48,413 nt of DNA, taken from Pseudomonadota bacterium. Lineage in GTDB: Bacteria; Pseudomonadota; Alphaproteobacteria; GCA-2731375. A program made the position numbers and the translations under genes. The stretch lies in contig JAQBYC010000024.1 of NCBI GenBank assembly GCA_027623205.1, positions 1 to 48,413 on the forward strand, given 5' to 3'. Within the stretch, counting starts at the first letter, position 1. Each line of letters begins with the position of its first letter. Positions 1 through 48,413 of the stretch are shown here, piece after piece. The notes under the pieces are model-generated. The model was not told the DNA's origin and did not search any database. It saw only the letters and a list, made by a program, of their open reading frames with translations.

Positions 1-55
1 TTCGCGAAAATAGAATCGTCTCACTCCAGCAGAATCCCGGCCTCTCGGCAATACT

Positions 56-94
56 GTCGTGTAGTGTGCTCCGTTTAATTGAAAACTGCGCTAG
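56..94. repeat. Diverged copy of a dispersed repeat (partner at 5591-5629)
   Basis: This stretch aligns with 5591-5629 over about 39 bases. Both begin GTCGTG(A)TAG, pass through CTCC(A)GTT(T)AATTGAAAA and end TGC(G/T)(C/T)TAG, with a few mismatches and one-base gaps. The last bases (91-93) are the stop codon of the flavin oxidoreductase gene read on the minus strand. I infer a small dispersed intergenic element whose end abuts coding regions. The remaining bases 1-55 show nothing I can name. Confidence 0.55.
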
Positions 95-996
95 CGGAAC
101 GCGGCGAACATTTCCTCGAACGCCACCAGTTGATTGCCGTTGGCCGACGAAGGGACAAGGATGGGCGTGCGGATGCCGGCATCAAACCAGGCTTCCAGGC
201 CATCGCGCACCTGCGCAACGCTGCCGAACAGGGTATTGTCGGTCAGCCAGCGGTCGGTTAAATGCTCCGCCACCTTTTCGGGCTCTCCCGCCGCCATGGC
301 CGCTTCAACCCCGGCCATTTCCTCTTCATAGCCGGCCTCTTTCCAATAGTTCCGGTAGTTCGGCAATTGCGCATAGGCGGCCAGTGTGCGGCGGTTGACC
401 GCCTTGGCGGCCGCCACATCTTCGCTGATGCAGGTGGGGATCATATTGCCGATGAAGAAATTCTCGTCATTGCGTTTCTCATCGGGCAAGGCGGCCAGCG
501 AACTGGCCATGAAGCTGCGGGAAGCGTTGGCGAAAACTTGCCCGTCGCCAATTTCGCCGGCCAGGGCGATCATTTTTCGGCGCATGGTGGCCAGAACGAT
601 GGGCGGCAATTCGCCAACTCTTTCCACGGCCTTCAAATCGGCCACGAATTTGCGCGTATCCGACAACGGCTTGCCCGCACTCACCCCCATGCGTTTCAGG
701 GACGGGCCGTGGCTGACACCGATGCCGAAGTAAAACCGGCCACCCGAAATCTCGTGAATGAAGGAAACGGTCTGGGCATAATCCAGCACCGTGCGGGCAT
801 AAATCGGCGCGATGGAGGTGCCGAAACGGATCTCGTTGGTGGCCTGCGCCAGGGCGGCGCACAGGGTGACGTTGGCCACGGTCGAGGGGCAATAGATACC
901 CGAAAAGCCACGGCGCTCAATCTCGCCGGCCAATTCCAGGGTGGCGCGGCGGCGGCCAGGCACGGCGGCCAGGCTAAGAGCCGGCATTCTAGTCAT
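91..996 (-). CDS. LLM class flavin-dependent oxidoreductase
   Basis: A 301-residue protein of the bacterial luciferase-like TIM-barrel superfamily, whose members use reduced FMN or F420 to oxidise or reduce small organic substrates. Early motifs RRGFSGIYCPST and IRFGTSIAPIYAR, then SGGRFYFGIGVSHGP near residues 85-97, match the conserved barrel strands and the family G-x-G-x-S segment. A C-terminal VRDGLEAWFDAGIRTPIL segment is also typical. The ATG at 996 has a good ribosome site (GGAGTGAGAG) directly upstream. It stands alone, with 110 bases before the LysM gene on the same strand. The substrate cannot be read from sequence, and FMN versus F420 use is undecided. The stop codon lies inside a repeat-like stretch (56-94). 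Confidence 0.85.
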   Translation of the reverse strand: MTRMPALSLAAVPGRRRATLELAGEIERRGFSGIYCPSTVANVTLCAALAQATNEIRFGTSIAPIYARTVLDYAQTVSFIHEISGGRFYFGIGVSHGPSLKRMGVSAGKPLSDTRKFVADLKAVERVGELPPIVLATMRRKMIALAGEIGDGQVFANASRSFMASSLAALPDEKRNDENFFIGNMIPTCISEDVAAAKAVNRRTLAAYAQLPNYRNYWKEAGYEEEMAGVEAAMAAGEPEKVAEHLTDRWLTDNTLFGSVAQVRDGLEAWFDAGIRTPILVPSSANGNQLVAFEEMFAAFR

Positions 997-1106
997 CTCT
1001 CACTCCAATCATTTTACTTATCCCAATTCTTCGATCCCTGCGTATCCGCCATTCCAGCGCACATTCTAGATATTCATCAGATCCCCCGGCGACCTCTGAA
1101 ATTCGA

Positions 1107-2312
1107 CTAATTCTGCGTTGGCAATTTAAAAACCTGGCCGGGGAAAATCATGTTCGGATCGCGGATCTGACCGTCGTTGGCCTGATAGATCACAGTGTAG
1201 CGGTCGCCGCTGCCATAGACCCGGCGGGCGATACGCCACAAGCTGTTACCGGGCTGTACGATGACCCGAAAACGGGCCGTGGTGGCCATGACCTCGGCCG
1301 CGGCGACCCGGACAAAGGGCAACTCTATGCGGCTGACCACGCGCCCCGACTCGTCCACCTGATCCACCCGCAACGAATGGGAACCTGGTCCAACCTCTGC
1401 CTTTGGCTTCAATCGCCAGGCGCTATTCTGGTCCGCCTGGGAAAGACCCACCGGCGCGTTGTCCACGTAGGTCCGCACCTTGGCCCCTGATGGCGCACTG
1501 CCCGATATGATGACATTGCCCTTGTCATCATAGTCGACCGTATCGACGCTCAGCTTGTTCGAGGCGGGTCCGCCTTTTGGTTCCGGCTTTTGCAGCAATA
1601 TCGCCGGCGCATCGCTGCTTTTCGGCAACAACACCGCCAGCGCGGAGGGGCTCTCTTTTCCGGCCACTTTGGTCGGGTCTGACGCCGCTTCGGGGACGAC
1701 CACGGCAACAACGGATTCAGCAGCAATAATTCGGCCGTCGGGCATCACCGCCAGCAGTTCCAATTCCGCCTGACCGCTGGCTAAGGGCTGGGCAATCACC
1801 GCCACCCATTCGCCACGGTGATTGGCCGCCGTTTCGGCCAAAATCTTGCCGCCCAGTAACAGCCGCACGGTCGAACCGGGTGGCGCACGCCCGGCTATGA
1901 TTGCCGTGCGGTCCTTGGCGATCCGGACAATATCAAAGGCCGGTGGTTTTGGGCCCGGCAAGGCCCCATCCGCCGTATCCTTGGGCGTTTTCTTCCCGGA
2001 CGCATTCGCGGATGCGTCCAGGGGCGCGCCCTGGGGCGCCTCCCTGGCCACGATAACTTTGTCCTTGTCCATGGCGGAGGGCCTGCCAAGGGCAGGCGCC
2101 GTCAATTTACCGCCCTGGCTCCCGGCGGCAGCCGTGTCAGGCCCCTTGTCCACGGCAGTATCCGCCGGATTGCCAGCCGTGGCGCCCGGCACTTCGCCGG
2201 CCGTGGTCTCCCGAGCGACCGGCGGCGGCGCCTCTTTATCGGGCGCGGAAAAATAGGTCAGCACACCGGCCAACAAAACCGCGACCAAACCTACGATTAT
2301 AATATTGCGCAC
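1107..2312 (-). CDS. Membrane-anchored LysM-domain envelope protein
   Basis: A 401-residue protein with one hydrophobic N-terminal segment (residues 3-21, IIIVGLVAVLLAGVLTYF) and no obvious lipobox, so probably anchored in the inner membrane and facing the periplasm. A long Pro/Ala/Gly-rich, low-complexity region follows to about residue 125. Two Ig-like modules come next (about 125-205 and 255-335; the second has NVIISGSAPSGAKVRTYVDN). A C-terminal LysM domain (about 348-400) contains PGNSLWRIARRVYG and ends DPNMIFPGQVFKLP, the usual peptidoglycan-binding fold. This architecture is common next to LOG-family genes in Alphaproteobacteria. Start supported by GGGAAG just upstream. The role is probably cell-wall binding, and no enzymatic motif is seen. 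Confidence 0.85.
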   Translation of the reverse strand: MRNIIIVGLVAVLLAGVLTYFSAPDKEAPPPVARETTAGEVPGATAGNPADTAVDKGPDTAAAGSQGGKLTAPALGRPSAMDKDKVIVAREAPQGAPLDASANASGKKTPKDTADGALPGPKPPAFDIVRIAKDRTAIIAGRAPPGSTVRLLLGGKILAETAANHRGEWVAVIAQPLASGQAELELLAVMPDGRIIAAESVVAVVVPEAASDPTKVAGKESPSALAVLLPKSSDAPAILLQKPEPKGGPASNKLSVDTVDYDDKGNVIISGSAPSGAKVRTYVDNAPVGLSQADQNSAWRLKPKAEVGPGSHSLRVDQVDESGRVVSRIELPFVRVAAAEVMATTARFRVIVQPGNSLWRIARRVYGSGDRYTVIYQANDGQIRDPNMIFPGQVFKLPTQN

Positions 2313-2388
2313 ATTGTCTTCCCACTTCAGAGTCTGACCAAAGTAGGCTTTCGCCCTCGCACGGGCAATCCCAAGGCGTCATGCCCGA

Positions 2389-3267
2389 TCATTTAGGTTG
2401 ACGCTGGAGACTATTTTCAATGGCCGGCACTGTGCGAAGATAATGCGCGATGGCGTTCAGATCATCGTCCGTCAAATAGGCCAGACCGTCGCGGATGGCT
2501 TCCGCCATGCTGCCTTGCACATTGTCATAATCAGGCTTGGTGCCATCGCGCATCACCTGCACGATATCTGCTGTGCTCCACCCGCCAATGCCGGTCTTGG
2601 GATCTGGTGTGATATTGGCGACGATACCGCCTTCAGGGCCGTCCCTCGTCCCGGCCAAAAAACGGGAGGACTTCATCGCACCGAGAAAATTGCGCGGCGT
2701 GTGGCATTCCCCGCAATGGGCCACCGCATGCACCAGATAACCGCCGCGGTTCCATCGGGCATCCTGGTGCGCCTGATCCCGCCACGGGCCTGGCCTGAAA
2801 AACAGCCATTTCCAGAAGCGTACGGTCCAGCGCCAGGAAAACGGGGGCGCCACATCATGGGCTTTGTTCTGGCGCGCCACCGGGGCCTGGGCAAACAGAT
2901 AGGCCTTGATGGCCAGAGCGTCCTCGGCCCGCATGGCGGCGTAACTGGGGTAGGGAAAGACCGGGAAATAATTGCTGCCATCCGGGCGAATGCCATGGCC
3001 CAGGGCGGCAAGGAAATTCCCGTCACTCCAGGACCCGATACCCATTTTTGGGTGCGGTGTGATGTTCGGACTGTAGAAGATGCCAAAAGGCGTTTTCAAG
3101 GCCCTGCCACCGGCCAGGACCGGGCCGCCGCCCTTTGCATCCGTGTGGCAAGCGATACAGCCCGCTGCGCGAACCAGATAGGCGCCGCGCGATACCGCAT
3201 CCGCCACCGCCGTCCCGCCCAACGCCCAGCAGAGCAATAATGCCATCCCTCCCGCGAATCGATTCAT
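2389..3267 (-). CDS. Diheme cytochrome c (alcohol dehydrogenase subunit-like)
   Basis: A 292-residue exported cytochrome c with a signal peptide (about residues 1-24, ending TAVADA) and two haem c attachment sites: CIACH at 37-41 and CGECH at 185-189. Each is followed by a stretch of the type FGIFYSPNITP / GGIVANITPDP, then GxGxWS and a MRxGxxPDxxN-like segment, which places it with the cytochrome c subunits of membrane alcohol/aldehyde dehydrogenases and related electron carriers. No dehydrogenase subunit is nearby, so the electron donor is unknown. It is translationally coupled to the gene before it: its ATG shares an ATGA with that gene's stop. It would act in the periplasm, passing electrons to the respiratory chain. 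Confidence 0.88.
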   Translation of the reverse strand: MNRFAGGMALLLCWALGGTAVADAVSRGAYLVRAAGCIACHTDAKGGGPVLAGGRALKTPFGIFYSPNITPHPKMGIGSWSDGNFLAALGHGIRPDGSNYFPVFPYPSYAAMRAEDALAIKAYLFAQAPVARQNKAHDVAPPFSWRWTVRFWKWLFFRPGPWRDQAHQDARWNRGGYLVHAVAHCGECHTPRNFLGAMKSSRFLAGTRDGPEGGIVANITPDPKTGIGGWSTADIVQVMRDGTKPDYDNVQGSMAEAIRDGLAYLTDDDLNAIAHYLRTVPAIENSLQRQPK

Positions 3268-3641
3268 CGTGGCAGACTAACCTCAATCTCCGCCCCGCCA
3301 TAGCCATGCACCTTGTCGCGCGCCCTGAGGCGCACTTTGTCTATCTCCTTGGGAATGACCACCCCCGGCAGCGACCGGGTAAAGGGTTGTTCGTTCTCGT
3401 GGGGATGGGCCAGTTCCCGCGTGCCCAGCACCGTCCCATCCGGACCCAACACCTCCCAGGCATCGGCATAGTGCTTCCAGCCGGCATCCGCATGGCGGAC
3501 GGTGACCGCAAAATTGTAGACGCCGGGGCCGCTTGTCGTCACCTTCACCCGGACCACGTCGGCCGGTCCGGCCAGCACGGTGTAGCTCATGGTCACGGCA
3601 CACAGAAACATCGGTAGATAACGACGAGCAGGAACGGTCAT
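3264..3641 (-). CDS. Small exported protein paired with the diheme cytochrome
   Basis: A 125-residue protein starting MTVPARRYLPMFLCAVT, with a signal-peptide-like N terminus ending near VLAGPAD. The rest looks beta-rich (VVRVKVTTSGPGVYNFAVTV, then GPDGTVLGTRELAHPHENEQPF), suggesting an Ig-like periplasmic fold. I do not recognise a named family. It overlaps the diheme cytochrome start by ATGA, so the two are almost certainly co-translated, and it probably helps that cytochrome or its maturation (inference). A longer frame reaches 3665, but that start would lie inside the divergent LOG gene. Even the chosen ATG (3639-3641) shares two bases with the divergent ATG at 3640. Confidence 0.7.
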   Translation of the reverse strand: MTVPARRYLPMFLCAVTMSYTVLAGPADVVRVKVTTSGPGVYNFAVTVRHADAGWKHYADAWEVLGPDGTVLGTRELAHPHENEQPFTRSLPGVVIPKEIDKVRLRARDKVHGYGGAEIEVSLPR

Positions 3642-4224
3642 GGCAGAGGTTTCCTCAATTTGCATCTATTGCGGCTCTCGATATGGACAGCGACAAGTTT
3701 ACCGTGATACCGCCGTCGCGCTGGGTAAAGAAATCGCGAGGCGCGGCATACGGCTGATCTATGGCGGCGGCCATGTCGGTCTGATGGGCGCAACGGCGGA
3801 TGCGGTTCTGGCGGCGGGCGGCGAGGTGATCGGCGTGATCCCGAAGCATTTGCAGGATTGGGAAGTGGGCCACCACGGTCTGACAGAGCTGCATGTGGTC
3901 GACACCATGCACAGCCGCAAGCAGATGATGTTCGAACTGGCCGATGCCTTCGTCGCCCTGCCCGGCGGCATTGGCACTCTGGATGAAACGATTGAAATCA
4001 TCTCCTGGCGGCAGTTGCGCCTGCACGACAAGCCCTTGGTAATCCTGGATGACGGGGGCTATTGGCAACCCTTGGAGGCCTTGCTAAAAGCCGTGGTCGT
4101 GGGCGGCTTCGCCGATCCGCGCATCACGGATTACTATGCCGTCGCGGCAAATGTGGACCAGGTTTTCGACCATCTGGCCGCTGCCCCGTCCTCCCAGGGG
4201 CCGGGTCACCCGGAAATACTGTGA
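3640..4224 (+). CDS. LOG family (TIGR00730) nucleoside 5'-monophosphate phosphoribohydrolase
   Basis: A 194-residue Rossmann-fold protein of the lysine-decarboxylase-like LOG family. It has the diagnostic PGGIGTLDE (consensus PGGxGTxxE) near residue 108 and GGGHVGLMG near 43-51, plus an early ICIYCGSRYG segment. Characterised members remove the base from cytokinin riboside monophosphates or other nucleoside 5'-monophosphates, releasing ribose 5-phosphate. It was once annotated as lysine decarboxylase, an activity these proteins lack. Cytosolic; length normal for the family. The natural substrate here is not known. Its start codon interlocks with that of the divergent small exported protein, leaving no 5' leader unless transcription begins within the neighbour. 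Confidence 0.9.
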   Translation: MAEVSSICIYCGSRYGQRQVYRDTAVALGKEIARRGIRLIYGGGHVGLMGATADAVLAAGGEVIGVIPKHLQDWEVGHHGLTELHVVDTMHSRKQMMFELADAFVALPGGIGTLDETIEIISWRQLRLHDKPLVILDDGGYWQPLEALLKAVVVGGFADPRITDYYAVAANVDQVFDHLAAAPSSQGPGHPEIL

Positions 4225-4313
4225 GCGGCCATTTGACCTGACCGGTGTGGATGATATTGTCCGCCCGAACAAACAAACATTAGGTGGATCAAGCCGCCCA
4301 AGAGGTTAGGTAT

Positions 4314-5528
4314 ATGAGCAAGATCAAGGTGAAGACCCCCGTCGTCGAACTCGACGGGGATGAAATGACGCGCATTATCTGGGCTTTCATCAAGGAAAAA
4401 TTGATATTGCCCTATCTCGACATCGACTTGAAATACTATGATCTGGGAATCGAGAAGCGGGACGAAACGAACGATCAGATCACCATCGATTGCGCCGAAG
4501 CGATCAAGCAATACGGCGTCGGCGTGAAATGCGCCACCATCACGCCGGACGAGGAGCGGGTCGAGGAATTCGGCCTGAAATCCATGTGGCGCTCGCCCAA
4601 CGGCACCATCCGAAACATACTGGGCGGCACCGTCTTTCGCGAACCGATCATCTGCCGGAATGTTCCCCGCCTGGTGCCCGGCTGGACCCACCCCATCGTG
4701 ATTGGCCGGCACGCTTTTGGCGACCAGTACCGCGCCACGGATTTCCTGGTTCCGGGCAAGGGCAAGTTGACCATGAAATTCGAGCCCGAGGGCGGCGGCG
4801 AGGTGATCGAGCGCGAGGTCTTTGATTTCCCCAGCGCCGGCATCGCCATGGGCATGTATAACCTGGATGACTCGATCCGGGATTTCGCCCGCGCTTGTTT
4901 AAGCTATGGCGCGCAACGCAAATGGCCGGTCTATCTGTCCACCAAGAATACTATCCTGAAGGCCTACGACGGCCGCTTCAAGGATCTGTTCCAGGAAGTG
5001 TACGAGGCTGAGTTCGAAGACACCTACAAGGCCGAGGGGCTGACCTACGAGCATCGCCTGATCGATGACATGGTGGCCTGTGCCTTGAAATGGGCAGGCG
5101 AATTCATCTGGGCCTGCAAGAACTATGATGGCGATGTGCAGTCCGACACGGTGGCCCAGGGCTTTGGCTCGCTGGGGCTGATGACGTCGATCCTGATGAC
5201 CCCGGATGGCAAGACGGTGGAGGCCGAGGCGGCCCATGGCACCGTCACCCGCCATTTCCGCCAGCATCAAAAGGGCGAGGAGACATCGACCAATCCCATC
5301 GCCTCGATCTTTGCCTGGACCGGCGGTCTGAAGCATCGCGGCCGGATGGACGAGACGCCGGCGGTGACCCAGTTCGCCGACACCCTGGAAAAGGTCTGCG
5401 TGGAAACCGTGGAAACCGGCGCCATGACCAAGGATCTGGCAATCCTGATCGGGCCGCAACAGAAATGGCTGACCACCACCCAGTTCCTGGACAAGCTGGA
5501 CGAAAACCTGCGGCAGGCCATGGCCTAG
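4314..5528 (+). CDS. icd: NADP-dependent isocitrate dehydrogenase
   Basis: A 404-residue dimeric-type (eukaryote-like) NADP isocitrate dehydrogenase, converting isocitrate to 2-oxoglutarate with CO2 and NADPH release in the TCA cycle. Seen: [13 protein letters not shown] near the N terminus, the substrate loop [19 protein letters not shown], and the late metal/cofactor segments [18 protein letters not shown] and [10 protein letters not shown]. Length matches the family. I chose the ATG at 4314 (MSKIKVKTP) over the in-frame ATG at 4284 because AGAGG sits 8-13 bases upstream and the family begins here. It is a single-gene unit, ended by an unusual series of hairpins and a Rho-independent terminator. 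Confidence 0.97.
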
Positions 5529-5629
5529 AGCATGTTTCTTCGAAACATGCCCGGACTCTTAAGAATAGAGTAATTGTACCAATTACGTAAGTCGTGATAG
5601 CGACTCCAGTTAATTGAAAATTGCTTTAG
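5527..5629 (+). repeat. Multi-hairpin intergenic element after icd
   Basis: Starting at the icd stop codon there are successive inverted repeats: GCATGTTTC/GAAACATGC (5530-5550, 3-base loop), ACTCT/AGAGT (5555-5571), GTAATTG/CAATTAC (5570-5586, 3-base loop) and AGTCG/CGACT (5590-5605, 6-base loop). The tail GTTAATTGAAAATTGCTTTAG follows. The ends AGAGCA and TGCTTT are near inverted copies of each other. The last 39 bases recur at 56-94. I infer a dispersed intergenic repeat that would fold into a chain of stem-loops in the icd mRNA 3' end. Confidence 0.65.
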
Positions 5630-5658
5630 ACAGTCAAGTCTGAACCTGCCAAACAACG

Positions 5659-5690
5659 CAGGGCCCGCCCTATCCGGCGGGCCCTGTTTT
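5659..5690 (+). terminator. Rho-independent terminator of icd
   Basis: An 11-base perfect GC-rich stem, CAGGGCCCGCC (5659-5669) and GGCGGGCCCTG (5676-5686), with a 6-base loop CTATCC is followed by TTTT. It lies 130 bases after the icd stop and before the convergent channel gene. Confidence 0.92.
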
Positions 5691-5796
5691 CTGTCTGCTT
5701 GACTGATTTAGTCGCGAAATAGTTCAAAAAAGACCTGGACTGACAGGGCATTGATGCGTGTTTTTTATGGCCGCGGACAACTTGTTCGCGTACGGC

Positions 5797-7008
5797 TTAT
5801 TCACCCTGGCTGGGCTGGTCGCGTAGTTCTTCATCGGGCATATCGCCCAGATCATTGCGCGCCCATTCGCCCCGGCGCAACCGCTCGGCAGCCACTTCGG
5901 CGATTTCCTCGCGCAATTTCGGCTCCGACTGCATCAGGCCGTGGAAATCACTTTTCATCAATTGCATCAGGCGGCATTCGGTGACAGCGTAGGCATGGGC
6001 ACGGCGCTGGGTATCGTGCAACAGGGCAATCTCGCCAAAGAAATCCCCCTCTTCCAGACTCACGCGATGATCGTCAAGATCCATGTGCACCTCCCCCGAC
6101 ACGATGAAGTACATGCTGTCCGCCGGCTGCCCGCGATGACAGATTTCGTAACCCGAGGGCACGGATTTGGAGCGCAACAGGCCGCCGATCTTGGACAGAA
6201 AAACCGGGTCCAGCTTGGCGAACAAGGGCACGCGCGCGACCATGCCCCAGGTGATGACAAAATCCCGCCGCCGGCTTTCATTGGTAAAGCCTGCGGCAAT
6301 GATCGCGATGGGCAAGGCATACATGCCAACGCCCAGCAGGGTAACCACGCCGCCAAAGATGCGGCCCAGGGCGGTAATCGGCACCACATCGCCATAGCCC
6401 ACGGTGGACAGGGTTGCCAAGGCCCACCACATTGACGCAGGGATCGAGCCGAAAGCCTCCGGCTGGGCCTCAGCCTCGATGATCGTCATGATCGAGGCCG
6501 ACAACATCAATAGACCAAACATGATGATCACGACGGCGGCCAGGGCCCGGCGTTCCTCGTACAGCACCCGGCCCAGGGTGATGATGGTGGGTGAATAGCG
6601 CGCCAGTTTCAACAGTCGCAGCAGGCGAAAAATACGCAGGAAGCGCAAATCCAGGCCGATCAAGCTCACCACCAGTGACGGCAAGATCGCCAGCAGATCA
6701 ATGATCATGAAGGGCGACAATGCATAGCGCCGCCGCGCTTCACCGGCCTTCAGGCGCTTCAGTGGGAGATGCTCGGTACAAACCCAGAGGCGGGCGAGAT
6801 ATTCAATGGTGAAAACCGTCAGGGAAAATGCTTCGAATACCGCAAATCCAGTGGCGTGCGCCGGCCCGAAGTGCGGCAATGATTCAACCGCCACGGCCAG
6901 GACGTTGCCGACAATCAAAAGCCCCAGCAGAAAATCTATCAGGCGCTGGCTGAAATGGGCCCGATTGCCGCCCTCCAACAGATCATATAGCCGCTGCTTG
7001 ATGGCCAT
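5797..7008 (-). CDS. Six-TM potassium channel with cyclic-nucleotide-binding domain
   Basis: A 403-residue voltage-gated-like potassium channel related to MlotiK1. Hydrophobic segments begin near residues 22, 55, 98 and 155. An S4-like helix carries spaced arginines (LRFLRIFRLLRLLKLAR, about 121-137). The pore helix is followed by the K+ selectivity filter TVGYGD (202-207). A linker and a cNMP-binding domain occupy about 265-390, with FGEIALL at 324-330. The phosphate-binding Arg is kept (R335), but the usual following Ser/Thr is Arg (QRRAHA), so ligand choice or binding may differ. Located in the inner membrane. It runs convergent with icd and lies 23 bases downstream of alaS on the same strand, possibly sharing its transcript. 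Confidence 0.92.
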   Translation of the reverse strand: MAIKQRLYDLLEGGNRAHFSQRLIDFLLGLLIVGNVLAVAVESLPHFGPAHATGFAVFEAFSLTVFTIEYLARLWVCTEHLPLKRLKAGEARRRYALSPFMIIDLLAILPSLVVSLIGLDLRFLRIFRLLRLLKLARYSPTIITLGRVLYEERRALAAVVIIMFGLLMLSASIMTIIEAEAQPEAFGSIPASMWWALATLSTVGYGDVVPITALGRIFGGVVTLLGVGMYALPIAIIAAGFTNESRRRDFVITWGMVARVPLFAKLDPVFLSKIGGLLRSKSVPSGYEICHRGQPADSMYFIVSGEVHMDLDDHRVSLEEGDFFGEIALLHDTQRRAHAYAVTECRLMQLMKSDFHGLMQSEPKLREEIAEVAAERLRRGEWARNDLGDMPDEELRDQPSQGE

Positions 7009-7031
7009 GGCGCCGCCGCTCCCTTGATCGT

Positions 7032-9710
7032 CTAGCCTTCCGAAATCGATTCGATGGCTTCCTCAATGACGGTCAACGCCCGATCGGCCCCGACACCGTT
7101 TGGTCCGCCCGCCTGGGCCATGTCTGGGCGGCCGCCACCGCCCTTGCCGCCCACCAACGCCGCGCCGATACGAACCAGGTCAACAGCGCTGAGACGGTCC
7201 GTTAAATCCTCGGTAACGCCAATGGTCAGGGCCGCCTTGCCGTCGCTGACGGCGATAAAGGCAACCACGCCCGAGCCTAGTTTCTTCTTTGCGGCATCCA
7301 CCATGGCGCGCAGTTCCTTGGCCGGCACATCGTCCAAGCGGCGGCCTAAAAAAGCGATCCCTCCCACGTCCCTGGTGCCATCTTCGCCACCGCCAGCGGC
7401 ATCGCCGCCACCAATGTCGCCAAGGGCTATCTTCTGACGCGCCTGGCTCAGGTCACGCTCCAGCTTCTTGCGCTCCTCCATCAAAGCATTGATCCGCTCG
7501 GGCAGATCGGCCGGGGTGGTTTTCAACATCCCCGCCGCCGCGCGCAACCGGCTATCCTGGGTATGAAAATGTTCCAGGGCGGCGGCCCCGGTCAAGGCCT
7601 CGATCCGACGCACGCCGGCCGCAACCGCGCTTTCACCAAGCACCGTGAAGGCGCCAATATCGCCGGTCCGACGCACATGGGTACCGCCGCACAGCTCCGT
7701 CGAATAAGGCCCCCCGTCGCCGTCACCAACGCCCATGGAAACGACCCGAACCTCGTCGCCGTATTTTTCGCCAAACAGCGCCAACGCGCCCTGTTCCACG
7801 GCTTCCTCCGGCGTCATCTGTCCGGTGCGCACGGCGGTGTTGGCGCGGATCTGCTGGTTGACGTCCCGCTCGATCTGGGCCAGTTCCGCGATCTCCAGCG
7901 CCTTGGGGTGGCTGACATCAAAGCGCAGGCGGTCAGGCGCCACCAGGGAGCCCTTCTGGGTGACATGAGCGCCCAGGCGGTTGCGCATGGCCGCGTGCAA
8001 CAGATGGGTCGCGGAATGGTTGGCGCGCAACTGATTGCGCCGGTCGGTATCGACCGCCATTTCCACCGCATCGCCGAGCTTCACGGCGCCGCCCTGCACG
8101 GTGCCGCGATGGACGTGCAGGTCGCCCACCCGCTTTTGCGTATCGGCGATCTCGACGCGCACCCCGGCAGGACCGCGAAACTGCCCGGCATCGCCCTGTT
8201 GGCCACCGGATTCCCCATAGAACGGCGTCTGATTGACCAGGATCGAAACGTCCGTCCCGGTTGCAGCCGCATCCACCCTGGCGCCATCGACGACCAGGGC
8301 CAGTACTTCGCCTTCGGCCCGGTCCTTGTCGTAGCCGAGGAATTCCGTAGCGCCGCATTCTTCGCGCAATTCGAACCATATGCGATCCGTGCCGGTATCG
8401 CCGGAGCCGGCCCAACTGGCCCTGGCCTCGGCCCGTTGCCGGTCCATCGCCACATCAAAGCCTTCGGTATCGACGGCGCGGTTCTGGCCGCGCAACACGT
8501 CCTGGGTCAAATCCAGGGGAAAGCCATAAGTATCATAAAGACGGAAGGCGATATCGCCGGGCAGCGCCTGTCCCTCGCCCAGTTTGTCGACTTCGCCCAT
8601 CAGTAGATGCAGACCGCGGTCCAGGGTTTGCTTAAACCGGCTTTCCTCGCCACGCAGGGTTTCCGTGATCAGGGCCTCGGCCCGCACCAGTTCCGGGAAA
8701 GCCTGGCCCATCGTGCCCACCAAGGTCGGCACCAGGCGCCACATCAGAGGATCGTTGGCCCCCATCATATGGGCATGGCGCATGGCCCGGCGCATGATCC
8801 GCCGCAGGACATAGCCGCGCCCCTCATTGGAGGGCAAGACCCCGTCGGCGATCAGGAACGATGATGCCCGCAGGTGATCGGCGATGACCTTGTGACCGGA
8901 TTTGTGCGGACCCTCGACGGGAATATTGGTGTACCCGGCTGAGGCGTCCATGATGGTGCGCAACAGATCGATGTCATAATTGTCGTTGGTACCCTGCAAC
9001 AGCGCCGTCAGACGCTCCAACCCCATGCCCGTGTCGATGGACGGCTTCGGCAGTTCGACGCGTTGATCCGCGTTCACCTGCTCAAATTGCATGAAAACCA
9101 AATTCCAGATCTCGATAAAGCGGTCGCCGTCTTCATCCGGGCTGCCGGGCGGGCCGCCGGCGATGCCCGGTCCGTGATCGAAAAAAATCTCCGAACAGGG
9201 GCCGCATGGGCCAACGTCGCCCATGGCCCAGAAATTGTCCGATGTGGCGATGCGGATAATCCGTTCTTCGGGCAGACCGGCGATCTTGCGCCACAGATCG
9301 AAGGCCTGATCATCGTCATGATAGACGGTGACCAGCAGGCGGTCCTTGTCCAGTCCATATTCCCTGGTAACCAGGTTCCAGGCCAGCTCAATCGCCAGTT
9401 CCTTGAAGTAGTCACCGAACGAGAAATTGCCCAGCATTTCGAAGAATGTGTGATGGCGCGCGGTATAGCCTACATTGTCCAAATCGTTATGCTTGCCGCC
9501 GGCGCGGACGCATTTTTGCGATGTCACGGCGCGTTTGTAGGGCCGCGTCTCGGCCCCGGTGAAGACGTTCTTGAATTGCACCATCCCGGCGTTGGTAAAC
9601 ATCAGGGTGGGGTCGTTGTGGGGCACCAGGGACGAAGACGAGACGACCTCGTGCCCCGCCGCCGCGAAATAATCCAGAAACGCCTTGCGGATATCGTTCG
9701 CGCTTTGCAT
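7032..9710 (-). CDS. alaS: Alanyl-tRNA synthetase
   Basis: An 892-residue class II alanyl-tRNA synthetase that charges tRNA-Ala. The N-terminal catalytic core is typical ([20 protein letters not shown], then [10 protein letters not shown] and the [14 protein letters not shown] region). The editing domain holds the zinc-site [12 protein letters not shown] and the later CGGTHV. The C-terminal DHHA1 domain ends with the Gly-rich [17 protein letters not shown]. Length is normal. In many Alphaproteobacteria recA lies just upstream; here the upstream neighbour is an unrelated exported protein instead. About 150 bases (9711-9861) separate it from that gene, and I see no T-box-like or other leader structure there. 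Confidence 0.98.
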
Positions 9711-9861
9711 CTCGTCCTATCCACCCACTGTCATATTCTGAATTCCGATCGACGAATTCGAACGGCCAAATTCGCACCGCGCGGCGAACGCGCAAGGCGG
9801 GCGGAAAATAGCCCCCCGGCCGCGCACTGTCCAGCAGCGCAGGCGACGCGATGGCCGCCAA

Positions 9862-10311
9862 CTACTTTTCCAAAATCGGCCGGCAGGCGCCGAAATGCTG
9901 GAACGTCTTGGGTGGTTCCGTAGCCATATGAACAGAGTGGCTGGCCAATAATGCTCCCTCGTCGCGGGCGAACTGACCATGCACCGAGGTGACGTTCAAA
10001 TCGCCACCTGCCGTGAAACCGAGAAAATGGCGGACCCTCGACAGGGCGATCATTTCCAGGTGAGCGGCGCCCTCCCGGCTGACGGCCTTGGCGTTGCCGC
10101 GTGCCGTATCGATGGCCTCGATCGTGAAGGAAAATCCCTTTTGCGGGCGGGTCTGATAGGCACCAAATTCCCAGTCCGTCTCTATGGCGTTTTGAAAGAC
10201 ACAGCGCAGGGAGGTGGCGGCGGCCAGTGCCGCGGCCGCGTCCTGTCCCGCCGCCGCCCCAGCCGGACCAGGCAGGCCTAAGGCAAACATCAAGATGGGA
10301 AGCATGCGCAT
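9862..10311 (-). CDS. Exported protein of unknown function
   Basis: A 149-residue protein with a signal peptide (about residues 1-22, MLPILMFALGLPGPAGA) and a mature domain containing two cysteines (LRCVFQNAIETDW and FGACRPIL), possibly forming a disulphide. I do not recognise the family. The middle (FSFTIEAIDTARGNAKAVSREG, then RHFLGFTAGGDLNVTSV) looks like an antiparallel beta fold. It is divergent from glutathione reductase with about 150 bases between, and upstream of alaS on the same strand. A second ATG two codons in is an equally possible start. Probably periplasmic. Confidence 0.65.
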   Translation of the reverse strand: MRMLPILMFALGLPGPAGAAAGQDAAAALAAATSLRCVFQNAIETDWEFGAYQTRPQKGFSFTIEAIDTARGNAKAVSREGAAHLEMIALSRVRHFLGFTAGGDLNVTSVHGQFARDEGALLASHSVHMATEPPKTFQHFGACRPILEK

Positions 10312-10461
10312 ATTGGAACCTACTGTTAGCTAACGCCTTTCGGCGTTCAAGATTACGTCATGTTTTAGCGGGCAATCTTGGAATTGCCAACGGTGATGCC
10401 TAGTTGCGTATGGGAAAGCATGATATTGCAGACCTTGCTGTCTGCCTTTGGGGGAAAAATT

Positions 10462-11835
10462 ATGGCCTACGATTTTGACCTGTTCGTAATCGGCGCCGGT
10501 TCGGGTGGCGTGCGGGCATCGCGCATTGCCGCCGGCCATGGCGCCCGCGTGGCCATAGCCGAGGAATACCGCTATGGCGGCACCTGCGTCATCCGGGGCT
10601 GCGTGCCCAAAAAGCTGTTCGTCTATGCCTCCCATTTCTCGGAAGATTTCGAGGATGCGGCGGCCTTTGGCTGGACGGTGGGCAAGGCCAGCTTCGATTG
10701 GTCCAAGCTTGTGGCCAACAAAGACCGTGAAATCGACCGTCTGAACGGCATCTACATCAAGCTGTTGGATTCGGCCGGCGTGCGCCGCTATGACGGCCGG
10801 GCGCGTCTAAGCGATGCCCACACCATCGAAATTGCCGGCGATGCGGTCACCGCCGGGCATATTTTGCTGGCCACCGGCGGCACTCCGACCATGCCGGATC
10901 TCCCAGGCATCGAGCATGCCATCAGCTCGAACGAGGCGTTTCATCTGGAAACCCTGCCCGAACATATTACCATCGTGGGGGGCGGTTATATCGCCGTGGA
11001 ATTCGCCGGCATTTTCAATGGCCTGGGCCGCTCGGTCACCCAGTTGTACCGCGGCGAGCAGATCCTGCGCGGCTTTGACTGGGACGTACGCCATCACCTG
11101 GCCGGCGAGATCCGCAAAAAAGGCATCGACCTGCGCACGGAAATCAACGTTACCGCCATCGAACCACACGGCGATGGCTATCGCCTGAGCCTGACCAACG
11201 GCGAGACCCTGGATACGGGTCTGATCATGTACGCCACCGGCCGCCACCCCAACAGTGGCGATATGGGTTTGGAAACCGTCGGCGTCGAACTGGCCAAGGG
11301 CGGCGCGGTAAAGGTGGATGCATGGTCGCAAACCAACATCCCCAACATTCACGCGGTTGGCGATCTGACCGACCGCATCGCCCTGACCCCGGTGGCCCTG
11401 ATGGAGGGGCATGCCTATGCCGATACGGTCTTTGGCAACCTGCCCCGCCAGCCCAATCACCGCGACGTCCCGGCGGCCGTTTTCAGCCAGCCCAGCGTCG
11501 GCAATGTCGGGCTGACAGAGGAACAGGCGCGGGCCGAAATCGGCGCCGTCGATATCTACAAATCCACCTTCAAGCCCATGAAGCACACCCTGACGGGCAG
11601 CGACGAGCTGACCCTGATGAAACTGATCGTGGACAGCAAAACGGACCGGGTGCTGGGCTGCCACGTGGTCGGCCCCGACGCGGCCGAAATGGTGCAGGGC
11701 ATCGGCATCGCCCTGAAATGCAACGCCACCAAGGCGCAGTTCGATGCCACGGTGGGCATTCACCCGTCAGCGGCGGAAGAACTGGTGACCATGCGGACAA
11801 AATGGGCCGCGCCCGAAACCCAGGCGGCGGAGTAA
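10462..11835 (+). CDS. gor: Glutathione-disulfide reductase
   Basis: A 457-residue FAD-dependent pyridine nucleotide disulphide oxidoreductase that keeps glutathione reduced with NADPH. It shows the FAD-binding FVIGAGSGGVRASR at 8-21 and the redox-active cysteines in GGTCVIRGCVPKKL (C42 and C47, the CxxxxC pattern). The NAD(P) Rossmann segment GGGYIAVEFAGIFNGLG, the second FAD motif HAVGDLTDRIALTP and the catalytic C-terminal HPSAAEELVTMR are also present. The start at 10462 is preferred over the in-frame ATG at 10378 because it follows GGGGGAAA by a proper distance and matches the family N terminus. It appears to be a single-gene unit, serving cytosolic redox balance. Confidence 0.96.
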   Translation: MAYDFDLFVIGAGSGGVRASRIAAGHGARVAIAEEYRYGGTCVIRGCVPKKLFVYASHFSEDFEDAAAFGWTVGKASFDWSKLVANKDREIDRLNGIYIKLLDSAGVRRYDGRARLSDAHTIEIAGDAVTAGHILLATGGTPTMPDLPGIEHAISSNEAFHLETLPEHITIVGGGYIAVEFAGIFNGLGRSVTQLYRGEQILRGFDWDVRHHLAGEIRKKGIDLRTEINVTAIEPHGDGYRLSLTNGETLDTGLIMYATGRHPNSGDMGLETVGVELAKGGAVKVDAWSQTNIPNIHAVGDLTDRIALTPVALMEGHAYADTVFGNLPRQPNHRDVPAAVFSQPSVGNVGLTEEQARAEIGAVDIYKSTFKPMKHTLTGSDELTLMKLIVDSKTDRVLGCHVVGPDAAEMVQGIGIALKCNATKAQFDATVGIHPSAAEELVTMRTKWAAPETQAAE

Positions 11836-12062
11836 TTGGAAGATTGTCGCAATATTTGTGTATTGCCAGATGTGCTTCGGACACCTTTTTAAGGGTCCCG
11901 GCGCCCCGTTTTAAGCGGGCCAAGACCATGGCAACGGCGTTTGCGCCGCGCCCCATCGACGAACACATCCACTTCGTAAGTTGCCGATAGGTTCAGATAC
12001 ATAGTGTGCCATTCGAACATGCGCGCCAGGGGTGGTACGGTGCATATTCATTGCGGCACCAC

Positions 12063-12341
12063 ATGTCAGTCGAAGCAATCCCTATCGAAGACTTTCACCC
12101 CGGCGAAGTGACCGCGCAGCGGCGTTGTGGCACACCCGGACTTTGGGATCGGACCAGGGCCCAACAACTGCTGTGGCATGCCATGCCAGAGGTCTTCCAC
12201 GCCGGGATCGAAGCCGCGCCATTTTTCCTGCTATCCGCCGCCGCCCGGGCCGGCGGCTGTGATTGCTCGTTCAAGGGCGGCGGGAGAAAATGGCGGTCGA
12301 TCGGCAATCCGCCGCGACTGCAGTATTCGCGGCCGCCATAG
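12063..12341 (+). pseudogene. Probable remnant of a PNPOx-like FMN-binding protein
   Basis: A 92-codon frame begins MSVEAIPIEDFHPGEVTAQ. It resembles the start of the pyridoxamine 5'-phosphate oxidase-like family, in which an N-terminal FHxG..xxQ segment is followed about 50 residues later by FFxLxTA...GxxDCSxKGG; here PFFLLSAAARAGG and CDCSFKGG are seen. After KGG the family's PGFVRVL block is absent in all three forward frames, and the frame stops. Full-length members exceed 150 residues, so this looks truncated or frameshifted. The rest of 11836-12502 (667 bases between gor and the DAHP synthase gene) holds nothing else I can support. Recognition rests on remembered family patterns. Confidence 0.45.
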
Positions 12342-12502
12342 TGTGGTCGAGTTGGCTGGCCGCGCCATCGCGTCTGCGCGCCTATCGTACTGATGCGGGC
12401 CGGCGAGAAAACCAAGCGGGGCACCGCCATCGGGTCTGAAAGCTTGGAAAACTCAAAAGCTTACCGTATATAGGGCGCTTCTTTCTGGTTAGGAATGAAG
12501 AC

Positions 12503-13897
12503 ATGGCTCAGCAATGGACCCCTGATGGCTGGCGGCAGCGCCCGGCCCTGCAAATGCCGGACTATGCCGATGCCGCCGCATTGGCCGGTGTGCTGGACAA
12601 GCTGCACAGCTTTCCGCCATTGGTTTTCGCGGGCGAAGTGAACGCCCTGCGCCGCTGTCTGGCCCAGGTATCGGAAGGCAATGGCTTTCTGCTGCAGGGC
12701 GGCGATTGCGCCGAAAGCTTCGCGGAATTCCATCCCAACAATATCCGCGATACCTTTCGCGTCTTGATGCAGATGGCCGTTATCCTAACCTTTGGCGGCG
12801 CCGTCCCGGTGGTCAAGGTAGGCCGTATGGCCGGACAGTTCGCCAAGCCGCGCTCCAGCCCAACGGAAGTGATCGATGGCGTCGAACTGCCGATCTATCG
12901 GGGCGACATCGTGAACGGCATTGAGTTCGAGGACGCCGCGCGCCAACCTGATCCGAACCGTCTCTTGACCGCCTATAGCCAGGCGGCGGCGACACTGAAT
13001 TTGCTGCGCGCCTTCGCGCAAGGCGGCTATGCCGACCTGCACGAGATCCATCGCTGGAACCTTGGCTTTGTCGAAGGCACCGAGGCAGCGACCCGATACC
13101 GGGAAATGTGCGGCCGTATTACGGAAGCTCTGGAATTCATGGAGGCCTGCGGCATCAACGGTGACAGCGTCCCGGCAATGCGCCAAACGGATTTCTACAC
13201 CTCCCACGAAGCGTTGTTGCTGAATTATGAAGAATCGATGACGCGTCAGGACACCATCACCCGCGTTGGCGGCTGGTACGACACCTCGGCCCACATGGTC
13301 TGGATCGGCGACCGAACACGTCAGGCGGACGGCGCCCATGTCGAATATTGCCGGGGCATCAACAATCCTCTGGGGCTGAAAGCCGGCCCGACGATGGAAC
13401 GCGACGATCTGATCCGGCTGATGGACACCCTGAACCCGGTGAACCAGGCCGGACGCCTGACCATCATCTGCCGCATGGGTGATGACCAAGTGATGGAAAA
13501 ACTGCCGCCCCTGATCCGCGCGGTCAAGGACGAGGGGCGCAAAGTTGTCTGGTCCTGCGATCCCATGCACGGCAACACAATCAAGTCATCGACCGGCTAC
13601 AAGACCCGGCCGTTCGACCGCATTCTAGCCGAGGTGCGCGGCTTCTTTGCGGTCCATCAGGGCGAAGGCACCCACGCCGGCGGCGTACACGTGGAGATGA
13701 CCGGGCAAAACGTGACCGAGTGCCTGGGTGGGGCGCAATTCATCGATGAGGGGCAATTGGCCTCGCGCTATCATACCCATTGCGATCCGCGCCTGAATGC
13801 GTCCCAAAGCCTGGAATTATCATTCCTGATTGCGGAAATGCTGAAACAGCAACGTCCGGTGCCGCAATTGGCGACAGCAGTGGACGCCGCACAATAG
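12503..13897 (+). CDS. Class II 3-deoxy-7-phosphoheptulonate synthase
   Basis: A 464-residue class II (plant/AroH type) DAHP synthase that condenses phosphoenolpyruvate with erythrose 4-phosphate, the first step of the shikimate pathway to aromatic amino acids. Seen: [17 protein letters not shown] at the start, [11 protein letters not shown] near 72, [13 protein letters not shown] near 107, [13 protein letters not shown] near 350 and [15 protein letters not shown] near 394, all conserved metal or substrate segments. The ATG at 12503 has GGAATGAAG upstream. It is followed after 57 bases by a nicotinate phosphoribosyltransferase on the same strand, perhaps in one transcript. Feedback regulation cannot be judged from sequence. 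Confidence 0.96.
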
Positions 13898-13954
13898 GCA
13901 ACGCTTTGGAACGGTACGGTATAAACCAAGCCGGAAGTTGCCGGGAGATGGCGC

Positions 13955-15100
13955 ATGACGGGCAGACGCTCAAATCAAGATGACGGTCTGGAAGGCGATG
14001 TCGACCGCTGGACCGATCAATATTTCAAGAAGACCCGCACCATCGTGCAGCGCAATGGCGATGCGCAGGTCACCTATGCCGTCTTCATGCGCCGCCCGGT
14101 CAGCTTTGCGCCCCGGTTAATGATCGACTGGCTGAAGCGGATCGCCACGGAACGGGGCGTCACTTTCGAGATCGAGAATCGTTTCGAGGAAGGTGATTGG
14201 GTCGGCGCCGGAGAGCCGCTGTTGTATCTGAGCGGTCCGCTGTCACAGTTGGTGGATTTGGAAACCTTGTATCTGCAAAAACTGGGAGCCTGCTGCGTGG
14301 CGGCCTACAACGCCTATCTAATGTGCGCTGCCCTGCCCGATTCACAATTCCTGGCTATGGACGCGCGCCACTGCGCCGGTCATGAAATGGCGGAAATGAT
14401 GGCCTATGCGGCCTCCGTCGGCAGCGAAGCGGCCCGGCGGGACCGGGACGCGGTCGGCTTTATCGGCAATGCGACGGACGCAACGGCGCATTTTTTCGGC
14501 AACGAAAAGGGCCTGGGCACCATGCCCCATGCCTTGATCGGTTATGCGGGGAGTACCTTGCGGGCGGCCGAAATGTATGCCGAAAGCTTTCCAGGCGAGC
14601 CCTTGACCGTCCTGGTCGACTATTTTGGGCACGAGATTACGGATGCCGTGGCGGTGTGCCGCCGGTTTCCGGATTTGGTCGAAGAAGGCGCCCTGGCCGT
14701 GCGCCTGGATACCCACGGCGGCCGTTTCGTCGAGGGGCTGGACACCCAGGCGTCTTACGCCGTGTTGGAACGCCATGTGCCGCGCGCGGTGCGGCAATAC
14801 CGCAATACGGAAGAACTGCGCTGGCTGGTCGGGACCGGCGTCTCCGCCGCCGCCATCTTTCATCTGCGCGATACTTTGGATGAAGCCGGCTTTCCGAATG
14901 CACGGATCGTTGCGTCCTCTGGCTTCAATTTCTTCAAATGCCAGGTCATGGGCAGTGTCAATGCGCCCATCGATGTGGTCGGCACCGGCTCTTACCTACC
15001 CGACGACTGGCGCGAGACCTATGCGACAGCGGATATCGTCGCCTACAATGGCAAAGCAGGCGTCAAGGTGGGGCGCGAGTTTCTGCTGCAACGCCGTTGA
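13955..15100 (+). CDS. pncB: Nicotinate phosphoribosyltransferase
   Basis: A 381-residue enzyme of the nicotinate phosphoribosyltransferase family, making nicotinate mononucleotide from nicotinate and PRPP in NAD salvage. The N terminus (TDQYFKKTRTIVQ) and LSGPLSQLVDLETLYLQ match the family. MDARHCAGHEM and VGFIGNATDATAHFFG correspond to the active-site region, and ASSGFNFFKCQVMGSVNAPIDVVGTGSYLPDDW to the phosphate-binding C-terminal barrel loops. GGGAG lies at a good distance before ATG 13955. Slightly shorter than classic PncB (about 400), fitting the alphaproteobacterial subgroup. A 7-9 base hairpin overlaps the stop codon (15087-15110) but lacks a T-run. Confidence 0.88.
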   Translation: MTGRRSNQDDGLEGDVDRWTDQYFKKTRTIVQRNGDAQVTYAVFMRRPVSFAPRLMIDWLKRIATERGVTFEIENRFEEGDWVGAGEPLLYLSGPLSQLVDLETLYLQKLGACCVAAYNAYLMCAALPDSQFLAMDARHCAGHEMAEMMAYAASVGSEAARRDRDAVGFIGNATDATAHFFGNEKGLGTMPHALIGYAGSTLRAAEMYAESFPGEPLTVLVDYFGHEITDAVAVCRRFPDLVEEGALAVRLDTHGGRFVEGLDTQASYAVLERHVPRAVRQYRNTEELRWLVGTGVSAAAIFHLRDTLDEAGFPNARIVASSGFNFFKCQVMGSVNAPIDVVGTGSYLPDDWRETYATADIVAYNGKAGVKVGREFLLQRR

Positions 15101-15157
15101 TGGCGTTGTAGGCATGGCTTTCATGATGCCACGCTGACCCGCCGGCCAGGTTGAAGC

Positions 15158-16045
15158 ATGTTCAAAAATTTGTCCGACGGCGCCAAGGGCGCCTGGTGCA
15201 TGATCGCCGGCACTCTGCTGCTGACCACCCAGGACGGCATTACCAAGTGGCTGACGGCGGACTACCATGCCGGCGAGATCCTGTTCTATCGTGGCATATT
15301 TACCTTTGTGCCCATCGCCCTTTTGGTGGCGCGGGCCGGAAGATGGCGGGTTCTGGCTTCGCGTAATCTAAAAGGAACCTTGCTTCGCGCCGGCCTGGGC
15401 ACCGCCACATCGATTTTTGTGGTCCTCTCTTTTCTTGATCTGCCCCTGGCCACGGCCCTGGCGATCATCTTTCTCGGCCCCGTCATGTTGACGGCCCTAT
15501 CGTTGCCCTTGCTGGACGAACGGGTCGGCTGGCGGCGCTGGGCCGCGGTCATTGTCGGCTTCGCCGGCGTCCTGATAATCGTCCGGCCCGGTGCCGAAGG
15601 GGTGCCGTTCTTTTATATCTTCCCGCTGATAACCGCCCTGCTGTCCGCCCTGCGTGATGTGGCGACCCGGCACCTGCGCGGCACCGAAAATTCCTTGTCA
15701 ATCCTGTTCTATTCCATGTTGGTGGCTATTGTGGCCGGCGGCGCCAGCCTGCCCTTGCTGGGCGGTCATTGGCCTGGCCTGCTTGATTGGAGCCTACTGG
15801 CGACCGCCGGCATACTGGTTGCCGTTTCGCACCTGCTGACGATCCAGGCCCTGTTGCTGGCGCCCGGCGGCACCGTCGCGCCGTTCAAGTACCTGTCCCT
15901 CGTTTGGGCCGGGGTGATCGGCTATGGCGTCTGGGGTGACGTGCCTGATCAATGGAAACTGGCCGGTGCGGCTCTGGTGGTGGGCGCCGGGCTTTTCATC
16001 CTGCACCGCGAGCTTATACCACCCCGCGTTGATAGGGACCCATAG
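15158..16045 (+). CDS. EamA/DMT superfamily transporter
   Basis: A 295-residue inner-membrane protein with about ten hydrophobic helices in two homologous halves, the EamA drug/metabolite transporter pattern. Typical segments are GITKWLTADYHAGEILFYRGIF in helix 1-2, LPLATALAIIFLGPVMLTALSLPLLDERVGWRRW closing the first half, and the second-half copy PGGTVAPFKYLSLVWAGVIGYGVWGD. The substrate cannot be predicted; relatives export amino acids, nucleosides or other metabolites, or import S-adenosylmethionine-like compounds. The last codons form one arm of a 12-base inverted repeat shared with the intergenic space before the convergent MDR gene. Confidence 0.88.
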   Translation: MFKNLSDGAKGAWCMIAGTLLLTTQDGITKWLTADYHAGEILFYRGIFTFVPIALLVARAGRWRVLASRNLKGTLLRAGLGTATSIFVVLSFLDLPLATALAIIFLGPVMLTALSLPLLDERVGWRRWAAVIVGFAGVLIIVRPGAEGVPFFYIFPLITALLSALRDVATRHLRGTENSLSILFYSMLVAIVAGGASLPLLGGHWPGLLDWSLLATAGILVAVSHLLTIQALLLAPGGTVAPFKYLSLVWAGVIGYGVWGDVPDQWKLAGAALVVGAGLFILHRELIPPRVDRDP

Positions 16046-16087
16046 AGACGCCTTGCGGGGGCTTTCGGGCAGGAGCGCGGGGTGGTA
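16017..16087. repeat. Perfect 12-base inverted repeat between convergent genes
   Basis: TACCACCCCGCG (16017-16028, overlapping the transporter's last codons) is matched by CGCGGGGTGGTA (16076-16087). The 47-base gap includes GC-rich TGCGGGGGCTTTCGGGCAGG. RNA from either strand could form a long stem here. No T-run follows, so a classical Rho-independent terminator is not supported, but a role at the ends of two converging transcripts is plausible. Confidence 0.6.
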
Positions 16088-16119
16088 CTAGGCGCCGATA
16101 ATTTGACGGTTCGTTCCCG

Positions 16120-17133
16120 TCATGCCGGCGGGTCACCGATCTGTATGATCTGCTTGCCGAAATTCTCACCCTTCAACATGCCGATGAAGGCTGCAGGCGC
16201 ATTCTCTATACCTTGGGTGATGTCCTCACGGTATTTGACCTTGCCGGCCGCCAGCCAGCCGGACATTTCGGCCATAAACGCCGCCTTCAGATCCATATGA
16301 TCGGAGACGATGAAGCCCTGCATCCGAATCTTGTTGCCAACCATGGTGCCAAGGTTCCGCACCCCCTCGGGCCGCTCCAAATTATACTGGCTGATCATGC
16401 CGCAGGCGACGATGCGCGCATAGGGATTAAGTTTCAGTAGGACCGCGTCCAGCATGGCACCGCCAACATTCTCGAAATAGACATCGATGCCATTGGGACA
16501 GGCCTGGGCCAGGCCATCACCCAGGGAAACTGCCGTCTTATAGTTGAAGGCGGCATCGAAGCCCAGTTCATCCCTGACATAGGCCACCTTGTCGTCGGAA
16601 CCGGCGCTACCCGCCACGTGACAACCCTGCAATTTGGCGATCTGCCCGGCAATCTGTCCGACCGCACCCGACGCGGCGGAGACGTAGACCGTCTCGCCGG
16701 TTTTTGGCTGGCCAATATTGCGCAGGCCGACCCAGGCGGTCATGCTGGGCATGCCCAGGACGCCAAGATAGTGCGACAGGGACGCGACATTGCCGTCAAC
16801 CTTGTTTACCTGACCTGCCTTGGCCACGGAATAGGTCTCCCAACCCAGGCGCCCTTCCACCAGATCACCTTTAGCCAGCGACGGATCATTGGATGCGGTC
16901 ACTTCGCCGACCGCTCCGGCCTGCAAAACCTGCCCCAGTTCAAATCCAGGGGTATAGGATTTCTGATCACGCATGCGGCCACGCATGTAGGGATCAAGCG
17001 ACATAAAGATGTTACGCACCTGCACTTCACCGGGTCCCGGTTCCCGCACGGGCCCCTTCGCTACTTCGAAATGCGAGGCGTCGACCCAGCCGGTGGGACG
17101 GGATTTGAACAAGATTTGTGTGTTTTCAGTCAT
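16120..17133 (-). CDS. NADP-dependent MDR-family oxidoreductase (CurA-like)
   Basis: A 337-residue zinc-independent medium-chain reductase of the leukotriene B4 12-hydroxydehydrogenase / CurA group, which reduces alpha,beta-unsaturated ketones with NADPH. Seen: SLDPYMRGRMRD near residue 50, VSAASGAVGQIAGQIAKLQG (the nucleotide-binding helix) near 150, then CHVAGSAGSDDKV and YFENVGGAMLDAVL. The zinc-ligand cysteines of alcohol dehydrogenases are absent, as in this subgroup. I start it at ATG 17133 (MTENTQILFK) rather than 17238, because the family begins there and the longer version would overlap the divergent gene at 17175. Cytosolic; the substrate is unknown, possibly quinones or enals. Confidence 0.92.
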   Translation of the reverse strand: MTENTQILFKSRPTGWVDASHFEVAKGPVREPGPGEVQVRNIFMSLDPYMRGRMRDQKSYTPGFELGQVLQAGAVGEVTASNDPSLAKGDLVEGRLGWETYSVAKAGQVNKVDGNVASLSHYLGVLGMPSMTAWVGLRNIGQPKTGETVYVSAASGAVGQIAGQIAKLQGCHVAGSAGSDDKVAYVRDELGFDAAFNYKTAVSLGDGLAQACPNGIDVYFENVGGAMLDAVLLKLNPYARIVACGMISQYNLERPEGVRNLGTMVGNKIRMQGFIVSDHMDLKAAFMAEMSGWLAAGKVKYREDITQGIENAPAAFIGMLKGENFGKQIIQIGDPPA

Positions 17134-17174
17134 TTTATGTCGACCCTGCTCTGAATCTGAAGTGGGTGAAGCAC

Positions 17175-18425
17175 ATGGACTTGGAACCGCTGTATCGCAC
17201 CGACCACGCCGAGGCGCAATGGTCGGCTCTGCCATCAACCGCCATAATTAACCGCAAGTTCATCAATTCAGAATATTACAATGATGTCATGTCTTTCATG
17301 AATGAGAGCGTAATGCCTGAAGCCGCTGAAACAGTCGGTATCCCGGAAATCACCGCGGAAGAGACCGCAGAAGTCCGCCGGTCGGCCGCACAATCCCAGG
17401 CCATTGATCAGGCCTTGGACGAAGGCGATCGTGATTCCCTACACACCCTTCCCCTTGGCTTGTTACCGTTGAATATTCCGTCACTCGCCCGGGCAAAACT
17501 TCTCAAAGACAGCCGTATGAAAAGCATGCTCGAGATGTTCAATTCCGGCAAAGCCGGCAGCGGCCGCATGGAAGTGGAGGCATTGTCGAACGTCTTCGAA
17601 GCGACCGACGAATTCAAGGCTGATCTGGCAATTTTAGAGCATATGGAAAAATTGCACAGCTATGATGTCTACAGCTTACGCATCGAGCTGCGCCGTTTGG
17701 GCATTCCCATCAAGGCTCAGGAGGGTTTGCAACTATCGGAACGCAAGGCCAAGGAATTGACGGTCTATATGACCGAGTTCACCAGGCCGCTTATTCAGCA
17801 AATTTATGGCGGCTCCGGCAACGATATCGCAAGCATGGACCAGTTGTTGGCAATGTTTAAACGCCCGGACAAGGGAGATGCGATTAAGAACCTCAGGATG
17901 ATGGCCGACAAGCTGGGTATCGGCCTGGCCGAAGTGCCAACTTTTCTGGAAGAATATGGCGATGTTTTCCTGTCCCTGGCCTACTACAAGGGCGCGCTGG
18001 ACGAAATCATTCCGCGGGTCACGGCATTTCTTGACGAGTTGGACGACATCAACAAGAATTATCAAGTTCGCCAGATGCCGCGTTTCGAAGAAACCTGCAA
18101 TAATTTGCAGATGCGTTTCAACGATATCACCGCCTCACTCACCGGTCGTTTTGAAAGCTTCGACCGCAATTCAAAAACCCTGTGGGACAATATCAACGCC
18201 GCTTCCTTCCAGGCCATTAAGAAAGTGATCGAGGCTCATTACGTCACCATTGGTGGTGTTCTATGTGGCCTGATGGTCAAGATGGACGCCTGGGACGAGA
18301 AGTTCGGCGGCGACTGCGGCGGTCCTGTCTCCAAGGCTGATTTCATCATGTCGGAGATGCGCATGGGCATGAACTACATCGCCGAACTCGAAAAATCCGC
18401 GCCCTCCACTACAGACCTGTCATAG
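17175..18425 (+). CDS. Conserved-looking protein of unknown function
   Basis: A 416-residue, mostly helical, acidic cytosolic-looking protein (start MDLEPLYRTDHAEAQWS). I recognise no named domain, signal peptide or membrane segment. Features seen are an Ala/Glu-rich region (about 45-90), a long helical block DEFKADLAILEHMEKLHSYDV, then QIYGGSGNDIASMDQLL. A stretch about residues 285-370, with ITAFLDELDDINKNYQ-like heptads, looks amphipathic. A C-terminal CGLMVKMDAWDEKFGGDCGG carries three cysteines. Codon use matches its neighbours, so it is probably native and expressed. Divergent from the MDR gene with 41 bases between starts. ATG 17175 avoids overlap; ATG 17289 is an alternative. Function unknown. 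Confidence 0.75.
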   Translation: MDLEPLYRTDHAEAQWSALPSTAIINRKFINSEYYNDVMSFMNESVMPEAAETVGIPEITAEETAEVRRSAAQSQAIDQALDEGDRDSLHTLPLGLLPLNIPSLARAKLLKDSRMKSMLEMFNSGKAGSGRMEVEALSNVFEATDEFKADLAILEHMEKLHSYDVYSLRIELRRLGIPIKAQEGLQLSERKAKELTVYMTEFTRPLIQQIYGGSGNDIASMDQLLAMFKRPDKGDAIKNLRMMADKLGIGLAEVPTFLEEYGDVFLSLAYYKGALDEIIPRVTAFLDELDDINKNYQVRQMPRFEETCNNLQMRFNDITASLTGRFESFDRNSKTLWDNINAASFQAIKKVIEAHYVTIGGVLCGLMVKMDAWDEKFGGDCGGPVSKADFIMSEMRMGMNYIAELEKSAPSTTDLS

Positions 18426-18474
18426 ACTCACGCAGTGCTGCAACGATGCAGGCTCGGTTCGGATAAAACGGGAC

Positions 18475-18927
18475 CTAAAGTTCGTTTGCGGTCGCCCCGC
18501 CCCAGAATTCCTTCCAATCCTGCGCCAGCATGTCGGTTGCGGTACCGTCCGCTTCGAAAAACTTGTTCGGCAATTGAAAGACCGCCAACATCAGGCCGCC
18601 GTTCGGCGTTCCTGCCTGATGGCGGCTGCCGGCCGGACGCCAGACAAAATTGCCGGCACTGCAGGTACCCTCGCTGCAGACGAGTGCGCCCTCGATGACA
18701 AAGGTCTGTTCAATTTGCACATGCTCGTGGTCAGGCAATATGGCGCCCGGCGCCATTTTCAATAGAACCGTCAGCAGACCGGTGCGCCGGTCCACCAACA
18801 ATGTCTTCGCCTCCACGCCGGGGTAACGGGTTTCCTCCCAGGGCATCGTATGGGTTTCAACGAAGCGCGAATCCATTGGTCCCAACCCGCCGTGGTTCGT
18901 GGCATTGGGTGTCACAGCTGTCGTCAT
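18475..18927 (-). CDS. Cupin-domain protein (ChrR-like cupin)
   Basis: A 150-residue single-domain cupin. Cupin motif 1 is complete: G(X)5HXH(X)3E(X)6G, seen as PDHEHVQIEQTFVIEG (metal ligands His, His, Glu). Motif 2 is GNFVWRPAGSRHQAGT, G(X)5PXG(X)2H, with the third His in place. It should therefore bind a divalent metal. Its sequence style (WEETRYPGVEAKTLLVDRRTG) is like the cupin half of ChrR anti-sigma factors, but no zinc anti-sigma domain is attached. Relatives include acetylacetone-cleaving-type dioxygenases and unknown cupins. It lies 169 bases downstream of the enoyl-CoA hydratase on the same strand. The reaction is undetermined. Confidence 0.85.
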   Translation of the reverse strand: MTTAVTPNATNHGGLGPMDSRFVETHTMPWEETRYPGVEAKTLLVDRRTGLLTVLLKMAPGAILPDHEHVQIEQTFVIEGALVCSEGTCSAGNFVWRPAGSRHQAGTPNGGLMLAVFQLPNKFFEADGTATDMLAQDWKEFWGGATANEL

Positions 18928-19096
18928 GGTGCCTCCATCAAGGTAAATTTTGCTACGGTGATTGCGTCAGTCACCGCATCGCGCGCCGCCCGGACCTGGA
19001 TTTGCATGACCGTTGCGCCGCCAGGCACCCGCCCATTTTCAAACGGTGTATCCGCCATGTCCACGATACAGGCTTTGTTTTGGGCCGTCATGGGGC

Positions 19097-19837
19097 CTAC
19101 CGGCCGATGAACTTTGGCGGCCGTTTTTCCTTGAATGACGCAATGCCTTCCCGCTTGTCATCGCTGTCCAGCACGGCCTCGGTATCGCGGCGGGCGATGC
19201 CGGCCTGTTCCGATGGCCCCTTGGCGATGACTTCGCCTACGAAACGCTTCAGCAGGCTCAATACCATGGGCGCGTGTTGCCGCAGCTTGACGGCGTAATC
19301 CATGGCCGCGTCCATCAACTGGTCCGATGGCACCACCTTGTTGACCATACCCACTTCGTAGGCGCGCTGGGCCGACATATCATCCGTGACCAGGACGAAT
19401 TCCATAGCCACTTTGTGGGGAATGCGGGCGGCAAGGGAGGAGATCAAGCCGCCCGAGACGCCGACCTTGGCCTCCGGATAACTGAATTTTGCGGTATCCG
19501 CCGCCACGCAAAGATCGCAAAACTGTACCAGCACCACGCCGCCGCCGACGCAATAGCCGTCCACGGCCGCGATGATTGGTTTATCCACCTCGACGCCGAC
19601 GCCGGGTGTAAAGCGCCAAATCTCCGGCGGATGGGTCAGATCGGCCCCGACCGTGAAGGCTCGTGACGTCGCCGACGCCAGAATCGCAACCCGGTCATCG
19701 CTAGCCTGAAAGCGCTGCCAGGCAGCGCGCAACTCTTCGCCCAAATCGACCGACAGGGCGTTTAGTTTCTCCGGCCGGTTCAGGGTAATGATGGCGATCT
19801 CGTCCTTGGATTCATAAGTGACCAGTTCCGTACTCAC
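19097..19837 (-). CDS. Enoyl-CoA hydratase/isomerase family protein
   Basis: A 246-residue crotonase-fold enzyme. The CoA/oxyanion segments IIAAVDGYCVGGGVVLVQFCDL and YPEAKVGVSGGL are present. Both positions equal to the catalytic glutamates of enoyl-CoA hydratase are Glu (in YPEAKVG and VAMEFVLV), so hydratase activity is plausible. The ATG-started frame at 19888 would run into ligA. A GTG at 19837 (VSTELVTYESK), preceded by GGGAGAGGA, is the better start; that ribosome site overlaps the end of ligA, whose stop is 15 bases away, so the two are likely co-transcribed. Probably acts in fatty or aromatic acyl-CoA degradation; the substrate is unknown. Confidence 0.88.
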   Translation of the reverse strand: MSTELVTYESKDEIAIITLNRPEKLNALSVDLGEELRAAWQRFQASDDRVAILASATSRAFTVGADLTHPPEIWRFTPGVGVEVDKPIIAAVDGYCVGGGVVLVQFCDLCVAADTAKFSYPEAKVGVSGGLISSLAARIPHKVAMEFVLVTDDMSAQRAYEVGMVNKVVPSDQLMDAAMDYAVKLRQHAPMVLSLLKRFVGEVIAKGPSEQAGIARRDTEAVLDSDDKREGIASFKEKRPPKFIGR

Positions 19838-19851
19838 GATAAGTCCTCTCC

Positions 19852-23600
<3,749 letters not shown>

Positions 23601-23609
23601 GCCAGCGCT

Positions 23610-24425
23610 CTAAAAAACAGAGTCCCACATCCGGCCATACCAGGGTCGCTCCACTTGTCCGGTCCGCTGGTCGTCGCCGGTCAACAATGCATAACTGTCC
23701 ATGTACCATTCGCTGCCCGGATAGTTAAAGCCCAGCATGGCCGCCGCATTCTTGGCTTCGTCCTGAATGCCCAGGGACAAATATGCCTCGGTTAACCGGT
23801 GCAGGGCTTCCGGCACATGCGTGGTGGTCTGGTAGAACTTGATGACGTGGCGAAAGCGGTTGATCGCAGCGCCATATTGAGCCCGTTCCAAATAATAGCG
23901 CCCGATTTCCATTTCCTTACCAGCCAGATGGTCGTTGGCTAAATCGATCTTCAGCCCGGCATCCCGGGCATATTCGCTGTTTGGATAACGGCCCACAACC
24001 TCGCGCAGCGCGGCCAAGGCCTGCGCGGTTATCTTTTGGTCCCGCCCGATGTCGGCGATCTGTTCATAATAGCTGATTGCGATCAGATAATAGGCATAGG
24101 GCGCATCGCGATTGCCGGGATGCAAATGCAGAAACCGCCGGGCGGTAAGTATCGCCTCGTCATAATTATTGATCTGGTATTGTGAATAGGCCGCCATCAA
24201 TTGTGATTTGCGGGCCCATACCGAATAGGGATGCTGACGCTCCACCTCATCGAAATCTTTCGCAGCCACCGCCGCGTCACCAGCGAGTAATTTGTCCATG
24301 GCCTGGTTGTAGATCTCTTCTACGGGACGTTCCACATAAACGTCTTCGTCTTTGCTGCAGGCCGTCATCAGGGCCGCCACGGCGCAGGCCAGCAATACGG
24401 CGGCGGGACGCACTCGACCAATCAT
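23610..24425 (-). CDS. bamD: Outer membrane assembly lipoprotein BamD
   Basis: A 271-residue lipoprotein of the BAM complex, which folds beta-barrel proteins into the outer membrane. A signal peptide ends at the lipobox-like LMTAC (Cys about residue 23), and five TPR-like repeats follow: IYNQAMDKLLAGD, YSVWARKSQLMAAYSQYQ, DAPYAYYLIAISYYEQI, NSEYARDAGLKIDLA and VPEALHRLTEAYLSLG. I start it at ATG 24425 (MIGRVRPAAVLL), with AGGA upstream, rather than 24488, because this gives a normal signal peptide. It heads the bamD-recN-ligA run. The lpxC gene usually found just upstream in this class is absent; a divergent HTH gene is there instead. Confidence 0.95.
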   Translation of the reverse strand: MIGRVRPAAVLLACAVAALMTACSKDEDVYVERPVEEIYNQAMDKLLAGDAAVAAKDFDEVERQHPYSVWARKSQLMAAYSQYQINNYDEAILTARRFLHLHPGNRDAPYAYYLIAISYYEQIADIGRDQKITAQALAALREVVGRYPNSEYARDAGLKIDLANDHLAGKEMEIGRYYLERAQYGAAINRFRHVIKFYQTTTHVPEALHRLTEAYLSLGIQDEAKNAAAMLGFNYPGSEWYMDSYALLTGDDQRTGQVERPWYGRMWDSVF

Positions 24426-24526
24426 CGTCCTGCGACTAGTTCCTTGGGGCATATGTGAAGATGACTTCAATTTTCGTCGCTCGCTCAATCATGACTATTT
24501 ATAACACGTTCCAAAACCGGGACAGA

Positions 24527-24589
24527 CCGGCAAATTTCAAAAACCGGCAAAAATTTTGCCGCCCGTAGTGTCAACGGCAAAAATTTGCC
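24527..24589. promoter_or_regulatory. Cluster of GGCAAA/TTTGCC palindromes (putative operators)
   Basis: Three related sites occur within about 60 bases. They are CCGGCAAATTT (24527-24537, half-like), a perfect palindrome CGGCAAAA-A-TTTTGCCG (24545-24561), and GGCAAA-AA-TTTGCC (24576-24589). They lie in the 417-base gap between bamD and the divergent HTH gene, about 100-160 bases upstream of bamD and 250-315 bases before the HTH gene. The arrangement looks like an array of binding sites for a dimeric repressor, possibly the HTH protein itself (inference). The remainder of the gap (24600-24842) is relatively AT-rich, and I see no gene in it. Confidence 0.6.
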
Positions 24590-24842
24590 CTATATCTCTC
24601 ACATGGCATAGCGCACCAGATCAATGCAACCGTTGATACTAAAAATACAGCTATACGTTGAAATTTTGTCCTTCATCTCAGTGAAATTCAACAGTGCGTC
24701 TACGGTTGGATTGCATGCAACTAGACAACGCGGCGCCAACATATTACCTGTATCGTCACGACGAGCTTGATCGTGATTAGCAATCTGGAATGCAATTGGG
24801 AGGGGCATGAATTGAGCCCCGCCACCAAACATTGAGGTCATT

Positions 24843-25223
24843 ATGGGGATGCTTGCGAAACGTGTTGATGCCCATGTGGGCGGCCGCATTCGCGATCGGC
24901 GCACCGGTTTGGGACAAACCCAGGAACACTTGGCGAATGCGTTGAATATTTCCTACCAGCAGGTTCAGAAATACGAGACCGGCGCCAATCGGGTCAGTGC
25001 GGGCCGACTGTACGAAATCTCAAAAATTCTGCAATCCGACGTCAGCTTTTTCTTTGAAGGGCTGGACGAGACGGCAGCGGCCGAGCCTCTCGGCCATGGC
25101 GGTAAGAACCGCTCCACAATCGAATTAGTGCGCAATTTCGGCGCCATCAATGACCCTTTGATCCGGGCGGCGGTTTCGGGCTTGGTCAAAAGTATCGCCA
25201 AGCCGGAAACCGACGTCTCATAG
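24843..25223 (+). CDS. XRE-family helix-turn-helix transcriptional regulator
   Basis: A 126-residue DNA-binding protein with an N-terminal Cro/C1-type HTH (about residues 14-68). The first helix is VGGRIRDRRTGLGQTQEHLA, and the recognition region is NISYQQVQKYETGANRVSAGRL. A short C-terminal tail (GLDETAAAEPLG, then STIELVRNFGAINDPLIRAAVSGLVKSI) probably mediates dimer contacts. This is a widespread alphaproteobacterial subfamily. GAGG lies 6 bases before ATG 24843. It is followed by its own terminator (25278-25297), so it is a single-gene unit. The palindrome array in front of it may be its target. What it controls is unknown. Confidence 0.9.
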   Translation: MGMLAKRVDAHVGGRIRDRRTGLGQTQEHLANALNISYQQVQKYETGANRVSAGRLYEISKILQSDVSFFFEGLDETAAAEPLGHGGKNRSTIELVRNFGAINDPLIRAAVSGLVKSIAKPETDVS

Positions 25224-25277
25224 AAATTCATACGGTTCCGCTTGGCACATGACGGCATCAATACTGACAACCCAATG

Positions 25278-25297
25278 GCCTGCGCCGCAGGCTTTTT
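25278..25297 (+). terminator. Rho-independent terminator after the HTH gene
   Basis: GCCTGC (25278-25283), 3-base loop GCC, GCAGGC (25287-25292), then TTTTT. It lies 55 bases after the stop codon of the HTH regulator. Confidence 0.88.
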
Positions 25298-25390
25298 CGT
25301 ACCCCAGGTGGCTCGGCGCGGCGGCGGCGCGACGAAATACCGATAGCGCCCAGCCTTGCCGAGCCGGGGCTGTCGTGATAGCGAACGGCT

Positions 25391-26230
25391 ATGCAGGATA
25401 GACAAACAGGCGTTGCCAACCGTAACGCACCGGGCCGTAAAGCCGGAGGCCCCAGGGGTATCGTCGTCATTGTCAGTAATTTCAACGAGGATGAGAACCA
25501 TGCCAGCCACCGTGTCGGCGATCGCTATGTCGTAGCCGTCCGGGACATTTGCGATGCGCTACCCTTGATGCTTCCGGCGCTGGGCAGCGGTGCGGATCTC
25601 GATACCCTGTTGGATAACATCGACGGCGTCATCCTGACCGGCGGCGCCTCGAACGTGAACCCGCATTATTACAATGGTGTCGAGGCCCGGGACAAATCCC
25701 TGCTGGATGACCGCCGCGATGGCGTGGCTTTGGAACTGGTGTGCGCCTGTGTGGAACGCAACGTGCCTCTGTTCGGCGTTTGCCGCGGCATTCAGGAGAT
25801 GAACGTCGCCTTGGGCGGCAGCCTGCATCAGTATATGCATGAGTTACCCGGGCATTTCGATCATCGCCGGCCGCGGGAAAAGCCCATTTCGGTACAACTT
25901 GGGGCCCGTCAGCGCATCACCCTGACGCCGGGCGGTGTACTGCAGAATCTGGCAAATGGCGCCAGGCAGGTCATGGTCAACACCCTGCACGCCCAGGGCA
26001 TCGACCGCCTGGCCACCCCCTTGGTAATTGAAGCGCTGGCCGATGATGGCACGATCGAGGCGGTGCGCGTGGCCGATTCGCCGACCTTCGCCGTTGGGGT
26101 GCAATGGCACGCGGAATACCGCACTTCCGAACATGCCCTCTACCGCGCCCTGTTCGCCGCCTTTGGCGAGGCGGTGGCGGCCCATGCTGGAAAGCGGATG
26201 AAGACGGCCGGCATGGGACGGGTGGCGTGA
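25391..26230 (+). CDS. Gamma-glutamyl-gamma-aminobutyrate hydrolase family protein (PuuD-like)
   Basis: A 279-residue class I glutamine-amidotransferase-like (peptidase C26) hydrolase. The nucleophile elbow is FGVCRGIQEMN (C131), the partner residues are in VGVQWHAEY (H240, E242), and DGVILTGGASNVNPHYY carries the family oxyanion region. Relatives cleave gamma-glutamyl-GABA in putrescine use, or similar gamma-glutamyl amides. No other putrescine genes are nearby, so the actual substrate is open. The ATG at 25391 has a poor ribosome site and the first 20 residues look non-conserved, so the true start may lie slightly downstream. Its stop overlaps the GTG start of the acetyltransferase (GTGA), showing a two-gene coupled unit. 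Confidence 0.88.
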   Translation: MQDRQTGVANRNAPGRKAGGPRGIVVIVSNFNEDENHASHRVGDRYVVAVRDICDALPLMLPALGSGADLDTLLDNIDGVILTGGASNVNPHYYNGVEARDKSLLDDRRDGVALELVCACVERNVPLFGVCRGIQEMNVALGGSLHQYMHELPGHFDHRRPREKPISVQLGARQRITLTPGGVLQNLANGARQVMVNTLHAQGIDRLATPLVIEALADDGTIEAVRVADSPTFAVGVQWHAEYRTSEHALYRALFAAFGEAVAAHAGKRMKTAGMGRVA

Positions 26231-26766
26231 CGGCCAAGCTGGAAATTCGCCCGGTCGCCGATGCCGACATGGCGGCAATCCAGACTATTTACGCCCACCA
26301 TGTCCTGCATGGTTTGGCATCCTGGGAACTGGCGCCACCGGACCTGGCGGAGTTGATCGCCCGGCGCGATAGCGTCCTGCAGGCCGGATATCCCTATGTC
26401 GTCGCCATATCGGAGGGCCGGTTGGCCGGTTACGCCCATGCCGGACCCTATCGATACCGTCCGGCCTATCGTTTCACGGTGGAAAATACGATCTACCTAC
26501 ACCCCGATCAACAGGGCAAGAATATTGCCCGGCCCCTGTTGCAACGGGTCATCGATGACTGCGCGGTCCGTGGCTACCGCCAGATGATCGCCGTGATCGG
26601 CGACAGTGGCAACCACGCCTCGATCAGGTTTCATGAAAAGATGGGCTTTCACCACGCCGGCCTTATCGAAGGTATCGGTTGGAAAGCCGAGCGCTGGCTG
26701 GATTCCGTCATGATGCAGCTCAGTCTGGGGCCCGGCAACAGTAAGCCGCCCCAGGCGCCGGCTTGA
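26227..26766 (+). CDS. GNAT N-acetyltransferase (phosphinothricin/methionine sulfoximine type)
   Basis: A 179-residue GNAT enzyme moving an acetyl group from acetyl-CoA to a small amine. The pattern IQTIYAHHVLHGLASWELAPP at the start, SEGRLAGYAHAGPYRYRPAYRFTVENTIYL in the middle, the CoA loop HPDQQGKNIARPLLQRVI (Q-x-x-G-K/R) and IRFHEKMGFHHAGLIEGIGWK is the PAT/MddA subgroup, which acetylates phosphinothricin, methionine sulfoximine or related glutamine analogues. Start: GTG 26227 overlaps the previous stop (GTGA); an in-frame ATG at 26104 lies within the upstream gene. Coupling to a gamma-glutamyl hydrolase hints at handling of glutamate/glutamine analogues (inference). Confidence 0.9.
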   Translation: MTAKLEIRPVADADMAAIQTIYAHHVLHGLASWELAPPDLAELIARRDSVLQAGYPYVVAISEGRLAGYAHAGPYRYRPAYRFTVENTIYLHPDQQGKNIARPLLQRVIDDCAVRGYRQMIAVIGDSGNHASIRFHEKMGFHHAGLIEGIGWKAERWLDSVMMQLSLGPGNSKPPQAPA

Positions 26767-26854
26767 CGAACCCTTGGCGAAAGAGGGGTTTGAGCAAGAC
26801 CGCCACGCCAAGGCGCTTGATATATCAGCGACGAATGCATTGCATCGGTTCGCA

Positions 26855-27766
26855 TCAGGCCGAACGATTTTGCAGCGTCGAGGCGAGATTGACAGCAATG
26901 GCGCTGATGATCATGCCAAGTGCGATCAATTCGCGCCAGCCGATTACCTCGTCCAGTAGCCAGGCGCTACCCAGAACACCGATTACAGGGACCGCCATGG
27001 CGCCAATTCCTGATACCGTAGCCGGAAAGGCGGCAACCACGCGGAACCAGGAAAAATAGGCAAGGGCATTGGCGATAAAAACCAGATAGGCAATGGCAAA
27101 CCAGCTTTCCGTTGTGATTGCCGGCAACGACAATGTGGCATCGCTGAAGGCCCAGATCAGGGCCACCGGAACGATGGCGATCACCAGTTGCCAGCCCGCC
27201 AGCACGGTTGGATCATTTTGCCATCGACGGCGCTTCATCCAGACCGTGCCAAGGCCGAAGGCTACCGCGGAAAGCAGCGTCAGACCGGCCCCTAAAGGCG
27301 CATTCCGCAAATGCGACAGATCCTGTCCGACCAGAACCCCCAGTCCCACAAGCCCGAGGCCCATAGCCACGACCCGCGGCCAGGTCAGTCGCTCGCCCAA
27401 AAGAAATACCGCAAAAACGCTGGCCCATAAAGGCATGGTATAGACAATCACCGAAGTGCGGCCGGCGCTAAGAAGCTGCACGCCAAATGTCATGCAGATC
27501 TGAAAAACGGCCATGTTGCACAGCGCTGCGATGATCAAGTCCGGCCAGTGGCTGCGCGGAACGGACAGCGGCGCGCCCTGCATTCGACCCAATAGCAGCA
27601 GTACAATGGCCGCGGCCGTCATCACCAGCAGGCGGCTGCTCCAGACGTCCATGGTTTCCAGCACAAATGCGGTCGCCGGATAGCTGAAGCCCCAGCACAA
27701 CCAGGTCGTGACCAGCAAAATATAGCCCAGCCGGGGCGAAACGTTCGCCGTTTCCGTCCCCATCAA
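26855..27766 (-). CDS. EamA/DMT superfamily transporter
   Basis: A 303-residue inner-membrane protein with ten predicted helices arranged as two EamA repeats. The first starts LLVTTWLCWGFSYPATAFVLETMDVW and contains SAGRTSVIVYTMPLWASVFAVFLLGERLTWPR; the second ends VSGIGAMAVPVIGVLGSAWLLDEVIGWREL. The P-x-(F/L)-x(5-7)-E signature before a helix end appears in each half. Substrate unknown. It is convergent with the acetyltransferase (88-base gap, nothing notable) and has about 165 bases before the MarR gene's end; no operon partner is evident. Together with 15158-16045, it is one of two EamA transporters here. Confidence 0.9.
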   Translation of the reverse strand: MMGTETANVSPRLGYILLVTTWLCWGFSYPATAFVLETMDVWSSRLLVMTAAAIVLLLLGRMQGAPLSVPRSHWPDLIIAALCNMAVFQICMTFGVQLLSAGRTSVIVYTMPLWASVFAVFLLGERLTWPRVVAMGLGLVGLGVLVGQDLSHLRNAPLGAGLTLLSAVAFGLGTVWMKRRRWQNDPTVLAGWQLVIAIVPVALIWAFSDATLSLPAITTESWFAIAYLVFIANALAYFSWFRVVAAFPATVSGIGAMAVPVIGVLGSAWLLDEVIGWRELIALGMIISAIAVNLASTLQNRSA

Positions 27767-27931
27767 CGCGCCCCGCCCACTTAAATGGCCGCCGTTGACA
27801 AAAATTCAAATATGACGCGGCCGCATTCGAGACGAGGGTCATTTCCCATAAACGTCTTTTTTCCAGCCAATCATTGAATCCACGGCGGTCGGGAGCCGGC
27901 GCGGGCCGGTCCAGATTTCATTGACAAGGGG

Positions 27932-28393
27932 CTAACCACTTAGCCGCGACAACAGGGTGTTCAACTGTTTTTGTTCCGTCGGACTCAGATCCCGGGCAAT
28001 ACGCTTTTCATGCGCCTCGACCAGGCCCCGGGCGCGGCGTAAAAGCGCGTCCCCCTGATCCGACAAACGCAAGGCATACGAGCGCCGGTCGGTCGGTGCC
28101 GGCGCGCGCTCCACCAGGCCGCGCTTTTCCAGACGGTCGATCACCGCCACCACTGTAGAACGGTCAATGCCCAGGGCATTTCCCAACCGGGTCTGATTGA
28201 GGCCGGAATTCGCCTGGATCACCACCAGAACGCCGAACTGCCCCGGCGTAATATTGCAATCCTTCAGGCTTTTGGAAAAATCCTGGAATACCGCGGTCTG
28301 GGCCCGGCGCAGATTATAACCAATCAACCCAGGCAGCAGATCGAAGTCATAACTGTCGCCGGCCGGGTTGGGGCTGATTTTCATGTTACTCAT
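27932..28393 (-). CDS. MarR-family transcriptional regulator
   Basis: A 153-residue MarR-type winged-helix regulator. Helices LPGLIGYNLRRAQTAVFQDFSKSL lead into NITPGQFGVLVVIQANSGLNQTRLGNALGIDRSTVVAVIDRLEKRGLVERAPAPTDRRSY, where the recognition helix and the wing (DRRSYAL) are clear. The C-terminal helices make the dimer. Regulators of this type often respond to aromatic acids. It is divergent from the ferredoxin reductase-gentisate dioxygenase operon, with 101-113 bases between. Two palindromes in that gap (28387-28399 and 28439-28454) are candidate operators. An in-frame ATG at 28384 is an alternative start, which would put the first palindrome wholly upstream of the gene. Confidence 0.92.
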   Translation of the reverse strand: MSNMKISPNPAGDSYDFDLLPGLIGYNLRRAQTAVFQDFSKSLKDCNITPGQFGVLVVIQANSGLNQTRLGNALGIDRSTVVAVIDRLEKRGLVERAPAPTDRRSYALRLSDQGDALLRRARGLVEAHEKRIARDLSPTEQKQLNTLLSRLSG

Positions 28394-28454
28394 TGAGTAG
28401 CGAGGCTAGGACACTTCAACGACAGGCGAAAGCAAATTTGTGCACCGGCGCACA
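28387..28454. promoter_or_regulatory. Divergent MarR/aromatic-operon control region with two palindromes
   Basis: Two inverted repeats lie between the divergent genes. TACTCA-T-TGAGTA (28387-28399) overlaps the MarR start, and TGTGCACC/GGCGCACA (28439-28454) is a 16-base palindrome with one mismatched pair. CTATATAG follows at 28460-28467 and could be part of a -10 region for the forward operon. These fit MarR-type operators, but assignment is inference. Confidence 0.5.
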
Positions 28455-28506
28455 TTCGGACTATATAGATCGCATACGCTCTTGATCGACATTTATGGAG
28501 CAGAAT

Positions 28507-29544
28507 ATGGGGGATGGAGAGGCAGTGGGCTACCGGGTAAAGATACGCGGCACGGATAAAACCGTTGAAGTAGGCGATGATGAAACGATCCTGGAAGCCG
28601 CCCTGTCGGCCGGCATCGACTATCCGTTCGGCTGTCAGTCGGGCAATTGCGGGGCCTGCAAAACCCGTTTGCTGGCCGGCGAGGTGGAAATGTCGGATTA
28701 TTCCGAATACGCCCTGACAGATGATGAACGCGCCCAGGGACAGATTTTGGCGTGTAGCGCCGTTCCCGTAGCCAATTGCGATGTGGCCTGGCTGGATTTG
28801 GAAGACACGGTCCAGCACGCCATGCAAGCGCTGGATTGCACAGTGGCCGCGGTGGAGCGGGCAACCCATGATATCGTCATCCTGCGTCTGCAAGCAGCCG
28901 ACGGCGGCACCTTGGCCTTTTCCGCCGGACAGTATGCCTCGCTTGGACTTGCCAAACAGCCGCCCCGGGATTTTTCCATGGCCAGTGAACCTTATAGCGG
29001 CATCCTGGAATTCCATATTCGCGCCATAGCAGACGGCCAGGTCAGTCAATTCGCACAAAGCCACGTGCAAGTGGGCGATGCCGTCGCTCTGTCCGGTCCC
29101 ATGGGCCTGGCCTTTCTGCGCGAATTGCACACGGGGCCAATCGTTGCCGTGGCGGGCGGCTCCGGCCTGGCGCCCATCAAATCCATTGTCGAAACAGCCC
29201 TGGCCAAAGGCATGGCGCAGCCGATTACACTGTATTTCGGCGCCCGTGCGGAACGGGATCTGTACCTTGTGGCGCATTTCGAGGCTCTGGCGGCCAAGTA
29301 CGCCAATTTCAGTTTCATTCCTGTCCTGTCCGAGGAAACAGGCGCCACCACGCGGCGCACGGGTATGCTGGCCGACGCCATAGGGGAAGACCTGGCAACC
29401 ATGGACGGTTGCAAGATCTATGCCGCCGGTCCGCCACCACTGGTCGATGCGGTTCGCGCCCTGGCGGATCGTCTGGGCGCGCGGCCGGAGGATCTGCACG
29501 CCGATCCATTCTATACCGTCCACGAATTGGCGGCCCAAAAATGA
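28507..29544 (+). CDS. Ferredoxin-type ring-hydroxylase reductase (2Fe-2S/FAD/NAD)
   Basis: A 345-residue electron-transfer protein in three parts. A plant-type [2Fe-2S] domain carries CxxxxCxxC (in CQSGNCGAC) and a later Cys (ILACS) as cluster ligands. An FAD domain holds RDFSMASEP. An NAD domain has VAGGSGLAPIKSIV and AAGPPPLVDAVR. Such proteins pass electrons from NADH to an oxygenase or to a reductase such as the glucoseen type. Start: ATG 28507 has GGAG 6 bases upstream; ATG 28495 is also in frame but lacks one. It heads an operon with gentisate dioxygenase (31-base gap), so a 3-hydroxybenzoate, salicylate or similar hydroxylase is the likely partner. That oxygenase is not in the window. 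Confidence 0.9.
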   Translation: MGDGEAVGYRVKIRGTDKTVEVGDDETILEAALSAGIDYPFGCQSGNCGACKTRLLAGEVEMSDYSEYALTDDERAQGQILACSAVPVANCDVAWLDLEDTVQHAMQALDCTVAAVERATHDIVILRLQAADGGTLAFSAGQYASLGLAKQPPRDFSMASEPYSGILEFHIRAIADGQVSQFAQSHVQVGDAVALSGPMGLAFLRELHTGPIVAVAGGSGLAPIKSIVETALAKGMAQPITLYFGARAERDLYLVAHFEALAAKYANFSFIPVLSEETGATTRRTGMLADAIGEDLATMDGCKIYAAGPPPLVDAVRALADRLGARPEDLHADPFYTVHELAAQK

Positions 29545-29575
29545 AATTGGGCGTAAGAACGGGAACGAAGGCAAC

Positions 29576-30619
29576 ATGAGCCATAGGGATCAGACAAAGG
29601 ACAACCGGCAAGCCTATTATGACCGCATTGCGCCGGCCAATCTGACCCCGTTGTGGGAGGTCTTCGCCGACCTCGTGACACCACAACCCAAAACCCGGGC
29701 GGCCGTGGCCGTCTGGCACTACGACCATATTCGCCCCTTTATTCTGGAATCCGGCGGCCTGATTACGGCAAAGGAAGCGGTGCGCCGGGTGCTGATCCTG
29801 GAAAATCCGAGTCTTCGGGGCGAATCCAAGATCACCAATACCCTCTACGCCGGCCTGCAATTGATCCTGCCCGGGGAAGTCGCTCCCGCCCATCGCCATA
29901 GCCAGTCCGCCTTGCGTTTCATTGTCGAAGGCCAGGGCGCCTATACGGCGGTGGAAGGCGAGAAAACCATTATGCAGCCAGGCGATTTCGTCATCACCCC
30001 GTCCTGGACCTGGCACGATCACGGCAACGAAACCGACGCGCCCATGGTCTGGCTGGACGGTCTGGATATTCCCATTGTCAACTTCTTCGACGCCAGCTTT
30101 GCCGAAGACCTGGATCAGGATAGCCAACCCCTCTCGCGCCCGCCCGGCGATTCCCTGGCCCGCTATGGCGCCGGTCTGTTGCCCGTGGGTTATGAAAGCC
30201 TTTCGCCCGCCTCGCCGGTCTTCAACTACCCCTATGCGCGCACCCGCGAAGCCCTGGAGCAGATGCGCAAGGCGGCGGAATGGGATCCCTGCCACGGCTT
30301 GAAAATGCGCTACGTCAATCCGGCCACGGGTGACCATGCCATGCCGACCATGGCCGCCTTTATGCAGTTGCTGCCGGCCGGCATGTCCACTGCGCCCTAT
30401 CGCGCGACCGACGGCATGGTCTACTCCGTGGTCGAAGGCGCCGGCAAAACCTTCGCCGGCGGCCAGGAGATGACATGGGGACCGCGGGACACCTTTGTTA
30501 TTCCAAGCTGGTGCCGCCATCACCATGAGGTGGAGGGGGACGCGGTGCTGTTCAGTTTTTCCGACCGGCCGATCCAGGAAAAACTGGGCCTGTGGCGGCA
30601 AGACCGCGGCAATCACTAA
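29576..30619 (+). CDS. Gentisate 1,2-dioxygenase
   Basis: A 347-residue bicupin iron dioxygenase opening gentisate (2,5-dihydroxybenzoate) to maleylpyruvate. The N-terminal cupin has APAHRHSQSALRFIVEG with the H-x-H iron ligands and PSWTWHDHGNE. The second cupin contains GMVYSVVEGAGKTFAG and FVIPSWCRHHHEVEGDAVLFSFSDRPIQEKLGLW. The length and both halves match the family. I start at ATG 29576 (MSHRDQTKDNRQ), with GAAGG just upstream; an in-frame ATG at 29420 lies inside the reductase gene. It is followed 11 bases later by an acidic unknown protein and then an FAH-family hydrolase, the expected later step of the pathway. Confidence 0.93.
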   Translation: MSHRDQTKDNRQAYYDRIAPANLTPLWEVFADLVTPQPKTRAAVAVWHYDHIRPFILESGGLITAKEAVRRVLILENPSLRGESKITNTLYAGLQLILPGEVAPAHRHSQSALRFIVEGQGAYTAVEGEKTIMQPGDFVITPSWTWHDHGNETDAPMVWLDGLDIPIVNFFDASFAEDLDQDSQPLSRPPGDSLARYGAGLLPVGYESLSPASPVFNYPYARTREALEQMRKAAEWDPCHGLKMRYVNPATGDHAMPTMAAFMQLLPAGMSTAPYRATDGMVYSVVEGAGKTFAGGQEMTWGPRDTFVIPSWCRHHHEVEGDAVLFSFSDRPIQEKLGLWRQDRGNH

Positions 30620-30630
30620 AGATCCTGGCC

Positions 30631-31230
30631 ATGGCAGCGAACGAGTACGAATTCCTCGACGAGGCGGAACTGGCCGATTTTCCCGGCCTGCTGGCCGTCT
30701 CTCAATTCGTCCGCATGCTGGGCGGCGTGCCCTGGTTTGGCGGTCTGGGCCTGGAATTGGATGGGCGGGAGGTGCTTTTGGCCGAGGAATATTTGCTCGC
30801 CCTGGGTTTCCCCGAGGCTCGCATCGCCCCCGTCATGGATTGGCAAGAGGCAGCGGACGCCGCGGCCAACCCGGAATGGAACACCGATTGGTGGGAAGCG
30901 GAAGAGCAGATTCGAATGGCCCTGGTGGCGGAGGCCTGCCTGCTGGCCGATGAGGATACGGTCATGGTGGCGCTGACCCACCTGCAGAACCAGGCCGTCC
31001 AGGCGGTGGCGGAATCGGCTGAACTGGCCGCCGAGGCCGCCGGCATCGATGACGAGGAATTGATCCGTGCCGCCGCCGGCGGGGCGGCCCAGGGGATCTA
31101 TCAGGCGGGCCTGTTATTGGCGGCCGAGAATGAAAACGACGAACACCATGCCTTTGCCCTGAAATACCGCCTGTTCGAATCCGGGCGCTGGCCGATCGGC
31201 GTGATCGGCAACAGCTTTCACATCTTCTAA
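30631..31230 (+). CDS. Acidic protein of unknown function in the gentisate operon
   Basis: A 199-residue protein, strongly acidic and rich in Ala, Glu and Leu, starting MAANEYEFLDEAELADFP. I recognise no named domain. Seen: an early FVRMLGGVPWFGGLGLELDGREVLLAEEYLLALGFPEA, a tryptophan-rich NTDWWEAEEQIRMALV, a helical QAVQAVAESAELAAEAAGI and a C terminus RWPIGVIGNSFHIF. No signal peptide or membrane helix. It starts 11 bases after the dioxygenase stop and ends 35 bases before the FAH gene, so it should be co-expressed with the gentisate enzymes. It might be a chaperone-like or regulatory accessory, but that is guesswork. Confidence 0.7.
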   Translation: MAANEYEFLDEAELADFPGLLAVSQFVRMLGGVPWFGGLGLELDGREVLLAEEYLLALGFPEARIAPVMDWQEAADAAANPEWNTDWWEAEEQIRMALVAEACLLADEDTVMVALTHLQNQAVQAVAESAELAAEAAGIDDEELIRAAAGGAAQGIYQAGLLLAAENENDEHHAFALKYRLFESGRWPIGVIGNSFHIF

Positions 31231-31265
31231 CATCAAAGCGGCAACAATATGAAAAGGAGCCCGCA

Positions 31266-31958
31266 ATGGCCTTTGCCATAACCCCTCCCCCACAGCCCTG
31301 GGTTCCCGTCCAGGGCGGCGATCCCTTTCCCGTTCGGCGGATCTATTGCGTCGGCCGCAACTATGCCGCCCATGCCCGTGAAATGGGCCATGATCCCGAC
31401 CGCGAGCCGCCGTTTTTCTTCATGAAACCGGCAGATGCGGTGGCCATGGATGGCAGCGCCCTGCCCTATCCCCCCGCCACCGCCGATCTCCATCACGAGA
31501 TCGAACTGGTGGTCGCACTGTCCAAGGGCGGCGCCAATATTCCGGAAGATCAGGCCCTGGCGCATGTCTTTGGCTACACCGTTGGCCTGGACATGACCCG
31601 CCGCGATCTACAGGGCGAGGCCAAGTCCAAGGGCCGGCCCTGGGATACGGGCAAAGGCTTTGACCAGTCCGCCCCCATTGGCGCCTTGCGCACGGTTGCC
31701 CAAATCGGCCATCCCACCGACGCCCGTATCCGGCTGACGGTGAATGGGGAAAGCCGCCAGGACGGCAACATCAACCAGATGATCTGGAATGTGCCCGAGA
31801 CCATCTCCTATCTGTCCGGCCTGTTTCAACTCCAAGCCGGTGACCTGATTTTCACCGGCACCCCCGAAGGCGTGGCCGCCGTAGGACCGGGCGACCGGCT
31901 TGAAGGCGCGGTCGAGGGCATCGCGACACTTTCCGTCAGCTACAACCCGAAATCCTAA
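31266..31958 (+). CDS. Fumarylacetoacetate hydrolase family protein (probable fumarylpyruvate hydrolase)
   Basis: A 230-residue FAH-family C-C hydrolase. The fold is seen in IYCVGRNYAAHAREMG, FFMKPADAV, the metal-binding HHEIELVVALSKGG (His and two Glu), GLDMTRRDLQGEAKSKGRPW and TGTPEGVAAVGPGD. Small bacterial members split fumarylpyruvate to fumarate and pyruvate, or act as acylpyruvases or oxaloacetate decarboxylases. Its place after gentisate dioxygenase makes fumarylpyruvate hydrolase the best guess. AAAGGAG precedes ATG 31266. No maleylpyruvate isomerase is visible between the two steps; direct maleylpyruvate cleavage or an isomerase elsewhere would fill that gap. Confidence 0.88.
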   Translation: MAFAITPPPQPWVPVQGGDPFPVRRIYCVGRNYAAHAREMGHDPDREPPFFFMKPADAVAMDGSALPYPPATADLHHEIELVVALSKGGANIPEDQALAHVFGYTVGLDMTRRDLQGEAKSKGRPWDTGKGFDQSAPIGALRTVAQIGHPTDARIRLTVNGESRQDGNINQMIWNVPETISYLSGLFQLQAGDLIFTGTPEGVAAVGPGDRLEGAVEGIATLSVSYNPKS

Positions 31959-31970
31959 GGCGGCGCAAAC

Positions 31971-32774
31971 GTGAAAATTTCCATCGCGACCTGGAATGTG
32001 AATTCCGTCCGGGCTCATTTATCCACCGTCGAGCAGTTTCTAACCGCACGGCAACCCGATGTGCTGTGCCTGCAGGAAATCAAGGTGACCAACGACGTCT
32101 TCCCTCTGGAGCTGTTCAAACAACACGGCTATGTGCACCATGCCCTGCATGGGCAGAAGGCCTATCACGGCGTCGCCATTTTCGCCAAGACGGCGCTGCC
32201 CCTGGAAAATGTGACGCGGAAAGACTGGTGCGGCATCGAACAGGCCCGGCATCTATTTTGCACCCTGCCCGGCGGCGTGGAACTGCATAATTTCTATGTT
32301 CCCGCCGGCGGCGATAAACCGGATGTCGAAATAAATGAAAAATTCCGCCACAAACTGGACTTCATGACCGAGGTGACGGCCTGGTTCAAACGGCGCAAGC
32401 GCAAGCAAAACCGTTTCGTTCTGGTCGGCGACCTGAACGTCGCGCCCCTGGAAACCGATGTCTGGAACCATAAACAATTATTGCGCGTCGTCAGCCATAC
32501 CCCCATCGAAGTCGAGCATATGGCGGCCTGGTACGCCTCTCACGACTGGGTTGACGCGGTGCGCCATTTCGTACCCGAGGACGAGAAAATTTTCTCCTGG
32601 TGGAGCTATCGCTCGCCCAATTGGGAGGCGGCCGACAAGGGCCGCCGCCTGGATCATGTCTGGGTAACGCCGGCCCTGGCTCCGAACCTGTCCGGCATCG
32701 AGGTCATGAAATCCGCCCGGGGTTTTCAGCCGGCATCCGACCATGCCCCGGTCATTGTCGAGATGGAAATCTGA
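31971..32774 (+). CDS. xth: Exodeoxyribonuclease III (AP endonuclease family)
   Basis: A 267-residue Mg-dependent exonuclease/AP endonuclease for base-excision repair. It contains ATWNVNSVRAHL near the N terminus, VLCLQEIKV with the metal-binding Glu, then VPAGGD, LVGDLNVAPLETDVWN (catalytic Asp and Asn), a WWSYRSPNWEAADKGRRLDHVWVT block, and the final SDHAPVIVEM with the catalytic His. Length matches the family. Translation starts at GTG 31971, 12 bases after the FAH gene, so it may be transcribed with the aromatic operon, though its function is unrelated. It is convergent with the UbiH-like gene 5 bases away. Confidence 0.93.
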   Translation: MKISIATWNVNSVRAHLSTVEQFLTARQPDVLCLQEIKVTNDVFPLELFKQHGYVHHALHGQKAYHGVAIFAKTALPLENVTRKDWCGIEQARHLFCTLPGGVELHNFYVPAGGDKPDVEINEKFRHKLDFMTEVTAWFKRRKRKQNRFVLVGDLNVAPLETDVWNHKQLLRVVSHTPIEVEHMAAWYASHDWVDAVRHFVPEDEKIFSWWSYRSPNWEAADKGRRLDHVWVTPALAPNLSGIEVMKSARGFQPASDHAPVIVEMEI

Positions 32775-32779
32775 ACCGC

Positions 32780-34003
32780 CTAAAGGGCCTCGCCTCGGAT
32801 CAGCTTTGGCAGGTCTCCGGTCATGGCGGCGGCGTGACGTTCAAAAAATCGCTTGGCCGGCCCGATCCTGTTGACCAGGCCCAGGCCCAGAACGCGGGCC
32901 AATCGAACCGGCGTGATATCGTTGGAGAACAGCCGCACCAGACCATCCGTCATCATCAACATGGTCAGGGCATCAAAGCGGCGCCATTGCTGGTACCGGC
33001 GCAACGGCTCGCCCCCGCCCAGATCAAGTCCCAGGCGGGCGCTGTCGATCAAAACCTCGGCCAGGGCGGCAACGTCGCGGATACCAAGGTTCAGCCCCTG
33101 CCCGGCCACGGGATGCATGCCATGGGCCGCATCGCCAATCAGGGCCAAACGTGTATCGATGTAACGTTCGGCATTCTGCAATCCCAGGGGATAGCTCCAA
33201 CGCGGCGCATCGCATTCGATCCGGCCCCAATGGTCGCCGGCCCGATCCATGATTTGGGCATTGAAGGCAGCCTCGTCCAGGGCCAGCAGCGCGGGAACGT
33301 CACGGCTCCGCTCCGTCCAGATCAGGGCTGAACGGTTGCCGCGCATGGGCAGCAGGGCAAACGGCCCGGCTGCCAGGAATAATTCCGAGGCGATGCCGCC
33401 ATGCCCCCCTTCGTGGCTTACCGTGGTGACTATGGCGGTCTGGTCATACTGCCAGGACAGACTGCGAATGCCGGCGCCTTCGCGCAGCGGCGAATGGCGA
33501 CCTTCGGCCCCAACCGCAAGCGCGGCGGTGATCGTCCGGCCGTCGGCCAGCACGCCACGCACCCCGGTCTGGCTACGTTCCAGGTTGGTCAATTCCCCGG
33601 GCGCGATCAGTTCCACCGCCTCGGCCTGCGCCAAGGTCCGGTGCAGGGCCAGGCGGATGAAACGATTTTCCACGGTGAACCCGAACGGCCGGTCGCCGAC
33701 CTCGCGGTGATCAAAATGCAGGAACAATGGCGCACCGTTGTCGGCCACCCGAATTTCCTCGATCGGCGCCGCGTAATCGGCCATATGGGCCCAGGCGCCG
33801 ATCTGCCCATACAGTGCGGCGGAGCCATAGGATAGGGTGGATACCCGGCCATCATGCGCCATGGCGGTCAGCACGGCGGGCTTTTGCCGCTCCACCACCA
33901 CGGCGCGCAGGCCGGTGCCGGCCAGGGCCAGGGCCTGGGTCAGACCGATCAAGCCGCCGCCCACGATCAGTACATCGGTCTTGATTTGATTGTCCCGCGC
34001 CAT
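32780..34003 (-). CDS. UbiH/UbiF/VisC/COQ6-family FAD hydroxylase
   Basis: A 407-residue flavoprotein monooxygenase of the ubiquinone-biosynthesis type. It has an N-terminal GxGxxG FAD motif (VLIVGGGLIGLTQALALAG), a middle GAEGRHSPLREGAGI, and the signature GDAAHGMHPVAGQGLNLGIRD near 285. These enzymes hydroxylate the ubiquinone ring at a particular carbon, with O2 and reductant. Which position this one serves is uncertain. ATG 34003 (MARDNQIKTDV) is favoured; ATG 34033 is possible, and an ATG at 34177 would run into the divergent amidase. It neighbours the aromatic operon but runs against it and is probably a housekeeping gene. Confidence 0.9.
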   Translation of the reverse strand: MARDNQIKTDVLIVGGGLIGLTQALALAGTGLRAVVVERQKPAVLTAMAHDGRVSTLSYGSAALYGQIGAWAHMADYAAPIEEIRVADNGAPLFLHFDHREVGDRPFGFTVENRFIRLALHRTLAQAEAVELIAPGELTNLERSQTGVRGVLADGRTITAALAVGAEGRHSPLREGAGIRSLSWQYDQTAIVTTVSHEGGHGGIASELFLAAGPFALLPMRGNRSALIWTERSRDVPALLALDEAAFNAQIMDRAGDHWGRIECDAPRWSYPLGLQNAERYIDTRLALIGDAAHGMHPVAGQGLNLGIRDVAALAEVLIDSARLGLDLGGGEPLRRYQQWRRFDALTMLMMTDGLVRLFSNDITPVRLARVLGLGLVNRIGPAKRFFERHAAAMTGDLPKLIRGEAL

Positions 34004-34061
34004 GGGCACCAATTTCGCCCTAGACGGAGCCATTGTCCAGCGGCCATTCCCGAGATAACCT

Positions 34062-35426
34062 ATGACAATGAATGATACAGCATGGCACGAGATGTCGGCC
34101 CTGGCGTTGGGCGCCGCCATCCAGGACGGCCGGATCGATCCCGTCGATTTGACCGCGCATTTTTTGACCCGGATCACCCGGGAAGATCCCGAACATCGGA
34201 TCTACATCCGGGCCACGGCGGACCGCGCCCGGGCGGAGGCGGCGGCCGCCTCGTCACGGGCCAAGGCCGGATTGCGGCAAGGCCCGTTGGACGGCGTGCC
34301 CATGTCATGGAAGGATCTGACCGACACCGCCGGTACCGAAACCACCTTTGGCTCGGCTATTCTGCGCGACCGGGTGCCGGACCGGGATGCGCTGCTGTTG
34401 CGCCGCGCGACCCTGGCCGGGATGATTTGCCTGGGCAAGACCAACCTGTCGGAATTCGCCTATTCCGGCCTGGGCATCAATCCAACTTTTGGCACCCCGG
34501 CCAATGGCGCCGATCGGGAGGTGAAGCGGGTGCCCGGCGGTTCGTCCTCCGGCGCCGCCGTCTCCGTGCGCAATGGTCTGGCCCCCGCCGGCATCGGCAG
34601 CGATACGGGTGGGTCCGTCCGGATACCGGCGGCGCTGAACGGCATCGTCGGCCTGAAAACCACCATTGGCGTCTTGCCCCTGGACGGCATTCTGGCGCTT
34701 TCACCCACCTTTGACACCATCGGGCCCCTGACCCGCGATGTGGCCGACGCCAACGCCATCTTTGCGGTGCTGAACCAATCGCGCCCCTATGACCTTGGCG
34801 GCGCCTCGTTGCGGGGCGTGCGCCTGTTAAAGCCCACGGACGTGATGTTCGATGATTTGGACGCCACCGTGGCCGGGGCCATTGCCTCCGCGCTGGACCG
34901 TCTGAGTAATGCGGGCGCCGAGATCATCGAGCGGGAGGTGCCGGAATTCGCCGAGGCATTCGAACTGGTGGCCAAGCATGGCAACATCATCTCGGCCGAG
35001 GCCTCGGCCCTGTGGCATGACGAGGTGGAAAACCGGGGCGATGAGATGTACTGGGGTATCCTCTCGCGCTTTCAGCTAGCCAACAAACTATCCGCCATAG
35101 ACGCGGAAGCGGCCCATATCGGCCTGTCCGCCATCGCCGCGCGCTATCGGGCGCGCACGGCGGGCTTCGCCGCCGCCATCCACCCGACCTGCCCCCGTGT
35201 CGCGCCACCTATTGCCGGTCTGGAGCATGACCCGGCGGCTTATAACGAAGCCAATCTGGCGATCACCCGCAACACCCGCCTGGGCAACATCATGGAAACC
35301 TGCGGCGTCACCCTGCCCTGTCAGCGGGCGGGCGAACTGCCGGTGGGTCTGTCCCTGATGGCAACCAAAAACTGCGAAGGCAAGGTCCTGCGCCTGGCCA
35401 AGGCCGCCGAACAGGCCTTGGCGTGA
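34062..35426 (+). CDS. Amidase (amidase signature family)
   Basis: A 454-residue amidase-signature hydrolase with the Ser-cisSer-Lys triad visible: Lys84 in VPMSWKDLTDTAG, the GGSSSGAAVSV loop near 159-169 and the nucleophile Ser185 in SDTGGSVRIPAALNG. It resembles GatA and bacterial amidases and would hydrolyse a small amide to acid and ammonia. No gatB or gatC is nearby, so a role in Glu-tRNA amidation is unlikely. ATG 34068 two codons later is an equally good start. It is divergent from the UbiH-like gene with 58 bases between. The substrate is unknown. It is the first of two amidases in this window; the other, at 46286, belongs to a different subgroup. Confidence 0.92.
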   Translation: MTMNDTAWHEMSALALGAAIQDGRIDPVDLTAHFLTRITREDPEHRIYIRATADRARAEAAAASSRAKAGLRQGPLDGVPMSWKDLTDTAGTETTFGSAILRDRVPDRDALLLRRATLAGMICLGKTNLSEFAYSGLGINPTFGTPANGADREVKRVPGGSSSGAAVSVRNGLAPAGIGSDTGGSVRIPAALNGIVGLKTTIGVLPLDGILALSPTFDTIGPLTRDVADANAIFAVLNQSRPYDLGGASLRGVRLLKPTDVMFDDLDATVAGAIASALDRLSNAGAEIIEREVPEFAEAFELVAKHGNIISAEASALWHDEVENRGDEMYWGILSRFQLANKLSAIDAEAAHIGLSAIAARYRARTAGFAAAIHPTCPRVAPPIAGLEHDPAAYNEANLAITRNTRLGNIMETCGVTLPCQRAGELPVGLSLMATKNCEGKVLRLAKAAEQALA

Positions 35427-35487
35427 GAACCTGGATATAGGTGGCAGGCGGGCTCAGGCGGGGTGGCATTTTCCACGTTGGCCAGGC

Positions 35488-36627
35488 CTACGCCGGAGCG
35501 AAAACGTCGTCTTCCTGCTTGCCGGTCAACGCGGGCAGTTCAACGGGCCCTTTGAAGGCGCTGTCGTGCTGCAGGGTCGGCATCACTTCGGTGGCGAACA
35601 TGCGCATGTTCAACTCGCCCTGCTCGTGGGGCATGCCGCCGTAGGAGAAGTCGCAGACGATATGATCGGTGCCGGTCAGGCTCTGCAATTCCGCGATCTG
35701 TTGCTTGCAATCGTCCGGGGTGCCGACGATCTGGATGTTGACGTAGAAGTTGGTCATTTTTTCCCGCGCTTCTTCATCCTTCAGCTTGGAATAGGTCTTG
35801 GCCATCTTGCCGTAGGATTCATAGCCCTTGACCGTGGCGAGGTGGCCATCGGAAAACTTGTAGTGATTGTCGATCGAATCCCACTTGGCGCCCAGATACC
35901 GCATGGCCCGCTCGTTCGCTTCCTCCCGGCTATCGGCGACCGAAACGTTGGTCAGGATAATCGGCGGCTTTGGTGTGTGGCCCACGCCCATGGCAATATC
36001 GCGGAAGCTTTGAATATCCGTGGCCGCCTTTACCCATTCGTTCTGCATGATGACCATCATGCCAAAACCCAGCTTGGCCATGATCTCCGCCGATTCCGGA
36101 CTGACCGACGAGGCATAGAAGCGCCGTTCGGGATGGGACATGGGGCGGGGGCGGATCGACATTTTCGGAATTTGATAATATTCGCCATCCCAATCGAAGA
36201 CTTCCTGGCTCAACGCCCTGGTGATCAACTGGGCGGATTCGGCAAAGCGCGGGCGGGCTTCCTCCATGGGGATGCGGAAGCCGGCATATTCCACCGTGGC
36301 CGCCCCCCGGCCAAAGCCGAACAGGCAGCGTCCGCCGCATAGCAGGTCCAGGTAGGCGATCTGTTCCGCCACCCGGATCGGGTCCTGCCAGGGTAGAACG
36401 ATCACGCAGGTGCCAAGGGTAATTCGCCTGGTACGCCCCGCAAAATAGGTCAGCAATTGCAACGGCGATGGCGACATGGAATAGCCGGTGAAATGATGTT
36501 CCAGCCCAAACAGGGAATCAAAACCCAAAGGCTCCGCCAGATCACCAAGCGCCAGATGCTCCGCCAAAACAGCCGCATCCGAACGCCCGGCCTCCGCGAG
36601 CACACTAAGATCAGTACCGATTTTCAT
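35488..36627 (-). CDS. LLM class flavin-dependent oxidoreductase
   Basis: A 379-residue luciferase-like flavin enzyme, a different subgroup from 91-996. Seen: GFDSLFGLEHHFTGYSMSPSPLQLLTYFAGRT near residue 35, then ITLGTCVIVLPWQDPIRVAEQIAYLDLL, GRCLFGFGRGAATVEYAGF near 110 and EVFDWDGEYYQIPKM. It probably uses reduced FMN with O2 to oxidise a small organic compound. I start at ATG 36627 (MKIGTDLSVLAE), as in the family, rather than 36669. It lies 48 bases downstream of a VOC-family gene on the same strand and the two likely form an operon, suggesting action on one substrate. Confidence 0.9.
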   Translation of the reverse strand: MKIGTDLSVLAEAGRSDAAVLAEHLALGDLAEPLGFDSLFGLEHHFTGYSMSPSPLQLLTYFAGRTRRITLGTCVIVLPWQDPIRVAEQIAYLDLLCGGRCLFGFGRGAATVEYAGFRIPMEEARPRFAESAQLITRALSQEVFDWDGEYYQIPKMSIRPRPMSHPERRFYASSVSPESAEIMAKLGFGMMVIMQNEWVKAATDIQSFRDIAMGVGHTPKPPIILTNVSVADSREEANERAMRYLGAKWDSIDNHYKFSDGHLATVKGYESYGKMAKTYSKLKDEEAREKMTNFYVNIQIVGTPDDCKQQIAELQSLTGTDHIVCDFSYGGMPHEQGELNMRMFATEVMPTLQHDSAFKGPVELPALTGKQEDDVFAPA

Positions 36628-36675
36628 TTGCTTTCCAACCCCTAGAACGACGCCAACACCTGAGATCAATCGCCA

Positions 36676-37086
36676 TTAGACAACAGTCGGCCCCTTCAGT
36701 TCAACGGTATTGCCATCGGGATCCTGAATATAAAGCGATGGCCCCTCGCCCTCTGCGCCATAGCGTCGTGCGATTGCACTGGGGTCCAGGCCATGGCCAC
36801 GCAAATAGACGAGCAACCCCGGGCCATCAAATGGTTCGATGCGCAGACAGAAATGGTCCATGTTCGGGCCATCCGGCACAGGCGGGCCGCCACTCTTTTG
36901 CCCCAATTCGCCGGTCAGGGTCACCAGATCGATCTGCGCCCGGCCGGCGCGCAAATGATACAGCCCCAGGTCATCCCTGCGCCGGTCCAGAACGCAGCCC
37001 AGAATTTCGCAATAAAAGGCAAGGGATCGGTCCAAATCGGCGATCCGTAGGACCACATGATCCAATCCCAACGGTGTTATCCGCAT
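36676..37086 (-). CDS. VOC (glyoxalase/dioxygenase fold) family protein
   Basis: A 136-residue vicinal-oxygen-chelate protein with two beta-alpha-beta-beta-beta modules: LDHVVLRIADLDRSLAFYCEILG in the first and MDHFCLRIEPFDGPGLLVYL in the second. SLYIQDPDGNTVELKGP at the end supplies the last metal-ligand Glu. Candidate metal ligands are His in LDHVV and MDHFC and Glu in TVELK; the fourth position is unclear (QIDLVTL). Such proteins isomerise, cleave or bind small metabolites. It is upstream of the LLM gene on the same strand and probably in the same operon. The reaction cannot be assigned. Confidence 0.88.
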   Translation of the reverse strand: MRITPLGLDHVVLRIADLDRSLAFYCEILGCVLDRRRDDLGLYHLRAGRAQIDLVTLTGELGQKSGGPPVPDGPNMDHFCLRIEPFDGPGLLVYLRGHGLDPSAIARRYGAEGEGPSLYIQDPDGNTVELKGPTVV

Positions 37087-37235
37087 TTCAACCTCTCCTC
37101 CCGCGTTGCAAGGGCAATGGCGCCACCTTGGCCGATCCCGCCGCAGGGCGCCCTATATCGAACGTCGTACAACAGTTTATTAAGAGGATCGCCCTATAAG
37201 CAATGGCCTAACCAATAACGACGAAATGACAGGCT

Positions 37236-37829
37236 GTGCTCTTTCTCGATGATATCCATACGCCGGAATGCCGCGCCTTCGCCGAGGCTTGGCAGGTTTG
37301 GCGTGGCGCCGACCTGGCGCCGCGGCGGTCCACGGTGCGGATAGAGGACATCCCCAAGCTGCTGCCGCAGATCAGCGTACTCGAAATTATATCGCCGGAA
37401 CGGGCGGAATTTCGCCTGGCCGGCACCGCCCTGTGCGCCGCCATGGGTATTGAGTTGACGGGCCTCAACTATTTTGACCTGACGGCTCCGGAGACACGCC
37501 CCCGAAGGGTGGCGCGGACCCGCCGGATCGTGCTGCATCCGTGTGGCGCCCATGTGCTGTATCCCATTGTCCATCGTTCAGGGCGAACTGTTTTGACAGA
37601 AGTATTATCCCTGCCCGTATGGCCGAACGAGCCTGCCGCACCGCTCCAGATCTTTGCCATCTCGGTGCCCATGGAAGATATGCGTTTGGAAGAACCGGCG
37701 GCGGAACCGAAGCAACTGCCCAGAGGCGAAGGCTTCCATTTCATTGACATCGGCGCTGGTGTGCCTGATGCGGACCTTAATCCGACCGCGCAGCCTTTGC
37801 GATCACGAAATTCCGTGCGGACCGCTTGA
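37236..37829 (+). CDS. PAS domain protein of the PAS_5 type
   Basis: A 197-residue protein resembling the alphaproteobacterial PAS_5 family: a short stand-alone sensor-like domain (CRAFAEAWQVWRGADLAPRRS, IEDIPKLLPQISVLEIISPERAEFRLAGTAL, then GIELTGLNYFDL and HRSGRTVLTEVLSLPVW). No histidine kinase or output domain is attached, so its role is unclear; it may bind a ligand or partner. The reading frame starts at GTG 37236. The start is uncertain, because the ribosome site is weak. It is convergent with uvrB, ending 15 bases before it, and divergent from the VOC gene by about 150 bases. Confidence 0.75.
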   Translation: MLFLDDIHTPECRAFAEAWQVWRGADLAPRRSTVRIEDIPKLLPQISVLEIISPERAEFRLAGTALCAAMGIELTGLNYFDLTAPETRPRRVARTRRIVLHPCGAHVLYPIVHRSGRTVLTEVLSLPVWPNEPAAPLQIFAISVPMEDMRLEEPAAEPKQLPRGEGFHFIDIGAGVPDADLNPTAQPLRSRNSVRTA

Positions 37830-37844
37830 ATACAAGGCGCGGCT

Positions 37845-40193
37845 TCAACCACGCTTGCGGCGAAATTTTGTCGCCCTGGTTCCGGCCCGCCCGCCACTGG
37901 AACGGCCCTTCGGTCCACGGGCAGCATCCAGCATCTCGGGGGTGATTTCCGTGGCCACCGGTTTCGGGATATAGCCCTCGCCACGTTTAAGCCGGACCTC
38001 CTTGATCTGGCCCGCACCGCCGTCCTTGGAACGGCCGCCCGCGCTCCCGCCCTTCGCGTCGCGGCCTTTGCCGCCACTGCCCTCGCCGCTCAGGCCTTCC
38101 AATTCCACCTGTTCCAGGCGGTGCAGTTCGTCGCGCAGGCGGGCGGCTTCTTCGAACTCCAGATCCGCGGCGGCGGCGCGCATGCGCTTTTCCAGGTCCG
38201 CCACATAACTTTGCAGATTGTGCCCGATCAGGTGCTTGCGATCCGCATCGCCCGTATCCACGGTAACGTGATCGCTCTCGTAAACAGAGGCCAGAATATC
38301 GCCGATATTTTTCTTGATGGATTCCGGCGTAATGCCGTTGGCCTTGTTATAGGCCATCTGTTTCTCGCGCCGCCGATCGGTCTCTTCCAGCGCCTGGTTC
38401 AGGCTTTTGGTGCGGTTGTCGGCATACAGGATGACCCGGCCATCGACGTTGCGCGCCGCCCGTCCAATGGTCTGGATCAACGAGGTGGCGGAGCGCAGGA
38501 AACCCTCTTTGTCCGCATCCAATATGGCCACCAGGGTGCATTCGGGAATATCCAGGCCCTCGCGCAACAGGTTGATGCCGATCAGAATATCGAACACCCC
38601 CAGGCGCAGATCGCGAATGATCTCGATCCGCTCCAGCGTATCTATATCGGAATGCATGTAGCGCACATTCAGGCCCGCTTCATGCATATACTCCGTTAGA
38701 TCCTCGGCCATGCGTTTGGTCAGGGTGGTGACCAGCACACGGCCGCCGACCCCGCATACCTCGCGGCATTCAGCGATCAGATCGTCCACCTGATGCTCCA
38801 CGGGGCGGACGATGCAGACCGGGTCGATAAGGCCCGTGGGGCGGATCACCTGCTCGGTAAAGACGCCGTCCGTGCGTTCCAGTTCCCACTTCCCAGGCGT
38901 GGCGGATACGAACACGCTTTGCGGCCGCATCACTTCCCATTCGGAGAACTTCAGTGGCCGGTTGTCGACGCAGGACGGCAGTCGGAAGCCGAATTCCGAC
39001 AGGGTCCATTTGCGCCGGAAGTCGCCCCGGAACATGCCGCCCAGTTGCGGCACGGTAACGTGGCTTTCGTCCAGAATGACCAGGGCATCCTCGGGCAGAT
39101 ACTCGAACAGGGTGGGCGGCGGTTCGCCAGGGTTGCGGCCGGTCAGATAGCGGGAATAGTTCTCGATACCGGGGCAGAAGCCGGCCGCATCCATCATTTC
39201 CAGATCCAGCATGATGCGCTGTTCCAGGCGTTCCGCCTCCAACAGCATGCCGGTCCGGCGCAGTTCCTCCAGGCGCACCGCCAATTCGGCCTTGATGCCC
39301 TTCATGGCCTGTTGCAGGGTTGGCCGCGGCGTCACGTAATGGCTGTTGGCGTAAACCCGCACTTTCTTGAACTCATCGCTACGCTGACCGGTCAGGGGGT
39401 CGAACTCGACGATCTGCTCCAGATCATCGCCAAACAGCACAAAGCGCCAGGCCCGGTCCTCAAGATGCGCCGGCCATAGCTCAACCACGTCACCCCGCAC
39501 CCGAAAGGTGCCCCGGCCAAAAAAGTTGTCGTTGCGGCGGTATTGCAGGTCCACCAGACCCTTCAACAGGGCGCTACGGTCGACGGTCGCACCGACCTTC
39601 AAATCCAGGACCATCTTGCCGTAGGTCTCGACCGAGCCGATGCCATAAATGCAGGAGACCGAAGCCACGATGATCACGTCATCGCGTTCCAGCAAGGCCC
39701 GGGTGGCGGCATGGCGCATGCGGTCGATCTGCTGGTTTATGTGGGCTTCTTTTTCGATATAGGTATCGGTGCGCGGCACATAGGCCTCGGGCTGATAATA
39801 GTCATAGTAGGAGACGAAATACTCCACCGCGTTGTTTGGGAAGAAGCCCTTCATCTCGCCATACAACTGCGCCGCCAGGGTCTTGTTCGGAGCCAGCACC
39901 AGGGCCGGCTTTTGCGTCCGTTGAATGACCTGGGCCACGGTGTAGGTCTTGCCCGATCCGGTCACCCCCAGCAGCACCTGGTTGCGCTCGCCGGCCTCGA
40001 CCCCGGCGGTCAATTCGGCGATCGCCTGGGGCTGGTCGCCGGCCGGCGCGTATTCCGAAACCAGTTCAAAGGCGCGCCCGCCCTCACCCTTTTCCGGCCG
40101 TGCGATGGTCGCCGGCACCCACGTCGCCCGCTCCGCCTCGGCCAATGACTGTTCGAAACTGCCGTGGATCTGTTTCATGGATGTATGTGGCAT
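37845..40193 (-). CDS. uvrB: Excinuclease ABC subunit UvrB
   Basis: A 782-residue helicase-like subunit of nucleotide-excision repair that checks DNA damage with UvrA and loads UvrC. It has Walker A GVTGSGKT at 76-83, the beta-hairpin region [25 protein letters not shown] and Walker B/DEAD-like [13 protein letters not shown]. Helicase motifs [12 protein letters not shown] and the C-terminal UVR motif ([17 protein letters not shown]) follow. A Gly/Lys/Arg/Ser-rich tail of about 75 residues continues past the UVR domain. Start: ATG 40193 is used because ATG 40253 overlaps the divergent dioxygenase gene. Confidence 0.97.
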
Positions 40194-40246
40194 GGCACCA
40201 GTATAACCGAATTTCCGGCCGCTTCGGATAGAGAAACCTATTCCGC

Positions 40247-41263
40247 ATGCCAAAATTCTCTTTCGGAAGCTGGTCCGAACCGCTAATTTGGCACCTTATG
40301 GAAATACTGGAGCACGACATCAGCGGCCCCCAGGCCTGGACCGGCAACGATCTGGCGGATGATGCCGGGCTGATTGCTCTCGACCAGCCCTGCCGGGACG
40401 AGTTGCTGGAACTTGCCGCGCTGTTGGCCGCCAATCCACTGCCGGTGTTATCTCTGCAACCGGACGATTTCGGGCTGGAGAACTGCCGGACCCTGATGGC
40501 CGAAGTCCGACGACAGCTGGACCAGGGCCTGGGCTTCGCCATTATCGACCGTCTGCCTCTCGAACATTTCGATGATGAGACGGCCGCTGCCCTTTATTGG
40601 ATATTGGCTTCGATGGTGGCCCGCCCGGTGGCGCAAAGCTGGGACGGCAAGATGCTGTATGACGTGCGCGATACCGGCAAACAGCCGGGCAACGGGGTGC
40701 GTCCGGATATCACCAACGCCGGCCAGAACCTGCACACCGACAACAGCTATAACCTATGCCCGCCGGATTACGTTGCCCTGTTCTGCCGGCAGACCGCGAT
40801 GCAGGGCGGGGTTAGCCAACTGGTCAGTTTTTCCGCCGCGCACAACCGCTTGCGGGCCGAATGCCCGGAGCTGCTGGCCCGGCTGTATCAGGACTTCACC
40901 TTCGACCGCCAGCGGGAGCACGCCCCCGACGATACCAAGGTGGTGCACCACCCGCTGTTCGCCTGGAATGGCGAGCGCCTGGTCGGGCGGCTGTCCAAGC
41001 GCATGGTGATCCAGGGTTATGAACTTGAAGGCAAGGTTATGGACGAGACCGCCGCCGCCGCGCTGGCGGCATTGGAGGCAGCCATGACGGCGCCGGGGAT
41101 GGGCAAAGTGTTCCATTTTCAGCCGGGACAGATCCAATTCGTCAACAACAAGACCTGCGGCCACGCCCGCACGGCCTTTACCGACTGGCCCGAACCCCAT
41201 AGGCGACGGCACCTGATTCGCCTGTGGCTACGACATCAGGGCCGGGCCTTTTATAACGGTTGA
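40247..41263 (+). CDS. TauD/TfdA-family Fe(II)/2-oxoglutarate dioxygenase
   Basis: A 338-residue non-haem iron dioxygenase. The iron ligands are seen as His163 and Asp165 in [10 protein letters not shown] and His306 in TCGHARTAF; the 2-oxoglutarate-binding Arg lies in [11 protein letters not shown]. The late [15 protein letters not shown] resembles the gamma-butyrobetaine/clavaminate synthase-like branch. It should couple 2-oxoglutarate decarboxylation to hydroxylation of a small carboxylate-like substrate that is not identifiable. ATG 40298 (MEILEHDI) is an alternative start, because the first 17 residues lack family features. Divergent from uvrB by 53 bases. The next gene, a cupin, is convergent. 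Confidence 0.88.
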
Positions 41264-41277
41264 AACGACGGTTGGTA

Positions 41278-41700
41278 TTAACCGGGTGCGTCGCAGATTT
41301 CCGTACCCATGTCTGCCGGAATGGATACTTCCAGCAGCTCAAAAGCATCCGAGGTCGCTATTTCATTGTGCGGCGTATCGCCGGGAATATACATGGAATC
41401 CCCCGCCGAAACCCGTTCCACCCGGCCGCCCGCGAACTCCAGATCGACCCAGCCGCTCAACATATAGACCAATTGCCCTTCACAAAGATGCACATGCCAG
41501 CCTGTCGGCTTCGACAGCCCGGCCGAGGATGAAGTGACCTGGGCCCGAATGCGCCCGCCGCTGGCGGCCGTAACGCCCAGCTCGCGATATTGCATAAAAT
41601 CCCGCCGGCCCGGCACCATCCGCGGGTTATCGGCCTTGGCGATCGCAATTTCCTGCCCCGTTGCCGCGCCGTCCCCAGGCGCCAATGCTTCCACGCTCAT
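41278..41700 (-). CDS. Single-domain cupin protein
   Basis: A 140-residue cupin. Motif 1 is GWHVHLCEGQLVYMLSG, with HxH and then Gln rather than the usual Glu at the third ligand place. Motif 2 is GDSMYIPGDTPHNEIATSD, with the final His. Metal binding therefore looks possible but atypical. The best start is ATG 41700 (MSVEALAPGDG), with GGGGAGA directly upstream; a much longer in-frame ATG at 42177 would overlap the divergent gamma-glutamyltransferase gene. It is convergent with the TauD-like gene and divergent from the gamma-glutamyltransferase cluster. A sensor or a small enzyme in the same pathway is possible. Confidence 0.85.
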   Translation of the reverse strand: MSVEALAPGDGAATGQEIAIAKADNPRMVPGRRDFMQYRELGVTAASGGRIRAQVTSSSAGLSKPTGWHVHLCEGQLVYMLSGWVDLEFAGGRVERVSAGDSMYIPGDTPHNEIATSDAFELLEVSIPADMGTEICDAPG

Positions 41701-41835
41701 ATCGTTCTCCCCATCCCGTGATCGAAATATTAATCCCGGAGGAATGGTAGAATTGCCGGTGTCGCTTGGCAAGGGCAACGCCAGGGGTGTTACCGGCGGC
41801 CATGGTTTCGGCGCGACCGGCGAATTGGATATCCG

Positions 41836-41967
41836 ATCATCGCAGGTTGATATTGCCCGATGATATTTCGGCGAAAACCCCAGGATAGTGCCGCCGCCTT
41901 CATTTCCCGCCGCAAAGGCGAATGGTTTGTCCTGCCGATGTAGGTTATCGTACCGAAAACTTGGTAC
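41836..41967. promoter_or_regulatory. Inverted repeats in the divergent cupin/GGT promoter region
   Basis: The 295-base gap (41701-41995) between the divergent cupin and GGT genes holds ATCATCG (41836-41842) facing CGATGAT (41858-41864) across 15 bases. It also holds GTACC (41950-41954) facing GGTAC (41963-41967), about 30 bases before the GGT start. Either could bind a dimeric regulator or form RNA hairpins. No gene is seen in the gap. Confidence 0.35.
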
Positions 41968-41995
41968 AGATGACTGGCAGCCTTGAGGGTTCAAT

Positions 41996-43606
41996 ATGAC
42001 AAACGGCATGGTATCAGCGCCCCAGCCGGAGGCGGTGGAGACAGGGCTTGATATCCTCAAGGCTGGCGGCAACGTGGTCGATGCGGCCATTGGCGCGGCC
42101 TTGGTGCAGACGGCGGTTGATCCGCAGATGTGCGGCATTGCCGGGTTTGGGTCGCTGCATGTATATCTGGCGGACAAGGGTGTTCATAGTTGCCTGGACT
42201 TTCATGGCCGTGCCCCGCTGGCGACCCGGCCCGAGATGTGGGAGCCGTTGATTGTCCGCGAGTGCGATGACGGATTTGGCTTCGTGTTGTCAGGCGAAGT
42301 GAACGAAATCGGCTATCAATCCATGACCACGCCGTTGACCATCAAGGCGTTCGACGAGGCCCTGCGGCGTTTCGGTACCCGATCATTGGCCGAGATGATG
42401 GGGCCGGCAATTCAATATTGTGAAGAGGGTTTTCCCGTCCGGCCGGCGGTGCATGGGTTTTGGACCAGAGCGGCGGAAAGCGGCCGCATAGCCCGCATCC
42501 GCGGCCTTACGGATGATCCCGCAACCGCCAAGATCTATACCAAGCTCGATGGCAGTCTCTATGGCGTGGGCGAGATGCTGCGCAATCCCGACATGGGACG
42601 CACCTACCGCCGCATCGCGGAACACGGCGTGGATGATTTTTATACGGGCGAGATTGCGCGGCAGATCGATGCGGATATGCGCGCCAATGGCGGTCTTATC
42701 ACGCTTGAGGATCTCAAATCCTGCCAGACGGAGACGGTAGAGCCGCTGTGGACCGGTTACCGGGGGTTTCGCGTGGCGACCAACCAGCCGCCGGGCGGCG
42801 GCCTTATGATCATTCTGATGCTCAACATTCTGGAGAACTTCGATCTGGCGGCGCTGGGCCACAATACGCCCGACTATATCGTCACCGTGGCCGAGGCCAT
42901 GAAGATCGCGACCGTGGACAAGGACAACCGCATGGGTGATCCAAAGTTCTTTGACATTCCGTTCGACGCGTTGTTGTCCAAGGACTATGCCAAAAGCCTG
43001 GCCGCGCGCATCAGGCGCGGCGAGAAGACACCGGTTCCGCGGATGAATACGGGGGCCAACGAAAGCAGGGAGACCACACATATTTGCGTTGCCGATACCG
43101 CCGGCAACTGTGTGACCATGACCCATTCCCTGGGTTCCTCCTCCGGCGTCGTCACCGACGGGCTAGGGTTCATGTACAACAATTGCATGATGGTGTTCGA
43201 TCCCCGCCCCGGACAGCCAGGCTCGTTGGCCCCAGGGAAGGCGCGATTTTCCGCCCTGTCGCCCACCATTGTCTTCAAGGACGATAAGCCCTTTTTCCTG
43301 GTTGGCGCGCCCGGCGGGACAACCATTACCATGGGCAATCTGCAGGCGATCCTTAACGTCACGGATTTTGGTATGACCGCGCAGGAAGCGGTTTCGGCCC
43401 CACGCTTCACGGCGACATCGGATACCATCGAAGTGAACAACCGGATCTTCCGTTCCACGGAACGGGAACTCCAGTCACGGGGCTATCCCACACGCCGGCA
43501 CGCTTTCAGCCATATGATCCCGATCGTGCAGGGTATCCGTATCGTCGATGGCAAATTGGATGGCGGCGCGGATCCGTCCGGCGATGGCATGGCCGCCCAG
43601 GTCTGA
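41996..43606 (+). CDS. Gamma-glutamyltransferase family (Ntn-hydrolase)
   Basis: A 536-residue autoprocessing N-terminal nucleophile hydrolase of the GGT family. The nucleophile is Thr360 in RETTHICVADTAGNCVTMTHS, where self-cleavage would leave large (about 359) and small (about 177) subunits. The downstream oxyanion region reads VGAPGGTTITMGN (canonical GSPGG; here GAPGG). There is no signal peptide, so it is probably cytosolic, unlike the periplasmic GGT that cleaves glutathione. Cytosolic relatives include cephalosporin-acylase-like and other amide hydrolases, so the substrate is open. GAGGG lies 7 bases before ATG 41996. It heads a four-gene forward run: amidohydrolase-like, acyl-CoA synthetase, amidase. 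Confidence 0.9.
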   Translation: MTNGMVSAPQPEAVETGLDILKAGGNVVDAAIGAALVQTAVDPQMCGIAGFGSLHVYLADKGVHSCLDFHGRAPLATRPEMWEPLIVRECDDGFGFVLSGEVNEIGYQSMTTPLTIKAFDEALRRFGTRSLAEMMGPAIQYCEEGFPVRPAVHGFWTRAAESGRIARIRGLTDDPATAKIYTKLDGSLYGVGEMLRNPDMGRTYRRIAEHGVDDFYTGEIARQIDADMRANGGLITLEDLKSCQTETVEPLWTGYRGFRVATNQPPGGGLMIILMLNILENFDLAALGHNTPDYIVTVAEAMKIATVDKDNRMGDPKFFDIPFDALLSKDYAKSLAARIRRGEKTPVPRMNTGANESRETTHICVADTAGNCVTMTHSLGSSSGVVTDGLGFMYNNCMMVFDPRPGQPGSLAPGKARFSALSPTIVFKDDKPFFLVGAPGGTTITMGNLQAILNVTDFGMTAQEAVSAPRFTATSDTIEVNNRIFRSTERELQSRGYPTRRHAFSHMIPIVQGIRIVDGKLDGGADPSGDGMAAQV

Positions 43607-43671
43607 TCCCAAGCCGCCCTGATGGATTAGGAAGACGGCCAATATTCGACCTGAAAAACAGAGGCAACCGT

Positions 43672-44589
43672 ATGGGCGCGATCGATATTGTCTGCAATCT
43701 CTTCACGGAACGGGAAGTCGCCGAGGGGCGCACCGGACTGGACGAAACATTCAAGGCCCAGGTCCGCATGCCCGAGGAGATCCGCAACGGTGTCCCGATC
43801 CCGCGCTATTTGGAGAAGATGGCCGCGGCCGGGATCGACCGTTCGCTGTTGATCGCCGTGCGCGCCGGTGATCTGGCGGTGCGGGGCTCGTTCGAGATTG
43901 AATACAGCCGGGTGGCGGAGGTCTGCGCCGCGCATCCCGACAAGTTTTCCGCTCTTGCCGGAGTCGATCCCTTTCGCGGCATGGCCGGAATTTATGAACT
44001 GCAGCATGCCGTGGAAAAGTTGGGCTTTGTCGGCGCGCACCTCTATCCGCATTGGTTCGGTCTGGCGCCGAACGACCGGCGTTATTATCCCTACTATGCC
44101 AAATGCTTCGAGCTGGATATACCGATCATGATGCAGGTTGGCCATAACCTGATTTATTCCCGCGACCGCCGCCTGCCCAGCGTCGGCCGCCCCATCACCC
44201 TGGACGAGGTGGCCATCGATTTTCCCGAGTTGAAGTTGATCGGGATACACATTGGCGTACCCTGGACAGACGAGATGATCTCCATGGCCTGGAAACACGA
44301 GAATGTCTTTATCGGCGTGGACGCCTATGCGCCGAAACATTGGCCACCGCAAATCGTCCACTACCTGAACACCTATGGTCAGAACAAGGTGCTGTTCGGC
44401 ACCGATTGGCCGGTGATCGATCCCGAACGCGCCATGGTCGAGATCAACGCCATGGGTCTGCGCGCGGAGGCCAAGGCAAAACTGCTGCGGGAAAATGCCC
44501 TAAGCCTGTTCCGCCTGCCGGAAAGCGCCCCGGAAGGCCCACCGGAACGCCCGCCGGAACGCCCAGTGGAAAGCATTGTGACGGCATGA
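43672..44589 (+). CDS. Amidohydrolase-superfamily protein (metal site modified)
   Basis: A 305-residue TIM-barrel protein of the amidohydrolase_2 type (ACMSD/OMA-like). Barrel strands are visible in GAHLYPHWFGL, IMMQVGHNL, IGIHIGVPW and VLFGTDWPVI, which keep His and the final Asp. The first strand, which in most members carries the H-x-H metal pair, reads AIDIVCNLFTE with no His, so binding of a metal at that site is doubtful. A C-terminal Pro/Glu/Arg repeat (about residues 288-300) follows. Its stop is fused to the acyl-CoA synthetase start (ATGA), indicating tight coupling. It is probably a hydrolase or (de)carboxylase in the same pathway; the reaction is unknown. Confidence 0.85.
   Translation: MGAIDIVCNLFTEREVAEGRTGLDETFKAQVRMPEEIRNGVPIPRYLEKMAAAGIDRSLLIAVRAGDLAVRGSFEIEYSRVAEVCAAHPDKFSALAGVDPFRGMAGIYELQHAVEKLGFVGAHLYPHWFGLAPNDRRYYPYYAKCFELDIPIMMQVGHNLIYSRDRRLPSVGRPITLDEVAIDFPELKLIGIHIGVPWTDEMISMAWKHENVFIGVDAYAPKHWPPQIVHYLNTYGQNKVLFGTDWPVIDPERAMVEINAMGLRAEAKAKLLRENALSLFRLPESAPEGPPERPPERPVESIVTA
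44537..44572 (+). repeat. Short 12-base tandem repeat at a gene 3' end
   Basis: The unit CCGGAACGCCC(G/A) appears in a short tandem run at the end of the amidohydrolase-like gene, encoding a Pro-Glu-Arg-Pro (PERP) repeat. This is a small slip-prone tract that could change length without disturbing the catalytic barrel. Confidence 0.6.
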
Positions 44590-46121
44590 GTTTGCGCCCG
44601 TTTCAAGTGACACCGGGACTGGTCGGCGCCGATATCGCCTCTGGCGTCATGGCTGGCGCGTTGCGGCATCCTGATAAACCGGCATTGCTGTTTGAGGATC
44701 GTTGCTTGAGTTTCAGGCAACTGGCCGAGCGCATCCAGCAGGTGGCGGCGCTGGCGCTGGCCGATCTGGGCTTGCGACCAGGCGACTGCGCCGCAATCTA
44801 TGCGCCCAATTGTCTGGCCTATATCGAGCTGATCGCCGGTCTGTCCCGGGCCGGCGTCAGGGTGGCGACGCCCACCCATCGGGCCGCGCCGGAGGAACTG
44901 CGGCAAATCCTGATTAATTGTCAGGCCAAGGTCGTGTTCTGCCCTGACAACCTGTTGCACAATCTGGCCGGACTCGACATCGCCTCCACTCTGTCCCTCG
45001 ATGCCGGGTACGAAGCCGCCCTGGCGCGGCAATCCCTTGCTGAACCGGTGCCGCCGGCTGATCCACAGGCGACCTTTTGCATTCCCTATACCTCCGGCAC
45101 CACGGGGGAAGCCAAGGGCGTGATGTTGTCGCACCATTGCCGCAGCCACCTGTTCAAGGTCATGGCGCATCATTTTCGCTGTTTGGGTCCCGAGGATCGG
45201 CATCTCTGCTTTGCACCCCTCGCCCATGGCGGCGGTTTTGGCTTTGCCATGGCCAGTATATTCAACGGCGGCACGCTGGAACTGCTGGCCGCTTTCGATC
45301 CGGCCCATGTCCTGGCCCGTCTAGCCAGTGGCGAGGTCACGTCCGTTTTCATGGTGCCCACACATGTGCATCAGATCTTAACGCTGCCCACGGATCTGTT
45401 GCGCCAGCGCGGCGGTTTCCGGCTCAACGGCATCGTCGTCAACGCCGCACCGTTTGCCCGCAGCTTGAAACAACGCGCCGTGGGATTTTTTGGCGAAGGC
45501 ATCATCCATGAATGCTATGGCTGCACCGAAGTTGGCATTGCCACGGCCCTGGCGCCGGAGCTGTTCGAGGACAAGCCCGGTTCCGTCGGACCGGCGATCC
45601 TGGGAACCGAGGTCAGCGTGCGGCGGCTGGACCGCAGCCCCGCCGACCCTGGTGAAATAGGCGATATCTGGGTCAAATCACCTACGTTGTTCAATGGCTA
45701 TTGCCGCAACGACGCGGCTACCGCCGAAGCATTGGAGGGAAACTGGCTGTTGACCGGGGACATGGGCGCCATGGACGACGACGGCTTTCTTTCGATCATG
45801 GACCGGCGCAAGGATATGGTGATTTCGGGGGGCATCAACATCTACCCCCGCGAGGTCGAAGATGTTCTGCTGCGCCATGAAAGCGTGGCCGAAGCCGCCG
45901 TGGTCGGCATTGCCGACGCCCGGTGGGGCGAACGTTTGGCCGCGGTCATCGTACCCCGGCCGGGACGGCGGGCCACGGCTGACGAGATCGTTGCCCATTG
46001 CAGGCAACATTTGGGCGGTTACAAGGTGCCGCGCGATATTACCTTCGCGGATGAACTTCCGCGCAATCCCAACGGCAAGGTCATGAAACGCCGCATCAGA
46101 GAACAATTGTCGAAAACCTAG
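44586..46121 (+). CDS. Acyl-CoA synthetase (AMP-forming)
   Basis: A 511-residue adenylate-forming ligase that joins a carboxylic acid to CoA through an acyl-AMP. Seen: the P-loop CIPYTSGTTGEAKG (about 165-178), ECYGCTEVGIAT near 355, the hinge motif TGDMGAMDDDGFLSIMDRRKDMVISGGINIYPREVE near 398 and the catalytic Lys498 in NPNGKVMKRR. Acid specificity is not readable. ATG 44586 shares ATGA with the previous stop; an upstream in-frame ATG at 44340 lies inside that gene. Coupling to the amidohydrolase-like gene suggests the acid product released by the preceding hydrolases is activated for further degradation (inference). Confidence 0.92.
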   Translation: MSLRPFQVTPGLVGADIASGVMAGALRHPDKPALLFEDRCLSFRQLAERIQQVAALALADLGLRPGDCAAIYAPNCLAYIELIAGLSRAGVRVATPTHRAAPEELRQILINCQAKVVFCPDNLLHNLAGLDIASTLSLDAGYEAALARQSLAEPVPPADPQATFCIPYTSGTTGEAKGVMLSHHCRSHLFKVMAHHFRCLGPEDRHLCFAPLAHGGGFGFAMASIFNGGTLELLAAFDPAHVLARLASGEVTSVFMVPTHVHQILTLPTDLLRQRGGFRLNGIVVNAAPFARSLKQRAVGFFGEGIIHECYGCTEVGIATALAPELFEDKPGSVGPAILGTEVSVRRLDRSPADPGEIGDIWVKSPTLFNGYCRNDAATAEALEGNWLLTGDMGAMDDDGFLSIMDRRKDMVISGGINIYPREVEDVLLRHESVAEAAVVGIADARWGERLAAVIVPRPGRRATADEIVAHCRQHLGGYKVPRDITFADELPRNPNGKVMKRRIREQLSKT

Positions 46122-46285
46122 AGCAGGCAGCCTCTCTATTGCCGAGGGCGCCAAAGCTGAACATCGCCAGCCCGTCGCATCGATAGAGTTGCCCTGACAC
46201 CACGCATGAGTTTAGGCTTGCGATCTGTTCAAGGTATGGGCGTTGAAATCCTATAACAAATTGAAACCACAGTGGAGAACACATA

Positions 46286-47809
46286 ATGGCGGTCCAAGTT
46301 CCTACCCCCGATCAACTTTGGGAAGTTGCCGAGGAAATCGGCCTGAACCTGACGGAGGCGGACATCGCCTCGTATATTGAATTGATGCGCGGCAATGTTG
46401 CGGCCTACAACATCATCGATGCCATGCCGGACAATTTGCCGCCGGTGACTTACGCCCGGACGCCCGGCTATCGGCCCAGCGGCGAGGAAAACAAATACAA
46501 CGCCTGGTACGTGAAGACCACGGTACAGGGCGCCGCGCGCGGCAAGCTCAAGGGCAAGTCCATCGTTTTGAAAGACAACATCATGCTGGCCGGCGTGCCC
46601 ATGATGAACGGTGCGGCCACTTTGGAAGGTTATGTCCCGGATATCGACGCGACGGTCGTAACGCGTATATTGGATGCCGGTGGCACCATTGTCGGCAAGG
46701 CACATTGTGAATCATTTTGCCTGTCGGGAGGCAGCCATACCAATGCGACCGGCGCTGTGCATAACCCGCATAAAATGGGTTATTCCGCCGGCGGCTCGTC
46801 CTCGGGCAGTGCCGCCCTGGTTGCCGCCGGGGAAGTCGATATGGCCATGGGCGGCGACCAGGGTGGTTCCATTCGCATGCCGGCTTCATACTGCGGCATC
46901 TATGGCATGAAGCCGACACACGGACTGGTGCCCTATACCGGCATCATGCCGATCGAGGTCTATGTCGATCACACGGGCCCAATGACCAATACGGTGGCCG
47001 ACAATGCCCTATTGCTGGAAGTCATTGCCGGCGAAGACGGCTACGACCCACGCCAGTACAACGTGAAGACACATCGCTACACCCAGGCTCTGGCAGACGG
47101 CGCCAAGGGCCTCAAGGGCATGAAAATCGCCGTCGTCAAGGAAGGCTTTCTGGCGGAAAACGCCGAAAGCGACGTAAACGCCAAGGTCCGTGCCGCGATC
47201 AAGAAACTGCAATCCCTGGGCGCCAAGGTGAAAGAAGTCTCGATCCCCATGCATGCATTGGGCGGCGCGCTTTGGGTGCCGATCGGGGTTGAGGGGTTGA
47301 CCCAGACCATGATGCATGGTGACGGTTATGGCTGCAGTCGGCCGGACCTCTATGTTACCTCGCTGATGGATAAACATCGCGGCTGGCGGCAGCGGGCCGA
47401 CGAGATGTCGGAGACGACCAAGCTGTTCACCATGTTCGGAACCTATATCAACAAGCACCATGGCAGCCGCTATTACGGCAAGGCCATGAACATCACCCGG
47501 CTGCTGACGGCGGCTTACGATGCGGTATTGGCCGACTACGATCTACTGGTGATGCCGACGACACCGGTGAAGTCGACACCCTTGCCCGGCCCCGATGCCT
47601 CGCGTGAGGAATACGTCCAACGGGCGCTGGAAATGCTCTATAATACGGCACCATTCGATATCACCCATCATCCCGCCATGGCGGTGCCGTGTGGCATGTC
47701 GAAAGGCCTGCCCGTGAGCCTGCAGCTTGTCGGCAAACATTTCGACGAACCGACCATTTATCGCGCCGCGCATGCCTTTGAACAGGGCGCCAAGTGGAAA
47801 TCCATGTAA
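46286..47809 (+). CDS. Amidase (amidase signature; AmdA-like)
   Basis: A 507-residue amidase-signature enzyme of the subgroup that includes nitrile-hydratase-linked amidases. The triad is Lys96 in SIVLKDNIM, the GGSSSGSAAL loop near 169-178 and nucleophile Ser195 in GGDQGGSIRMPAS (the GDQGGS form is typical of AmdA-like enzymes). SGGSHTNATGAVHNPHKMGYS also fits this group. It would turn an amide into acid plus ammonia. GGAG precedes ATG 46286; a 164-base gap separates it from the acyl-CoA synthetase. It is followed by a strong terminator (47831-47866), so it closes the cluster. A truncated nitrilase-like gene faces it. Confidence 0.93.
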   Translation: MAVQVPTPDQLWEVAEEIGLNLTEADIASYIELMRGNVAAYNIIDAMPDNLPPVTYARTPGYRPSGEENKYNAWYVKTTVQGAARGKLKGKSIVLKDNIMLAGVPMMNGAATLEGYVPDIDATVVTRILDAGGTIVGKAHCESFCLSGGSHTNATGAVHNPHKMGYSAGGSSSGSAALVAAGEVDMAMGGDQGGSIRMPASYCGIYGMKPTHGLVPYTGIMPIEVYVDHTGPMTNTVADNALLLEVIAGEDGYDPRQYNVKTHRYTQALADGAKGLKGMKIAVVKEGFLAENAESDVNAKVRAAIKKLQSLGAKVKEVSIPMHALGGALWVPIGVEGLTQTMMHGDGYGCSRPDLYVTSLMDKHRGWRQRADEMSETTKLFTMFGTYINKHHGSRYYGKAMNITRLLTAAYDAVLADYDLLVMPTTPVKSTPLPGPDASREEYVQRALEMLYNTAPFDITHHPAMAVPCGMSKGLPVSLQLVGKHFDEPTIYRAAHAFEQGAKWKSM

Positions 47810-47830
47810 CCAGCTCGGAATGCAAAATCG

Positions 47831-47866
47831 GGGCGCCGCTTCCAATGGGCCGCGGCGCCCTTTTTT
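47831..47866 (+). terminator. Rho-independent terminator after the amidase
   Basis: GGGCGCCGC (47831-47839) pairs perfectly with GCGGCGCCC (47852-47860) across a 12-base loop and is followed by TTTTTT. It lies 22 bases past the amidase stop. Confidence 0.92.
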
Positions 47867-47937
47867 CTATATGATGGTTGTTCTGAATGCGGCGGACCAG
47901 GCCGCCAATAGCAGCGCGGCTTGGTCCCGGTGCCCAG

Positions 47938-48309
47938 CATTTCGTCATAATGGCCGCCGCGGCGGTGTCTCAGGACTTGATTGTATTCGTTCCAGTTGCG
48001 GCTGCGCCGCGCGTCGGACAAGTTCGCATCGGCGTGGATAATCTCTGCATCCTTGGCGCGGGCGGGTCCTGCCAGCGGCCAGCTGGTATAGCCGACGATC
48101 AGGCTCTGCCCGATGAACGGCTGGCCAACCTCGCGACCGACCCGGTCAGCGGCGACGATGAGCCAAATATTAGCAGGCCAAGGCGGCCAGGAAATATCTT
48201 TATCGAAGCAATCCGGCATCTTGATCACATCATCCGCCGTGCACCAGTTGTCCGCGATGATCCAGCGGTTGGTCGTGAAAAGGCCAATGGGGAAACCGGG
48301 GCGGTTCAA
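47938..48309 (-). pseudogene. Truncated nitrilase-superfamily (carbon-nitrogen hydrolase) gene
   Basis: The minus-strand frame gives, from about 48270 on, NRWIIADNWCTADDVIK, then a WLIVAADRVGREVGQPFIGQS block and WPLAGPARAKDAEIIHADANL, ending RNWNEYNQVLRHRRGGHYDEML. This is the C-terminal part of carbon-nitrogen hydrolases, the segment after the catalytic Cys. The N-terminal half with the Glu, Lys and Cys of the active site is missing: the frame is closed by a TGA just before the TTG at 48309, and insertion-sequence-like DNA follows. The real C terminus is also unclear, because the frame runs on through the amidase terminator. Probably a dead remnant. Confidence 0.65.
48289..48308. mobile_element. 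IS3-family-like terminal inverted repeat
   Basis: Read on the minus strand, this begins TGAACCGCCCCGGTTTCCCC, very like the TGAACCGCCCCGGG-type ends of some IS3-family elements (remembered pattern, not searched). No transposase lies inside; nitrilase-like coding starts about 20 bases away, so it would be a solitary end left by deletion. A chance match is possible. Confidence 0.4.
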
Positions 48310-48346
48310 GGCTGTTCATAATTCTGTGAAGTCAATTCGTGGGAGC

Positions 48347-48413
48347 TGTCAATGACACATACAGATGTCCGGTTTTTGTAGCACATTAAATGTCCGCTTT
48401 TATTTGCTAGGCC
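48347..48413. mobile_element. Probable end of an insertion sequence at the window edge
   Basis: The palindrome TGTCA-A-TGACA (48347-48357) is followed by two direct copies of ATGTCCG(G/C)TTTT (48365-48376 and 48390-48401), 25 bases apart. This region is visibly different in composition from its surroundings. Repeated transposase-binding motifs near a TG-starting end are typical of IS21-like elements (general knowledge); the family here is not certain. The window stops before any transposase. Confidence 0.5.

Follow-up and report, generated by a model that had tools for sequence, protein, structure and literature searches.

The gene at positions 43672-44589 of the window, the whole 48,413-nucleotide stretch of DNA that was analysed, encodes a 305-residue protein of the amidohydrolase fold in which the H-x-H metal pair of the first barrel strand is replaced by Val and Asn. 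With the corresponding positions on strands 5, 6 and 8 this gives the tetrad VxN-Q-H-D (strand 1 motif, then strands 5, 6 and 8). The protein belongs to a conserved, functionally uncharacterised branch of the normally metal-dependent PF04909 family, and we favour, with moderate confidence, the view that it is a working enzyme that dispenses with the usual transition metal and is linked to an acyl-CoA ligase. All window features described here lie on the forward strand.

The open reading frame starts with ATG, and its product matches Pfam Amidohydro_2 (PF04909) with an E-value of 5.8e-40 and 138.3 bits, against a cut-off of 26.4, which places it within the family. The match starts only at profile position 60, and the strand that would carry H-x-H therefore lies outside it. 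An AlphaFold2 model (52 sequences; mean pLDDT 90.4, pTM 0.87) is a (beta/alpha)8 barrel; the top Foldseek matches are all PF04909-type barrels, the closest being 3irs (TM 0.74/0.80). No named NCBIfam family was obtained for the protein or for the HxH and WxQ relatives searched, and so far the family consists of sequences and functionally uncharacterised structures only.

ACMSD, which shares the PF04909 fold, binds Zn through His9, His11, His177 and Asp294, with His228 activating water (PMC11650718). At these positions the 305-residue protein has Val, Asn, Gln, Asp and His, respectively, so that three of the four Zn ligands are gone. Strand 1 of the model comprises residues 3-9 (AIDIVCN; 43678..43698), and the 'ID-x-H-x-H' of the HxH sisters aligns without gaps to 'ID-I-V-C-N', V7 and N9 falling on the two His residues. 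In an alignment of 81 rows, made up of the query and 80 homologues from separate GTDB genomes, V7, N9, Q155, H193 and D245 are each found 81 times, and strand 1 has neither H-x-H nor E-x-A/H; the absence of H-x-H from this strand, proposed in an earlier sequence-only reading, is thus confirmed. Strand 5 reads 'IFHTG' in HxH sequences and 'IMMQVG' here, with Q155 (44134..44136) in place of the metal-ligand His. The same reading had held that the later His and the final Asp remain. This is correct for the strand-6 His, H193 (44248..44250), which is equivalent to ACMSD His228 and invariant in both the HxH and VxN groups, and for the strand-8 Asp, D245 (44404..44406), equivalent to ACMSD Asp294, but the loss of the strand-5 His had been missed. 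Its suggestion that CNLF might be a conserved subfamily mark is not borne out: C8 (62/81), L10 (69/81) and F11 (57/81) vary, and the mark is V-x-N rather than CNLF.

The VxN-Q-H-D tetrad is also fixed in 39 rows spanning two VxN subfamilies, and dN/dS between the query and five orthologues is 0.057-0.107. The gene is therefore neither decaying nor the result of a sequencing fault, and it is under strong constraint. Invariant residues were not significantly enriched on the active-site face (21/64 versus 12/59, Fisher p 0.15). The closest HxH relatives (L107-L130; 34-36% identity) have I4, D5, D99, G121, G157, H193, P197-W198 and D245 in common with the VxN protein but, unlike it, carry the full HxH-H-H-D set. 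Fixed residues that switch between the HxH and VxN groups include H7V, H9N, K123H, H125Y, H155Q and S217D, among others. At the end of strand 4 (residues 123-128, HLYPHW; 44038..44055) H123 and Y125 replace the Lys and His of the HxH sisters while H127 is invariant, and on strand 7 D217 (44320..44322) is new in the VxN group, the sisters having Ser. That these fixed residues switched together suggests a pocket that was rebuilt rather than simply lost.

The best sequence match among solved structures (E 4e-21), and also the closest fold, is BB4693 of Bordetella bronchiseptica (PDB 3irs, 3k4w). Like the 305-residue protein, BB4693 lacks H-x-H (IDFRLR) and has a strand-6 His followed by Pro-Trp (SHGNWPW versus HIGVPW). 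It differs in having R-x-R where the window protein has V-x-N and in the replacement of the strand-8 Asp by Ala (FGTAYP), where the window protein keeps D245, and the two are only about 24% identical. BB4693 has no assigned function, and a literature search on it found nothing. Both structures were released in 2009, so HxH-less barrels were already present in the PDB. The loss of HxH is no isolated oddity: a comparable loss is found in BB4693, and the subfamily itself occurs widely. LigI (COG3618), which belongs to a COG other than that of the 305-residue protein, was reportedly described by Hobbs in 2012 as a lactonase of the superfamily that works without a divalent metal. LigI keeps its strand-1 His residues. 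After BB4693 the next best structural matches, of the same fold, are the gamma-resorcylate and 2,3-dihydroxybenzoate decarboxylases (2dvt, 3s4t, 7a19), LigW and LigJ; the gamma-resorcylate and 2,3-dihydroxybenzoate enzymes require one divalent metal (PMC6644310).

A wider search recovered the states VxN-Q-H-D (two subfamilies), WxN-Q-H-D, LxN or LxH with S-H-D, WxT-Q-H-D and WxQ-Q-H-N, together with a separate set that has S/A/G-x-R/T on strand 1 followed by H, P and A/S. The five motif columns were excluded from an unrooted tree, in which a single branch (98/91; 96% of bootstrap trees) separates the 51 HxH-less rows that have the strand-6 His (VxN, WxN, LxN/LxH, WxT and WxQ) from the 15 HxH rows. 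The x-R/T set joins the HxH rows through long branches. Parsimony would provisionally put the number of HxH losses at two.

In the WxQ-Q-H-N group (L104-L106, L161-L168, L173, L183) all four metal-ligand positions are altered and the strand-6 His alone is kept; loss of the Asp with retention of this His is as expected if catalysis is independent of metal. The few genomic neighbourhoods of this group that were looked at had no obvious gene in common. The proposal of the sequence-only reading that the active site must differ, through another metal arrangement, no metal or a new function, is well supported by the fixed Val, Asn and Gln and by the absence of the Asp from this sister group as well.

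The 5-Mb window genome (G000) contains a large set of 21 PF04909 matches. A second VxN copy (contig C82:3638-4480; L081, L132), with IDAVVN, Gln, His and Asp, adjoins a TRAP transporter and an ABC transporter, and its 7-kb contig has no CoA ligase. A third, more distant paralogue (L085, contig C129) reads HxN-H-H-D and is possibly a step between HxH and VxN. Matches with E <= 1e-45 were found in 44 of 385 genomes drawn evenly from the window's class and in 7 of 369 drawn evenly from the class of genome G122; genome G698 has six, five of them VxN-like by score. Relatives on plasmid records come from Comamonas, Variovorax, Rhizobium, Roseomonas, Rhodococcus and haloarchaea and, where annotated, are named only amidohydrolase or amidohydrolase family protein.

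Directly downstream in the window is a gene for a 511-residue AMP-forming acyl-CoA ligase (PF00501/PF13193; 44586..46121), whose ATG overlaps the amidohydrolase stop codon (ATGA, 44586-44589) and whose closest solved structures are the fatty-acyl/feruloyl-CoA synthetases 8weu/8wev. Such a ligase lies directly 3' of the amidohydrolase gene in 71 of 80 loci, with a start-stop distance of -21 to +56 nt; adjacency was counted from known gene coordinates, the gene caller having missed 14 of the 80 copies. The remaining nine loci have no adjacent ligase, and six of these have no copy in the locus stretch examined. Four loci had suggested a fusion with the ligase, but the apparent extension crossed a stop codon and no fusion was left after trimming. 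The HxH sisters are mostly not beside a ligase: 2 of 22 loci have a related one no more than 1.5 kb away. None was seen within this distance for the WxQ group or for a large part of the second VxN subfamily, among them the second copy in the window genome (L132). A strong ligase link is thus confined to the VxN subfamily of the window protein.

Upstream of the amidohydrolase gene is a gamma-glutamyltranspeptidase-family gene (PF01019; 41996..43606), which recurs only in L001 and L002, the closest two of the loci found, and the ligase is followed by an amidase of the PRK07235 subfamily (46286..47809; NF005565, 801.9 bits against a cut-off of 545). In some 20-27 loci, mostly gammaproteobacterial, the pair has a DUF4437 cupin gene upstream and genes for a DsbA-like protein and a type II DMSO-reductase-family molybdoenzyme downstream; in examples of this cluster (L017, L025, L053, L054, L065) the molybdoenzyme is ethylbenzene-dehydrogenase-like. 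Plasmid relatives from the second subfamily have nearby genes for an acyl-CoA dehydrogenase, an alpha/beta hydrolase, an isochorismatase-like hydrolase, IclR regulators and uptake systems. One HxH sister (L139, 5001-8598) adjoins an enoyl-CoA hydratase and an AMP-binding enzyme, which is suggestive of phenylpropanoid-type catabolism. Since the neighbours other than the ligase vary, no substrate follows from the context, although it does suggest a CoA-dependent catabolic route that may begin with an amide. Searches of the published literature on such a gene neighbourhood found nothing. A functional parallel for a CoA-dependent role may be offered by CouO of Rhodococcus jostii RHA1, an amidohydrolase-superfamily member that acts at the final step of a side-chain beta-oxidation begun by a CoA ligase (PMC4737184); relatedness to the VxN clade is not implied.

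From these observations we infer the absence of the metal, the catalytic roles of the residues and an acyl-CoA substrate. The protein would be an active cytosolic (beta/alpha)8-barrel enzyme from the PF04909 (ACMSD-like) branch of the amidohydrolase superfamily that has given up its zinc/manganese site, the strand-1 His pair having become Val and Asn and the strand-5 His Gln, with polar residues on strands 4 and 7 changed alongside (K123H, H125Y, S217D). H193 and D245 would act as an acid/base pair, and N9, Q155 and nearby polar groups would hold the substrate carbonyl in the metal's stead; a cation that prefers oxygen ligands might nevertheless be bound by N9, Q155 and D245. The reaction would most likely be a hydrolytic or C-C-cleaving step on the acyl-CoA made by the downstream-encoded ligase, or on the acid just before its activation, in a route for the catabolism of an imported amide- or acid-type compound. 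The exact chemistry is doubtful at best, and literature searches for a beta-ketoacyl-CoA hydrolase or a retro-Claisen reaction, the former with an amidohydrolase and the latter with an amidohydrolase and a CoA ligase, found nothing.

The main rival to a metal-free enzyme is that the metal has been relocated to a mononuclear beta-type site, for which H123 (strand 4), Q155 (strand 5), H193 (strand 6) and possibly D217 or D245 would supply the ligands. Some amidohydrolases, of the NagA type, use only the beta metal position. Neither VxN subfamily shows any variation at H123, Q155, H193, D217 and D245, and the loss of HxH is accompanied by the appearance of H123 and D217, the HxH sisters having Lys at 123 and Ser at 217. 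Against this, position 123 is Arg or Leu (WxQ, L181) and position 217 a Ser or Ala-type residue in related groups that have likewise lost HxH and carry Gln on strand 5. The clade as a whole therefore shares no alternative set of ligands, and Gln binds transition metals poorly. No known group was found in which the ligands are supplied from another strand, the finding that would have told against the sequence-only reading, whose interpretation is on the whole partly supported. We regard a relocated metal as unlikely.

Less likely again is a non-catalytic pseudoenzyme that partners the co-translated ligase or acts on it as an allosteric subunit. Although the loss of three ligands and the tight, overlapping arrangement with the ligase gene would suit such a role, the strand-6 His and strand-8 Asp are invariant, as are many polar residues near the strand ends (fixed residues there include H123, Y125, H127, D217 and W224), and the loci with no adjacent ligase or no copy in the locus, along with several second-subfamily copies that have no ligase nearby, argue against it as well. 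A literature search for pseudoenzymes with metal ligands found nothing. A misreading through frameshift, wrong start, sequencing or alignment error, with the true HxH elsewhere, was first raised by the late start of the Pfam match but found no support and can be dismissed almost entirely, as the 81 homologous sequences carry the same strand without gaps and the AlphaFold2 model places the segment as strand 1.

Returning to a working metal-free enzyme, we tentatively suggest that a single PF04909 clade, found in Proteobacteria, Actinomycetota and Halobacteria, dropped its metal site once and diversified (VxN, WxN, LxN, WxT, WxQ) to give several enzymes that work without metal and carry out new chemistry on acyl-CoAs; the VxN form would then act with a CoA ligase of its own in a catabolic pathway that has yet to be described. 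Routine annotation treats PF04909 proteins as metal-dependent hydrolases or decarboxylases. This clade is large and coherent, and it has lost most of its metal ligands while its remaining active-site residues are frozen; together with its HxN and HxH relatives, which allow comparison, it is well suited to testing how a metalloenzyme barrel can turn into a catalyst that needs no metal. The constant CoA-ligase partner is a starting point for finding the reaction, and hundreds of proteins could receive a corrected annotation.
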